From Polytrichum commune (Eukaryota; Streptophyta; Polytrichopsida; Polytrichales; Polytrichaceae): a DNA stretch of 64,000 nucleotides. Shown piece after piece: positions 1 through 64,000 of the stretch (its first letter is position 1; every line of letters begins with the position of its first letter). Position numbers and translations under genes: made by a program. Where the stretch lies: NCBI GenBank assembly GCA_950295325.1, contig OX485804.1:7564001-7628000 (forward strand). Direction: 5' to 3'. The notes beneath the pieces are model-generated. The model was not told where the DNA came from. It saw only the letters and a program-made list of their open reading frames with translations, and searched no databases.

Positions 1-3000
1 TGGAAATTGCTACAAATTTCAAAGGGGTAAAATTTAGGATAACACAAAAATTGATATATAGGTTAACCCGTAACCGCTCTTGTAAAGGCTGATTCTTGGC
101 TATGATAGTTTGTTAAACATCCTATAGTGAAGTTGTTTGTATGAGAGATTGCACTACCCTGGGGGGGGGGGCTACTTTTGCACACTTAGAAATAATACAT
201 TCAATGTTTTCAGAATTAACCGTTACAACTATTTTACTAACTTGACATGTTGGGACCATGGCACCATCTCAAATGGCCCTTCACACTGTATCCTTTGATA
301 TTTTATTGAATAGACATAATTCTATCCTTACCTAGTTTAAGGATCATCTTATCTAGTTCTATCATTACCTAGTTTAGGGATCGTCTTATCTAGTTTTCCT
401 CCTTAAATGACAAACCACCCACACTTTTTGTCCACCATGCACCTTATTCATGGATCAATGTGAATCAACTACCCAAACTTAGAGGTCAACTTCATGAAAT
501 CGTTTGTTCCGTTGGCATTGTGGAGGCTATGAAGGTGTTTAAAGTATTTTCAATATAATATATGTTATCTACTCTATATTGAAGTTGTTCTTAGAAGGTT
601 TTGAGGTAGAGGGTGACACACAAGAAAATTGTTCAAATTTCATATAATTTGAAGCTCTAGCTTGCCTATTTTATGTTAGAACCTATAGATAAAGACACAA
701 TGAAAATGTTTTCTTCTTATCTTGTCCTCAAAAGAGTTTAGTTTTGAGTTTGATTGTTTTCACTTGGAAACAAGTGAATTAAGTTTGAGAACTTCTTGGG
801 AGCCATGAGGTTGGAGGAACTTGTATGTCTATATCTAGAGTATTTGTTGAAACCATAGAGTTTATGGGTGACACACCAAAGGCAAGATGCACCTCCAAAC
901 ATTGGATGGTTGCCCATGATAACTTTATTGTGTGTAAAGTGTTTTGATTGCATAACATTACTTGGTTGATGAGGTGTGTTCATTTAAGAATAATGAGCTT
1001 GGGTGGGGCCCGCCACTCGTCCCGGTGTCTATGGTGGGTTCCCTAACAAATCACCCAATGTGTTGCCCGGTTGCCCACCTACCCCAGTTCCTTTGGTAGA
1101 ACCCCCAACATAAGTCATGTTGGTCACATTTGAATGACTAGGGTCCTAACGACTAGACACCTAATGATAACCCATGCCTAAAGTATTTCCCATTGGAACA
1201 ATCTAATTGAACTTATTCACATGCCGGTATCTAACATGATTGTTCCAAAATACTTCAAACATGTCCAGGTGTCCCACGGAACAAATCCCCCCTTTTGAGT
1301 AATGTTATATGTTTTCCAATGAGACATGAGATGTCAATTAAGAGTCTTCTATACATCATTCACTTGCTTCATATGATGTGAGATCTATGGAACTAGAAAG
1401 ATGATTAGAATGTACATCACGGATTTTGGTTCATGACAACTACCATGGGCGATGCACTAACACCCCCCCCCCCAAATTTGTTGCTAATATATTGCAACTT
1501 GGCTTATTGATCAAGGATTTCCAAGAGAGGCCCCTCTGTAACATGATCAATGGAAATGAGTAATTTTGATTATAAATGGGGAGACCAACATGTCATCATA
1601 ATTTAAAAGCTTCAGAAATAGATGGTAGCGAGAAAAATTGCTTGGCTTCATGTTGAGTTCCTAAAATGCCATGCCAGTTCAAGATGCGCATTCACACACA
1701 ACCGTTTGATTGGTTTATGGTTCTATTTTTGAGAGATAAAGTGGGACAAGGTGCATTGATGACACCACAACCACACAACTCTACCTTGCCTAACTACAAT
1801 ACAAGGTGTAGTTGGGAGTAGTTGCAATGGTTGAGTTCACTTTCCTTGGTTCCATTTTGTTTGGAATTACTATGTGGCACTGGTAGAGAACTTCAAAGCC
1901 ACAATAATGGGAGAGGATTTTAAGTAAACAATTTACTTTTAGCCTGCCAACCTTTTTTTAAATAAATAAATAAATAGGTATTTGCCTCTACTCCAAAAAT
2001 TTCACCAATAGGAGGCACGGCATTGATGTCAAATCGGCCATTCAACTACAAGAGTACATTGTTGTTTATAGTATTTAGAGTCATGCGCACTATTGGCGAA
2101 CAATCTAAACTAGATGCCTACATGCCTAGTACGCAACAATGACATTGTTTGTCAACATACGCAATACTTCAGAGCGCATAACATGATATATAGCATAACA
2201 CACTAGAGTGCTTGAGACGACGGTTTGACATTTTCGTATACTAGAGGAAGATATTTTTGAGCATGCTATTGCGATGCATCACGTGTCTACAATAAGTGTT
2301 AACACTTATAGACGACTGATTGTACTCGAGGATCATTTGATATGATTCCGGGAAACTAATTCCGGTGTCGAATCGACTTTAAAAATGTAACCTCCGGGAT
2401 GCACACTATTTCGGGGCTTCAATGTTGGATGAATGAGAGGCACACTCATATACGATAAAATAATTCCCTCTCACTCTCTCTCCATAGTACGCTAGTTGTG
2501 TGTAAACTTGGAGAGGGACGCAAATCAAAGCGACCTCTTCAAGGCACCACGAAAAATGGTAACGACTCGGGCGTTGCTTGCATGCGGGAAAAGGACTTGC
2601 TATACATAGGTGCATGAAGGGCAATAATTCGGGAGGAAAAGGGAGCACGCTCTCTATTTATTACCCACGCCCACGCTAACTTTTAAGTGGGCCATTTTCG
2701 GTGCATTGAAAAGCATAAGAGAGTACGGGGACTTGCTTGATGATGTTGCATCATGTTGTTGAGGCCGCTTTAAAGAGCACATATAATGTCGACTTGGAGT
2801 AATTACTCGGACTCGACAATTAAGTAGTCCCTTCGATAGTGACAAGCTTCAACCAAGTTGCCATGCACGCATTTAATCGTAATAAAACCCTATGATGCTA
2901 TTTTGGGGTGTGGGCCATGGGAGTTGTGCCGCCGGGTCGTGTATTTTTCGGTATTTAATTAAGTGAGCTTCAATGACAACAAGTTAGTGTGAAGTGGAGG

Positions 3001-3870
3001 AGAGTGAGTGTGTGTGTGTGTGTGTGTATGGGTTGCACTTGTTGTGTGAAATGAATAATTGAGTGAGTGAGTGAGTGTGAGAGAGAGAGAATAAATGCTG
3101 AGGGGATAAGGTGTTGAATATAAAATTCATATGCACTAAAAGAGAGTCATTAGTAGTGGAGGCTGTGCTTCTTGTGAGTGGGTACTAGAGTAGAGGCGCC
3201 CATAACCGATTGCGTAAGAGGTTTTGTGTCAAGCTTGGAGAAGTGCAAGGAGGTGAATTTTTTTTCCCCATGTAGGAAGATGAAAATCAAGCGGACTGTA
3301 ATTTTATTGGTAATTTTATTCTTTGAATTGAAATTACTGTGAATATTTTAATCTAAAAGTTGGTTTGATCATACTACCAATGTCGAGAGTCTGTCATAAC
3401 TGTTTCATTTTAGATGTTTGTCCTTCCTCATTGTAGTGCTCAAAACCACGACACGTGTCATGGCACTATTGGTTCCGGCCCGATCGAAAGTTAATCCCAA
3501 CCTGATTGGAAATTCAATCTCAGCTTGATTGAGCTTGCCGTATCCTATAATTGGGGTCTTGATTGGGAATAGACACCTCTACTATACTAGTGACAAGATG
3601 CTTCAAGCAGTCCATTTCAAGTTTGCTCAACCTACACACAAGGGAGGGTGCTAAGTTACCGATTTCTTACTCACACAATGCGTTAATGTCACCTATTCTT
3701 GCGTTGTAAGTAAGGTTGACGTGTGGACTTGATTTTCTCTCCAAATTAGTAGGTTTTGTTTTGAGTTGAAAAGGTGTGTGTGAAAGTCCTTGAGCTCGTG
3801 TCATCATATTTGGACTAGTTCATCAACGAGAGGAGAGTGGATGATGAGTCTTAGGAGCGGCAAGTCAGCG
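1..3870. other. Intergenic AT-rich DNA, no gene recognised
   Basis: All open frames are short, lack recognisable domains and lie in AT-rich sequence. The stretch holds an 11-base G run at 161-171, an 11-base C run at 1463-1473, and an AAAT microsatellite near 1963-1976. I could not assign any part of it to a known transposon family. Confidence 0.6.
3005..3092. repeat. Compound microsatellite (GT)n, GAGT and GA
   Basis: A run of GT dinucleotides at about 3009-3027 is followed by several GAGT units and a GA run at about 3060-3090. It is visible directly as simple repetition and carries no coding potential. Confidence 0.85.
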
Positions 3871-5191
3871 GAGGATGATATCCTACCCCCTGCGAGCCTT
3901 TTGGGGGGGGGGGGGGGGTAGATTCGGGTAGGGGCATCTGCCCCACAAAGAAGCCGAAATATTCTAGACCCGCCCGAAAACTTCTGCCTGCCCTGCCCAA
4001 CTTCCAAAAAAACCATTGCCCTTGCATTCTTGCAGGCCACTTCTCCACAAATCCCATATTGAGTGCATTTCATCTCCAAGGTCCAAAATCCAATAAATAT
4101 GTTCACTTCCATTGAGTAAATAAGCAATTGACTAGAAAACCGACAATCAAGCATGTAATTAACTTGGAAGTAAAAAAATATTACAAAACCCTCATTAGCA
4201 CCGAGGTTATAAGTTTGTGACTATCGATTGAAAGGGTCTTTGTCATTCTACAATGGAACTAAAATTAGGTTTAATAAAATCTTAGTATGTTTATTTTATA
4301 ATAGTTTAGTTGATACATTCTACTTTCACAAAGTATTCATACACACTCAAACTAAGTAAGTGTGATTATCTGTAATTAAGTCTAAAAATCCTAATTAATC
4401 CTAATGAAGCCCAATCAAATCAGAAAGTATGCTTATCAAATCAAATAAGCGTAATTAATTATAAAATGCACTTAATCGTTATTTAATCTAGATATGAGGA
4501 ATGATGTGCTTAATTACACTTGTTTAGGCTTCATTACACTTAATTGGGCTGAATGCACTTACTTGCACTTAATCAGGCTCAATTAGCTCAAATGTGTATG
4601 AATACTTGTAGAAACCTAGGCCTTGCACAAAATTACCTTCTAATATGCTTATTTAGACTTAATTACACATAAACACACTTAATTAGTCTGAGTGTGTATG
4701 AATACTTTGTGAAAGTAGAAGGTGTCAACTAAACTATTTAAAAATAAACATACTAAAATTTTATTGAATCTAAGTTTAGTTCCACTTTAGAATGACAAAG
4801 ACCCTTTCAATGGTAAGTCGCAAAATTATAACATCAGTGCTAATGAGGGTTTTGTATTTATTTTTACTTTTTACTTTTTACTTCCAAGTTAATTACATGC
4901 TTGATTGTTAGTTTCACTTCAAAAATGAAATCCCATTCAATTGCTTATTTACTCAATGGAAGTGAACATTTATATTGGATTTTGGACCTTGGAGATGAAA
5001 TGCACTCAATATGGGATTTGTGGAGAAGTGGCCTTAAAGAATGCAAGGGCAATGGGGGTTTTTTGGAAGTCGAGCAGGATGGGCAAAAGTTTTCGGGCGG
5101 GTCCAAAAAATCCCGGTTTCTTTGTGGGGCAGCTGCCCCTGCCTGAATCTACCTCCCCTGAAAGGCTCGTAGGGGGTAGGATATCGTCCTC
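3871..5191. mobile_element. Foldback element with about 520-bp inverted arms
   Basis: The left arm (about 3871-4386) and right arm (about 4665-5191) are near-perfect reverse complements. The outer ends read GAGGATGATATCCTACCCCC on the left and the complement of GAGGACGATATCCTACCCCC on the right. The match continues through the segments around 4030-4130 and 4915-5040 and inward to the motif TTTCACAAAGTATTCATACA and its complement. The roughly 280-bp centre is AT-rich. No transposase frame is present, so this is a non-autonomous foldback or long-TIR element. The left arm carries a 16-base G run where the right arm has only a short G-rich stretch. I did not find a convincing target-site duplication, so the exact ends are uncertain. 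Confidence 0.8.
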
Positions 5192-7660
5192 CCAAGCCAT
5201 CCACCTACTCGAGTTGGTATTAGTCATAACCTGTCAATTCATAGACAAAATATATTGGATAATATCATAGCTCCATGGATGGAAGATTAGGACAAGTTCT
5301 TTAACCCTTGTGCCCTTGGATGAGCAATCAGTAGTGTTCATCAGTTCCCATGGGTCCCAAAAAAGTAGACATATCCACTTATCTGCTGCCAACCAATACA
5401 AATGTGCCGCTTCTAAAAAGCATGTAGATTTAAACTCTAGAAGGCTCCCATGGTACCCAAGTTTGGGATGGTCAAAAGGGGATGGTTGCCATGGTATTGA
5501 GGCTTGTAGCCTAGTGATAATGGCTAGTGTATGTATAGATCATGTAATATTCTAGACCTTTGTTGGGTGTCTCCAGCATGATTGGTCATCGTTCCAGAGT
5601 GAACATACTATCAAGAGGCCTCTTAGCACCATCATCACATCCTAGTCTTGAGGAAGGACCCCTAGGGTTTGCGTAAGGAGTCATGGATGAGGTGATTGTT
5701 GAATATCAAACGGCGGTAGGTGTCATCCAACATGGTAGGGGGCAAGGCCTTCAATCCTTATTTAGAAACTTTAGGACCTTGTGGGAGGATTCTCTTGTCA
5801 AGCATGATTCTAAAGTCCTTGTCCAATATAGCACCTTTATAGCATTTGATTGGGCCGCCATTTCAAATACAAACCCATGAACATAAAATCACCTATTCTG
5901 GGCGTTTTTTTGTGAGTTTAGGTACTATAATGAGCCAATGTATATTCCAATTATCTTTTTACTTAAGCAATTCAAAGTTGATTTGGAAGCCATGCATCTC
6001 AAAATACATTAATTGTATTTTGTAAATTACATAATTTATGGGTAAAATGTTCCATGATCCTTTGTACTACACATGCGCATCGATTTGTGCTACCCATCTT
6101 GGTCATGTCCTAGCTTTTGCATGGCATAAAGTTCCCCTTGAATACCATACTATGGTCTTGCCTAGCACCTTTTCATTGTGGGACCACAAGTTACATGCCA
6201 TGCTTGCTTTCAATGACTTACATACAGTTCATTAAAGTGTAACATTGGCAAGCCCATGGCCTTACCAATGTTTGAGTCCCCACTCAATCATTGATATCAT
6301 GATGTGCTACATGATGGGCTTGCCATGAGTGCACATAGGTCATCCTATGCCTCCACTTGCTCTCAATACTTATAATAAATTATTACTATTATTATTTTGA
6401 GGGGGGGGGGGGGCATTTAACATATGCTTTGAATCCATTCTACCTTAATTTAAGGTGTGCACAACACGTCACAAATAAAATAGGTGCACATACCATATGC
6501 CATTTTGTTGATGTTGAAACCCACTTGCATGTCATGTCAGGTCCCTATTCCAAAATTGAATTCGTTAGCATTAGTGACCCCGTTCCCATGCTAGAGTGTT
6601 TTAGCAGAACAAAACAAGGTCCCTACTTCAAAACAAAAAATAAAGTGTTCCCAACCACATGGCTCAAGTGCAAACGTGTGATTGCTTGAGTGCAAAGGAG
6701 AGAGTAACCCCTTATATGTGTGCAAACAACCGCCTTTCAATTCTCAAGAATCTACGTGTTGTGATGACTAACCTACTTGATGGCCCACCTTCCATCACAA
6801 GGAATCAAATGTTGCATCTAAATATGCAATATGCCTTACATGTTATACATTATAACATCAATAGGCATGAGATATGCCCACAATTCAAAATTGTAATTCA
6901 CATAGACAAATACATGCGATCGCCGATTTACAAGCTACAAGAGCAACACAAAGACATACAATATATCTTGAATTCATGTACTGATAGCTCTTACCTCAAA
7001 TTAATCCCTGGCCTTACAAATAATACATAATGATATCTTTTCACTTGTATATAATACATGATTTGTAAAGGTAGATTTGATGCAAACTTATTTCTATTAT
7101 TTGGTTTGTTTAGTAAAGCAATACTTGATCTTTAGTTCTCTTATTCCCCCTTCCCACTCGACTTTAGCTTAGCCTAAAAGTTTGTTCTTAAAACACGGCC
7201 TTCACACCATTGACGCTATCTAGTCCTAAGCTTAGTTGGCAAAGGACGTGACATGGTTTGAAAGCGGAGGTTTCAAGCTTCAAGTACCAACCCTCTCATC
7301 ATTACCTACATATGAGGCAAGAATGTAGGACCTTTAAAAGTGTCACCTCCGACCCTTGTCATTGGTTGCTTTTAATTTTAGCTATGACGGCACGAGGAGC
7401 TCCATTGACAAAAGAAAAGAAAACAATGGTAAGAGCAAGCCCACCCATCATGTGTTTGCATATGCATTCACACGTTTCCATCCACAATGCATATGCGAAT
7501 GTGGGATAGTGAGGTTAACCATGCCTACAAACGCCATCCAGATTGGACTTTTTTTGCAAAACTCCTTGCATATGTGAGAGATATGCATGGAGGGTTATAT
7601 ATAATACGACAAGATGTTTTTCAACCTCTTTCCTACTTATTTTTGCTAGTTATAGTTACA
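5192..7660. other. Intergenic DNA, no gene recognised
   Basis: Short open frames occur on both strands but none resembles a known protein, and none has convincing splice-site context. A 13-base G run lies at 6401-6413 after an AT-rich TTATTA stretch. Nothing else is supported here. Confidence 0.55.
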
Positions 7661-7669
7661 TAGTTACAG

Positions 7670-8115
7670 ATGAAGAAGCAGTTGAGTTTGAGAAATAACT
7701 GGTTGAAGTTCAAGACTTCAGGAAAATTACCCATCGCCAGATGAAGCAGAGGAACATTAGAAATAATTAGTTGAGGTTTAGCGGTTCAGGGAAACTACCC
7801 TTCACAGATGAGCCGGTTGAGTTTGAGAAATAACTGGTTGAAGATCAAGACTTTGGGGAAATTAACAGGGAGGTTTTTGAACATTATCGGTAAAAAGCCT
7901 ACTGTTTCCAAGTCCAACTGGATACATATTGTGATCTTTTGGTTTCTCTTCATTCAATTGAGGTATATTCCATGAATTCCTCTAAACTGATGGGTGGTCT
8001 TCCTGAACTCCTAAACCTCAACCGGTTATCTCTCAAACTCAACCAGTTCATCTGCCATGGGAAATTTTCCCGAACTCCTAAACCTCAACCGGTTATTTTT
8101 AAACTAAATTATTTG
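7670..8115. repeat. Tandem plus inverted repeat cluster
   Basis: A unit of about 125 bp containing GAGTTTGAGAAATAACTGG is present twice in direct orientation (about 7685 and 7825). Related sequence is then repeated in inverted orientation at about 7990-8110, for example TCTCAAACTCAACCAGTTC. A single further related fragment lies near 49803-49865. The cluster could fold into a long hairpin. There is no coding content. Confidence 0.6.
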
Positions 8116-9521
8116 GTTGCAATGCAAGATGAGTGGTAGTCTTGCGTGGGTCTAAATCTACATCTTGGATGAAGGCCACTTTTTGTCCCTGAATGAAGAT
8201 CTAGGCATGACTGGGCTTTGCTCTAAGATAGATTAGTAGTTAGGCAATTGGGGTTGGAACAAAAACTATCCAACATATCATTGCTCGATAAATAAAACAA
8301 TGAAAATGTGTGAAAGCTATTTGACTGAAACCTATTCGAAAATCTCACAAGTAGATTCTAGTAGAGAGCTTTACCCGGTTTCTAGGAAAGACTTTGGTTA
8401 TTTGGTAAAGCCATGTGAGGATGGGTTTAGTTCTTTCTTTGCTGTAGTTGTCTTAGTTCTTCTCTTTGCTGAAAGAAGCCAACTTTTAGTGTAATCACAA
8501 GTTATCATATCTTATTTCATTGGTTTTATGAGCTATTTATAGTCTAGTAGATCCACAATAATATATGGGTTGCTCACCAACTCGATGATAGCCGGCATAG
8601 TTTTACTTACTGGACATGGTGGGTAGATATAGAAGTCACCTCATTTTAGGAAGAAAACACCTGGGTGATGGCATAACCTTTTATTTGCACCAATACTCAT
8701 ACCCTCAACTTACATCCAGATAGTGCAATGCAGGCTTCTAGGTCTCATAGTGGCCCCTTCCTGGCCAGTCACAAAATCAGATCAGATTTCCATCCAGGCT
8801 ATGCCACTACTCATGCCAACATATGCTTTGAGAAGCCATCATTTGAACAATACAAGCGATTTTGCACCTCAAGGTTCATGACATCTTCTGTTTTGCCTCG
8901 TACAGTTGAGGTCATTGCTTTCCAAGATTCTCAATGTAGAAATGACTGTCAAGACTACCTAATAAGATGTCTTGCACTATCACCAAAAGATGTCTTAGTC
9001 AGCTTCACATTCATAAGTGCTCTTTAATCTCTAAAAGATTTGCAAGAGGAACTCTGATGTCTAAAATCTATGCAATGCTTAGTGTCTTCATATGTAATGA
9101 AGACCTCATATTTTTGACACCCAAAGAGGCATACACTACCTAATTATTCTTCCATAACTATATCAATGCATATGAAACTTGAAATGCCAATATCCATGAT
9201 TCGCAATTGCTAAACAAATCCTGATCCAATTCACCAACTAAATGCTTCTGGAGTTAGCTCAGTAATCGATGCATCTCTAGGCATACAACGAGGATACAAG
9301 AAAAGGAAAAGATACAGTTGATCAAATCTTTCATACTGTAAGTGCTGTGCCAAGCAACCCAAGTTCGCAAACTAAAAAGTTGGTGGATAAAAAATTCAGG
9401 TGCACCCGTTCATCCATTCCTTCAGCTCAAATTCAAATGAATGCCAGAATAACATTGTAAACCTCAGATGCAGGTCCAAAACACTCGACCTGTCATTGTT
9501 GCAAGTGTTCTGTTCATCTCA
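8116..9521. other. Non-repetitive stretch, no gene assigned
   Basis: Base composition is more gene-like than in the flanking repeats. A plus-strand open frame of 99 codons at 8728-9027 has no recognisable domain. The minus strand could be the decayed 3' part of the FKBP-like relict that ends near 9844, but I could not find TPR motifs there. Confidence 0.4.
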
Positions 9522-9650
9522 CTAAATGCCAGGGGCACTAGCTTGCAAGTAACCTATTCCATAAGCAGCTGTATCCATGGTCACTGAATCAACTTCAACA
9601 ATCTTCACTGTTGTGTCATTTACTGCTCCCTCTACCTTGGCCACCGGTTT
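9522..9650 (-). CDS. Possible orphan terminal exon (43 codons)
   Basis: On the minus strand an AG acceptor at 9651-9652 precedes 42 open codons starting KPVAKVEGAVNDTTVKIVEV and ending in TAG at 9522-9524. The coding look is good for its length, but I do not recognise the product and see no upstream partner exon. It may be a chance frame or a relict belonging to the decayed FKBP gene on the same strand. Confidence 0.2.
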   Translation of the reverse strand, partial: KPVAKVEGAVNDTTVKIVEVDSVTMDTAAYGIGYLQASAPGI

Positions 9651-9843
9651 CTATCAACCCACAAAACCAATTTTGTTACCTACAACAACAATTCAAACTC
9701 ATCTTGACAATACCCAAGCTGCATAACATGTAACGAACTCGTGTAATCTTAGCAAGTCCGTCTTCCATACTCTTATCTACCCAACTGTGACTCTGTAGCT
9801 TACCAACGCACAGCATTCATTCATGAATAATCCATCTATGCAA

Positions 9844-11160
9844 CTAATTCCACAGCTTTTCTACAGCTTCCAATTTGCTGAGGAGATCAAACATGTTCCA
9901 GTGCAGCTTCATATCTTTCTTATTCTTTTCCACTTGATTTCCTTCAACAATTTGTATTCCACAACTAACACTCGCCTCTGGGGGTCTGATTCCACAGCTT
10001 TCTTGACGTCTATCACTTTCGTGGTATAAAGTTCCGACGTATCCCTGACCTATCCTAAATAGGGCTTTGACATTTGTTAATTCCAGCTCCAAAACATATT
10101 TACCACAGTGCATTTCTCCCCCCAATCCTGTTCCTTTCATCTCAAAAATCATTCCATCTTCCAACTTGCCCACGTATCTCACTGCAAATATGTTTTCAAC
10201 ATTTCAATTATAGATAATAAAGTGTGATGGATTGATTCTAGGTGACCAGAGCCCAAAGCATTGACAGTAAGCCAGGAAAACAGTTGGTCACTGCAGAATC
10301 ACAACCTTCCACATTCAACTCCAAAAACCAGCTCAACCCCTACAACTCTTCAGTACGGTTCTTCGAAAGAGGCCCACAGTTCTAGGGTTGAAAAGGGCCA
10401 TATGGGAAAAGTTGGCTCACATTCCCGTGATGATCCCAATATCGGCCTTTCCGGAACCCGATCCAGCCTCACAAACCTTCTTAATCTCTTTTCCATCTGA
10501 CTAATCTCCTCCTAGTTTCCACGACATCACTTCCAGTTCAATGAGAAAATTGGCCTCCCACGGAATGACGCCGCAATCTTTAGTAGGTCCTCGTCCTCTG
10601 GCTACGAAACCATCTGTCACACAAAATCAGAACCACACGTCTCATCGAAACGTACACACTTTTACAACTGCTGGTAACGACATCGAGCATCCCACTCCAG
10701 GTAGATGTCTCAGAGAACATGATACAAGTACAGAAGAACCTGGAAAGCATCCTCCGACGCTCACATTCAAGTCTTGTAACTCTTCATCTCTACCACGATC
10801 CACATCCAGATAACACCAGCACTGTGCACTGTACACTTACATTCAGGTTTCCCTGTAAGGAGGACTATCTCTTCCTTCTTCATGGTCTCCACGGGAATGC
10901 TCGATGCAGGTAAAGAATCCTGTTCCAAACAAAACAACCATGTTCAGCAATGCACTGGATGAACTAAAAATCGGTACGATCATAACCAAAAATCTTGAAA
11001 ATGCAACACACAAATGTGACCAGCACTTTAGAGCCACTGGAGGACGTCACCTCCGGCAGCAGTTCTACACGCATTGCCAAACTAGGTAGCCGGATGACAA
11101 CACACACCATCTTCCAATGCCGGTTTCGGGAGGCTTGCTCAAAACTCTTCCGCCCTGCAG
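9844..11160 (-). pseudogene. Decayed multi-domain FKBP-type peptidyl-prolyl isomerase (ROF1/FKBP62-like)
   Basis: Three collinear minus-strand pieces match successive parts of plant multi-FKBP-TPR immunophilins. The piece at 10836-10907 encodes PVETMKKEEIVLLTGKPEC, the conserved core of an FKBP domain. The piece at 10436-10690 matches the end of the next domain through ELEVMSWK and the linker SDGKEIKKV, but has in-frame stops after VCTFR, DVWF and LGGD. The piece at 9844-10179 follows a preserved acceptor (TTTGCAG) and encodes RYVGKLEDGMIFEMKGTG, a degraded core, PPEASVSCGIQIV and a W-x-M linker like the one before the TPR domain. Family members act as chaperone-type prolyl isomerases. The stops, frame changes and missing TPR region say this copy is dead. 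It sits 70-100 bp downstream of the trihelix gene on the same strand. Confidence 0.72.
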
Positions 11161-11231
11161 CTTTGCGAGATTTTCCGTCTACCGATGCATGACGACGAAG
11201 TGCCGCATGGGATAGGGAGTCTTCGTTGTTA

Positions 11232-12647
11232 TTATTGCGCTTTCTCTGATCGCCCGAGTATTGGAATCAGAGGACCATAGTACACGCTGGTGCGACGATC
11301 GCGCTTGCCCTCCGTCACATCCTTGAACTCCTGTATCAGCTTGTCCCACTTCTCTCTGCACTGCTTCCCGTCGCGCTTGATTCCCTGCGCAGACAGGCAC
11401 CCGCCAATCTCCTCCCACAGTGGCGCCTTGCGCATTTGCTTCAGAAACCGGACGTCCATCTCGCCTCGCAGTTTGATCAGTTGCAGCACCTCCGCCCGTT
11501 TCCAATTCTTGTCCCGCTGCCTGCAAACGCTCGATCGCTTCGCCACGATTTCTGGGCTACTCACCACGGCCGGGGCTGGCTTCGGCGCCTCCGGCATTCT
11601 CACGCCGATGGGGTCGCCCACCAGTTTGTGCGTCAGCACCAACAAGGCATTGTTCAGCAGGTCGCGCTGCGCTCGCTCCTCCGCCCTCCACTTGTCTTCC
11701 TTCTCCTGCCGCTTCTGCTCCTTTTCTTCCATGGATTCCAGAAATTCTCTGAAAATGTTCTGCTGACGCGTCAGGAGCGTCTCCAACGTCCTCTCCACTG
11801 CTGCCGCCATGTCAGCCACGGGGCTTTTGTGCTCCGCTCCTCCTCCTCGTGCCTTCTTCCTGCTGGGTCCCTCGGTGTCCTCGTACACTGCGGAGTCCAA
11901 TCCTTCCTTCTCCGTCGCCGGACTCCCTCCCTCCAGCACCGTGCCCTGGGGTAATTCCGCGGCCGATTCCGTCAACCCTTCCTTGTGCTGCCCGCTGCTG
12001 CAAACATCCCCTTCCATTCCCGCGCGCTCCCGCTTCATGTTCGTCGTGGACTTCCCAGTCATGAGCAGCATCAGTTCGTCGTAGAAGGGATTCTCCTTCT
12101 GGGGTTTCAGCCCGTCGCGAACATCTTTGTACCCGGCCATGAGTTTCTCCCACTTCACACTGCAACTCCTGGCATCTCGGAACATGTGTTCTCCTCGAAG
12201 CATGTTCTCCCGCTGCAAGGTCTCCGCAATCTCCCACCACAGCTCCGTCTTCTTGCTCGTCTTCTGCCACCGAGGCTCTATCTGCGTGCGCAAGCGAATG
12301 AGCTGCTGCGTCTCCTCCACTGTCCAGTTCTTGCTCCTCCGTCGAAGATCCCTCGCCCGCCCTCGCTCCCCCTCTTCTTGCTCCTCTCCCCACACGCCTC
12401 CTCCTCCTCTTTCCTCCGTGTCCGTCATCTCCTCTACTTCCCGTCTACAGAACTCCCCCGACAGCGCAACAGCCCGCATGGCGCTCGGATTCCCAGACAA
12501 CACCTGCGCCTGCTGCTGCTGCCGCTCCTCCTCCGACAGCCCCTCTGCTGCTTCCACCGGGGACACGTGCTCCTCCGCTATCTGTATCGAATGAAACAAC
12601 GGTGGCTCCGGTACCGTAATCTCGCCCTCCGGCCCGCTCTCCATCAT
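11232..12647 (-). CDS. GT-2-like trihelix transcription factor, two DNA-binding domains
   Basis: This is an intact 471-residue intronless frame starting at tandem Met codons (MMESGPEGE). Residues about 106-176 form the first trihelix (SANT/MADF-like) domain, with NWTVEETQQLIRLR, LWWEIAETL and CSVKWEKLMAGYKDV. Residues about 380-446 form the second, with NWKRAEVLQLIKLR, LWEEIGGCL and CREKWDKLIQEFKDV. Between them lie a basic KKAR stretch near 264 and a charged, probably coiled-coil segment (about 280-345). Two trihelix domains flanking a central helix is the GT-2/GTL1 layout. Such proteins bind GT-rich promoter elements in the nucleus. The N-terminal 100 residues are acidic and glutamine/glycine-rich. 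Sequence here is clearly more GC-rich than the surroundings, as expected for coding DNA. Target genes cannot be inferred. Confidence 0.9.
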   Translation of the reverse strand: MMESGPEGEITVPEPPLFHSIQIAEEHVSPVEAAEGLSEEERQQQQAQVLSGNPSAMRAVALSGEFCRREVEEMTDTEERGGGGVWGEEQEEGERGRARDLRRRSKNWTVEETQQLIRLRTQIEPRWQKTSKKTELWWEIAETLQRENMLRGEHMFRDARSCSVKWEKLMAGYKDVRDGLKPQKENPFYDELMLLMTGKSTTNMKRERAGMEGDVCSSGQHKEGLTESAAELPQGTVLEGGSPATEKEGLDSAVYEDTEGPSRKKARGGGAEHKSPVADMAAAVERTLETLLTRQQNIFREFLESMEEKEQKRQEKEDKWRAEERAQRDLLNNALLVLTHKLVGDPIGVRMPEAPKPAPAVVSSPEIVAKRSSVCRQRDKNWKRAEVLQLIKLRGEMDVRFLKQMRKAPLWEEIGGCLSAQGIKRDGKQCREKWDKLIQEFKDVTEGKRDRRTSVYYGPLIPILGRSEKAQ

Positions 12648-13937
12648 GGACTTAAATTTTCAAATAAACTATATCGCGCGCACAGATTCCTCCCACTGCA
12701 CACTCCACTCGCGCAACTCCAATTCACAACCGCACCCGACAGGAATCACTCCAAATTGTCGCCATTACCTCGCCATTCTCTCCCCACTCCATCTCGAAAT
12801 CCAAACGCACAGGTAGCCCGCATCACGAAATCTCCCTACGACGTCTTGAACCCTAAAGAAATCACGAAACGAAACCCTTCTCTCCTCCTATCACCGAAGT
12901 TCACCGAGCTTTCTGTTCCACGGGTGGGTTGAAGAACAAAAGAAAGAAGTACGCACACGAAAAGAGGAAAATTGGCGTCAGTCCCGTAGGGGGCAACCAC
13001 CACGTCGTACTTCCTACTCACCAGTTTAACTTCTCCAGCAACCACCTCGACTGCCTCCATCTCCACCTCCACCACGCCCCTCCATCTCGTCGACGCTCCG
13101 CCCTTCACGTGTCGACACCACCAAACCCTAGATCCCTAGCCCCACCTGCCCCCCACATCTACGCCCTCCGTACATTCCAGCCCCCGGGAGGCCACAGTCC
13201 CTGCCACTGGCATCTACGCAGTCCATAGATTTCAGGCGCTTCGTCTCGGTTTGCTGGGCGTCAATGGCCAGCGTGGCCATACATATAAGCATAGCCTCAT
13301 AGTGCTGCTGGAATCTACGTGGGCGGGAGATTTCTGGGGGCTTTATCTCCCTCGGATATAGGCACGCTATAGATAGATACTTATTTAGTTGTTACTAGGT
13401 CCAACTTTCTCACTTAAAACCTTGCCTAGGGCCATGAAGATACTTATGTAGTGTGGGCTCCGCTAGCTCATGAGCGAAGCCCATTTATTTATTGTGGGCA
13501 ATAATTGCGTGCCCCGAGCCTTGTTGTCGACATGAATTCCGCATGAGTCGAGTGCCCGGCACCTTAAATGATCATTACTATCATTTCATAAGTTAGTGCA
13601 CTTCACACTAAAACGACCTCCATAATAACACTCCCACACAAAACACATCATTTCGTAGGCTCTCTTGTTCCTAAAGCCGGCCCTACTAGGTGAAACACAA
13701 GGTTCACACCAACAAATACCACAAGCGACCACACAAGTAGTGTGATCAAATCCCTCACATTACTTGGGCCATGGCGATCAATTGTGGTGTCTTAAAGCAT
13801 CGTATCATAAGGTATATGTGGGTGTCGTTCGGTTTGTTTTTCGTGTCTCTAATTTCTACTCATTGGATATAAACACCAAAACTTTCCTTGCATGACCAAA
13901 TCTACAACGAAGCGTGAGCTAAAATTGGATTGAAATT
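12648..13937. other. 5' region of the trihelix gene and flank
   Basis: The first 500 bp upstream of the trihelix start are GC-rich and contain telobox-like motifs (AACCCTAAA near 12849 and AAACCCTAG near 13122), which are common in plant promoters. Beyond about 13230 the sequence becomes ordinary AT-rich intergenic DNA. No second gene is supported. Confidence 0.45.
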
Positions 13938-14178
13938 TGGGTCCCCTCTCGTTTAGTTGTGGCTATCAGAAGTGCATGTTTGTTGATTCCTTAACCTTAA
14001 TAGTTACATAGTTGTTCACTATTTAGTGTGGGGGTAACTAGTAAAATTTGAGGATGTAATCCAATCTCGTTTAAACATGTGTCTTTGTTGTATTTATTCT
14101 TTGATCCTCACATAATCACACATCAATCGAATACAAGTGTTTGATTAAGAAGAGTAGTTGAATAACACCCGCATACCG
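13938..14178. repeat. Dispersed repeat, second copy at 53487-53743
   Basis: The two segments share long blocks in the same orientation, for example CAGAAGTGCATGTTTGTTGA, followed by matching text through the CACATCAATCGAAT / CATATCAATCAAAT region. They are diverged by substitutions and small indels, and no coding capacity is seen. A weaker relative may exist around 17755-17945. Confidence 0.65.
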
Positions 14179-14459
14179 TAGTTTTTATCTCAGATAATTT
14201 GCATGCCCCAGATTCCATACCTAATGCCAACACTAGGGTTGTGGGTGGAGTAGTATCATAGTGTTGAAGGGTCCACAAACAAACCAATAGTTCCGTGTAG
14301 AAACCCAAATCTAGGCTCCATAGACCTCTTTGTCCACCTTTTAGTAATAAGGTAAGTATTGCATCATTTTGTTTCTATCGGCATAAGAGATTTATCCACG
14401 TTAATATACCATAAGTTACACTAAAAAAAACACAAGGTAGGGAACCAACTAAATCCTAA

Positions 14460-14858
14460 GGGCCCATTCACACGGGCCCCAAGTCCTAAGTCCCAAGCCA
14501 CTCAAGGTCAATCCATGCAATCTCAACCGTTGAGAGCATGGAAGTTGGGACCTACCACTTCACACAAGGACGTCTCAAGTTTTAAGTTTCAAGTGTGACG
14601 TGGATGACTACATGGCAACACTTCTTGTAAGTGAGGCATGAGGCTTGTGTTGGGAGTTGGGTCAAGCAAAAAGCTATACCGTATTATCAACACAAGTCCC
14701 ACGAGTTTTTTTACATAAAATAATCAAAGATATGACTTTGATGATTATAAATCTTGTTTTAGTGGTCTCTTGAGGCTCAAAAGTTGGGACTTTGCCTTCA
14801 TGCTGAGACTTGCTAGCATGAATGGACTTGGGACTTGGCACCTCATGTGAACCAGCCC
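14460..14858. mobile_element. Tourist/PIF-Harbinger-like MITE, TAA target duplication
   Basis: The 399-bp element starts GGGCCCATTCACACGGG and ends GTGAACCAGCCC, which are imperfect terminal inverted repeats, and it is flanked by TAA on both sides (14457-14459 and 14859-14861). A related element with TTA flanks lies at 44917-45270. The internal sequence contains repeated CCCAAGTCC / GGGACTTGG motifs near both ends. Trinucleotide TWA duplications and GG-starting ends are typical of PIF/Harbinger MITEs. There is no coding capacity. Confidence 0.8.
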
Positions 14859-14861
14859 TAA

Positions 14862-17800
14862 GCCTCCCAAGAAGTGAATGCAAAATTCATTTCAAAGTCA
14901 TTAGACTCTCAATTGAGTTCTAAACCCCCTAAACCATTAGACTCTCAATTGAGTTCACCTATCCTAATTAAAAGTGAGGTCCTTAAAGGCCAAGGTAGAT
15001 GTTTTTTGTCTGAGACAAAGACGACTACTCAATAATATCAATGTGCATGTTTATGTTGTAATCTTATGAATTTGGACACATGAATGAAGAAAACTCGTGT
15101 GAAGCATTGTAACTCTATAAAGCTTCCATCCTTACACTTGGGTCTACCATAAGCGTTGCCAATTTTCCTCAATAGGTTCTTTAATTGGACTGAGTTGTTG
15201 TAGATAGTATTGTAAAGATTTTGCTTCAACTTTCAAATTTACAATTTCATCAACATCAAAGTTGTACAACCATTATTTTGGTCTAGTTCTTGAACATTTA
15301 TTTCTTGAAAAATTGAATCCGTATTGCATTGAGAGACAAGTTTAGAACCGATACATTGGATTCCTAAGGAATAGCCATTGCTAAAAGGTGATAGACATAA
15401 TTATTTGATAAGTTTAGCTAAGTTAGTTTTTGAAGGGTTTGCACAACACTCTAATTTGGAGAGGTCCACTATGTGTTATATGTTGAAATGTTTGTTGGTT
15501 GTTAACTTTGAAATTGGGTGTCAAAGAAGGCAATCTTTTTGGGAGCCCATCACAAAGAAGCACGAGGTTAAATGCAAGCATGTCACAATGAAGGCAAACA
15601 AAAACATAGCCATTTGTTATTAAGGCCTTGTGGGAGTTACAGCTTTGCTTCGTAACATTACTCAGCTTAGCTATGGCGTTATGTGGACCATGGCTAAGAT
15701 TCTCAAATATGTGGCAAGTTCAATATCAAATATCCCATAATCTTAGGCATGGCTCACATAACATCGTGGGTAAGCTTAGTAATGTGAAGGTCATTTGCGG
15801 GAAGTTTTTTGTGCCCTTCAATTTGAAATGCATGTGAGAACCTCAACCTTCAACACTAGTTTCGCCAACAAATTCATTACAATATAAAATTCAATTGGTG
15901 TGGGTCGCACTATTGCATCATTGACCAACGACAATGAACATTAGACTAATTAACATGGTTTGCATTATATTTTTCTCACCAATGCTTGTTATCACATGGC
16001 ACACAATTCATCAAGAACATATATTAATATGGGTCAATTTCATCAAAAAAAGTGGCATAGACAATATGACATGTAACACTAAGGAAAGACACTTCAATAG
16101 TTTGTGACAACACAACACACCAATTTTACATAGTTTGAGTACAAATTGTTCATGTCGCATGAAAATATTTTGGTCCAAATGATAATTTTTCATAAAGATG
16201 GATGGGGGATGCAAATGAAATCATTTGCGCCCAATTTCTATTATTCCCAGTGGATGGCAAATGTAATATAATTGTGGCCAAATAAAGAAATAAACAATCA
16301 AATCGTAATGAGTTGTCATATTTCTTACGAACATGTTGAAACCGAGATGCAACCAAATGAAGAGTTGATAAATGTTATCCATTGGTTGAAGCAATGAAAC
16401 TACAAAAAACTCTGACAATAAAAGATAGAGGTTTCCGAGTCCAAAATTCACTTATAGAACATGAAAGTTGAACATACACTTTTATATTAGACATTCGTGT
16501 TATTCATACATGTCTTGAATCTTATTTTATTTATTTCTAACATTGACGATTTACAAGAAATGCACGTCAAATCATAATTGAGTACAAATAGGCAAAAATA
16601 TTTTTGCATCATTATGCACAAAATGTTGATTATTTAATCATAATTTTCTCAAATTAGTATATTTTCACTCACACTAAACGTTTTATTCTTCAATCGTCTT
16701 TTAATAGCCATACAATCAACTCTAATTTTTTTGACAAGAAGCAATTGTGAGCGCATCCTAACCATAAAACTCCGGCGACAAAAAAACCTCTCAAAACATA
16801 CAATTTTTTTAGCACAAGTTACGCAACCATAGGAATATGCAGGTTATTATGCAACTCTCATGTTTTGATACATCATAAACCTACATGTGCTGAGGATACC
16901 CAAAAAAACCAATCCAAAGCTATATGATCTTGAAAATTTTAACTAAAAAATGCTTATTCAAGGACAAACAAATGCAATTGTTAGATAGACATCAACAAGC
17001 CTGCCTCACACAAACATGCTTTCTAAACCTGTAACTTTGGTTTTATAGGATATGAACAATGTGTGTTCCTATGTGTAGAATGCTTGGACCTTTCAAGAGT
17101 TAGTGTGTGTCATAGTAGATATATGGTACATTAAGTTCAATGCCATAGTAAATCATATATTTATGTACAGTCCAAATATGTTAATCAATTGCTTTCTTAA
17201 TTGGACACCCATATTTGATTGGTGTGTGGTTAACAAAGACATCAAAGAATAAACACCACAAGACATATGTTTTAAGAAGGTGAGATTATGACTTAATTTT
17301 TCTTAACTACTCCACACTCAACAATGAACATATTTGGAGGACCTATGTATTTAGTCGAGGAATAAAAAAACGTGCACTTCCAACAATCATAACTAAGTGA
17401 GGGAAGGTCCAAATCTCAATATAGTTTTTTGCGGATGTTTCATCATAGATTTTCTAATGCAACACAATTTGAAGACATAAATATCATGAATGGAAGATGG
17501 AGAACATAAAACCAAACCAAATTGCACTTGCATGGTACCTTGGGCACTAACTTACAAGTAAGCTATCCAAGTTCGTCTCAAAACCTTGAGTTCCAAAACT
17601 TGGAAAGCTTATGAGAGCTAAGGTAGATGGGTCTTACAATGGTTACTAGTTCTGATTAGCCCATTTCTCAAGGGACATGAAACACGCAATTACTACAAGA
17701 TGGTTAGCAAACCCATATCAATGTTGTGGTCACTTGCCTCCTAGTTTTGGGGGCTCATATGAATATCTTATTCATTGTTAGAGTGAGAATTTCCATGTTC

Positions 17801-19067
17801 ATTAAGTGGTCGTATAGGCCCCTCCAATTATGTTGATGATTGAACATCCAATATTTGTCAGCATGCAATCCAATCTTTGTAAAACATATGTCTTTTTGGC
17901 ATCTATTCTTTGGAGCCACACCAAAGTGCATACCACTCACATATAGGTGTCCTAATAAGAAAGTAATCGCATAAAGGTGGGTCTACCTTAGATTCGAGGT
18001 GAGATGAAGTGAAGTAGGCTTTACGAGACTTTAGTAGGTGAGGATTCTTGTCTTAGGTACACTTATTATTTAGTTGGACCACTAAACTTAGTATGGGTTT
18101 ACACTTTGTTTGGAATCCTAAGAATCGTTTTAATAGATGGTTTGCAATTACTGGGAGACACACTTATTATTCTTAAACAAAATCTTATTTGAATGGGTCA
18201 CTATTATCCGAATGGATGGCAAACAAATAGTTTTGTTGTTGTGGGGGGGGGGGGGGGATTTAGCAAGGAAGCAATGAGTATGGGTCACACTAACCTTTTA
18301 GTTGAGGTGGAATTAATGTGGGTCCCAAGACCATATGTCTTCCCCTAAGTCTTCCTGAAGACGTATGAGCAACACATTGAATATTATTTACATGACAAAA
18401 GTAATATAATATAAACTATTCACCAACACTAATTTTCTAGATTAAGAATTGATGTGGCCCATGCTAATGTATTACTAGAATTTAGTGTGGGTTGAAAACT
18501 AATGGGGCCCACATTACCTAATAGAACTATTTAGCGTAGTTGGTGTGTAAACAAACAAAAGTGAGGTTCAAGGTGAAAGGTCCGCCCGAACTACAACCAC
18601 TTGAACCACCTTAGTAGTTGTGTGTTAGTATACGACATCAAGGCTCCTTACAATTCCCATGAAAAAGGTCCCTTTAAGTACACCTTTTCACACCTAATGT
18701 TGTGACCCATTACAATTTTGACATACCACAATAATTTGGGTGAATGTACGTTTTTGACTTGTGTCATTTTTGAGCCCACGACATCATATGTCCATAACTA
18801 AAAGAATTGGTTTCAAAATTTCTTACATATCAAGAAAACACTTTGAGCTCTAAAATACAATATCCATAATATACATGATATAGATATTGTGTTTGAAATA
18901 TGTCATTATACTTGAATACAAATAGTTTATTAATTTATAAGTCAACATGATTCTCAACACACACGTAAAATACAATGGACCATGGTATCTGTTGCCCATA
19001 ATGATATGCGTGAATGGTGTAGGTATACTAATCTAACAATAACTTTGTTTTTGATCAATCTCGAGCT
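14862..19067. other. Intergenic AT-rich DNA, no gene recognised
   Basis: Only short, AT-rich open frames without domain signatures are present. A 15-base G run lies at 18243-18257. I see no structural RNA or transposon ends that I can defend. Confidence 0.55.
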
Positions 19068-19475
19068 ATGCAACATGGGTTTGGAAATAATATTGTAAAT
19101 TATTTGTGTTGTGAATGTATGCATGGAGGGGGCACGCAGGGGGGGGGGGGGTTGGATTACATTGACTATCCCAAAAATTCAAGGGATTCAACTTTACTCC
19201 AATTATGCTTTATAAATTCAATTGAAAACGAGGCACACTTTATGTTGGACTGTCCCCTTCTAATAGACTTTATAAGAGATAGGTTTCCTTCCCTACTTCA
19301 TAATGCAGTATTAGGTAGCCTCACATATTTCTTCCAATGAGACCACCAAGTCCATATTAACCTTTATTTTACTGAGGCCGTTGCACTCTGATACTCCAGG
19401 GAACTAGCATGTTCGACTCCATCTTGATGTACTTTTCTAGTTCCATAAGCCCGTTCGCTTTTCCCAGACTTTAAA
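19068..19475 (+). mobile_element. Non-LTR-type reverse transcriptase C-terminal remnant
   Basis: The frame at 19150-19340 encodes IENEAHFMLDCPLL followed by FPSLLHNAVLGSL, which resembles the Cys-containing segment after the reverse transcriptase in plant LINE-like polyproteins. After a stop, the same reading continues with DHQVHINLYFTEA. A second copy on the minus strand at about 35520-35899 shares this order and the downstream text CCATCTTGATGTACTT. A 13-base G run (19139-19151) interrupts the upstream part. It is a decayed fragment, with no catalytic RT motifs in the window. Confidence 0.5.
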
Positions 19476-22430
19476 AGCAAAATTTATTTCATTGACTTCG
19501 ATACCGTGAGGACACAAAAAGTTTGCATTATCGAACATGGACTTGAACCTCCAACCACGTAACTTATACTATTAGTAGTCAAGAGTGAGAAATATGAATT
19601 AATTTCCATGCATCTTGGAATAATTTATATTTAGCTTTGGAATCATTGTGCCCATGTTTTACTTGCCCTTGCATGGCTTCATGACCGATTCAACTAAGTT
19701 GAATGTTGTCGTGTATTTACAAGTGGTAGCTTTAGTTGTTGCCCAACAATCCCCCTTTGACTCGCCCGTACTTTTGCTACTAAACTTAGAATAACCAATT
19801 GAGTCCATCAAGGCTTGTATGATTCCACCATAGTAAGCTCAAGGTCAAAATATTGTCCAACTAACTCCCGGTTTGGTTTAGAAAATCGTTTTTGAATTAA
19901 GAGCATGACCACACGTTGTACATCAAACATAAACGTAACATAACAGTGTTAAGCAACTAGATGATGGCCATCTTTCCAAAGAAAGAGGATGTAATTAAAC
20001 AACTCTAAATCTATTGTTGTTTGTCAAAAACTCTATAGTACAAAATCTAAGTGCTCTCTATAAACGGGGAATCTAATAATTAAAGAATATTGTAGTGCCT
20101 TTATCACTTCAGTCCCACAAAAACGCAACCAAGGAGCTATGCAAGGGGTGCTAAATCCGGTAACATTACTTTAGAGAGGAGAAGCCTCGTTACATGTCCC
20201 ACACGTTGACTCTATTACAAGCTTCATAAATTGTGGGTCCCATGACTATAATTGATACCTTAAATAGAAATAGTTGAGGTTGAGGTTGAGATTATACTTG
20301 GTCGAAGATTTCAAGGTATTGATAGTTGATCCACTTGTAAAGGGGTTGAATCTTGGGCCCAAGTTTTTCCAGTCGGGAAGGGCTTTATGGGGCATGCCAA
20401 TGGCACAATGGTGGTTGTAGTTAGCCAATGGAGCAATTGGCAACCTAAAATGGAACCACTTTGTTGCAATCAACTCCATTGGCAACGGGTCGTTGTACTC
20501 TAATGGGTCATAACAGGGGCTCTGATCTAAGCCTCAAGTATTAGGTTACATTGTTGAAAATGTGTAGGGGTTGTTTTCACTGTAGTAACTTCAAACCCTT
20601 ATGTTAACCCTTGATAGATGTAGGGGCTCAATGTGTGACATATATATACAACTTCTATGAGCCTCACCAAGTCTTAAACCTTTTTTTCTTTCTTAAATTT
20701 GGGGGCTTGAAAATATATTCAGTGTATTATCTTGTGTCGAAGATAAAATAAAACAACTTGTATATATGGTATGGATGATCATAGTACCATGCATGCTTTG
20801 TATCAGAGGGCACCTATATCGTGTATTCAAACCTAAAATAACACAAAAGTAATTAGTCAAAAATTGCATATATGTGCTCAAAGAATAAGTTGATTTTAAG
20901 TAGGATCAGTTTTGATGAATTTGGTGAAAATTGTGAAGTTTGAATGATATTGTGGGTGCTTCATGTATTGGGTTTGGTAAAACAAACAATCTTCCACTAT
21001 GTGAAGCCCACTTTAATCTCACATGGAAATTGTAGTTCAAAAAACTAAAAACTAAAAAAAACTAAAAAAAACAACCAATTTCTCATCTTATTTCTAGATT
21101 ATGAAGAATAACTGTAACATAAAGCATGCAATTCCACATGTTATCCTTCTCTAGAATCAAGGTGGGGTTGTCATGACATAATTAATATCATAACAAGTGT
21201 AACAACAAAATTAAAGTTAAACCATCTCGTGCTCATTAAATGATTATATACCCCCCCCCCTCAATTTACAATAACAACAATGGTTGATGGTCGTAATTTT
21301 TGTTTTTTGGTTGTATTTTGGTGGGATGAGGATGGAGGAGGATGGATTACGTACATTGATGATGACCACAAACACAACTACTCTTACTTACCCAACTAAA
21401 ACATGTGGTTGAAGGTGGTCGAGGGTTGTAGTTTACTTTCTTGGGTTCAAATCTTGTGGCGACCACTATCCCATTATTTTATGGCAACTACTATCCCTCC
21501 TATTATATGGCATTGTGAGAAGACATCAAGGCCAGAGCATGAGAGATAAGATTGTACAAAGAAATTTCTCTTAGACCCAAAAAATCTGAACTCTGTAAAT
21601 TATTTATCTCTCGCTCCACGGGTTGCACCCTTAATAATACACATTTTGACCGCTTGAATCACTATGAACAATAGTCGTGTGAAAAGTAATAGATAGCTCT
21701 CGTGGTTGAAGGTGGGCGCAAGCCACATCTAACAACCTTTTGATGAAGTCGAAGCACATAAGGAAAAACACCACACACTCACCACACATAGATGTCTTTT
21801 GGTATCACTATGGGTAGAATTCCTACATTGTATATGTCTCGTGACACCCGATGTTTTTGGTAGGTTCGCCCATTCCCAAATTGATGGTGAGTTCTTGGGA
21901 TGAAGGACCTTCGTTGATAAAGATGTCGGTCCTTCACAAAGGGTGGTTGACACCTTGACCGTAGTGAGGGAGCACTTGAACGTTTTAGATCGGGATTGGT
22001 TGGCAACTATATTATATGACGTGGTTCAAGTTGGGGCGAGGCTCGTGACATTGTATGTGGATGGGAAGTCCGCTTGAAATCCTATGTGGCTAGAGTCGAC
22101 GATGTTGTTACGTTTTTATTTATGAGAATAATTCATTGACCATCTCTTGAGGAAGGTTGATGGATAGTGAGAGACCATGACATTGTGTTGTTTGGCTACG
22201 TGATAATGAAACCCACTTATAGAAGTTTAGATTCTAGAATTGCATAAAATTTGCCCCCCTTCTCTCGAAGATGAACACATGAAATGGGTGTTGAGCTACA
22301 AAACACTTGGGAGAAAGAGCACTCCACTTTTCCTCATGGGTTCAAGTCACGGGTAGACTTTGGCTAGCTCATTTGCTTGTCAATGGGTGGAAGACAATAT
22401 AACTAACACCATCCAATATACTTCCTATAA
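19476..22430. other. Intergenic DNA, no gene recognised
   Basis: No coding frame with recognisable domains is present. A 10-base C run lies at 21251-21260. Short A-rich tandem motifs (CTAAAAAAAA) are present near 21040-21072. Confidence 0.55.
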
Positions 22431-22994
22431 GGGGTTGTTTGCATCATGGATTATGAAGTCGTCCCAAGGCCTCATAAAATATGTGATTGACCATTGAACT
22501 CGTCCCGGGATCACTTCAGTTTACACCAAAAAAACAAATGTCAAAGTGACCATGGAGTTCGAGGTCCCTAAAAGACATATTTTAAGGCCTCGTTATTCAT
22601 TGACATGGTCCAACGGGTTTTGTGGTGGGAGAGGCAAAAGAGGTGCTCTACTAGGAGAAGGCATGGGCCCATGTCAGAGGAATGATGTTATAATAGTTTT
22701 TTTAATGACATGTTATTATGGGGGGAAGAGAAAACAAAGAAAAGAGAATGGTCAAACTTGATTTTTTTTTCTTTTCAAAATTGCCCTTTTTGAGCATATA
22801 TAAAAAAGATCACGACATTCACTTATGATGCATGGTCATTCCTCTTGGTCCACATCCAGTTTTAGGGTTTAGGGTTTAGTTTGTAAATTTATTCTTTAAG
22901 AAATCGGACCATGGATGTTGGACCATCAAGTCGGACCATGAAGAAATGCCATCTTCCATGGTTTGATTTCATGGTCCATGGTGTAAACCGGCCC
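22431..22994. mobile_element. Harbinger-like MITE of a second family
   Basis: The left end GGGGTTGTTTGCATCATGGA and the reverse complement of the right end (GGGCCGGTTTACACCATGGA) match over about 20 bases. The element is flanked by TAA on the left and TTA on the right, consistent with a mutated TWA duplication. Internal sequence repeats ACCATGGA and GGACCATGAA motifs and contains TTTAGGGTTTAGGG near the right end. An end of the same family appears at 63983. No transposase is encoded. Confidence 0.65.
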
Positions 22995-22997
22995 TTA

Positions 22998-25900
22998 GAG
23001 GAAGGTTGAACAAAGAGCCTCTTCGCTTGCATGCCATTGTCCCTTGTTATAGAGGCAAGCTTTTACATGTCAACACGATGTTAATAAATGAAACGAAAAG
23101 AATATCCACGATCACGCAATGTCGTGCTTTCGATGTGGTGGTGGGGACTTGAAGATGTCTCTTGGAACCCTAAAAGTCCGCAAATCCACTAATAAGAGCT
23201 CAAGTTTGCGTTAAAGTGATGGTTCATGTTCACATCCCAAACTACCCCAAAAACATCGATGTATGCATGAAAATGCTAAGCCGCTACTATGAACGGAAGG
23301 AGTATAGGGCACGAGTGCCCGGACTTGGACATTCTTGTTCGATAGCATGGGCGTTCAACCACCACACCATCTCGCGCGGATGCATGCATGATCAATGCAA
23401 GATCTCGATCATGGTGCATCCTTAAATCAAATCGATTAAATTACTTAAAAGAATGACTTCCATGTTGGACATGTCATAGCATTTGAATTCGTGAGGTGTT
23501 GCAAACGGTTTAATGAGTTGTTTAGGACAACGAGGCATTGAATACCATGGTTGGGATGGACAAGGATTCTTTTAATGAGAAAAGGAGACCGATGTCGGTG
23601 ACTCGTGTCATCACAAGATACCAATGGTCGTCACCATGTTAATCGGTACCCAATACACTATGCATGGACCCACACTAAATGGGAAAAAAGAAGTCATGGA
23701 GTGGTGCTTAGATTCCATCTTTCTCTTATCAAAACTTTCTTTCTCTACTAGGTGGTAGTAGTAGTGGAATAGTGGAATCATAGTACAATGTCCGGGTTAT
23801 AGCTAGTCATGCAACATCTGGCCAATCGTACAAGGCTTTTTTGCTTGGAGCAAATTTTGGGGTATTTTGAGTTTTTTTCAATATTATGTACCACAACTTT
23901 CTTACATGTTTCTTTAGTGCTATACATTACATATTTACTTTTATAGCATTCTTAAGCAGTTTTAAGTGCATTTTCTTTAGGCTACTCTAGCTTCAAGAAT
24001 CAATTTCCTTGAATACCTTCATGAATGTCTCAAGTGGCAAGCTCTTACATGGTCCACCCACACTTCCAAGTTAAGGCTTCGATCGGAATAGGTAACCACT
24101 CAAACTACATTGATTGTCCCATGTAGTGGGGGTGGGCTAATAGTGTGGGTGGGAAAGTAGTGAAGGTGATATTAAATTTGATAACGCTATGCAATTAGTG
24201 TCACCATAAGATCTAGGGTTTCTGGAGTCCAAAGTGTCAGTGTCGAAACTCTCGATGCATGTTCTCTTCACGGAGATGTTCCAGGAGTGAGTGGCGCTGG
24301 CTGAGCAAAAGAAGCACAAGAAGAAGAATAAGTATTTTTGAGCTCATCAAAACATATTTTGCATTCTACAAACACCTTAAAAAATGCATTAATTGTCTTG
24401 AAATGTATGGTATATGAGCATGTATTCATGAACTCAATAACATTCAATCAAAATTTTAGCCCTCGCTAATTTTGAGATTTGGCAAAATAGTCATTTTTTC
24501 AGGATTGAGTACCACACACACTAGGTGGGATGATCAATGTACTGATATTGTGCCATACCTCACCAATGAGAGAGAATTAACTAACATGTGAGGTAGTTGA
24601 CATGTATGAGAGCTTAATTATTAATCTCATTGCCACACCACCTAGTTAGAGTTTAGGTTCAAATAGAAGATATCAAACTAGAAGTGATCTAACTTTATGG
24701 ATCTTGTTGTTGTGAATAAATCTTAACTCATTCATACTCCTAATGCTAACTAGCTATTTATCAATGATTAGTTGAATTTATTTCCTAAATTTGTGCCTTT
24801 CATCTTCCCCATTTATTGTCCGTTTCGCTAGGAGGTGGATTGCACAAATTCTTGCATAATCCTAAATGAGCATACATTTATTTATTAACCTTAAAATTAC
24901 TATTATGATAAACTACCAATTTTATAATTTAGGAAAATATTAAAGATATTCAAAATTATAGTTTTAAAATGTATAATATCCAATAACATCTAATCCCCAA
25001 TCAATTACTATGAAACACGAATGTTGTGGGCCACAAAGATCATAATGTTCATAATTGGTTTCATGTTCACAAATTGGGCAAGTTGAGTCAACTATATATG
25101 TGTCAGTGAGGAGTAACCTATCTGTCTCGATCACCTTTGGTGATACCCTTGGGACCCAACCTGTTTATTGGCGAACATTTGTAGTTGTGGAGGCCCGAAA
25201 TATGGCAAATTGACATGTTGTATACCCGTTTCCTAACATGTGCTTGTCGTGGGGCAGGTGTAAAGATAGGTGTTGTGGGAAATTTTACCACAATTCCTTA
25301 CACCAATCAAGATGTCTTTTGCGGTGTAAAACCTCAAAAGGCATGGAGGGTAACCGTGCATGCAATTTTGTGCTCATGCTCTTGGAAGCATAAGTAGATG
25401 TCATAAGCTATCCAAGGATAGGCTATATGGATCCCACCATGCTAAATACTCCCCACTTGCAGCTACTAATTCCAAATATGACTTTGGTGGACGGGAACAT
25501 TTGTGGAGAATTATGTTGCACAAATTGCAAACAATACCTGCGATCACATATTGTAAGCCGAGGATGAGTTTGAGTATTGCTATGGGGGTAAATAATGGCT
25601 AAACCCAATACTTATTTGTAAGCAAGCCTATTGATAGTTGGGAGTCCTCCTCTTGAGTGCAAACATGAGTACCTCGTGCATAGAGTAAAGTTGGCATGAA
25701 TGAGTACCTCAACATGGAATCACCCATGACTCTTGGGGCTCAAGCTTTGGGCATTTCAGAGGCCCAATGTAGACTTTTCAATGCACAAAAAGATGTATTT
25801 CAACTATACAAAACCAACTCGTTAGTCAAATGTAGTTTCAAATCGGTTAAACATACTATTTGATCTCAAATACACAATGTACGTGTTTTCAATATAAATA

Positions 25901-28179
25901 TACACTAATATACATTGATTGTCAATGTCACATATGAGTGTATTCTTATGTTCTACTCGACATAAGATAACTTACCATCATTAAAAATAAAAATAAAACT
26001 TCTATCTTAAGTCACCCCACTTTCAAGAAACATCTGAGGGGGTTTACAATGTGTTGAGATCCAATGGGATGCATAGGGTGTAGAGCCAAAAATTCTACAA
26101 AGCATTTAGGGGTCCATGTAACTATTTGTATAAGGACTCCTTACTGACCGCCCTTTGGGGGGGGGGGGGGAGATCACTTTTGTGAATAAGTAAGCCTATA
26201 TTTGAAGGTAAAGTTAGCTACGTTCGCACTTGGGCCAAACTTAAGCCACCTTAATGGTAACTTTAGCTCACAACAAATAAGTTACCTACAAAATCACATC
26301 AATGATGCTATGTGGTTATCTTACTACATCAAAATTGGAGGGTTAAGGTTATGTCTAAGAATAAAACTCTAACCCTAACAAGTGATGTGGCTACCTCATA
26401 GGGCAACATTTTTGGAAAGGACTATAAGCCTCCTCCTCAAAAAAATTCCTACAAGTACTCATAGCCACCCAACACACAAACTATACTAACTTAAAGGTGA
26501 GTTCCATGTGTGAATTGTGTTTGTGTGATATATAGGTAACGGGTGGGGCATTCTATAGGATTTTTGTGCACCATATGTGGCGTAGGGTATTTGTTTAGGG
26601 GTTATTTACTTCCAATGCATGAATTAAAGGTTCCCTATAATTACTTAATTCTCTAAAATGACCTCTTTGTTTCCACCCCATTGTAGCTTATATTTCCCAT
26701 GCTAATACAACAACTTATATTGTATATTCTTTTTAAGTTATAAGAACCGATCCATGTCCATACATGAATTCATGTCCATGGATACCAATGCATACACACA
26801 AAAACCATGTCCATACACACTATTGCAAACAAAGTTCCATACAAGCCATTGCAAAAAACCTATGCTCGAGGACCATAACAACACATGTTTCCATGTATGC
26901 CGTACATGTTTTTCATTCATCCAATGTGCAATATGCTTACAAAATGATCGTACAATGCATAAACCCTGCGTTCCTAAAATCCAACCCTATATTGATAATA
27001 CTAGCAAATAATGGTTCGCATTGAATGCTTATCTACTTTACTTGTAATGGAATTGTCTACTTATAATGGATCCTTCGTCATTTGGACTTCCTTTAGAATT
27101 TTCATTTCAAATGAATTTAATCCTTCCTATATTATGCCGCGCATTATTTGTAAAATGCACTAAGTGCCCCACCCAAGAAGTAGGTGAATGTATTGTATCA
27201 ATAACTACTTTAGGGCCATACCGTCTTGGTATGTTGCTCACAGATTAATGTCCCGGGCCATCCTTGCACCATCCGCTCAACATACAACCATCAATGGCCA
27301 ACCATTTTAGAAAGGTAGAGTGTCGACGGCCTCACCACCTAGGTGATTGTTGTTCCATGCCTCCAAAATATATAGATTAAACCTAAAACGGAGTCTATGT
27401 TTAAAGAACAGATATTCCAATCTCATCATAAAACATGTATTTTGTTGTCTTCACACATTGCACCCATGCATTCAAATCGGGTTGTCCCGGCTTGTAGTGC
27501 CCATGCAACACATGCAACTTTCTTTAGTTTTTTTTTGGGTAGTTTTGTAATTTTCTTAAAATGTAATAAAAAATTAATAATGCTTTGAAAAAACAATTTG
27601 TTCCTCCTTTTTCCTTCCCTACCCTTAGCCCGGTAAACTCCACCCCTTGACTATGAATCCCTACTCCAATGCCATGAACCCCCTACCCCCAACTTTCCAC
27701 CCCTTAATCCCAACCTGTAGGTCAAACCACCCATGCCTGCAATGCCTGCAATGCAATGCTTGCAATGCCCCCAAGCCCGCGCATGAGCCCATATTATTAA
27801 GTAAAACGGTAGGACGATGGCCTCGTCACTCATGCTTTTGACACACCACTTTAATGTGGTCCTCCTACCTTTCCAAATGGATGGGGAACGATGGGGAACA
27901 TTAGGGAACGCCAATATCACCACCAACAACATCACCACGTTGTCCATTTTATATAGAATCACATCAGTGAAGATATTAAAGAACCTGCATGTGGATTTCA
28001 ATATTGTAAGACCAAACAAATATTGATATTTGGATACTTGAGTTATCCGAGTTATTTTTGGCGGACACTAAAGCACCCATGTCAAGCTTTTTAACGTTGG
28101 GATCCTACTTATAGGATTAGGGCCCGGGCCATGATCTGCAACCCTTGGGCAACTTGGGATTTTTTATGTGAACCTGACC
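22998..28179. other. Intergenic DNA, no gene recognised
   Basis: Open frames are short and unrecognised. A 14-base G run lies at 26157-26170. A small palindrome centred on CATGAATTCATG is at about 26763-26774. Short tandem CCTGCAATG/GCAATG motifs lie near 27735-27770. Nothing more is supported. Confidence 0.55.
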
Positions 28180-28640
28180 AAAGAACGTTGTTTGCGCTGC
28201 TTGACTTCAAAAAAGCAATTGCCCTGCATACTTGAAGGCCTTGTTGTACACAAAAACCATATTGAGTGCACCTCAACTTCAAGGTCCAAAATCCAATATA
28301 TATATGTTCACATCCACTTAGTATTAAGCAATTGGTAGGGATTTCATCCTTGAAGTGAAACCATCAATAAAGTAATTAACTTGGAAGTTTAAAATGTGAC
28401 AATATCCTCATTAGCAACGAGGTTATAGATTTGTGACTTACCATGAGAAAGGGCCTTTGCCATTTAAAGATTGAACTTGAAATCACGTGCTAATTTTAGA
28501 CAATTAATTTGCATAAATTTTGATTAATGCCTCCTCCTTTCACAAGTGAAATTCTACAAGTATTCATACACATTCAAACTAATTTAGCATAATTGAATGT
28601 AATTATACTTGATCAAGCCTACTCAAATAAGCCTAACATG
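28180..28640. mobile_element. Solo diverged arm of the foldback element
   Basis: This stretch aligns in order with one arm of the element at 3871-5191. Shared blocks include ATATTGAGTGCA, AAGGTCCAAAATCCAATA, AAGCAATTG, AAGTAATTAACTTGGAAGT and the inner motif AGTATTCATACACA. No opposing arm is seen nearby, so it is either a broken element or a solo-arm insertion. Confidence 0.7.
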
Positions 28641-28718
28641 TTCCAAACATTTTATGCATGACAACATGTGCCAACTAGGGCAAGTGTGAACCCTCCCTTA
28701 TTAGCGAACGAGTTTTTA

Positions 28719-28752
28719 TTAGGGTTTAGGGTCCTAAAACCCTAAACCCTAA
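28719..28752. repeat. Head-to-head telomere-like palindrome
   Basis: TTAGGGTTTAGGG (28719-28731) and CCCTAAACCCTAA (28740-28752) are perfect 13-bp reverse complements around an 8-base loop. The plant telomere unit is TTTAGGG. The motif lies 265-300 bp upstream of the start codon of the gene at 29017, where it could also act as paired teloboxes (AAACCCTAA) in the promoter. Confidence 0.75.
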
Positions 28753-29016
28753 ATCCTGACTTGCCAGAAGCTCCATCATCTTGTTCACAGCTTCGTCGTC
28801 TCCTGCGAGCTGCAGGTTTGCAGTAATCGCAGCACCTGGGATTGCAGCGTTTTCCTCACATGTGACATGTCCAAGCATATCCCCATCTATGCGCGCTATG
28901 GCAATTGACCATCACTGCAAGTCTTTCATGAACGGCAGATTCGAATTGGAGTTCTTTTGCGCATCTCGTTGATTCATCTCGAGGGTCAACTTAGGGTTTG
29001 CAAATTGCAATCCGTC

Positions 29017-29448
29017 ATGGCAGGAGTCTTGTCAGTCGCGGGATTGAAGGAATTGATTGCCAAGTATGGGAAAGTGGCTCTCGGTGTGCACTTATCTGTC
29101 TCGGCCGTATCGGTGACCGGTTGCTATGTGGCTATTAAGAATAATGTGGATGTGGGGGCTGTGTTGCAAAGAGTAGGTTTGTACAGCGAAAGCATTGAGA
29201 AAGAGGAGGCCGAAGATATTCTTAAGTATGAGGTTCTTGCAGTGGAAGGGAGTACGAGTGATGCTGGAACCGTGCCCGTAGAGGAGGATCGCAAATCCGC
29301 TGTGCAGGCTGCGGTTTCTGGAGGTGGTGCCATAGCTTTGGCATTTCTGTGCAACAAAGCTCTTATGCCCATCCGGATCCCCATCACTGTGGCCCTTACC
29401 CCTCCTATTGCCAGGCTCTTGGCACGGCGAAACTTGTACAAACCCTGA
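29017..29448 (+). CDS. DUF1279 (FAM210-like) small membrane protein
   Basis: This is an intronless frame of 143 residues. I chose the ATG at 29017 (GTCATGG context, MAGVLSVAGLKEL) because family members begin close to the KYGKVALGVHL motif. An in-frame ATG at 28957 would add 20 residues. The DUF1279 core is clear: residues 15-42 contain KYGKVALGVHLSVSAVSVTG, with a hydrophobic helix running to YVAIKNNVDV. A linker of about 45 acidic residues follows. A second hydrophobic stretch (about 98-135) covers GGGAIALAFLCNKALMP and IPITVALTPPIARLLARR. The related animal proteins FAM210A/B are mitochondrial inner-membrane proteins; for the plant member the organelle is not shown by sequence. Full length for the small plant subclass. 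Confidence 0.85.
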   Translation: MAGVLSVAGLKELIAKYGKVALGVHLSVSAVSVTGCYVAIKNNVDVGAVLQRVGLYSESIEKEEAEDILKYEVLAVEGSTSDAGTVPVEEDRKSAVQAAVSGGGAIALAFLCNKALMPIRIPITVALTPPIARLLARRNLYKP

Positions 29449-31825
29449 AGGTGGTAACCTAATCTTTGGATTTACAATTGGCAAATTCAACCCGAGTTCT
29501 ACACGCAAAGGCTTCTCTTGTGGCTGCTTTTGACGAAGAGATGATGCTTTTAGACAGTGAAGAAGAGCAGAGGATTGTATTCTCGTCCTGTTAAGTGGAA
29601 AGAGAGTGTACAAGGAAAGAAACGCAGAATTCGGCTGTGATTCGGGATTGGATTACAAATGTTCGTGGCACATCCGTTGCTGCCAACTTAGTGAGGAGGC
29701 CATGTTAGTTTCTTCACTCGGCCACTTTGTGAATATATAATTGACAGGCTTGGAAGCAGTGGTTACCCTTCTACATCCATTTGTTATGTTGTGCTGAGAC
29801 AGATAGGCTATATTGTAGCTTCTTTAGTGGTCTCTGTCTGCACGTAGTTGCCCTTCAGAGTTGGGTTTAATGCAACCTTCTGCAATTTTTTAGAGTTTGA
29901 GTTTCGAGACTTTCTCCTGTCTGATAGTTAGCCGTCACCGAAGATCTTAGGATGTTGCTTATTTCTTGTATAAGATGACTCTCAACTGAATTTTCTTCTA
30001 TATGAGTTGACATATGATCTCCTGAAACCCCAACCTCTACTCTTCAATTGTTCAACATAATCTGCAAACATGCACTGGAATATGTGAACAGGCGCTTGTC
30101 GTAGTAATTGCATTCCGAAAATTGGCTTGAAAAGGTTGTTGTCGAAGTTACGAAGCTAATCCTTGTAATTACGCTGCTCCAACGAATCCTATTGCTAATG
30201 CCCACATTGGAAATTGGGAGTTTGAAGACACTGTCAGATTCTTGGGACAGACTTTCCCTCATTTTTTACAATGAATGTTTGTGAACATTGTTCATGACTT
30301 TGCACCTTAACTCTGCTTCTCTTGAAATCTGAGTACGCTTGTGGAATGACCCATGTTGCAATGTTCTCCGAATGTTGATATAGAAAGTAGGAGAAACTGT
30401 GATCTGCAGAGACCATTGTGAAATCCTTAGCGGCCAAACTCGGGATGTTCCTTCATTTAAATTGCACCATATAGGTTATCGCAACTTTGGACAACTTCTA
30501 AACTTGGGAATGGCACATGTTTTGCAAATCTGTCACGGTGACCTTATTGCAGCAAGTTGCTGTAGAACTATTACGTCAAGTGACACGGGGGCATTAGGCA
30601 TGGGGGAAATTCCAATTCCCTATTGATTTTTGGTTCATTTCACCAAGTGGACGACACGTAGGAAGTGCCGCTTACATGAGAACTTGAAACAACATGTGGA
30701 TAGTTGTCTGTAGCAAGTACAGAAGACTGATCTCAAGTATTATGTTTTCCACCACAACACTTAGACTGCTTGAGAATGGAATGCGTCTGCCAAAGGAGGT
30801 TAGTTACCACATCACTTTGATGCTTGAGAAATGCCCTGCTTTCGAACATGCTTTGACGGAAGCAATTGACGAGTTCTTCCATATCGGATGACTTGCTGTT
30901 GCTGAGATACACATGATCATGATGATGAATCCTAGTATGAGTCTTGAATGGCATTGGCCATGTGTGAGGTCGACCTCTAAGAAGTCCTGAGTGATCATGT
31001 GCATCCTAGGATCCTATTGAGTGCTTCTTTCCGATAAGCAGCAACAATAGAATCATGGGTATACTCAATCTCACGTTGACACGTAGAGATGCTGGCACGT
31101 TGTTATCGACATTGTAAAAGTCATCCCTCGGCAGCTTTAGGTAATCAGTTGAGGATATTTTTAAAATCATCTTTTTAATGAGGGTGATCACATTGATCAA
31201 TGAAGTTCACAATTTTTTTTAATGTTTCCTAGCAATTAAATTCTTCCAGTTGTAAAATACTCTCCAATGTTAACGCGCCTCTGTTTCTTCAATTAGCTTC
31301 ATTGATTGTTTGTGGAGGCTGGAGAGGCTCTGCTTATGTTTACAGATTTTCAATTAGAGTTCAGGCACTTGTGGTGACTTTCTTATTGATTCTTGCTATT
31401 CCATGCTTGAATGTGGAATCAAGGGCTTTGAGTGGACCTAAACCCTAAACCCTAAAATAGAATGGATACTTCAGGAACTCCCATGCTACACCCAAGTATG
31501 AATGTTTGTGCAATTGGCAGTCCTCCAAGTACTCCATTCCATGTAGGATATGATTTGCTGGGGATTCCAAGTTCGCCCAGTTGATATTACGAAACGAAGT
31601 GCCAACGTCCTTACTCCAAATGCCGTGGTCACATCCTTGAAATTTGTTGAAGCTCTTGGGAGATGCATACATGATCACAATGATGAACCCAATTTTGAGT
31701 CTTGAATGGCAGTGGCCAAGTGTGAGCTCAACCCTCTAAGAAGTGCTGAGTGATCATGTGTATCTAATTATTAGGACTACTTCGGGCCACTTCACATACG
31801 AGACTGAGGGCCTGTGATCCCTGCA
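29449..31825. other. 3' flank of the DUF1279 gene and intergenic DNA
   Basis: The first few hundred bases are probably 3' untranslated. Two related segments of about 105 bp (30905-31010 and 31663-31770), both containing GAGTCTTGAATGGCA and GTGATCATGTG, belong to a dispersed repeat family. A telomere-like CCTAAACCCTAAACCCTAAA stretch lies at 31437-31456. No gene is recognised. Confidence 0.5.
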
Positions 31826-32257
31826 CTTCAAGCACTCTCATTGGTGGAAAAGGTAGACCCAGTCGAAGTTCGCTTCACACTATGCTTGACAGACCGATGG
31901 AGTAAGTGAATGCAAGATGAATATAAATCTATATGGATACATGGATCATGTTTCATGGTCACTTGGACTATTTTCAAAAACCACCTCTTGGAGGTAGGCC
32001 TAACACAAAACCGGGAGACCATGGCACTCCGAAATCTCATGACCATTGATTTATTATACTTTATCATGTGTGAGGACCCGTATCATTGAAATAGGATTCG
32101 GTTGAGGCACCTGGTCACATATGGCTTCACACTACACTTGAGAGCCCGTGATCACACTACATGATTTTAGAAGTGTCTTGTGGTGGCCTCTGGACACTTT
32201 CTTTTGGACTCTCACAATTTCATGGATACGGCTCTTGGCTCGTGTGTGAAGTGGCCC
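31826..32257. repeat. Dispersed repeat copy 1 (about 430 bp)
   Basis: It shares long blocks with 52933-53404 in the same orientation, from CTTCAAGCACTCTCATTGGT to TTGGCTCGTGTGTGAAGTGG. A partial inverted relative lies in intron 9 of the SLH gene (39005-39330). There is no coding content. It abuts the first U5 gene's promoter. Confidence 0.8.
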
Positions 32258-32319
32258 TCCTCACTCAACCCCTCGCTTTGCTGCCATACCTCCTTGCTAA
32301 ACTGAGCTGCCCCCCAATT

Positions 32320-32366
32320 GTCCCACATCGTTTGCCATGTGCAGGTAGCCATGACAAATAGATAAG
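32320..32366 (+). promoter_or_regulatory. U5 copy 1 promoter: USE and TATA-like box
   Basis: GTCCCACATCG at 32320-32330 is a perfect plant snRNA upstream sequence element. A weak TATA-like ATAGATAAG lies at 32358-32366, about 34 bases before the conserved CAGCCGGG at the RNA start. Confidence 0.75.
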
Positions 32367-32391
32367 CTCGACATTCACCGAGATCCTCACG

Positions 32392-32507
32392 CAGCCGGGT
32401 GCTCAGCACAGAGCGAACTATTCTTTCGCCTTTTACTAAAGAATACCGTGCGCTGGGTACACTTACCGGCATATCCCAATTTTTGGACTGCCCCTCTTGG
32501 GGCCCAA
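32392..32507 (+). ncRNA. U5: U5 spliceosomal snRNA, copy 1
   Basis: The invariant U5 loop 1 (CGCCTTTTACT, 32427-32437) is closed by TATTCTTT / AAAGAATA. CTCAGC pairs with GCTGGG, and GCCGG near the 5' end pairs with CCGGC. An Sm site AATTTTTGG (32478-32486) is followed by a CTGCCCCTCTTGGGGC 3' hairpin. U5 holds the exon ends together during both splicing steps. The start is set at CAGCCGGG by alignment of all copies and by distance from the TATA box, so it may be a few bases off. This copy has the best USE of the array. Confidence 0.9.
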
Positions 32508-33171
32508 CCAAGGAATTAAAAGCAGGAAATTACACGTGTGCCATGGGCAATTGAAGTGTCTCCAAAATGCGAGCCGAGTGCAAAGCGCCATCATGTCAAT
32601 GCTACGGCACAGTTGTCTTGTCAATTCTGCTTGCAAACTGGAACTTTATCTTGCAGTGCAAGCATAGTATTCACCAGATTGTAGCTAAGCCAAAGAGTAG
32701 GGAGGGAGATTAGGGAACGTCTGTGGATTGACCTAATCGAAATTGATTCGCAAGATCAGGTGTTGTGAAAATCCTGCGTTTCAAATTTTCCGCCTCTGAT
32801 CGGTTCTTGCCAGAAACATTGATGTTTTCCTCTTGTGCCGCAAGCAAAGTAGAGTCAGGGGAACCGAAATGCTGCAAAATGCTAGCGAACTGTAAAGCAC
32901 CAAGTTGGCACTACGGCACAGTTTCGCTTTCTCAGCTCTTTCTTGCAATTTGCAACTCCAAGCACAGGACTGAGATGTTTATCATAACCAAGTCAATTTT
33001 GAAATTGACTTTTGAAATCGATTTAGAGCGATTCCACTACTAAGTAAAATTTGCACCATTGAGATGTTCTGAAATTTCAATGGTCACAGGTCCTCAAGTT
33101 CTAGTGCAGAGTGCCCCAACTCACTTCGCTCACATCTCCTCAAAAACAAGATAGACAGCATCCCGGGAATT

Positions 33172-33210
33172 GTCCCATATCCATTGTGCGCACCTCTCAA
33201 TCGCATATAA
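33172..33210 (+). promoter_or_regulatory. U5 copy 2 promoter: USE variant and TATA
   Basis: GTCCCATATCC (33172-33182) is a two-base variant of the USE. TATAA is at 33206-33210, leaving a 23-base gap between the elements. Confidence 0.7.
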
Positions 33211-33239
33211 GGTCGCACACTTCCTCGTAGGAAATCACA

Positions 33240-33355
33240 CAGCCGGGTGCTCAGCACAGAGCGAACTATTCTTTCGCCTTTTACTAAAGAATACCGTGCG
33301 CTGGGTACACTTACCGGCATATCCCAATTTTTGGACTGCCCCTCTTGGGGCCCAA
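33240..33355 (+). ncRNA. U5: U5 spliceosomal snRNA, copy 2
   Basis: The RNA region is identical to copy 1 from CAGCCGGG through the 3' hairpin, including loop 1 and the Sm site AATTTTTGG. The promoter has diverged from copy 1. It looks intact and probably functional. Confidence 0.9.
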
Positions 33356-34025
33356 CCAAGGAATTAAAAGCAGGAAATTACACGTGTGCCATGGGCAATT
33401 GAAGTGTCTCCAAAATGCGCGCCAAGCGCAAAGTGCCTGTAATCAGGTGAGTACTACGGCATAGTTGTCTTGTCAATTGTGCTTGCAAACTGGAACTTTA
33501 TCTTGCACTGCAAGATATAGTGTTCACCAGATTGTAGCTAAGCCAAAGAGTAGGGAGGGAGATGAGGGAACGTCTGTGGATTGACCTAATCGAAATTGAT
33601 TCGGAAGATTAGGTGTTGCGAAGATCCTGCGTTTCAATTTTGCCGCCTCTGATTGGCTCTTGCCTGAAACATCGATGTTTTCCTCTTGTGCCTCAAGCAA
33701 AGTAAAGTCAGGGGAACCGAAATGCTGCAAAATGCAAGCAAACTGTCGAGCATCAAGTTGGCACGACGGCACAGTTTCACTTTCTCAGCTCTTTCTTGCA
33801 ATTTGCAACTCCAAGCACAGCACTGAGATATTTATCATTACCAAGTCAACTTTGAAATTGATTTTTGAAATCGATTTAGAGCGATTCCATTACTAAGTAA
33901 ATTATGCACCATTGAGATGTTCTGAAATTTCAATGGTCACAGGTCCTCAAGCTCTAGTGTAGAGTGCCCCTAACACATTTCGCTCACATCTCCTCAAAAA
34001 CAAGATAGAGAGCATTCCGGAGATT

Positions 34026-34065
34026 GTTCCATATCGATTGTGCGCAATGCTCAATCGGATATATA
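34026..34065 (+). promoter_or_regulatory. U5 copy 3 promoter: USE variant and TATA
   Basis: GTTCCATATCG (34026-34036) is followed after 23 bases by TATATA (34060-34065). Confidence 0.65.
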
Positions 34066-34093
34066 GTTGCACTCTTCCGCAACGGACGTCACA

Positions 34094-34211
34094 CAGCCGG
34101 GTGCTCAGCACAGAGCGAACTATTCTTTCGCCTTTTACTAAAGAATACCGTGCGCTGGGTACACTTACCGGCATATCCTAATTTTTGGACTGCCCCTCTT
34201 GGGGCCCAACC
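34094..34211 (+). ncRNA. U5: U5 spliceosomal snRNA, copy 3
   Basis: It has the same loop 1, stems, Sm site and 3' hairpin as copies 1 and 2. One substitution changes CATATCCC to CATATCCT just before the Sm site, outside the core elements. It is probably functional. Confidence 0.88.
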
Positions 34212-34877
34212 AAGGAATTGTAAGCAGGAAATTACACGTGTGCCATGGGCGATTGAAGTGTCACCAAAATGCGCGCCAAGTGCAAAGTGTCTGTCATCAG
34301 GTAAGTACTACGGCACAGTTGTCTTCTTAATTCTGCTTGCAAACTGGAACTTTATCTTGCAGTGCAAGCATAGTATTCACCAGATTGTAGCTAAGCCAAA
34401 GAGTAGGGAGGGAGATTAGGGAACGTCTGTGGATTGACCTAATCGAAATTGAATCGCAAGATTAGGTGTTGCGAAGATCCTGCGTTTCAATTTTACCGCC
34501 TCTGATTGGCTCTTGCCTGAAACATCGATGTTTTCCTCTTGTGCCGCATGCAAAGTAGAGTCATGGGAACCGAAATGCTGCAAAATGCGAGCGAACTGTA
34601 AAGCACCAAGTCGGCACTACGTCACAGTCTCGCTTTCTATGCTCCTTCTTGCAATTTGCAACTCCAAGCACAGGACTGAGATATTTATCATAACCAAGCC
34701 AATTTTGAAATTGACTTTTGAAATCGATTTAGAGCGATTCCACTACTAAGTAAAATTTGTACCATTGAGATGTTCTGAAATTTCAATGGTCACAGGTCCT
34801 CAAGCTCTAGTGCAGAGTGCCCCAACTCACTTCGCTCACATCTCCTCAAAAACAAGATAGACAGCATCCCGGGAATT

Positions 34878-34916
34878 GTCCCATATTCATTGTGCGCACC
34901 TCTCAATCGCATATAA
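34878..34916 (+). promoter_or_regulatory. U5 copy 4 promoter: USE variant and TATA
   Basis: GTCCCATATTC (34878-34888) is followed after 23 bases by TATAA (34912-34916). Confidence 0.65.
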
Positions 34917-34945
34917 GGTCGCACCCTTCCTCGTAGGAAATCACA

Positions 34946-35063
34946 CAGCCGGGTGCTCAGCACAGAGCGAACTATTCTTTCGCCTTTTACTAAAGAATAC
35001 CGTGAGCTGGGTACACTTACCGGCATACCCTAATTTTTGGACTGCCCCTCTTGGGGTTCAACC
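34946..35063 (+). ncRNA. U5: U5 spliceosomal snRNA, copy 4 (variant)
   Basis: Loop 1 and the Sm site are intact. Differences from copies 1-3 are CCGTGAGCTGGG for CCGTGCGCTGGG in the stem, CATACCCT before the Sm site, and GGGGTTCAACC after the 3' hairpin. It may be an expressed variant or an early-decaying copy. The spacer downstream also diverges from the other units soon after AAATTACAC. Confidence 0.82.
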
Positions 35064-35454
35064 AAGGAATCATAAGTAGGAAATTACACTAAAGTGATGT
35101 ATTTAGCGGTGTTGGGTATCTTATATCACTTTGGTAACATTTCTAATCACGCTTCTTATGAATTAAAAAGTCTACATCTTAAAACACACGATTGAGATAC
35201 TTGGATGATACCTTTACCGAAGTAAATTTTGGAACTGATATTTTGAAATGGATTTGGAGGGATTGCATTACAAAGTAGAACTTTGCACCATTGGGATGTT
35301 TAGAGAAAATTCTTAATGGTCATGGGCCCTCAAGCTCTAGTGTAGAGTTGCCCCTAACTCACTTCGCCCATATCTCCTTAAAAACATGATGGAGAGCGTT
35401 TCGGGTATTATCCCATATGAATTGTGTCCACCTCTCAATCGCATATAACGTCAC

Positions 35455-35515
35455 ACCGGGTGCTCCGCACAGAGCGAACTATTCTTTCGGCTTTTACTAA
35501 AGAACACCGTGGCCA
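35455..35515 (+). pseudogene. U5 snRNA copy 5, 3'-truncated
   Basis: The 5' half is recognisable (CCGGGTGCTCCGCACAGAGCGAAC), but loop 1 is changed to CGGCTTTTACT and the stem to AGAACACC. After CCGTGG all U5 similarity stops, so the Sm site and 3' hairpin are missing. USE-like ATCCCATATGA (35410-35420) and a TATA box (about 35443) remain. It is a dead end-copy marking the right edge of the array. Confidence 0.85.
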
Positions 35516-35519
35516 ACAC

Positions 35520-35899
35520 AATAATCTTAAACGGGAGGACATAACGTAAACGAAGCAGATGTGGATACTAATTTCTCTAGGAATCAAAAATGGGACTTGA
35601 AGTACATCAAGATGGGTTCAAACCAGGTAATTAGCCTCCGTGAGAAAAGAGGCTCAACTTGATGGTCCAATCGAAAGGAAAGGTTTGAGGTTCCCAAGTA
35701 TAACACTCTCAAACAATGATGGAAACTTATATGTAATGGGGGTATATAAGGGACACTCCAAAAGAAAGCATGGATCATTTTCAATTGCATTATAAGAAAA
35801 AGGAAAAAATTGACACAATCTGTTAGCTCTAGAGATAGGGATAGTCGACCATCCTCCAATTTCAATGGCAAGTCTATGATTCGATGTCAGGTAAGCCAC
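35520..35899 (-). mobile_element. Non-LTR-type reverse transcriptase C-terminal remnant
   Basis: On the minus strand the reading YLTSNHRLAIEIGGW, IPISRANRLCQF and AIENDPCFLLECPLY, with FPSLFESVILGNL, has the arrangement seen after the RT domain in LINE-like polyproteins. A frame change separates it from the following LDHQVEPLF. It is the same family as the remnant at 19068-19475. It begins where the truncated fifth U5 copy ends, so this insertion or a linked deletion may have cut that copy. Confidence 0.55.
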
Positions 35900-36492
35900 A
35901 ATAATCTCTCACGTTGTGGCGGGGTCAATGATTGCCTCAGTAGTTCACCTATGTTTGATTGATATGTGGTTGGATGTGTGGCTTCAAAAACAAATACTAA
36001 AAGAACATGTGTCCATAAAAAATTGGACCGCGTGCTCATAACATGATAATCATGCTATGTGCTCAGTAGTCAACAATTTGGGGGGGGGGGGGGTATATGA
36101 CCATTTAACGAGCATGAGAAATTTCACTTTGATAATGAATAACACATTCATATGAGCTCTAAAAGTTACGATGAAACTGATGTCAACCTTGATTTGGAAT
36201 TGCTAACCATCTTATACTAAATTGCATGTTTCTTTTTCTTAGGAGAAGTGGGGGGAGTAAAAAAAAAGTAACCATTTAAGACCCATCTACCTTAGAACAA
36301 TAATACCAACAACTGGACCTTAGAAGCTATCATAACTAGGAGCGTGGGGGACATAAATTTATCATGTTAACCTAATGGTTCCATATTTCATTTCATGATA
36401 GAAAGGAAAGTAGCACTTGGGTACCTGCAAATCAGAAAATCAAGATTAAAAAAACGTCTCTATATTTTAACATGAAGAATCTGGACATCAAC
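35900..36492. other. Intergenic DNA
   Basis: There is no coding frame or structured RNA. A 14-base G run lies at 36080-36093. Confidence 0.6.
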
Positions 36493-36564
36493 TCCGTTGT
36501 AGTCTAGATGGTTAGGATACTCGGCTCTCACCCGAGCGACCCGGGTTCGAGTCCCGGCAACGGA
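36493..36564 (+). tRNA. tRNA-Glu (CTC anticodon)
   Basis: A full 72-nt cloverleaf is visible. The acceptor stem TCCGTTG pairs with CAACGGA. The A box lies in TAGTCTAGATGGTTAGGA. The anticodon stem CTCGG/CCGAG encloses CTCTCAC with anticodon CTC at 36527-36529. The T arm contains GGGTTCGAGTCCC. There is no intron and no encoded CCA, as usual for nuclear plant tRNA genes. No T-rich terminator follows at once: the next bases are AGCTCCCGAG, part of a tandem duplication. Confidence 0.95.
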
Positions 36565-36832
36565 AGCTCCCGAGAAAAATATAGACTACCCTTTTCAAAT
36601 TTTTGCGAAAGGAGTTTTAGGTCAGGAGACAACCATAGTTTGTGGTTGGGGATACAGTCTTACCTCCCTAATATCACGTCTGTGGCAGACAAAGTGCAAG
36701 CTCCCGAGAAAAATATAGACTACCCTTTTCAAATTTTGGCGAAAGTAGTTTTAGGTCAGGAGACAACCATAGTTTGTAGTTAGGGATACACTCTTACCTC
36801 CTTAATATCACGTCTGTGGCAACCGAAGTGCA
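36565..36832. repeat. Exact-period tandem duplication after the tRNA
   Basis: AGCTCCCGAGAAAAATATAG at 36565 recurs at 36699, giving two units of 134 bp with only a few differences. The first unit starts directly at the tRNA 3' end, so only the tRNA-flanking DNA is duplicated. Confidence 0.9.
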
Positions 36833-37495
36833 GGTGGAAATATTTGCATTGAGAACATTTGTCACTGCAGAATGTGCTATGCATATCCACCACTGGAGGT
36901 TTTGTGATCTACATTATTACTCACCAGAATGGAAATCAGAGGTGATCTGCTGAACCTGGAATTTGAGCAATTCTACACCCATAATTTACATACCTTCGCT
37001 TCATACTTCTTGCCTCTTTACAAGCAGCTAAAAACTAGCTTCGTGCTCACTGCCCCTTCAGGATAAGCGTAAGAGTATAGCAATTCGTCTGAAGTGTCTG
37101 ACTTATGGTTGGCAACACTGTTGTCTTTCAAATTCAATAATTTTCAAGGCCTGCAAAAGTCACCTGTATGGGTATGCTTCACAATGCAACAGACAATCTA
37201 AGGCATAGCATGTGTAGAACACTGCAAACATTCCTGCTTTTAATACCAGAGATTAAGTGCCTTTCCCAGAATGCTAGAATTGGCAGATGCGCTTGCCTTG
37301 TGCGCTTCTGGAAAGCACCCTTCCATTATCACAAAGATTGGTGTACCCCTTTCACAGTTCCAGTGGCTTCTCAAGGGTAAGACCCAACAGTCTTATATTA
37401 TATTCAACAGAAAGACCTGCTGCAGATACTGCCAGTTGACCCAGCTAGACACTTTGAATGTGCTAACCACATAAGTGATATCTGGAGTCAAAAAC
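36833..37495. other. 3' flank of the SLH gene
   Basis: This probably contains the 3' untranslated region of the minus-strand gene ending at 37496. No other coding or RNA feature is seen. Confidence 0.5.
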
Positions 37496-40400
37496 TCAAT
37501 CATGCTTGAAACGTTGTGCGAACTTCTCAGCCTCACCCCTGCATCCATCAGCAAACCTCTTTGTCCCATTTACGGCACCTGATGAAATACCTGCTACTGT
37601 ACCCTGCAAGTTTCGAAAGCTGTCAGATGCAACAGACACTGCGCCCTGCAGTCTGTGACCTGCAGATGAGAAGGTATCATGCTGCAGTTGAAGGATCTTG
37701 GTTCTTAAAAGCAGTAACAAGTCTACAATCTTCTGTAGAAAAGCCTTTAGTACATTTTCGATTGCCTGCCAAGATTGAACCACAGAATGGTTGACCTTGG
37801 ATTTTAGGTCTTCACCCCTAGCCATCACATCTTGGAGAGGAGCCCGCTGAAGAAACTTTTCAAGTTCAGTTTTAGGCCCACTGTATCGCCAACTTGGGCC
37901 AGGAATGTTATCTTCATCAAAAGCCTTGTCCACACTAACTTCAATCCCTCGACTTGCCCAGCGTTTCCTGGCTGCTTCAAGAACTTTAGCTTGTGCTCGT
38001 GCTTTCTGAGCTTCATCCTCTGCCCACAATCTGCAAACAAGGACCCACATCAGGTTACATCCACTATCAGATTATCTTAAAATCTTAAAATTTTAACATT
38101 TTACAAGTACATTACAAATACATTAAAAACACATTACAAGAGGATATGGCCTATTTAGAGAGAGTCAGAAAAATCTGCATTTGCAATTTCTCTTTTATCT
38201 GCTAATCATTGAATAACAAAGCTTTCACATTTAATTCTCAATTTGAAGCGCCTTCCACAGATGTATATTGAGCATGTCTAAATTCTTGGTACACAGACAA
38301 GGAGAGGAGAATGTCCTATCGCTACTTTGAGTAAATTACAAGAGAAGGAGATGAGGATCAGTTGAAGGATATGAGAGACATCTACCTGGCCAACATAAGA
38401 GCTTTCTTCTCCACATCGACTTCTGTCTTCAAGGAGGATACTCTTTCTTCATCCTCTTCAGCTTTTAATCTGAGCTTTTCTAGTCTCTCCTTTTCATTCA
38501 AAGCTTCCACTCGGTGCAAGGATAATTCCTGGAGCTGTTCATCTACCTCTTGCTTTAGTTGATGAAGAAGCTCCTTCTCTGATTCAATTGCCGCTCGATC
38601 CTTCAACAGTGAATCCTTCTCAGAATCTCTTTCATATTTTAATTTTTCTAACTCAGCCTTGACTTCCTCAAAGAGATTGTCTGTCTGCTCTCTCTGTTGT
38701 TTCTCTCTCTCCAATTCTCCATTAAATAGTGCATGAACTTCCTTTTGAGCACGAGCTTCCATGGCAGCATCAGCCGCAACAGCTTCTTCAGCCATTCTCT
38801 CTGCTTCAAGCCTGGTTAATTCCTCTGCAAGCTGATCAGAAGTATCCCCCGATGCAAGGGCAATTGCTGCCTGCCCAACTGTAACGGCCTTATGAGGCTG
38901 GAACCTCCTTGTGAACCCTGAACAGCAGGCACCATCAATGTACAAGAGGAAAGAGGAATAGTAACAACAAAGAGGAATAGTACACACTTACAGGAGTTTC
39001 TCACAAACTCATTTGTGGGACTGAAGGCCACTTTACACTATGGCCAAGACCTATGACCATGAAATTGTGAGGGCCCTTGACACTCATTTGAAGGCCAAAC
39101 CATGGAGAATTCTACACAATAACTTATATTTTTAAAACGGTTGTGAGATTTTCAAGTGTTATATTCTCCTGGTTTTGTGCTAGACCCACCTCTATGAGGT
39201 GGGCTTGAAGCAAATCCATTCGACCATGAAACATTATCCATTGCATGCCATATAGGACATCATGTAGGTTTTTCATCCATTCAAATTTCCTTGGTCCCTT
39301 TAGGCCCTCAAGCTCTAGTGTAAAGTAACCTTCATTCCTTGTAGACAAAGTCCATGTGATATATTTACCCAGGACCATATTCCCTGGATCCAGGTAACCT
39401 CCCTACCTGGGAAATTGGAGGAGGTACTGAACTGGGAAATCTAAGAGTTAGGGTATCCTATGAAACAGTGTTTCCACTAGAACCTAGATGCTCACAACTA
39501 GACTCGGTGTTAGATGTTTGTTTTAAAGGAACAAGACTGAGTAACAACTTGATAGATAATGCACATACCAAATGCAGAGGCTATGATGCTGTTGTCCCCA
39601 GAATAGAGATCAGCAATTATTGCTGGCCACACCCTGCTTTCAATTCGATCCACATCAATAAAACCTGATTGTGCCTGAAAAGCCTGTGGCAAAGAGTACG
39701 ATATTCTATTTAATCAGTTCTAATCCGGATTAAATATTTGAATTGCAGAATTGAATTATTCCACGCAACACATGACTGTTGCCTCTCACCTCCTTATCAA
39801 GTGCAGGTAAGGGACGTCGATCAAGAGCCAGTTTCCAGCTCACAAGGTCTTGCCTTGTCAATGGACTGCAACAACAAATTGATAATTCTTAGTATAATAA
39901 ATATGTATGCATTCTTGTCCTGCCTATATAACTCATCTTATCTATTGTAGAAGTATGTAGCATATGTACAAAAATAGGTAGAAGAATGTCACAAAATGGA
40001 ACATTTTAGAAACTGCAATTTCACTAGAATACAAAACTAGCTGAGAATTCTGATACACTGAAGTTCGTTGCATACCTATCAGGACCAAAAACAACACCAT
40101 CAAACTCATAGTCAGCTACCGAACTAGTAGCACCCACATCCGTGTGCAAGAGATTGCTAGGTATTAATCCGGCTTCTGCTAGACCTGCACCCACATCATT
40201 TCAATTAATCTCAGGACATGTGCAGAATACAAGCGAAGAACTCTAAAATCGCACATGTAGGAACATTCTTTGCCCACATACTAGAAAAATACAAATGTGC
40301 ATTGGAATCTATCAAGCAAGGTCGTTCATTGCAGCTTATTGTTGCATAAGATGCAGCAATAGCAAGGGCAGTGTGCATGACTGTCACCTTGAATGTAGGC

Positions 40401-43400
40401 AAAATCAGGATCATCAGGCGAAACATCATCAAATGCAAGTTCTGTTTCGTCTTCGATGTACATTGCTGGAAATACTTTGTTGGCAGAACTCCTACAATAA
40501 TAAGAGCAAAGATGCAGCAATTAGCTTGTTCAGTGATTCAAATCCAGTAGCAAAGAACCCAAAATATTCTCATAGTCTCCATATACCCTCAACCACATAC
40601 TTGTACATGTCTTTAGCAAGTGCATGGCACAAAAAGGTAAAAGTATATTCAAGACTTTATGTTATGGACAGAGAAAACCGGCACCTCAATATTGAAGTTG
40701 AGCAACTAAGCAAGACATCTTCTATAGAATTTCAAAATGCCAATTGTCTCAACAGAGTATGAAGTGGACAAAGCTGAAAACTTGAACATATTATTGCAAA
40801 CCTTGATAAAGTACTACTCGTTGCAATCAACCACCGTGCATAATCTCTACGAGTACAAATCGCTCCAGGATCAACTCCCTCTTCCACAACCTGCAACACA
40901 GGTAATTTCAAAAGAACCACTCATTTTCTAGTTCTTCAACTGTGTACTCTGAGTGAATATAACTGATAATGTGGGAGCCAACTAACCTGTTAAAAGATTT
41001 GGGTGAAACTTTCAGGCATAATCTATAAAACTACAAGAACCTCACTCAGTCTTAAAAAAGCAGGGAACACATATGTTGCAGTGGGTACCCAAGGAAGACA
41101 AACAAGGAAACTAACCTTCAGAGCCTGCAGCGCTGCAAGTGCCAACTCTTGCATACGGTCTACAATAGCTGGCACCACAACCTTTCCCCCCCTTCCTAGT
41201 GCACCTATAAACAATATTCTTGTAAGTATTGTGCACCTCAAAACAAATAACAAATTTTCAGTAATTGTGCAAAGATCACATAAGCTACACCAACCACTTT
41301 AGAGTCCTTTGAGAAGACCAAAAAAATTAAAATACAACAGACACTCAGTGTTCACAATATTGACAGCCATCTTTTGTGAGCTTAATAGTAGACATTCGCC
41401 ACTGGTATCACCTTAAACTACAGACAGACAATCGAGAATATTGTAAAGAGAAAATTGTATACATATTTCTATCCTCCCAATGAACATGATATAAAACCGT
41501 CATACTACACCATTATGTTTCATAATTAAGTGAGTAGACAATGCAGTGGCGCTATAGTCCTGCACTAGTGTGCGACACCCTTGTCTATTCTCTCTTCCAG
41601 GAATGGGGTCACTTGTGAAAAGTATCTGTATGCAGCATACTAGAGTAAAACCCTAGCTAACCTTCAGAGAGAGAGATTGATGAATAAGTGACATCTACAC
41701 AGAAGGCATCCAAGCAACCACAAATTTTGCAATAAAAAGAGTGCATGATCAAATTTCGATCAAGAGCGACATGTGTGTGTTCATTGACACCTAAGCATTG
41801 AAACCTATTTGAGAACTGAAGTCTTAGAAGTACATCCAACAACCCACTAATTACTGCAGAAAATCCAACCTGGTGATTTCTTCTTCTCAGCTCGAGTACT
41901 TGAGTTCTTTGCAACAGGTTCTGAAGTTGGGGGTCGCAGATCCTCTTTGTTCCCATCAAAATCCCTCTGTTTAAACTCCTTCATAGGGGCTTGATCGCCA
42001 CTCTTCTGGGTTCCCTGTAAGCTTTCTATCTGCACATCCTGGTCCCTTTTCTTAACATCCTGCTCAGTAGCTACTTCATCATCAAAGTACTCAGGCTCCT
42101 GCGATGATGCTTTACTTGATGCAGTTTGCTGACTTTGTGTTGGAGGTGAAGCTGGGAGCAATCTCCTTCCTGCATATCCCATAATTACATCCTAGCCTAT
42201 CAAAATCCCATGTACAATCTCTTGTTGTCTTTGCAGGTTCTGCTGCTGCTGGCAATACTGCATTACTTCACGATTCAAGGCCCAAAGAGAGGTATAAAGA
42301 ATATCCATCAGACGAGGGGCACGCACATACCTTGTTTCTTATACCAGGTATAAGAGGCTAGTGAGACTCCAATTGCCAGCACGAACCCTGCTCCAACTCG
42401 CATGGCACCTGTAAGACCAAAATAACATAGGACATCCAAGAGTGTCTCTTAACATTGATTCCCAACTTAGCTCCACTGTAAGCTGCACACTCTCAACCAG
42501 TATACTATCACCTTAGTTTTTGTTGGGCACACTTAGTGCTTGCTGAATCCTGCAATATGACTGATGCATCTCCTGTTCTGCGAATGTGTTGAAGAAAAAT
42601 TCAGGTTGAGGCTATCAAAGTTAAGGAAGAATATACCCTAAACATCAAGACAAACCTCAAGACAAACCCAGCCTGGCCCCCAGAAACACTGAAATCTGAG
42701 TGAACTCTACAGCAATAACTGTTTTGCAAATATAAGGTTGTGTGTAGTAAATATATGCCGACCAAACCTGCCTCTCATGTCATATAACCCTGTGGGAGGC
42801 CTTAAATGCATGTGTGATTGGTCGACCTAATCCTGTCCACACCGAGCTGGGCATCTGATGGAAAGTCCATGTTGTGTACACCTCAGGAGCCTGAAAAGGT
42901 TTTCTACTAGGTAATGCCAAATGCCAGTCTTATCAATTACTTTGTCATCGCATCAGGAAGAGTTCATGATTCCTCTTCTTTAGAGAGACAAATTTTGTAG
43001 ACGTTCAGGATCCCCTAGTCCTTTGGCAGCTAGCTATTCTCTTTCAGGACGTGATAATGAATTTGTTTCACAATCTTGTTAATCTTTTCTCAAGTTAAAG
43101 AGGGGAGTAAAAGGGAGTACGCTACTCATTGAAACCAACTCTAAAAGCACTCGGAACAAATTGTTTTTTTGAAGAGAGTATTCACTCACCAATTGGATAA
43201 GTAAGCTAGAGCGTCCATCTTTAAGCAATGAGGAATAAATTAGGTCAACATGTTCAGGCGTGGATAAGGGTTTCCCAGAGTATACCACAAGGTAGACTCC
43301 AGCCGCAATGAGGAAATCAAAGAAGAAACTCTCCCGTGGTAATTTGATTTGTTCGTGGAGTCACTGTTCTAGGAATGAGAAAAAGATTCACAACTTCAAA

Positions 43401-44077
43401 GACCAGCTCCGCTTCACCATCTCTTATAGCACTCGGAACTAAATTGTTTTTCTTGAAGAGAATGGATACACACCAATTGTTAAGCTAGAGAATCCTTATT
43501 GGATCAAGCAACTGCCATTGAGGCGAAATCATGCTGAAGGCAGGGCATGTTAGGTTAACATGTTCAGGAGCGAATAAGGGTTCCCCCATAGGGCACCACA
43601 AGGTACACTCCAGCTGCAATGAGGCAATCAAAGAAGGAACTCGCCCGAGATAATTTGATTTGTTCATGGATTCACTACTCTTGGAGTGACAATAAGATTC
43701 CTAATTCTCAAGAAAATGACCAGCTCCGCTCTGCCTCAAATTCGCTGCAAATTGCAAGACTAAGATGTGCAAGCAAAATACCTACCTGCTTTCCAGTCTC
43801 CCTCGGGCTCAGCCTCCACCGGCTCCCATCCGCCATAATGATCGACGGAATCTCCAAGCTCCAATTGCGCCCTCTTCTCACCTTGGCCCGATGTCCCGGC
43901 CTCTCCCTCACCTTCCTCTGCACTGCACCGGACGGAGGAGAGCCTTACCGGTGCAGACACAGTCGAGGCATTGGGGAAGCGTAGCGTAGGCACAGACTGG
44001 CGACTCCATCCCAACCCTATCGCGGGTTTTCGAACCACAAAAGATGTCGCAGGCAACGACCTTACTGCAAATGCCAT
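37496..44077 (-). CDS. Plastid-targeted SLH-domain, coiled-coil membrane protein (11 exons)
   Basis: I joined exons 43786-44077, 42331-42408, 41870-42169, 41116-41204, 40802-40890, 40388-40491, 40076-40184, 39790-39865, 39569-39683, 38386-38917 and 37496-38030. Every intron is GT-AG and the phases close to 772 residues. The first 50 residues are Ser/Arg/Val-rich like a chloroplast transit peptide. Exon 2 encodes one transmembrane helix (MRVGAGFVLAIGVSLASYTW, near residue 98). Residues about 224-440 match the SLH-like region of Arabidopsis At5g23890/At5g52410-type proteins (CTRRDYARWLI, DDVSPDDPDFAYIQGLAEAG, RRFQPHKAVTVGQAAIAL). A long coiled coil follows (about 440-615), then WAEDEAQKARAQAKVLEAA and an amphipathic tail. 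The family is located to plastid membranes; its molecular role is poorly known. The residue 120-220 linker is low-complexity. Confidence 0.9.
39005..39335 (-). repeat. Dispersed repeat inserted in intron 9 of the SLH gene
   Basis: Read on the minus strand, it resembles the repeats at 31826-32257 and 52933-53404: GATAATGTTTCATGGTC, CCACCTC-ATAGAGGTGGG, and CTAGCACAAAACCAGGAGA. It ends with the motif CCTCAAGCTCTAGTGTA (plus strand) that also precedes each U5 promoter. It lies entirely inside the 651-bp intron 38918-39568. Confidence 0.6.
43090..43740. repeat. Tandem duplication in intron 1 of the SLH gene
   Basis: Two diverged units of about 290-320 bp share AGCACTCGGAAC, AACATGTTCAGG, CACAAGGTA-ACTCCAGC, GATAATTTGATTTGTTC-style text and GACCAGCTCCGCT. 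The first unit ends near 43420 and the second near 43735, about 50 bp before the exon 1 donor. Confidence 0.75.
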
Positions 44078-44913
44078 ATTCCTCCTCCCCTCCTCCTTCT
44101 TCGCAGAATCTCCACCACACTGCGTTGTTTAAGGCGCTGTTTGTTTCCAGAAATCTCGTTGCCTACTTTGCTACTCCCGCTCCACTCATCTTGACCACGA
44201 ATCTGTCCGTCCGATCACATTTCTCATTGCTCAGGCTTCGGGGCGCAGTGCGAAGTGGACGAGGCGAGGAGAGGGAGGGAAGTGGAAAGGGAAGCGGAGA
44301 GAAGAGACGAGGGCCAGGCTGTGGGACCCGGCGGGAGAAGAGCCTTGTCCAGGTGGCAGGGTGCGAAATCCATGTGCGATGAAATTCGTCCAGGTGGCAC
44401 CAGCACACGTGGAAACGCATGTCCGATTGTCGCATTGCAACAGAAATTGGGTGGATGTCTTTCACTAAGTCAATGTATTTATTTTTATTTTCCTTGCCAA
44501 AGGAGATGAAGCATATAAGGGCCTGTGTAAAACATGTGACCAAAGCCAATGAGAAAAAAAGATTTTCAAAGACCATAACTAAGGGAAATCCACGTCATGC
44601 CTCGATCACGGGACATTGAGCACAGCGGACTTAGATGGGGATGTAAATTATTGTTATTGAGAACAAAACACACTAAAAATATTAAAAATAAGTGTTTATT
44701 AACTACATTAAATATGATATTTAGTATCACCAATTTAAAATATCTTGCTCAATACTAATTGTAAACGGCATGATATGGTGTTACTGACACTAAATGTTAA
44801 CCCAACATTATTTGTTATTCCTTGTCATTTTCATGTTAGAAATAGAAGTGACCATTTGACATGCCCTAGTCTTCAATTGTTTTTATGTGCTTACAATTTT
44901 CTTATCATACCTC
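44078..44913. other. 5' region of the SLH gene and flank
   Basis: The 300 bp upstream of the start codon are GC-rich and are the likely promoter and 5' leader. No divergent gene is recognised. After about 44600 the sequence turns AT-rich. Confidence 0.45.
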
Positions 44914-44916
44914 TTA

Positions 44917-45270
44917 GGGTCGGTTCACACGGGTCCCAAGTCCTAAGTCCCAAGTTACTTGAGGTCAATCCATGCAATCTTAGCCATTGAGAGCACGAAA
45001 ATTGGGACTACCACTTCACACAGGTCCCAAGTATGACATGGATGCTCACATGACAACACTTTTTGAAGGCGAGGCTCGGGACTTGTGTTGAGAGTTGGAT
45101 CAAGCAAAAAACTAGACCCAACTCTCAACACAAGTCCTGTGAATATTTTTTCATAAAATAATCAAGATCCGACTTCAATGATAACTAGCCATATTTTTAT
45201 GGTTGCTTGAGGCTCAAAAGTTGGGACTTGCTAGCATGAGTGGGACTTGGGACCCCATGCGAACCAGCCC
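44917..45270. mobile_element. Tourist/PIF-Harbinger-like MITE, TTA target duplication
   Basis: The 354-bp element begins GGGTCGGTTCACACGGGTCC and ends GGACCCCATGCGAACCAGCCC, read as imperfect inverted repeats. TTA flanks both sides (44914-44916, 45271-45273). The internal text follows the element at 14460-14858 closely, including AGGTCAATCCATGCAATCT and TTGAGGCTCAAAAGTTGGGA. There is no coding capacity. Confidence 0.82.
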
Positions 45271-45273
45271 TTA

Positions 45274-47386
45274 CCCAAGCAGTGATTTCAATCAGCAAAG
45301 TTATTCTAATGGGACCATAAACCTGTAGAGAGCATGTTTTAAATGTGGATAGATGAGGAGGACACTTGTGTGCAACAATTCCTTCTCTCAAACAAAAGGA
45401 GGGGGTTTTGCATTTCACCCCTTTGCTCAAATTCTGGGAGGCCATTAATGGATCTTGTAATCAATGCAACACAAAAATGTGACGGTCATGTCCAAACCTA
45501 GACATGCATGTACATTTTGATGTATTACAAGAGCAGCTTAACCCCTAAACACTCAAGCATTTTTGCATTATCACACTGTTCATTTTCTATAAAATGATGG
45601 TTGCAAGACTAGAAAGTAAAGACTTTGTTAAGCAAAGTTGTTATCATGTGTTTGTTGTCACGAGAACCAGCAATAAATGAGGGTGTAGTCCGTCTAGTAT
45701 TCTACAAAAGGATATCACCACCAAAATCCATATATGAACCCCCAACAAGTATTGTATAATGTCTAATCTAATCTAATTTGATGATATTTAATCCACATTC
45801 AACATGATGTAGTAAAAGAGGAAGTGAAAATAAAGTCATATGGAACAACAGTAATTAGATACACGTGATATGTATTTGAGTTTACATCATTTAACGTTTA
45901 TCAAGTACTTTTGCCATTCAATGTGTCAGTTTCCCATATTTGCTATATCTAGTGCTTGAAGTTTTGTAATTTCCACCAAGTCTGTAAGTCTGAGACTGAA
46001 TTAGCATTTAAAAACTCAACAGTCAAAGGAGTGTTTAGTAGAAGGCAATCCATGACACACATAAGCTCAAGTACCAGATCTGCACATTCCAGCAACACTA
46101 TGACTCTGTCTAGGTCTCGAGCCCCTAAGGTCAACCACCATAATTTTGCTACATGATCACCAGAAAACATCATGAACCTCACATGAGTCTCACATTGCAT
46201 TCCTATTATGAATTGTGCTTTTTCTCGCACTCATTCCAGAGGTTTAGTGAATACATTGTTGCAAATTCAACACAGGCTTCATCACAGGTGCAAATTTCAA
46301 TTTGAGCTGTGCCTTATATAACATTACAAGGATCAATAAAACTCGTATGAGTCAATGTGACTGGAAGTCAGGCCGTAAATGTCAGAACAAATGGACATAA
46401 TGACAAAACTGCACATCAACGTTGAAAAGAAAGCACATGACACAAAAAATAACAAAAGATGGCATTGCCAGAAATTCACCATGAAATCTTCACAAGTCTC
46501 AAAAGACCCAAGCTCGTTCTCCCACATTCACTCCTGTAAATATTCCCTAGTGCCCTGTCCTACATGATGGCTAGCCAAGATCTCCCATCTTGAGCATGTC
46601 TGACATCCAGCAACCCTTGTTGAGATATGGTTACTACATTCTATGTCTCCCTGATTGAATTCATATAAGTCATTCAGGTGATTCTTGTGATCCAATTTAA
46701 CAGAATCAGACATCATTCAGGTGGTACTCAAAAATACATTATTATCATCTTCAAGAACTACAGACCTTCGTACACTTGATTCTCGACTAAAGTAGATACT
46801 CCAACCATTTCAAAAGAGGTAAATTCTGCTTCCTCTACTACAGCTCGGTCCAGCAGTATATTAAAACCACTGTAGTCCTTCAGTGATCACGTTACAGCAA
46901 TGATCAGTTCAAGTGAAGATGATAAAGAGGAACATTCTTCTAGAGATATGATATGGTGCACTTCCTGTACCAGTTAGGGAATGCGGGAGAATGCTAAGTA
47001 AGGAAGGCCATCCTACCCCAAGCCAGTAACAAAACTGGTATCAGGAACTTAGAAGTTGGTCTGATAATCTGTTACAGCATGACCACAATATGCTCTGTGT
47101 GAAGATCATAGTTTAGCTATAATAACATTTGTTTGTGGCAAAGGAAACAGCTGAGAACCATCAGATTTGAATTATTTTATCATTAAAAAAAATCTGTGAG
47201 AAAGATACACAAGAAGTCTGAATACCTCTTGGTGGAAATAATTGAAGCTGACACGAATATAACATGCTTCGACTCAAGTTGGGGTTCCGGTCCACCCCTG
47301 TAAGCGAGAGTCAAGAAAACAAAGGTGGTGGGAACCAAGAGGGCATGAAAGGGTACAAAGGAAAATAATTGGAACTTGAAGAGGAA
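45274..47386. other. Intergenic DNA, no gene recognised
   Basis: No recognisable coding frames, structured RNAs or transposon ends were found. Composition is intermediate rather than strongly AT-rich. Confidence 0.5.
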
Positions 47387-48130
47387 CTTAAACCTTGACA
47401 TCAATAGTTGGAAAGGAAATGGGGAAGTACATGCCATATAGTAACCTATACCCTAATGCCGCAATTCCTCATATTCCTAGGACCGCAGAAAGCACACTGT
47501 TTCATCACAGATGAGAAAACCACTCAGAGGTGTACACCAGCTTCAAAGAGTCCTTCAAATTCCAACATAATTGTAACGATACGAATTGTATGAAACAAAA
47601 ATTGTTAAACCCTAATAGTTCATGCACGCCTGCTACCAGCTAAGAAAAAGCTCCATGACAAGGTTTACGAAGAAGGAGCAGGGGCACTTTGTACCGATTC
47701 CAACGTCAGATGTATGGCATACTTCTCGCCTCAATCTCACATAGACGTACTTGAACCTCGACTTTAACAGTGGGAAAGGGAGAATAATATATGCCATCCA
47801 GGTACCCAGAGCCTAGTGCCGGAATTCCTCAATTTTTTCTAGGACCGCAAAAAGCACCACACTGTTTCGTCACAGAGGAGAACACCACTCGGAAGTGTAC
47901 ACCAGCTTAATAGAGTCCTTGAATGTTCTAACCTAATTTTAACCATACGAATTTTATGGAACGTAATTGCAAAACCCTAAGAAGGTTGTGCACGCCTGCT
48001 ACCAGCTAATCTAAGCTCCACATCGCAAGGTTTACGAGGACGGAGCAGGGGCACTTTGTAACAGATTCCAACGTCAGATATATGGCTCGTTACTAGCCTG
48101 TATCTCACACGGACGTACTTGAAACCCTAA
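47387..48130. repeat. Tandem duplication in the 3' flank of SF3B6
   Basis: Two units with a period of about 363 bp (about 47387-47749 and 47750-48112) share GCACGCCTGCTACCAGCTAA, GAGCAGGGGCACTTTGTA, GATTCCAACGTCAGAT and CACACTGTTTC. A third unit start (GACGTACTTGAAACCCTAAC) reaches toward the stop codon at 48187. The repeat therefore lies in the probable 3' untranslated or downstream region of the minus-strand gene. Confidence 0.8.
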
Positions 48131-48186
48131 CTTGAAAGCATGTAACTTACTTGCTTGCCTGTACAAACCCTAACATAGCCACATGC

Positions 48187-48558
48187 CTACTCCTTCACCG
48201 AAACGCCATACTTCTCCTGCAACTTCGTAATTTCCTCGTCCTTCTTCCGCTGGTCAACCTTCTTCGACATCTTCGCTTGCTGGTAATACAACACAATCAG
48301 GTACCGATTCGCCACGTTGAACCCCGACAGATGGTCCACCGCGTTCTTGGCGTCGTAGATGTCCTCGTACACCACAAACGCTGTGCCTCTCGTGTCTTTG
48401 TTCGTTCCAATGCGAATCTGGCGTATGGCCCCGTATTTGCCGAAGATATCGTACATCTCCTCCGACGAGATATTGAACGGCAAGTTGCGGACGTAGAGCA
48501 CCCTGTTCACTTCGGGCGGCAGCCGCGCGTTTCCCCTCCTGATGCTCAGCGCCGCCAT
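48187..48558 (-). CDS. SF3B6: SF3B6 / p14, branch-site RRM protein of U2 snRNP
   Basis: This is an intronless frame of 123 residues. It is a compact RRM protein with RNP2 LYVRNL (21-26) and RNP1 RGTAFVVY (57-64), preceded by the family signature RLPPEVNR (12-19) and followed by [18 protein letters not shown] (75-92). Tyr22 in RNP2 corresponds to the residue that contacts the branch adenosine in human p14. The C-terminal helix is lysine-rich ([20 protein letters not shown]). The protein sits in SF3b, bound to SF3B1, at the pre-mRNA branch site. Length matches the family (about 125 residues), so it looks functional. The ATG at 48558 lies in a GGCGGCGC-rich context with no in-frame upstream start seen. 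Confidence 0.95.
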
Positions 48559-50738
48559 CTCTCACTTCCACGAGCTCTCAGCTAAAAATTCTCTTGCAAT
48601 CTCTCCCAACAAATGCAGTCGGTGCACGATGTACCTGCCCAGACGCTGTGCGCGAGGGTTTGTGTCCGACCTCGCTCGTGGAAAGAAAGAGCGAGGCGCA
48701 AGGGAGCCGGAGGAACAATGGCTAACAGGAACCTGGACAATCATCCATCCCTGCTAAGGATGATAATCATCCAAATGTGAAACGTATACCCTAGGGCTTT
48801 GTGATGCCCCTCAATGCTGAGAAATTGTGGAAGTGAAATTGTTACATACAAGCATACCTCTAATCCATCCATGTTAAAAAAACTACACATGTGGGTTTGT
48901 AATTTATTCAATTCAAATGCATCATTCTACACATAATCGGGGTCTTTGAAGTTAACTCCAATTCAAATTACCGAATGGGGTTGTCATTTCCAACAACAAT
49001 TACTTGGTTATCATGTTTCCTAATCTTATATCATTTTCAATTCTAACATTTTGAAATTGTTAGGAACTTCAATTACAATGTCTAAAGCATTCAATATTCA
49101 TATGATTATGATATCCTTTGAAATAAACTAAATCACATTCCAAATCTATTGATGAAATATAAATATAATATCACTCAAGTCAAAGCAATGAATATAGTTC
49201 ATCCTTGCAATTTGTAGATTGGACATGAGTCTAGAAGTATACTTTATTGGATAAAAAGATCGAGGGTTAAGAAGGATTAAAAACTTGGAGTTTTGAGTGC
49301 CGAAATCCTTGAGCCCTTGAATGAGGTGTTGAGCCTACCCATGTTCCAAAACAAAAATTATTTGATAACCAAGTGCCATAACTTAGGGTATGCCCAATTT
49401 TTTAATAAGTAAATTGTGAATTGTATCTTGTTTTAGGGCATTTTGTTCAATGATGAGGGTGTACACTCGTGTGCAATAATTCACTCTTGCTTGCATCATG
49501 TATTTTGGTTTTTGGGGTCACGTCCATTGCAATATGTAAATGCAATGATTTGGATGTCAAAGATGTTTTTAATTGTGGGGTTGTGGTGGAGATTCAAGTA
49601 GGGATAAAATTGTATAGATGTTTACCTTGCCATATTGTTTGTGTTTGTGAGAGTATATCCTCGACAATGTCTGGGGAGATTTTTGGGCATAAATGGTGGA
49701 GATCCTAGTGTTTCTAAGTCCAAATAATTACATATTGACATCTTCCAATTTCTTTGATTTATTTGGGAACATTCTTTAAATTCCTCTTAAATGGTTGGTG
49801 AAGTCTTGAACTTCAACCAATTATTTTAAAACTCGACCGGTTCATTTGTTATTAGCGATTAGTTCTCCCCATTCATAATGAGCAATTAGTGGGTTTTGAA
49901 TGAGTCCAATCATGTCAATCCGGTCTTATATTGTTGTTAATTGGGTTGGTGCATATACTAAGGAATGTGGACCATTAAGGAATGTGGATCATGTGTTAGT
50001 TTGATTTCATTTGCATAGGTGGCAAAGTATGGCAAGATAGGGGTGCATTCAACATAGCCCATGCAATATCACATGGGTACATTGTTCCGTCTATAATAAA
50101 ACAAGGTAATGTGTATAGGGCATATGGAATGTATTATACATTCCTACTAAAGCTTTTCATATTGAAGAGTTTATTTCATTCAAATATACTTTCCACCTCC
50201 AAAAATTCATTTGAAGCAATATATTGCATTTCCATATTCGTTTACCCTATTGCCGAGGTGTTTCTCATAGTTTCAAGGTTTGTTGAGGGTCATGCATGTC
50301 ATTGGAGTGGTTGTAGAGGGACATGAGCAAGGAGTGATTGTGCACTTCTTCCCACTATGTTTCATTGATTTCTTTGATTCAAAATTTTTTTGGGTGGGAT
50401 TATGAATCAACACATGGATGCATCTTGTTCATGTGACCATCTTTTCGCACGCCTCACATGCTTGATGCCTAACAAACGAATGCATAATTCCTATAAGTTC
50501 TAACAACAAATACAATGCACATTGTTCTTGCAAGCTTTTTGTTTTGACTGCATAAATCAATCACAACAAGGCCACTTGGATTAAGCTTTGGAGGCCACAA
50601 TAACTCCTTCATGAGCACTTCATGCATAGTGTCATATACTTATGACTTTGTCTGTAAAAATAAGTAAGTTATGAGCATGTATATAAGGAAGGCTATATGT
50701 CCACCCCCCCCCCCCTCCCACCCACACACATATGTTAA
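48559..50738. other. 5' region of SF3B6 and intergenic DNA
   Basis: The first 200 bp are GC-rich and are the likely promoter of the SF3B6 gene. Beyond 48780 the DNA is AT-rich without recognisable genes. A fragment at about 49803-49865 (CTTGAACTTCAACCAATTAT) is related to the inverted-repeat cluster at 7670-8115. A 12-base C run is at 50704-50715. Confidence 0.5.
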
Positions 50739-50751
50739 ATGTAATTATAAT
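50739..50751. repeat. Target-site duplication, left copy
   Basis: ATGTAATTATAAT is repeated exactly at 51265-51277, on the other side of the probable SINE. Confidence 0.85.
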
Positions 50752-51264
50752 GATTAAGTTACCACCTATAGCTCAGAAAGGCGGGGAGTAGCTAGCTGGT
50801 TGGCATAACTTTCCTGCCTATGATTAACTCACTCGCAGTACCAAGTCAAAGTGTATTGCACTAATACGCTCAGACGGATTCAACGCGAATCGAACCCGGA
50901 CCGTATTAATATAACACGCACATCCTTATCCAACCAACCTTGGAACCATGACTCGGCGACCAACTATGCAACCAACCACCACTTATACTCCAAACAAATA
51001 CGCACGCTTCTCGTCCCAAACACAGTAACAAGACCCACAAAAACTCTAAATTAAAACCCATGCACCCTACACACCCCCCTCCCCCCCCCCCCCGGTTCAA
51101 CCGGTTAAAACATCAGTTACTAACATAGTGTCTACTCCCTGCAAAGGGTGAAGTAGTATTACACCCAACGCCGCTACCCTGGGGTACGGCCACGGTTGTC
51201 CTACGAACAAACACTTTATTCACTCCGGTCCCTAGTAGGGACCGGAGTTCTTCTTCTTCTTCTT
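50752..51264 (+). mobile_element. Probable SINE with (TTC)n tail
   Basis: The 513-bp insert is bounded by a perfect 13-bp duplication. Near its 5' end ATAGCTCAGAAAGG and GTAGCTAGCTGGTTGG resemble a tRNA-type Pol III A box. CGGATTCAACGCGAATC further in is a weak B-box candidate. The 3' end has a 13-bp perfect hairpin (ACTCCGGTCCCTA, 51222-51234, with its complement at 51236-51248) followed directly by a TTC repeat. A 13-base C run (51081-51093) lies inside. Such an ending recalls plant SINEs with T-rich tails, but I cannot assign a family. No protein is encoded. Confidence 0.65.
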
Positions 51265-51277
51265 ATGTAATTATAAT
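51265..51277. repeat. Target-site duplication, right copy
   Basis: This is an exact repeat of 50739-50751, marking the 3' boundary of the insertion. Confidence 0.85.
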
Positions 51278-52932
51278 AATGTAGGAAGGCCCTCTTTGGC
51301 ATGCTCAACACAACAAAGCATGGAAGGCTTATAATAGGAAAGTGCAAGAGGCAATTCATTCCAAAAGTTTATAATTGTTGTATATGTACACAACATTAAT
51401 ACATTGTCTAAATTGATTGTATTTTATAGAATTTGTTTCATGGATTATTTGTATACAAGGGGTGCAAAGAAGGGGTCGTGCACATAAGTGGCTCTTACTC
51501 CCAATCAAGAATGCACCGCTTGAGTGTGACATTGTATTTTTTTCTATTATGATAATGGGTTGTTTTCTTTGGTTGCCTTTTTTTTGGGGGGGGGGGGGGG
51601 AGGGGGTTTGGACTCTAACACTATATAAATAAGTATAGGTAAACATGGTCCAATTTATCCAGTTGGAGAACACTTATAAAACAATGCAAAATATTATTCT
51701 TGTGTAGGATACAATGGGAATATATATATATATATATATTACTTGTGCACTCCTCAAGTTGGTTGTCCATGCATTGTATGTATCTAACCTTTATAGGATT
51801 GGGCATGAAATCGCATGAGTTCAAGAAGAAATTTCACACTTTCATGTATGAGACAATGTGTGGGGTGTGGCAAACATTTTTTGGTTTCCAACCTTATGCA
51901 TTGGATGTTACCTTCCTCAAGCACCCTAATTAAAAAAAACCGCCCGTACATGTGCATTTGGTCAGTTGAGATTGAGGTGCGTTTCCGTGGTCCGCCGGGA
52001 TTGGATAGTTGCCCGAAATTCAAGAAACCACTTTGACGGGGCCATCGTGTCACTGTGATTTTTTTGGGGTGACATCTCCGCATCATATCCACTGGTGTGG
52101 AGTTTATGAATGTCACTAGTAAAAATAACTTGACTTGATTTGATTTTGTGCGGTCTAGAGGCCTTGTTAAATCTGTGATTGTGAAGCGCTCCAATTATAG
52201 CATTTAAGTACATAAAACACACGATCGTGGAATCCAAATGGTAGATGGTTAATATTTAGTAGTTTTGACACATTAGGAAATAGATAATACTAGGGCATAA
52301 CACTCTTGTGACGAGCTACTTGTTGGGTACAAACATTCATTTATAACTTCAATTCAATCTAAATCGATGGTCTTTTTAAGGCTTACACCTTTGATTCTCG
52401 AACCGGGGTTCATAACGAATGGTTTTAACCCATAAAATAGAGAGAAAAACCGACCTTCAGGCCAACATCCTTTTTACCTTCTCCCACGTTCTCCGGTTCA
52501 AAACTGCCATTTCCAAACATCAGAGAATGAATGAATTGGAGGCTTTGCTCACATCTGTCGGACTCTGGGATTTTAGCCAATGATGGTGAACTCGCTGCCA
52601 CCACTCTAGCCTGGAGGTTGCCACGTAGGCTCGGCAGGACCCACGTCAGAAGACACGTCAGCTGTACAATGACTGGAATTGTGGCACACCGATTTATTGC
52701 TTAATAACTTACACATGCAACAACTCCATTTCAACACACGTGACGTGGACTACCACAACTGATACCTAAGCTAAGTTGTGCAGTTAACATGGTCATGATT
52801 CCAGAGTAAGCATAAGCAATACGTAGAAATCCTTGTGATTGTTTTTGAGGAAGTTTTCAGACCTTCGACAACTGCTAGAATAACTATAGTTAACTATTAT
52901 TGTTGTCAGTGCATTTTAGGGAACAAAGTACG
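51278..52932. other. Intergenic DNA, no gene recognised
   Basis: It holds a 15-base G run after a T run (51586-51600) and a TA microsatellite (51721-51739). A motif CCACGTAGGCTCGGCAGG near 52620 recurs near 55440-55475. No supported gene. Confidence 0.5.
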
Positions 52933-53404
52933 CTTCAAGCACTCTCATTGGTGGAAAAGGTGGAGCCGGTCCAAGTTTGCTTCTTCACACTACGCTTGAG
53001 GGACCAACGGAGTATACAAGTGAATGCATGATGGATGTAGAAGTCTACATGGATTCCTGCATGGCATTGAATGGATCATGTTTACATGGTCACTTGGACT
53101 ATTTTCAACAACCACTTCTTGGAGGTAGGCCTACAACAAAATTGGGAGACCATGGTACTTCGAACGAACGCTCATAACCGTTGGTTTGTTTTGTTTTATC
53201 ATGTGTGAGGATCCGCATGAATAGAAATTCATTGAGATAGCATTTGGTTGAGGGCCCGGTCACGTATGACTTCACACTACACTCGAGGATCTGTGACCAC
53301 ACTACATGATGTTGGAGGTGTGTTGGGATGGCATATGGACACTTTTATTGTGGGCTCTCACAATTTCACGGTCACAACTCTTGGCTCGTGTGTGAAGTGG
53401 CCCT
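52933..53404. repeat. Dispersed repeat copy 2 (about 470 bp)
   Basis: It is the counterpart of 31826-32257 in the same orientation, with shared blocks from CTTCAAGCACTCTCATTGGT through TCATGTGTGAGGA to TTGGCTCGTGTGTGAAGTGG. Confidence 0.8.
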
Positions 53405-53486
53405 TAGTTTTCTTGATCTCCCATCTTCTATTGATCGAATTTACGTCTTCGAATCTATGAAGAAACATCAACAACAACCGTATTGG

Positions 53487-53743
53487 AAATGAGACCTCCC
53501 TTTATTCACTTATGATTGTCAGAAGTGCATGTTTGTTGATTCCTTGACTAAATACATATGTCCCTCCCACTTGTATTCACTATTGAGTGCGGAGTGGTTA
53601 ATAAATATTGAAGTCGTAGTCTAATATCCTTTGAAGATGTGTCTATTATGGTGTTTGTTCTTTGATCGTCACCTAACCACATATCAATCAAATGTAGGGG
53701 TTGATGAAGAAGAATAACCGAATAACGCATGCATACTTGACAT
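53487..53743. repeat. Dispersed repeat, pair of 13938-14178
   Basis: The order of shared blocks is the same as in the other copy, starting at CAGAAGTGCATGTTTGTTGA. It is diverged and non-coding. Confidence 0.65.
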
Positions 53744-55025
53744 GGGGCAATAATCACTTATGCACACAACAACTTGACTTCCACATATGTTATTAAGTAA
53801 ACACTAGACTTTGAGATGTGATGGTTATAGAGGAAGTAGAAATTGGGTGAATTAAAGGACGTTTCTTGTTTTTAAGTTGCACGTTGGCGTTGCACTAACT
53901 GGTGCTAGTTTTAGTTGGCATTGCTTTTAGAGTACAATTTTGATGATTTGGAGGATTTTTTGCATGTTGAAGAAGGTACAATAGGGTACGTGACTTTGAT
54001 TGTAGAGTAGTTACAATATTCTAAATCATAACACGCCTCCTCATTTTAAATTGCAATCTTATGACCATTATAAGTTCACATGTTTTTTTTTGTGTTTGAT
54101 TCAACGTGTTGTGTTAACTAGAGTGACCTTCATGACTTGTCATGTAGCAACAAGTGCCTCATTGCACCTTCTTCAGTTGTTACCCAACAAGAATGCAAGA
54201 TCATTTACGTGGGTCGATTACGATTAGTGCATGTCGCACTAAATGAAGATGTTTAAGTGTTTTAGTGGGTTGGGTGGGGGAGTTGTATGGATGTTATCTC
54301 ACTAAGTAGGCACAATGCTCACCACGTAGGCTCTTCATAATACATACATAACATAGAAAAAAAAATGGTGTGCTCAATTAATTAGAGTGGCCTTCCTAAA
54401 TTATCACGTAACACAAGTGCCCCATCCCATGCACCTTCTCTAGTAGTCACATGCCAATGTTGGCATGAACATTCACGTGGAGCACATCTTCAATTCAAGC
54501 TAAAACCCCCAAGATTTTAGGGGTTGAAGTTTCAACCACTGTATTTGAGCATCTTCTATACATGTACATTTCAAATTTTCTAATGATGAAATTACGTTTT
54601 ATAATACAATACATGTTTTAGTTGACTTGAGACCCCAATGCTTTTGAACGATCATTTTACCTCAAAATTATCACCCTTGAGTTCATATAAGGTAATATCA
54701 CAAGACATGCTATTTTATTGATATTATGAAATTGATTCTCCAAAGTGAACATGTAGGGGAGAATTATCATTGACCCCCATTATACATGTCAATACTCACA
54801 TTAAAAATTTATAAACAGTCTCAATATCAAAATTTTAATTAACACATATTTGATAATACCAAATACATTCTTAATAGAGATACTAAATTATTTGGTTTTG
54901 TTTTTTGCTACCTAAATCATCTATCGTTGTCAATGGTCGGGTGGAGCATCACAAACCCTTAATTACGTGATTGCAAGATTGTCTTCGTGAGACGATGTAA
55001 TGTGGACCACACTTACATCAGGATG
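53744..55025. other. Intergenic DNA with a local duplication
   Basis: Segments at about 54105-54215 and 54370-54480 resemble each other (GTGACCTTC / GTGGCCTTC, CAAGTGCC, GCACCTTCT), a diverged tandem duplication about 265 bp apart. No gene is recognised. Confidence 0.45.
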
Positions 55026-55032
55026 TATACCC

Positions 55033-55365
55033 CAAGGGTGTGAAAATCCCAACTTCTCCGGCCGATGCATTGGGTTTTTGGTTTTAATGCGAAAAACCTA
55101 ATTTCATCAAATACTGTAAAACCATGGGTTTTTTTCCAACTGTTGCCATGTGTATTTCAGCCGGCAATTATCATCAAGGGTGGGAAAACCCCAACTTTTT
55201 TTTTTCCCGGTTGATGCATTGGATTTTTTAATGCAAAAAAAACCGAATAAAATTGGATTTGCTAGACCTCAGATGATTGGTTTTTTAAATTTTAATTTAA
55301 TTTAATTTAAAAATTTTATAACCCAAAAAAACCCAACTGTAAAAAACCGCGTGGTGCCAGCCCTG
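55033..55365. mobile_element. hAT-like MITE candidate
   Basis: The 333-bp segment starts CAAGGGTGTGAA and ends GTGCCAGCCCTG (reverse complement CAGGGCTGGCAC), which are imperfect inverted ends of the hAT type. It is flanked by TATACCC at 55026-55032 and 55366-55372, one base short of the usual 8-bp hAT duplication. Inside, a unit with GATGCATTGG(G/A)TTTTT is present twice. Confidence 0.5.
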
Positions 55366-55770
55366 TATACCCACGTAGTGTAGCTGGGCCGGGTGGGGTA
55401 GGAACATTGACGTTATCTCGCCAAGTAGGCCCGGACCTCGCCACGTAGGCTCGGCGACAGCCAAGTAGGCTCGGCAGAATACAGACAGAACGTGGACTCC
55501 AGAATCATGAATGAAGCAAGTCTTGATGAGAGAAAAAGGGCGCCGAGCAAACACGCAGAGAATAGAGACGAGAGAGAGAAGAGAGGTAGAGGAGGAAGGA
55601 AGGAAGGAAGGAGGGCTCATGTTCCCTTACCTTTTCCTTTCCTTGTTCTTCTCGCACTCTGCCAACTCGGGGCTGCGATGTAGGGCGCATGCATTTGCGG
55701 AAATTCCTGGATCGGCTGGTTGAGTTTAGGGTTGAGGAGGTTGGGCTAGTAATACTTCTTGGCTTGAAAG

Positions 55771-56500
55771 CAGTTGGCGGGAGCTTTGGAGACGGGTTTT
55801 AGTGGAAGTGAGGGTTTTGAGGTGCGGTTTCGCCATTTTTTTTTTGTTTTGTTTTTATTTCTACTGCTGCTTGTACTCGTGGAAGGTCAGATGCGTAGGG
55901 CGAGCGGTTGGCGATTTTCTGGACAGTGGTGGCGGGATTTGTGGTCGACGGTTTTGTGAGGGGAGAGAAGTTGGAGATTTTTTGTTTGTCTGTAGGGTTT
56001 GCAAAGGAGGAGGTGACCGGTTTGTCGAATTGGTGTTGGTTCGGCAGCGAGTGTTTATTGTTTACGTATTTATTGTTTGGTTGTTGTTGTTCTTGTGAAG
56101 CAGGTCATGCATTCTCGTGAATCGCATATTGTTATTTTGGCGTTGGTGAAATTGGTATTGAGGGAGAGGAGGGCGCAGTTGGCGGGAGCTCTGGAGACGG
56201 ATTTCAGCCGGAGTTAGGGGTTTGAGTTGTTACGGGTTGGCCATTTTTTTCTTCTTCTTCCTGTGTTGTTGCTAATCGTGGGAGGTCAGTTGCGTGGGCG
56301 AGCGGTTGGCGATTTTTTTGAGAAAGTGGTGGCGGGATTTGTGAGGGGAGAAGTTGGAGAGAGCGTTTTGTCTGTAGGATTTGCAAAGGAGGTGACTGGT
56401 TTGGCGAATTGTTGGTTTGGGAGCGGTTTGGTAACGCATTCTCGCCAATCGTATATCTCCATTTTGGTGTTGGTGAATTTGGTTTTGGAGGAAGAGGAGA
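55771..56500 (+). repeat. Tandem duplication of the 5' leader of the RGG gene
   Basis: CAGTTGGCGGGAGCT begins unit 1 at 55771 and unit 2 at 56176, a period of 405 bp, with unit 2 shortened to about 325 bp. Shared text includes GCGAGCGGTTGGCGATTTT, GGTGGCGGGATTTGTG, TTTGTCTGTAGG-TTTGCAAAGG and CATTCTCG. Unit 2 ends at the start codon (56501). Confidence 0.85.
56107..56217 (+). other. Upstream ORF in the duplicated leader (36 codons)
   Basis: An ATG at 56107 opens 36 codons ending in TAG at 56215-56217. The first residues are MHSRES, resembling the main product's MHSRNR. In unit 2 the matching position reads ACGCATTCTCG, so no ATG remains there. If the transcript starts upstream of 56107, this short frame could reduce translation of the main frame. 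Confidence 0.4.
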
Positions 56501-59500
56501 ATGCATTCAAGAAACAGGCCGGGGGGAGGGTTTGGGTCGTCCCGCACCCCGCCTCCGCCTTCTTCCCGCCACCCGTCGTCCAAGTCTCGAGGCGACTTCA
56601 CAACGAGGCCACCCAATTGGGTGACGCAAGGGCACCGAGATGCGGAGCCTTCCAGCTACGGCGGCAATAGCAACAACAGCAACAAGTTCAGCCTCCCCCC
56701 GAGCAACAATTCTCGAGGTCCGTTGAGCGATCGGGGAGGGGACAGGGAGGATGAAAAGATGGTGAGTGAGGCAACCAGATTGGCGGCAGAGTATTTTGCA
56801 TCCAAAGGTGGTGGCACAGGGGAGAATAATAAGTACGCTTCGAGAGGAGGCGTGGGGAGGTTTGATGACAACGCGGTTCCAGATAAGTATTTCCCCTACC
56901 TGGATTCCGGTCCTTCTTCGGCTGCTGCTGGTCGAGATAATCGAAGCAATCGTGGCACGCAATTCTCCAGGTTGCCATATGAGGAAACAAGTTTTGGCCA
57001 TGCAGATCCTAACAAGTATGACAGCAAGTTCTCATATAGGGAGCCTGAGAAAGTGCCTTTCGATGAGGCACGGTATTCACGAGGCGGGGGCATGGTGGAC
57101 ACACGGAAGTACGATGCTTTTGGAGGACGCGGGGATGTGGGGAGTGGAAACAACATGCATTATGAGAGTCCATTGGGTGGGGGTGTTTTAGGAAAGTATG
57201 ACAGCCAATTCAGAGGGCCTGCATTTAGAGAGGCTGGATCTGGACTGCTCAGCCATAACACAAGCTCTTATGATCCGTATGCCGTTCCCAAGGTTCCCCC
57301 CAGAGGTGAGAAAGATCGAGGCAGGGGTGAGAGAGAGAGAGACAGGGAGGATCGAGGAAGGAGGTCTTCGGCTCCATCAAATGGGGACCGGAAAACACCC
57401 GAGGCAAGGTATGATCGAAGCCGGAGAGAAGATCCGTCGTCCAACAAGAGAAAAAGCCGGCCTTTTGAGTCGGAGTATCCTGGGGATGCATATGAGCGCA
57501 CCGAATTTCCACGAGGGAAAGAATTGCTCTCGAAAGAAACGTTTTCGAAAGACCTTTACTCTGAGCAGCAGCGTCCTACATACATGACCCTACTGGAGGC
57601 AGAGAGCTCTCGCAGGCGAGAAGACCCTGACTATGGCCTTGATATTTACGAGTTCCCAGGCTCCATGGAGGGATCCAGGTCCAACAATCCCTCGATTTTG
57701 TCGAGCTATCATCGTGATTCGCGGGGATTACTAGACCCACAGTTTCGTGAAGACCTTGGGGGGTCCTCTCGGTCTCCAAGATTTTCTGGGCTAAAATCTG
57801 ATGTGATTACCAGCGCCGGGCAGTCTTTCAGCTCACGGGAGGATAGACTGTCTGCTCTTCCTGTATATGAAAGTGCAGATGGTGGGGGATATGGGTTCGG
57901 AACAGGGAGCTATCTTGAGAAGGACAAGACGCATTACTCGACATATGAACGACAGAAACAGCGCATTGGTGAAGCAGAGCCCCTCTTGCGCACTTCGTTT
58001 GATCTTCCACCTTATGAAAAGGGTCTGGCTCCACTGTCGAATGATATCTCACGGAGCAGGTTCCAACCTTTACACTTTGGGTGGACACCAGATGATTTCA
58101 GTTTACATGTGTTCTGATAGACTGCTGTGTTTGGGTATGTGGAGTTAATGTGATGGAACCCTTTTGTTTATGTCTCTCTGACCTGGTGAGTTTGAATCAG
58201 CAGATATGATTATGGGAGAAGTAATGTACAATCGCCTATCATTGATCCACCTCCATATAGGCGCTCTGGCCCAGACGCCCAGAGAAGTGGATGGAGGAGT
58301 GGAAACGGGAGTAATGGTTGGAGGGATTCTCAAAGTAGAGATCCCCCTCCTCGTCGTAGCGTAGCAGAGCGACTTGGACCACTTAATGATGAAAAGAAGA
58401 GGTTCTTACAGCGGGATAGCAACCCACCATTTGAGCGCCGCAGACCACCTCCCGAATTTCGAGATCGAGATGATCAAAGAGGAAGAGGAAGAGGAAGAGG
58501 GAGGGGCAGGGGCAGGGGCTTCTCATCTCGGGGTGGTCAGCCTCCTAGAAAGTTCCAGAGATGGGATCCGGAAGGGGATAAGCCAGGTCGACCCTCATCT
58601 CAAGCAGATGAGCTATTTCGAATGCACAATATGAAGGCCAAGTCTTCTAATGTAGAGCCTGTTAAGAAACCCAGGTTGTCTGGAGAGAAGGAAATGACTT
58701 CTGTTCCATCTCCAAAGGAGGAAAGCAACCAGGACCATGACTCTGACTGGGATGCTGGGCTGGAAGACCAATCTACCTTAATGCAGGATACAGGTGCCCA
58801 ATCAGAATGGGAAGATGTCAATGCTGACAGTTTGAAGGCTGAGCCGAAGCCTCCCACAGAAGTAGAGATGGCTATGGATGTGCTCTTACAAGCACAGGAT
58901 GCAGCATGCATAAGTTCACAATTACTTCTGAAGGACTTTTCTGATGATGAAGATTATACATCAGCTGAAGACGACGAAGGTGATGATATTGAGGATGCTG
59001 TGGGGTCGCCCACTTCAGGTGATGATGGTTTGGGCCTTGAGGTACATGCCAAGGAAGAGGTTTTAAACAGCAAGGAGGAGAAGGCATACGAGTGCTTCGT
59101 GAAATTGTTTCAAGAGAACCATCAGTTGCGGAAACTATACGAAGAGAAGCAAAATTGTGGCCATTTTGAGTGCCTTGTTTGCAATGCTGAAGGCAAAAGG
59201 TGAGCTCCACTATTTTTGCAAGTTGTATACTACCTGATTTATTCTTGATGCTCCTGATACTACCTTCTTTTTTAGCAACATTTGCAGATATGGTGCTTTG
59301 GATGAAATCATACCATAGAAACTGGAGAAGATTCTCTTCTAGCAGATAATTGTGAGACTTCCCATTTTCTAACCTTGAAGGCCAGAAATTTAATTTTTGT
59401 CATGTTCTCACATCAAAGTCCTCTCAATGGTTCAGGACAAAGAAGAAGTTTCCCAATGTAGTGAGTATGTTGCAGCATTCACGCAAAGTTACAAAAACCA

Positions 59501-60211
59501 GAAAGGTCTATGAGCATCGAGGCTATGCACGGGCAATATGCTATCTGCTCGGGTGGGATCCTAAGACTTCAGCCCATGATTTGTTCATTAGGGGGTGCAT
59601 TCCTACACCTGAGGAAGAACAAATTGACCAAGAGGTATGATTCTCTTCAATGCTGTTATTATTCAAATATCATGAATTGGAACAACCTAAACAAATCGTA
59701 CGACAATACACTGGTGCAAACCGATGCTAAATATGATGCTCCAGATGACCAATGCAAGGGGATCCTAGCAGTTGTGGAGTGTACAAGGCTGTAAATTACA
59801 CTATAATTGCTGGGAGATCATATTTCTGTGTGTGTACAATTTTGAAAACTGGCTTTGCAATCTATGTTGGAATTTGCTTTCATCACTATGCCGTGAGACA
59901 CATTTGACAAGTAGGGGAATGTGGTGACATTGAGAGTTGTCCCAGATATTTAGTGCATATTTTCTAGATCTTCAATGTTTATAATGCTAAGCAAGTGTAG
60001 CTAGATAAAGCATTTTTGTTTACTCAAAATGGGCTGTATTGGGTTCAGTTTTACAAGTGGTTGTTAGGGGGTTTGTTTTATCAAGTTCAATCTGGCCATG
60101 CAGGCGGATGTTCATGTGGAAACTAAGGAAACAACGCCTGCCAAGGTTTTGGATTTGGAAGCTCCTGATGCTGATGCTGATGCTGCTGCTCCTGCTCCCG
60201 GACCTGTGTGA
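56501..60211 (+). CDS. Arg/Gly/Ser-rich nuclear protein with C-terminal zf-XS-like motif (4 exons)
   Basis: I joined exons 56501-58059, 58204-59199, 59436-59634 and 60104-60211. All introns are GT-AG and the phases close to 953 residues. The N-terminal half is low-complexity, with repeated KYDS/KYDAF and RGG-type pieces and a charged RE/RD tract (residues about 268-330). An RG repeat (RGRGRGRGRGRGRGF) lies near residue 615-630, then FQRWDPEG. An acidic stretch (DFSDDEDYTSAEDDEGDDIE) is near 770-795. The C-terminal part is the conserved-looking one: KAYECFVKLFQENHQLRKLY, then Cys843, Cys846, His866 and His879 with YARAICYLLGWDP, an arrangement like zf-XS modules of plant RNA-silencing proteins. 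An RNA-binding nuclear role is inferred. The tail is Ala/Asp/Pro-rich. Confidence 0.85.
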
Positions 60212-63200
60212 CTAATGAGGTAATGTTCCAAGTCTCAGCTGCCTATCATTTCGGGACAAGGGCCATGTACCTTGATCTCTTTTTCTATTTTCTTCTTGTT
60301 TTCATTGATATCTGCACTTGAATGATACTGATCTAGAAGATTTTCATGAGCTGGATCACCTTGAGTTTCTCTTGTTGATTAGTAGTGGTGGACAGTCACT
60401 AGCTCAGCATTGCACTCTTTCTTTCCTGTGGTACTGTTAAACCTGGATAAGTTGAAATCACATGTGCTGAAATCCCTAGGTAGGTTTCAAATCAGCCTGA
60501 ACAGTCTCAACATCAACAGAATGTTTTTCGACCTGTGTTGAAAGCAAGATCCTGAGAGTTTCTCTTCCTGGACTATCCCAGCATCTACCTCTTAGCCTTA
60601 CAGAGCATTGATCAGGTAATATTGACCTCTGCTGATCCTTCAGTTTGCAGACACATATCAGCGCGTCAGACACACTTTGTCCTGTAGGTGGTTTTTCAGC
60701 TAAGAGAATGGAACTAATCTGTGGAATCCCTTATTAAGACATAGTTATCTTGAAACCCAAGGTAATCCATAAACGGTGCGCATCCCTTACAACATACCAA
60801 ATTTTGCAAATCCATTTGTTTAGGATTGGACATCACCTGCTGACAAAATACCTTCTATGTCACATGTTCCTATCCAACAACAACTCTGCCCTCGTAACCA
60901 TGCGATATATGAGGCCACTCTCTTGAAAGACTTTAAACTAGTAGTCAAATGAAACTTCTACCTTACCTCTTGAATTAAATCCTAGCAAATGAGTAGTTAT
61001 TTCTCATACCACCCACTGTGAAGTACTCACAGAAGACTGCAGAAGAACTTGTAAGAACACAGTTTTCCGCAATCTGTTGGTGCTACATTCTGACAGTTTG
61101 AATGGGATTATCATGCCTCTTTGGAATCACCTTGACAACATCTTCGATGATATCATCAACAGGCACTCAGTTATGATATATTGTACCTAAACCTTGTTTC
61201 AATACTTCTTTCCAGTCTGGTTGTGGGTATCTATCCTTTTCGAATGGGAGACTACTGTAACCAGCATCGCACCTTTTCCTGTGGAATTCATGCATATCTG
61301 GTGGCCTTATTACTACAGTTTTTCTTTAAATTCTGTGCACTCTCCCTTACCAAAGCTGTGCTTTTACTTGAAGAGAGGCTCACAGACAAATGAGCCATGC
61401 AACCTGTTGATATAGGGTAGTTGGTCTATTCTGCAGCCACAAATCCAGGAAGTGGGAGACTTGAAGTGCGCAAGTGGAGATAGACTCTGTACATTTCAGA
61501 TAATGATTGGAACTGGCCAGGATGAGGGTGACTGGATTACTTTATGACATGTAATCTTTTGCAGCAACTGGAAATCATCCTCTCCACTAGATTGGACCTT
61601 CTGGGAGAATGAATGGCCGCAACCTGCAGCGACATCCTATTTTATCCTCCTGAACCCTACATGTGCAGACCTTGAGCAGCTTTTGAGTTTTCAGTGATTG
61701 AGCATGTTGTGGTTGGCTCTTTGAAACAATGTTGTGACAGAGTTATGCTGAGTGATACTTAGTTCCCTCTATTTTACCTACTAGGAAACCCTTGACAAGT
61801 GGATAAGGAAGACAGTTTTTTCCTACACTTCTGCTGGGCCAGCTCTTTCAGATTCTCAATTCTGATAGAATTTGAGCTTGACAACTAGTGGTGACCTGGA
61901 GTTGTGGACAGTATGTCCACATGCGGGGAGCTTTACTGCTACAGTGCATCAGTATAAATGTGGCAACAGGATGCTGAATCCAGTGAGGTAGAGAAACCAG
62001 ATAGGCCTGGAAAAGCACATGAATGTTCTTGAAGTGAAGTTCTTTAAAACACATGTAGTGCAAACTCCTTCCTTGGCACCTATTCCTGACATGGTTATGA
62101 AAACTCAAGATGTGCTGCTGTTTTACCTTTGGATTGGTGCAAGAACCGATGCAGCTTCAGCCTATTGTACTTACTTGGACAAAACAACACACTGGAAGCT
62201 AAAGGATTCAAGTGTATTGTACCAGAAACTGAGACTCGTTATGACCTGATCCTTTTGCTCAGCCATTTTGCTTGGTATTGTGCTTTTGGGGCGAAAAGAT
62301 TTACTCACAAGCAATTATCCTGTTGAGTTGTACCTGACAATTAGGTCCTCATCCTTTTGCTTACCCTTGTTTGCAACAATTTTTATGATTGCAATGATGG
62401 GTGTCAACTTTCTCTTTTCTGTGGTGTAAAGAAATATTTACATGGGCAAGCATTTTGAAAGTTTCAGGAAGAAGAATCTCCTTGGATTATTTGCAGTTCA
62501 ACCTAGCACCTACACATCAGACTTAGTATCCTGTAGAATTACTCTTAGTGAGGAAAAGCGACAACATGTTGCTTGAAATTGCACAGGCCTTTAAAACCTC
62601 TTCCATCTACAGTAACATACACCATTTGGCCATTTACTTCCCCACACTCATCCTTCAAGGAACAAGGCGAGGATCCACTAGTCGATCAATATGTTTTGCA
62701 GTCTTTCTAACAAAGCCAATGACCTTTATCTTTTTAATGGGTTGTGTTTTCATGGGAAATGTCTAAGTTTCAATGAGATCCTGGAATTGCATATTTGGAG
62801 GAAATGGTTGCACCTGTGATTTGAGAAGAATCTTTGAGCAATGTATCAATGGTCTTTTGGCTATTTTCGGCTATGGGAACAAGTTCAGATTTATTTATTC
62901 CTTTGGTTCTTTGTGTCTTTGTTTCTGTATTCCTTTATGAGTCTTCTCATACTCTCAAATTGGTGGACTTTGGACTTTGACATGCTTATTTTTTTTTACA
63001 GTTTGCTAAAGTAATGGGGAGTTAAAGGGATTTTTGAAAGAGGGACCTGATGGTTGGACATTTTAAAATTTTGGTTCCTGCAGCACTATCCTAATCATAT
63101 ATATTGAATGGCGGATTGTTGACATTCCACAAGCTGGTAGGAAAGTGCCTTTAAAGCCAAGTCTTTATGCTTACTGGATTGAATGGCTCATTAGTTATTT

Positions 63201-63982
63201 TGCTGAAGACACAATAGATCTTTAAGCTTATTTCTGATAAGTCTCATAGTTCATTGGCATGGCAATGCATAGATGGCATTCCCATTTTGTGGCTTTCAGC
63301 AAAATCTTTGCTCTTTGCTTCTGTTGATTATCACTGTCACCACCAAGAAATGTTGTGTATTCTATGAGTTGTATGGGCAATCTATGAATGAAATCTGGAA
63401 TTGAAATGGCATTCAAGATCAGAGTCGTTTTTGGTGCAATGAGGTGAGTCAGGTGACTTATGGGGAGTTTCCATGTACGCCGCTTGCCCACCAGATTCTA
63501 GTGTGAATAATGACAAACCTGCCCAAATTTAGAGGGGATTTGGTGGGGCAAGGCTCGTATTTGCTTACTAGCTACTCTCATCTTCCCGAATCCAGGTCCA
63601 CATATTAACCTCCTCCTAAACTGGGCCTTCAATCTTTTGGTGATCAAAACTTGTAGGTTAAAGATATTTTAGCGGGCACATGGAAGTCAAGTGGCCTATA
63701 TCCGTGGCCCTTCACATTCTAGTAGACCATTAGAACGTGGTTGGATGGCGGCTTGTGTTTAACTACATGCCAATACCTTCGACATGTGGGCGAGTGACCT
63801 ACATAGAAACTTCACCCTTAGAGGGACTTGAGTTGTTTTAGCGATGAAGTGTATGCATCTTACTTGGTGGAGTGATGTTCTAGGATATTTTATGCTTCTT
63901 TGTTTTAGTTCAAAGTCATTCCCCAAAAAGGTAAATTGAAGAATCATTTTGCCTCAATTGATGCAACATTGGCCTATTTTAA
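60212..63982. other. 3' flank of the RGG gene, no second gene recognised
   Basis: Composition stays gene-like for about 2.5 kb, but all frames are short and unrecognised. It may include a long or spliced 3' untranslated region. After about 63500 the DNA looks intergenic. Confidence 0.4.
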
Positions 63983-64000
63983 GGGCTAGTTTACACCATT
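63983..64000. mobile_element. Left end of a Harbinger-like MITE, cut by the window
   Basis: TAA (63980-63982) precedes GGGCTAGTTTACACCATT, which matches the terminal repeat of the element at 22431-22994 (GGGCCGGTTTACACCATGG). Confidence 0.55.

Follow-up and report, generated by a model that had tools for sequence, protein, structure and literature searches.

What kind of locus is the repeated stretch on contig C2 of the moss Polytrichum commune, how did its units come to resemble one another, and which of them would supply U5 RNA to the cell? We analysed a window of 64,000 nucleotides (C2:7564001-7628000) from an assembly of 407.8 Mb, nearly all of which lies in contigs C1-C7 (77.9, 70.3, 59.2, 59.1, 52.9, 44.7 and 42.1 Mb). 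Seven chromosomes would fit a moss, n = 7 being the number known for Polytrichaceae. A whole-window Rfam scan returned four full-length U5 genes and one tRNA above the cut-off, and no other match. It is very probable that the window holds a local array of spliceosomal U5 snRNA genes, in a genome with 25 or more U5 loci, that grew and is used in the way proposed below. The array itself is mostly ordinary, and U5 arrays are common in this genome; the unexpected feature is its promoter spacing.

The U5 genes and their layout

A preliminary description had read a tandem U5 array from the letters of the sequence, and the Rfam covariance check bears this out: all four genes match model RF00020 over its full length (model 1-117, cmscan) at 96.2-96.5 bits against a gathering cut-off of 40, with E about 1e-15. 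The units and their surroundings are as follows.

32393-32505, plus strand: U5 snRNA gene copy 1 (RF00020, 96.2 bits)
32506-33105, no strand: spacer 1; a 31-nt repeat occurs in it at 32560 and 32872
33241-33353, plus strand: U5 snRNA gene copy 2 (RF00020, 96.2 bits; 0/113 differences from copy 1)
34095-34207, plus strand: U5 snRNA gene copy 3 (RF00020, 96.4 bits; 1 difference from copies 1 and 2)
34947-35059, plus strand: U5 snRNA gene copy 4 (RF00020, 96.5 bits; 5 differences from copies 1 and 2)
35228-35455, plus strand: promoter-side remnant of the fifth unit, older (75-83% identical to the units)
35456-35511, plus strand: truncated fifth U5 copy (56 nt, 95% identical to copy 1; 5' half only)
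36493-36565, plus strand: tRNA-Glu(CTC) gene (Rfam scan)

The whole array falls within 32392-35515, the interval first assigned to it. Start-to-start distances are 848, 854 and 852 bp from copy 1 to copy 4, then 507 bp to the fifth fragment (repeat analysis), and copies 1-4 are all on the plus strand, which agrees with the head-to-tail arrangement at about 850 bp noticed earlier. With its units head-to-tail and its spacers homologous, this is a tandem array. Conservation of the spacers, also part of that description, is evident in ungapped 300-nt blocks, mostly 89-94% identical between units; the exceptions are 71% at the start of the copy 1 promoter and 74% in a single block aligned without gaps, and the gapped divergence of the spacers is 6-8%.

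Copies 1-4 were rightly called intact. All four carry loop I, CGCCTTTTACTAAAG, with its invariant GCCUUUUAC, as well as the Sm site AATTTTTGG (at 32478-32486 in copy 1), and the 3' hairpin is present in the model alignments of all four and also in the fold of each of the two copies for which one was computed, 1 and 4. The fifth was rightly called truncated: it matches model positions 18-59 at 35470-35511 with 34.2 bits, below the cut-off of 40, in a permissive scan of 29000-39000. Its loop I reads GGCUUUUAC (GCC to GGC) and its fold is no better than that of shuffled sequence (z -0.38). This fifth copy is a pseudogene.

The array is flanked by a FAM210-domain ORF (28909-29448) on one side and by minus-strand ORFs from 37496 on the other. 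As a separate observation, dynein heavy-chain exons gave 13 matches in the genome, 12 of them above the cut-off; given that such exons are present, the plant should have swimming sperm.

Elsewhere in the genome U5 is abundant. A search for the U5 family placed 47/47 scored candidates above the cut-off, the array used as a DNA query found 78 matches, itself included, and Rfam scans of 30 loci covering the search matches and the window gave 82 U5 matches of at least 40 bits. At least 61 copies of at least 66 bits are spread over at least 25 loci with up to nine per locus (9, 8, 7, 4, 3, 3, 3, 3, 2, 2, 2, 2 and thirteen singles), a count that joins copies within 20 kb, excludes those below 66 bits as well as loci L009 and L010 (both duplicating part of L008), and takes the RNA-identical C5:43147064 and C5:43176355 as two copies. 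Copies of the same locus share their strand, C5:23.75 Mb being the exception, and U5 adjoins U4 at four loci. Searches for U1, U2, U4 and U6 gave at least 42, 46, 37 and 43 matches, respectively; all genome-wide snRNA counts are lower bounds.

Selection on the RNA and possible exchange between units

We examined covariation among 47 genomic U5 copies of at least 78 bits (46 distinct rows). Bases were paired in 97.5% of 1426 cells, a percentage favoured by the structure having been predicted from the same alignment as was tested. Changes on both sides were found at 7/31 pairs (27 cells), a level reached in 0/500 shuffles, and sliding the pair partners in this alignment dropped pairing to 34-49%. 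Loop I is intact in 46/47 of the copies; between loci, promoters are on average 53% identical. The fold of copy 1 has an energy of -41.4 kcal/mol (z -3.66), and no paired column varies among the array's own four copies. The earlier suggestion that the RNA is under selection thus finds backing in the two-sided changes, and the view that the U5 fold is held by selection, through compensatory changes, is supported.

Within the array, the near identity of the first three RNAs was confirmed: copies 1 and 2 agree over 113 nt and copy 3 has one difference. Copy 4 differs at 5/113 positions from copies 1 and 2 and at four from copy 3. Its variants are at RNA positions 59, 82, 111 and 112, where A59 belongs to copy 4 alone among the 47 aligned copies, and position 85 is T in copies 3 and 4 and C in copies 1 and 2; all five changes of copy 4 fall in columns that the predicted fold leaves unpaired.

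Spacers differ at 41/531 positions between copies 1 and 2, 32/531 between 1 and 3, and 41/535 between 2 and 3. The RNA is less divergent than the spacer both between copies 1 and 2 (0/113 vs 41/531) and between copies 2 and 3 (1/113 vs 41/535), with Fisher p of 4e-4 and 3e-3 in tests run with slightly smaller spacer denominators (40/500 and 41/494). Over about 135 bp of promoter, copies 2 and 3 differ at 23 positions and copies 2 and 4 at 2/135; upstream of copy 1, 44/79 aligned positions differ from copy 2. The preliminary description had proposed a conserved RNA between spacers and promoters that had drifted. This holds for the spacers (6-8%) and for the promoters of copies 2 and 3 (p 5e-6), but not for copy 1, whose promoter is unrelated to those of copies 2-4 rather than drifted, nor for copies 2 and 4, in which the direction is opposite, the RNA (5/113) being less alike than the promoter (2/135), although not significantly so (p 0.25).

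Gene conversion, the other half of that reading, is favoured by blockwise site patterns in the spacers. Among the informative sites of the three spacers, 28/56 neighbours are alike vs 18.5 in shuffles (p 0.005), and the longest run of like sites is 8 (p 0.011), which suggests sequence exchange between units. In the 3' flank, copies 1 and 2 agree at 68/69 nt (p 0.047 vs spacer). Because the copy 1 promoter is unrelated to the rest, and because five RNA positions separate copies 2 and 4 in spite of their common promoter, we regard the array as a mosaic, as expected from unequal crossing-over and gene conversion acting under selection.

Homogenisation within the array is only partial. Across the genome, mean RNA identity is 0.869 within loci vs 0.857 between loci, and this near equality is evidence against a strong genome-wide homogenisation of arrays. 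The best match of a clustered copy is in its own locus for 16.2/48 RNAs vs 2.8 in shuffles, and for 28/48 promoters vs 2.6. The window's four U5 RNAs are each closest to one another; the copy 3 promoter is closest to that of C2:1675244 (0.84), its array neighbours standing at 0.80. The locus at C2:1.67 Mb shares 1161 bp with the window array at 89%, and the unit at C2:5.48 Mb shares the spacer (84-87%) and the tRNA stretch (94%), so that the three loci form one family.

Two promoter spacings in one array

The promoters of the four genes, and an element that adjoins the first of them, are given below; gap denotes the distance from the end of the USE to the start of the TATA element.

31784-32257, no strand: transposon-like element, 474 bp, with 19-bp terminal inverted repeats GGGCCACTTCACATACGAG / CTCGTGTGTGAAGTGGCCC
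32258-32392, plus strand: copy 1 promoter; USE GTCCCACATCG at 32320-32330 (-73), 0 mismatches; TAGATA at 32359-32364 (-34); gap 28
33172-33211, plus strand: copy 2 promoter; USE GTCCCATATCC at 33172-33182 (-69); TATAAG at 33206-33211 (-35); gap 23
34026-34065, plus strand: copy 3 promoter; USE GTTCCATATCG at 34026-34036 (-69); TATATA at 34060-34065 (-35); gap 23
34878-34917, plus strand: copy 4 promoter; USE GTCCCATATTC at 34878-34888 (-69); TATAAG at 34912-34917 (-35); gap 23

The transposon-like element ends 135 bp upstream of copy 1, and its inverted arms are 95% complementary. The stretch 31900-32258 matches at least 39 other genomic places at 82-86%, a lower bound with 40 of 3276 candidates scored, and nearly all of the matches stop at about 32258. 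A wider query (31900-32392) was filled by transposon matches, and hence the origin of the copy 1 promoter was sought with 32259-32392 alone, which in the genome search matched only itself. The unit at C2:5.48 Mb also contains a 79-nt match (85%) to the family of this element.

Compared with the consensus RTCCCACATCG, the USE has 0 mismatches in copy 1 and 2, 2 and 3 in copies 2, 3 and 4. The TATA elements lie at -34 or -35 in copies 1-4, near the usual -30 to -35; TAGATA in copy 1 is an imperfect TATA. The fifth-unit remnant retains the USE-like ATCCCATATGA at 35410-35420 and TATAAC, with a gap of 23 as counted by hand. Genome-wide, the strict USE with at most two mismatches occurs at -90 to -52 in 26/47 U5 copies vs 0/47 in each of six control windows, and a TATA-like element in 33/47 vs 0-2 of 47 in controls. 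The strict form undercounts the USE here, many promoters having CCCATA, and the spacing comparison therefore used the core CCCAYA.

Waibel and Filipowicz (1990) is said to be the original paper on plant snRNA promoter spacing. We compared the gap in five snRNA classes of the same genome, with rows drawn from the better-scoring matches (15/42 for U1, 20/46 for U2, 18/37 for U4, 25/43 for U6, and the 47 U5 copies above the cut of 78 bits). Rows lacking a clear USE core or TATA were dropped (5/15 U1, 5/20 U2, 5/18 U4, 5/47 U5 and 7/25 U6), among them a U4 at 22, a U6 at 30 and a U6 at 17, which had poor TATA calls. The gap is 27-30 in U1 (10/15 called), 29-34 in U2 (15/20) and 27-30 in U4 (13/18), that is, at least 27 in 38/38 called genes of these three classes (53 examined). 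It is 24 or 26 in all 18 called U6 genes (25 examined). For U5 it is 27-41 in 38/42 called genes and 21-23 in 4/42 (47 examined), counts that are not independent, since many of the U5 rows come from related copies within the same array. The spacing classes of polymerase II and polymerase III thus differ by a few base pairs in Polytrichum commune.

Copy 1, at 28, has a gap of the polymerase II class (at least 27 among the called genes here), and copies 2-4, at 23, do not; theirs lies below even that of the polymerase III gene U6. The four called U5 genes with a short gap are copies 2 and 4, C2:5481455 (23) and C2:1675244 (21), copy 3 standing outside the counted set through a mismatch in its USE core. 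Among called genes, one U5 family alone has a gap below U6. Within the array, the copy 1 promoter (gap 28) and the copy 2 promoter (gap 23) stand before identical RNAs.

We also looked for the angiosperm 3' box, CA(N)3-10AGTNNAA, which is absent from copies 1-4 and present in its strict form in 7/47 U5 copies genome-wide; a reading of the array by this box was rejected, the motif being rare in all U5 copies of the genome.

Proposed use of the copies and relation to known systems

We propose that the array grew by unequal crossing-over and that its copies would be partly homogenised by gene conversion, with selection holding the RNA fold. U5 RNA would be made by polymerase II, cut near the 3' hairpin, bound at the Sm site and used in the U5 snRNP. 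Copy 1 would be the safest candidate for expression, because it combines a perfect USE with a spacing like that of the genome's polymerase II snRNA genes. Copies 2-4 probably still yield U5, from what may be an older promoter type with shortened spacing. That short-gap genes are still in use seems probable from the pattern of their changes. C2:5481455, 2.1 Mb away, differs from copy 1 or 2 by eight RNA changes, six unpaired and two keeping pairs, and none breaks a pair, as is also true of the five changes of copy 4. Between copy 2 and C2:5481455, moreover, the RNA differs less than the spacer (p 0.02, obtained with the copy 2 spacer, 84% identical to C2:5.48 Mb; the copy 1 spacer, at 87%, would weaken the contrast).

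It may instead be that copy 1 is the sole working gene and that copies 2-4 are intact-looking passengers, with damaged or mis-spaced promoters, kept similar by conversion from copy 1. We consider this somewhat unlikely. Copy 1 alone does have the perfect USE and the 28-bp gap, the others having two or three mismatches and 23 bp, and the agreement of copies 1 and 2 at 68/69 nt of 3' flank resembles a conversion tract. The RNA of the short-gap C2:1675244, moreover, has two broken pairs, and that copy may be decaying. Yet C2:5481455, with the same short promoter, has accumulated its eight changes without breaking a pair, and all five changes of copy 4 are unpaired, both of which suggest selection on short-gap genes.

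A more drastic alternative is that copies 2-4 are read by polymerase III, their products stopping at the T runs of U5 as short, non-functional or regulatory RNAs. Polymerase III is expected to stop at T runs, such as the T5 in the Sm site, so a simple switch of polymerase would kill the gene, and for this reason we prefer, for copies 2-4, use of polymerase II with relaxed spacing. The gap itself is what speaks for polymerase III: 23 bp (21 in C2:1675244) vs 24-26 in 18/18 U6 genes and at least 27 in 38/38 U1, U2 and U4 and 38/42 U5 genes. In plants, according to a review (PMC9845283), the USE of the U6 and U3 promoters is one helical turn nearer the TATA than in polymerase II genes. However, the TATA of copies 2-4 keeps the -35 position of other U5 genes and not the position near -30 found in U6, and copies 1-4 and C2:5481455 all preserve the RNA fold. 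Reading of copies 2-4 by polymerase III is accordingly improbable. We are similarly doubtful of a wider scenario, in which a U5 lineage would have lost 4-5 bp between USE and TATA and so exchanged the spacing class of polymerase II for that of polymerase III, retaining a selected U5 RNA beside a copy with a polymerase II promoter. Finally, an assembly artefact, with one U5 gene repeated by misassembly, is very unlikely. In its favour, a portion of the C4:5.21 Mb array reappears, with scores and spacing unchanged, at C4:5.26 Mb and on the small contig C50 (three RNAs are identical among these places), which may be redundancy. Against it, the units of the window differ by 6-8% in their spacers, the copy 1 promoter is unrelated to those of the other units, and U5 arrays are present on other contigs too.

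The array can be set beside known systems. In Arabidopsis, the consulted part of the ASRG survey (PMC545797) gives 14 U5 copies, all said to have USE and TATA, and one tandem U5 duplication (U5.1). The family described there resembles the present one in being multicopy, with USE and TATA and a tandem duplication, and differs in its 14 copies from the at least 61 (at least 66 bits, in 25 loci, with at most nine per locus) found here. The U5-U4 pairing at four loci here is not named among the Arabidopsis clusters in that part of the survey. With respect to plant polymerase II snRNA promoters, as outlined in PMC9845283 and PMC5079582, copy 1 conforms, having USE and TATA and a gap within the range of this genome's U1, U2, U4 and U5 genes; copies 2-4 depart from them in a gap of 23, below called U6 genes here, and the angiosperm 3' box is unrecognisable. 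Small RNA genes are repeated or linked in other eukaryotes as they are here, for example in the reported U3-U5 linkage of Euglena (PMC2784804); here, by contrast, a single plant genome contains many U5 arrays that are small and dispersed. Among the literature matches listed (titles and abstract openings), none was a published U5 array in mosses.

Our results extend a known pattern, the U5 array, to a plant with numerous, often clustered U5 genes. Their main use lies in the contrast between promoters of a single array, where gaps of 28 and 23 bp precede identical RNAs. The rule that spacing sets the choice between polymerases II and III was worked out in Arabidopsis, and it becomes testable in a genome where the two classes differ by a few base pairs. 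If the doubtful scenario of a shift in spacing class were true, the short-gap lineage would let one ask in nature whether, beyond the flowering plants, spacing really selects the polymerase, or it would itself be an instance of polymerase III reading U5 copies.

Linkage of snRNA genes of different classes

In a scan with Rfam covariance models, four loci of the P. commune genome have a low-scoring U5 match (49-68 bits) 1.4-1.7 kb upstream of a U4 gene, with both in the same orientation:

C3:8.12 Mb (L021), U5-U4
C7:15.66 Mb (L022), U5-U4
C2:14.75 Mb (L023), U5-U4
C2:16.93 Mb (L024), U5-U4, the pair preceded by U6

This arrangement is a repeated module; for Arabidopsis, PMC545797 names U1-U4 and U2-U5 clusters. 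Elsewhere on C2, at 11.48 and 12.95 Mb, U1 and U6 genes lie ~0.5-2 kb apart on the same strand. At C5:23.755 Mb, the U5 copies of a mixed-strand cluster have among them a U2 match (L019 3278-3409) that scores low, at 52.2 bits against a cut-off of 46.

Surroundings of the window array

Three features lie just upstream of the U5 array:

30919-30994, box C/D snoRNA-like copy, weak SNORD61/snoU61-type match below the cut-off
31675-31753, box C/D snoRNA-like copy, weak SNORD61/snoU61-type match below the cut-off
31784-32257, high-copy transposon-like element of 474 bp with 19-bp inverted ends

The two snoRNA-like copies, 756 bp apart, have CCUCUAAGAAGU in common, and their SNORD61 and snoU61 matches reach 29.9 and 34.1 bits, both under the gathering threshold; they are a possible tandem pair of U61 snoRNAs. 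A 79-nt match to the transposon-like element also occurs within the U5 unit at C2:5.48 Mb, a U5 locus related to the window array. On the other side of the array, the 134-bp stretch right behind tRNA-Glu has one further tandem copy, 93% identical (36564-36831).

Variants of ACTAGATTGTAGCTAAGCCAAAGAGTAGG recur in the spacer at C2:5.48 Mb (L015 1604-2460, minus strand), just past what appears, by eye, to be the end of a protein gene. It may be that the array spacer originated as the 3' flank of a protein gene like the one at this locus.

Repetition and variation of U5 copies across the genome

Part of one U5 array is found at C4:5.21 Mb, at C4:5.26 Mb and on contig C50; its scores and spacing do not differ among these three places, and the three RNAs compared are identical in each. 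The C4 occurrences are separated by 47.5 kb, and C50 is 48.7 kb long; the repetition reflects either recent duplication or assembly redundancy.

Among 47 aligned genomic U5 copies (at least 78 bits), the Sm sites read AAUUUUUGG in 13, AUUUUUUGG and UUUUUUUGG in 11 each, CUUUUUGG in eight and other forms in four. Those of these variants that lack the leading A are candidate binding sites for Sm proteins. GCAGGA falls within 50 nt 3' of the RNA in 11 of these 47 related sequences, window copies 1-3 included, against 0.5 expected from shuffles. Because of that relatedness the excess may reflect shared descent, or it may mark a local 3' signal behind U5.
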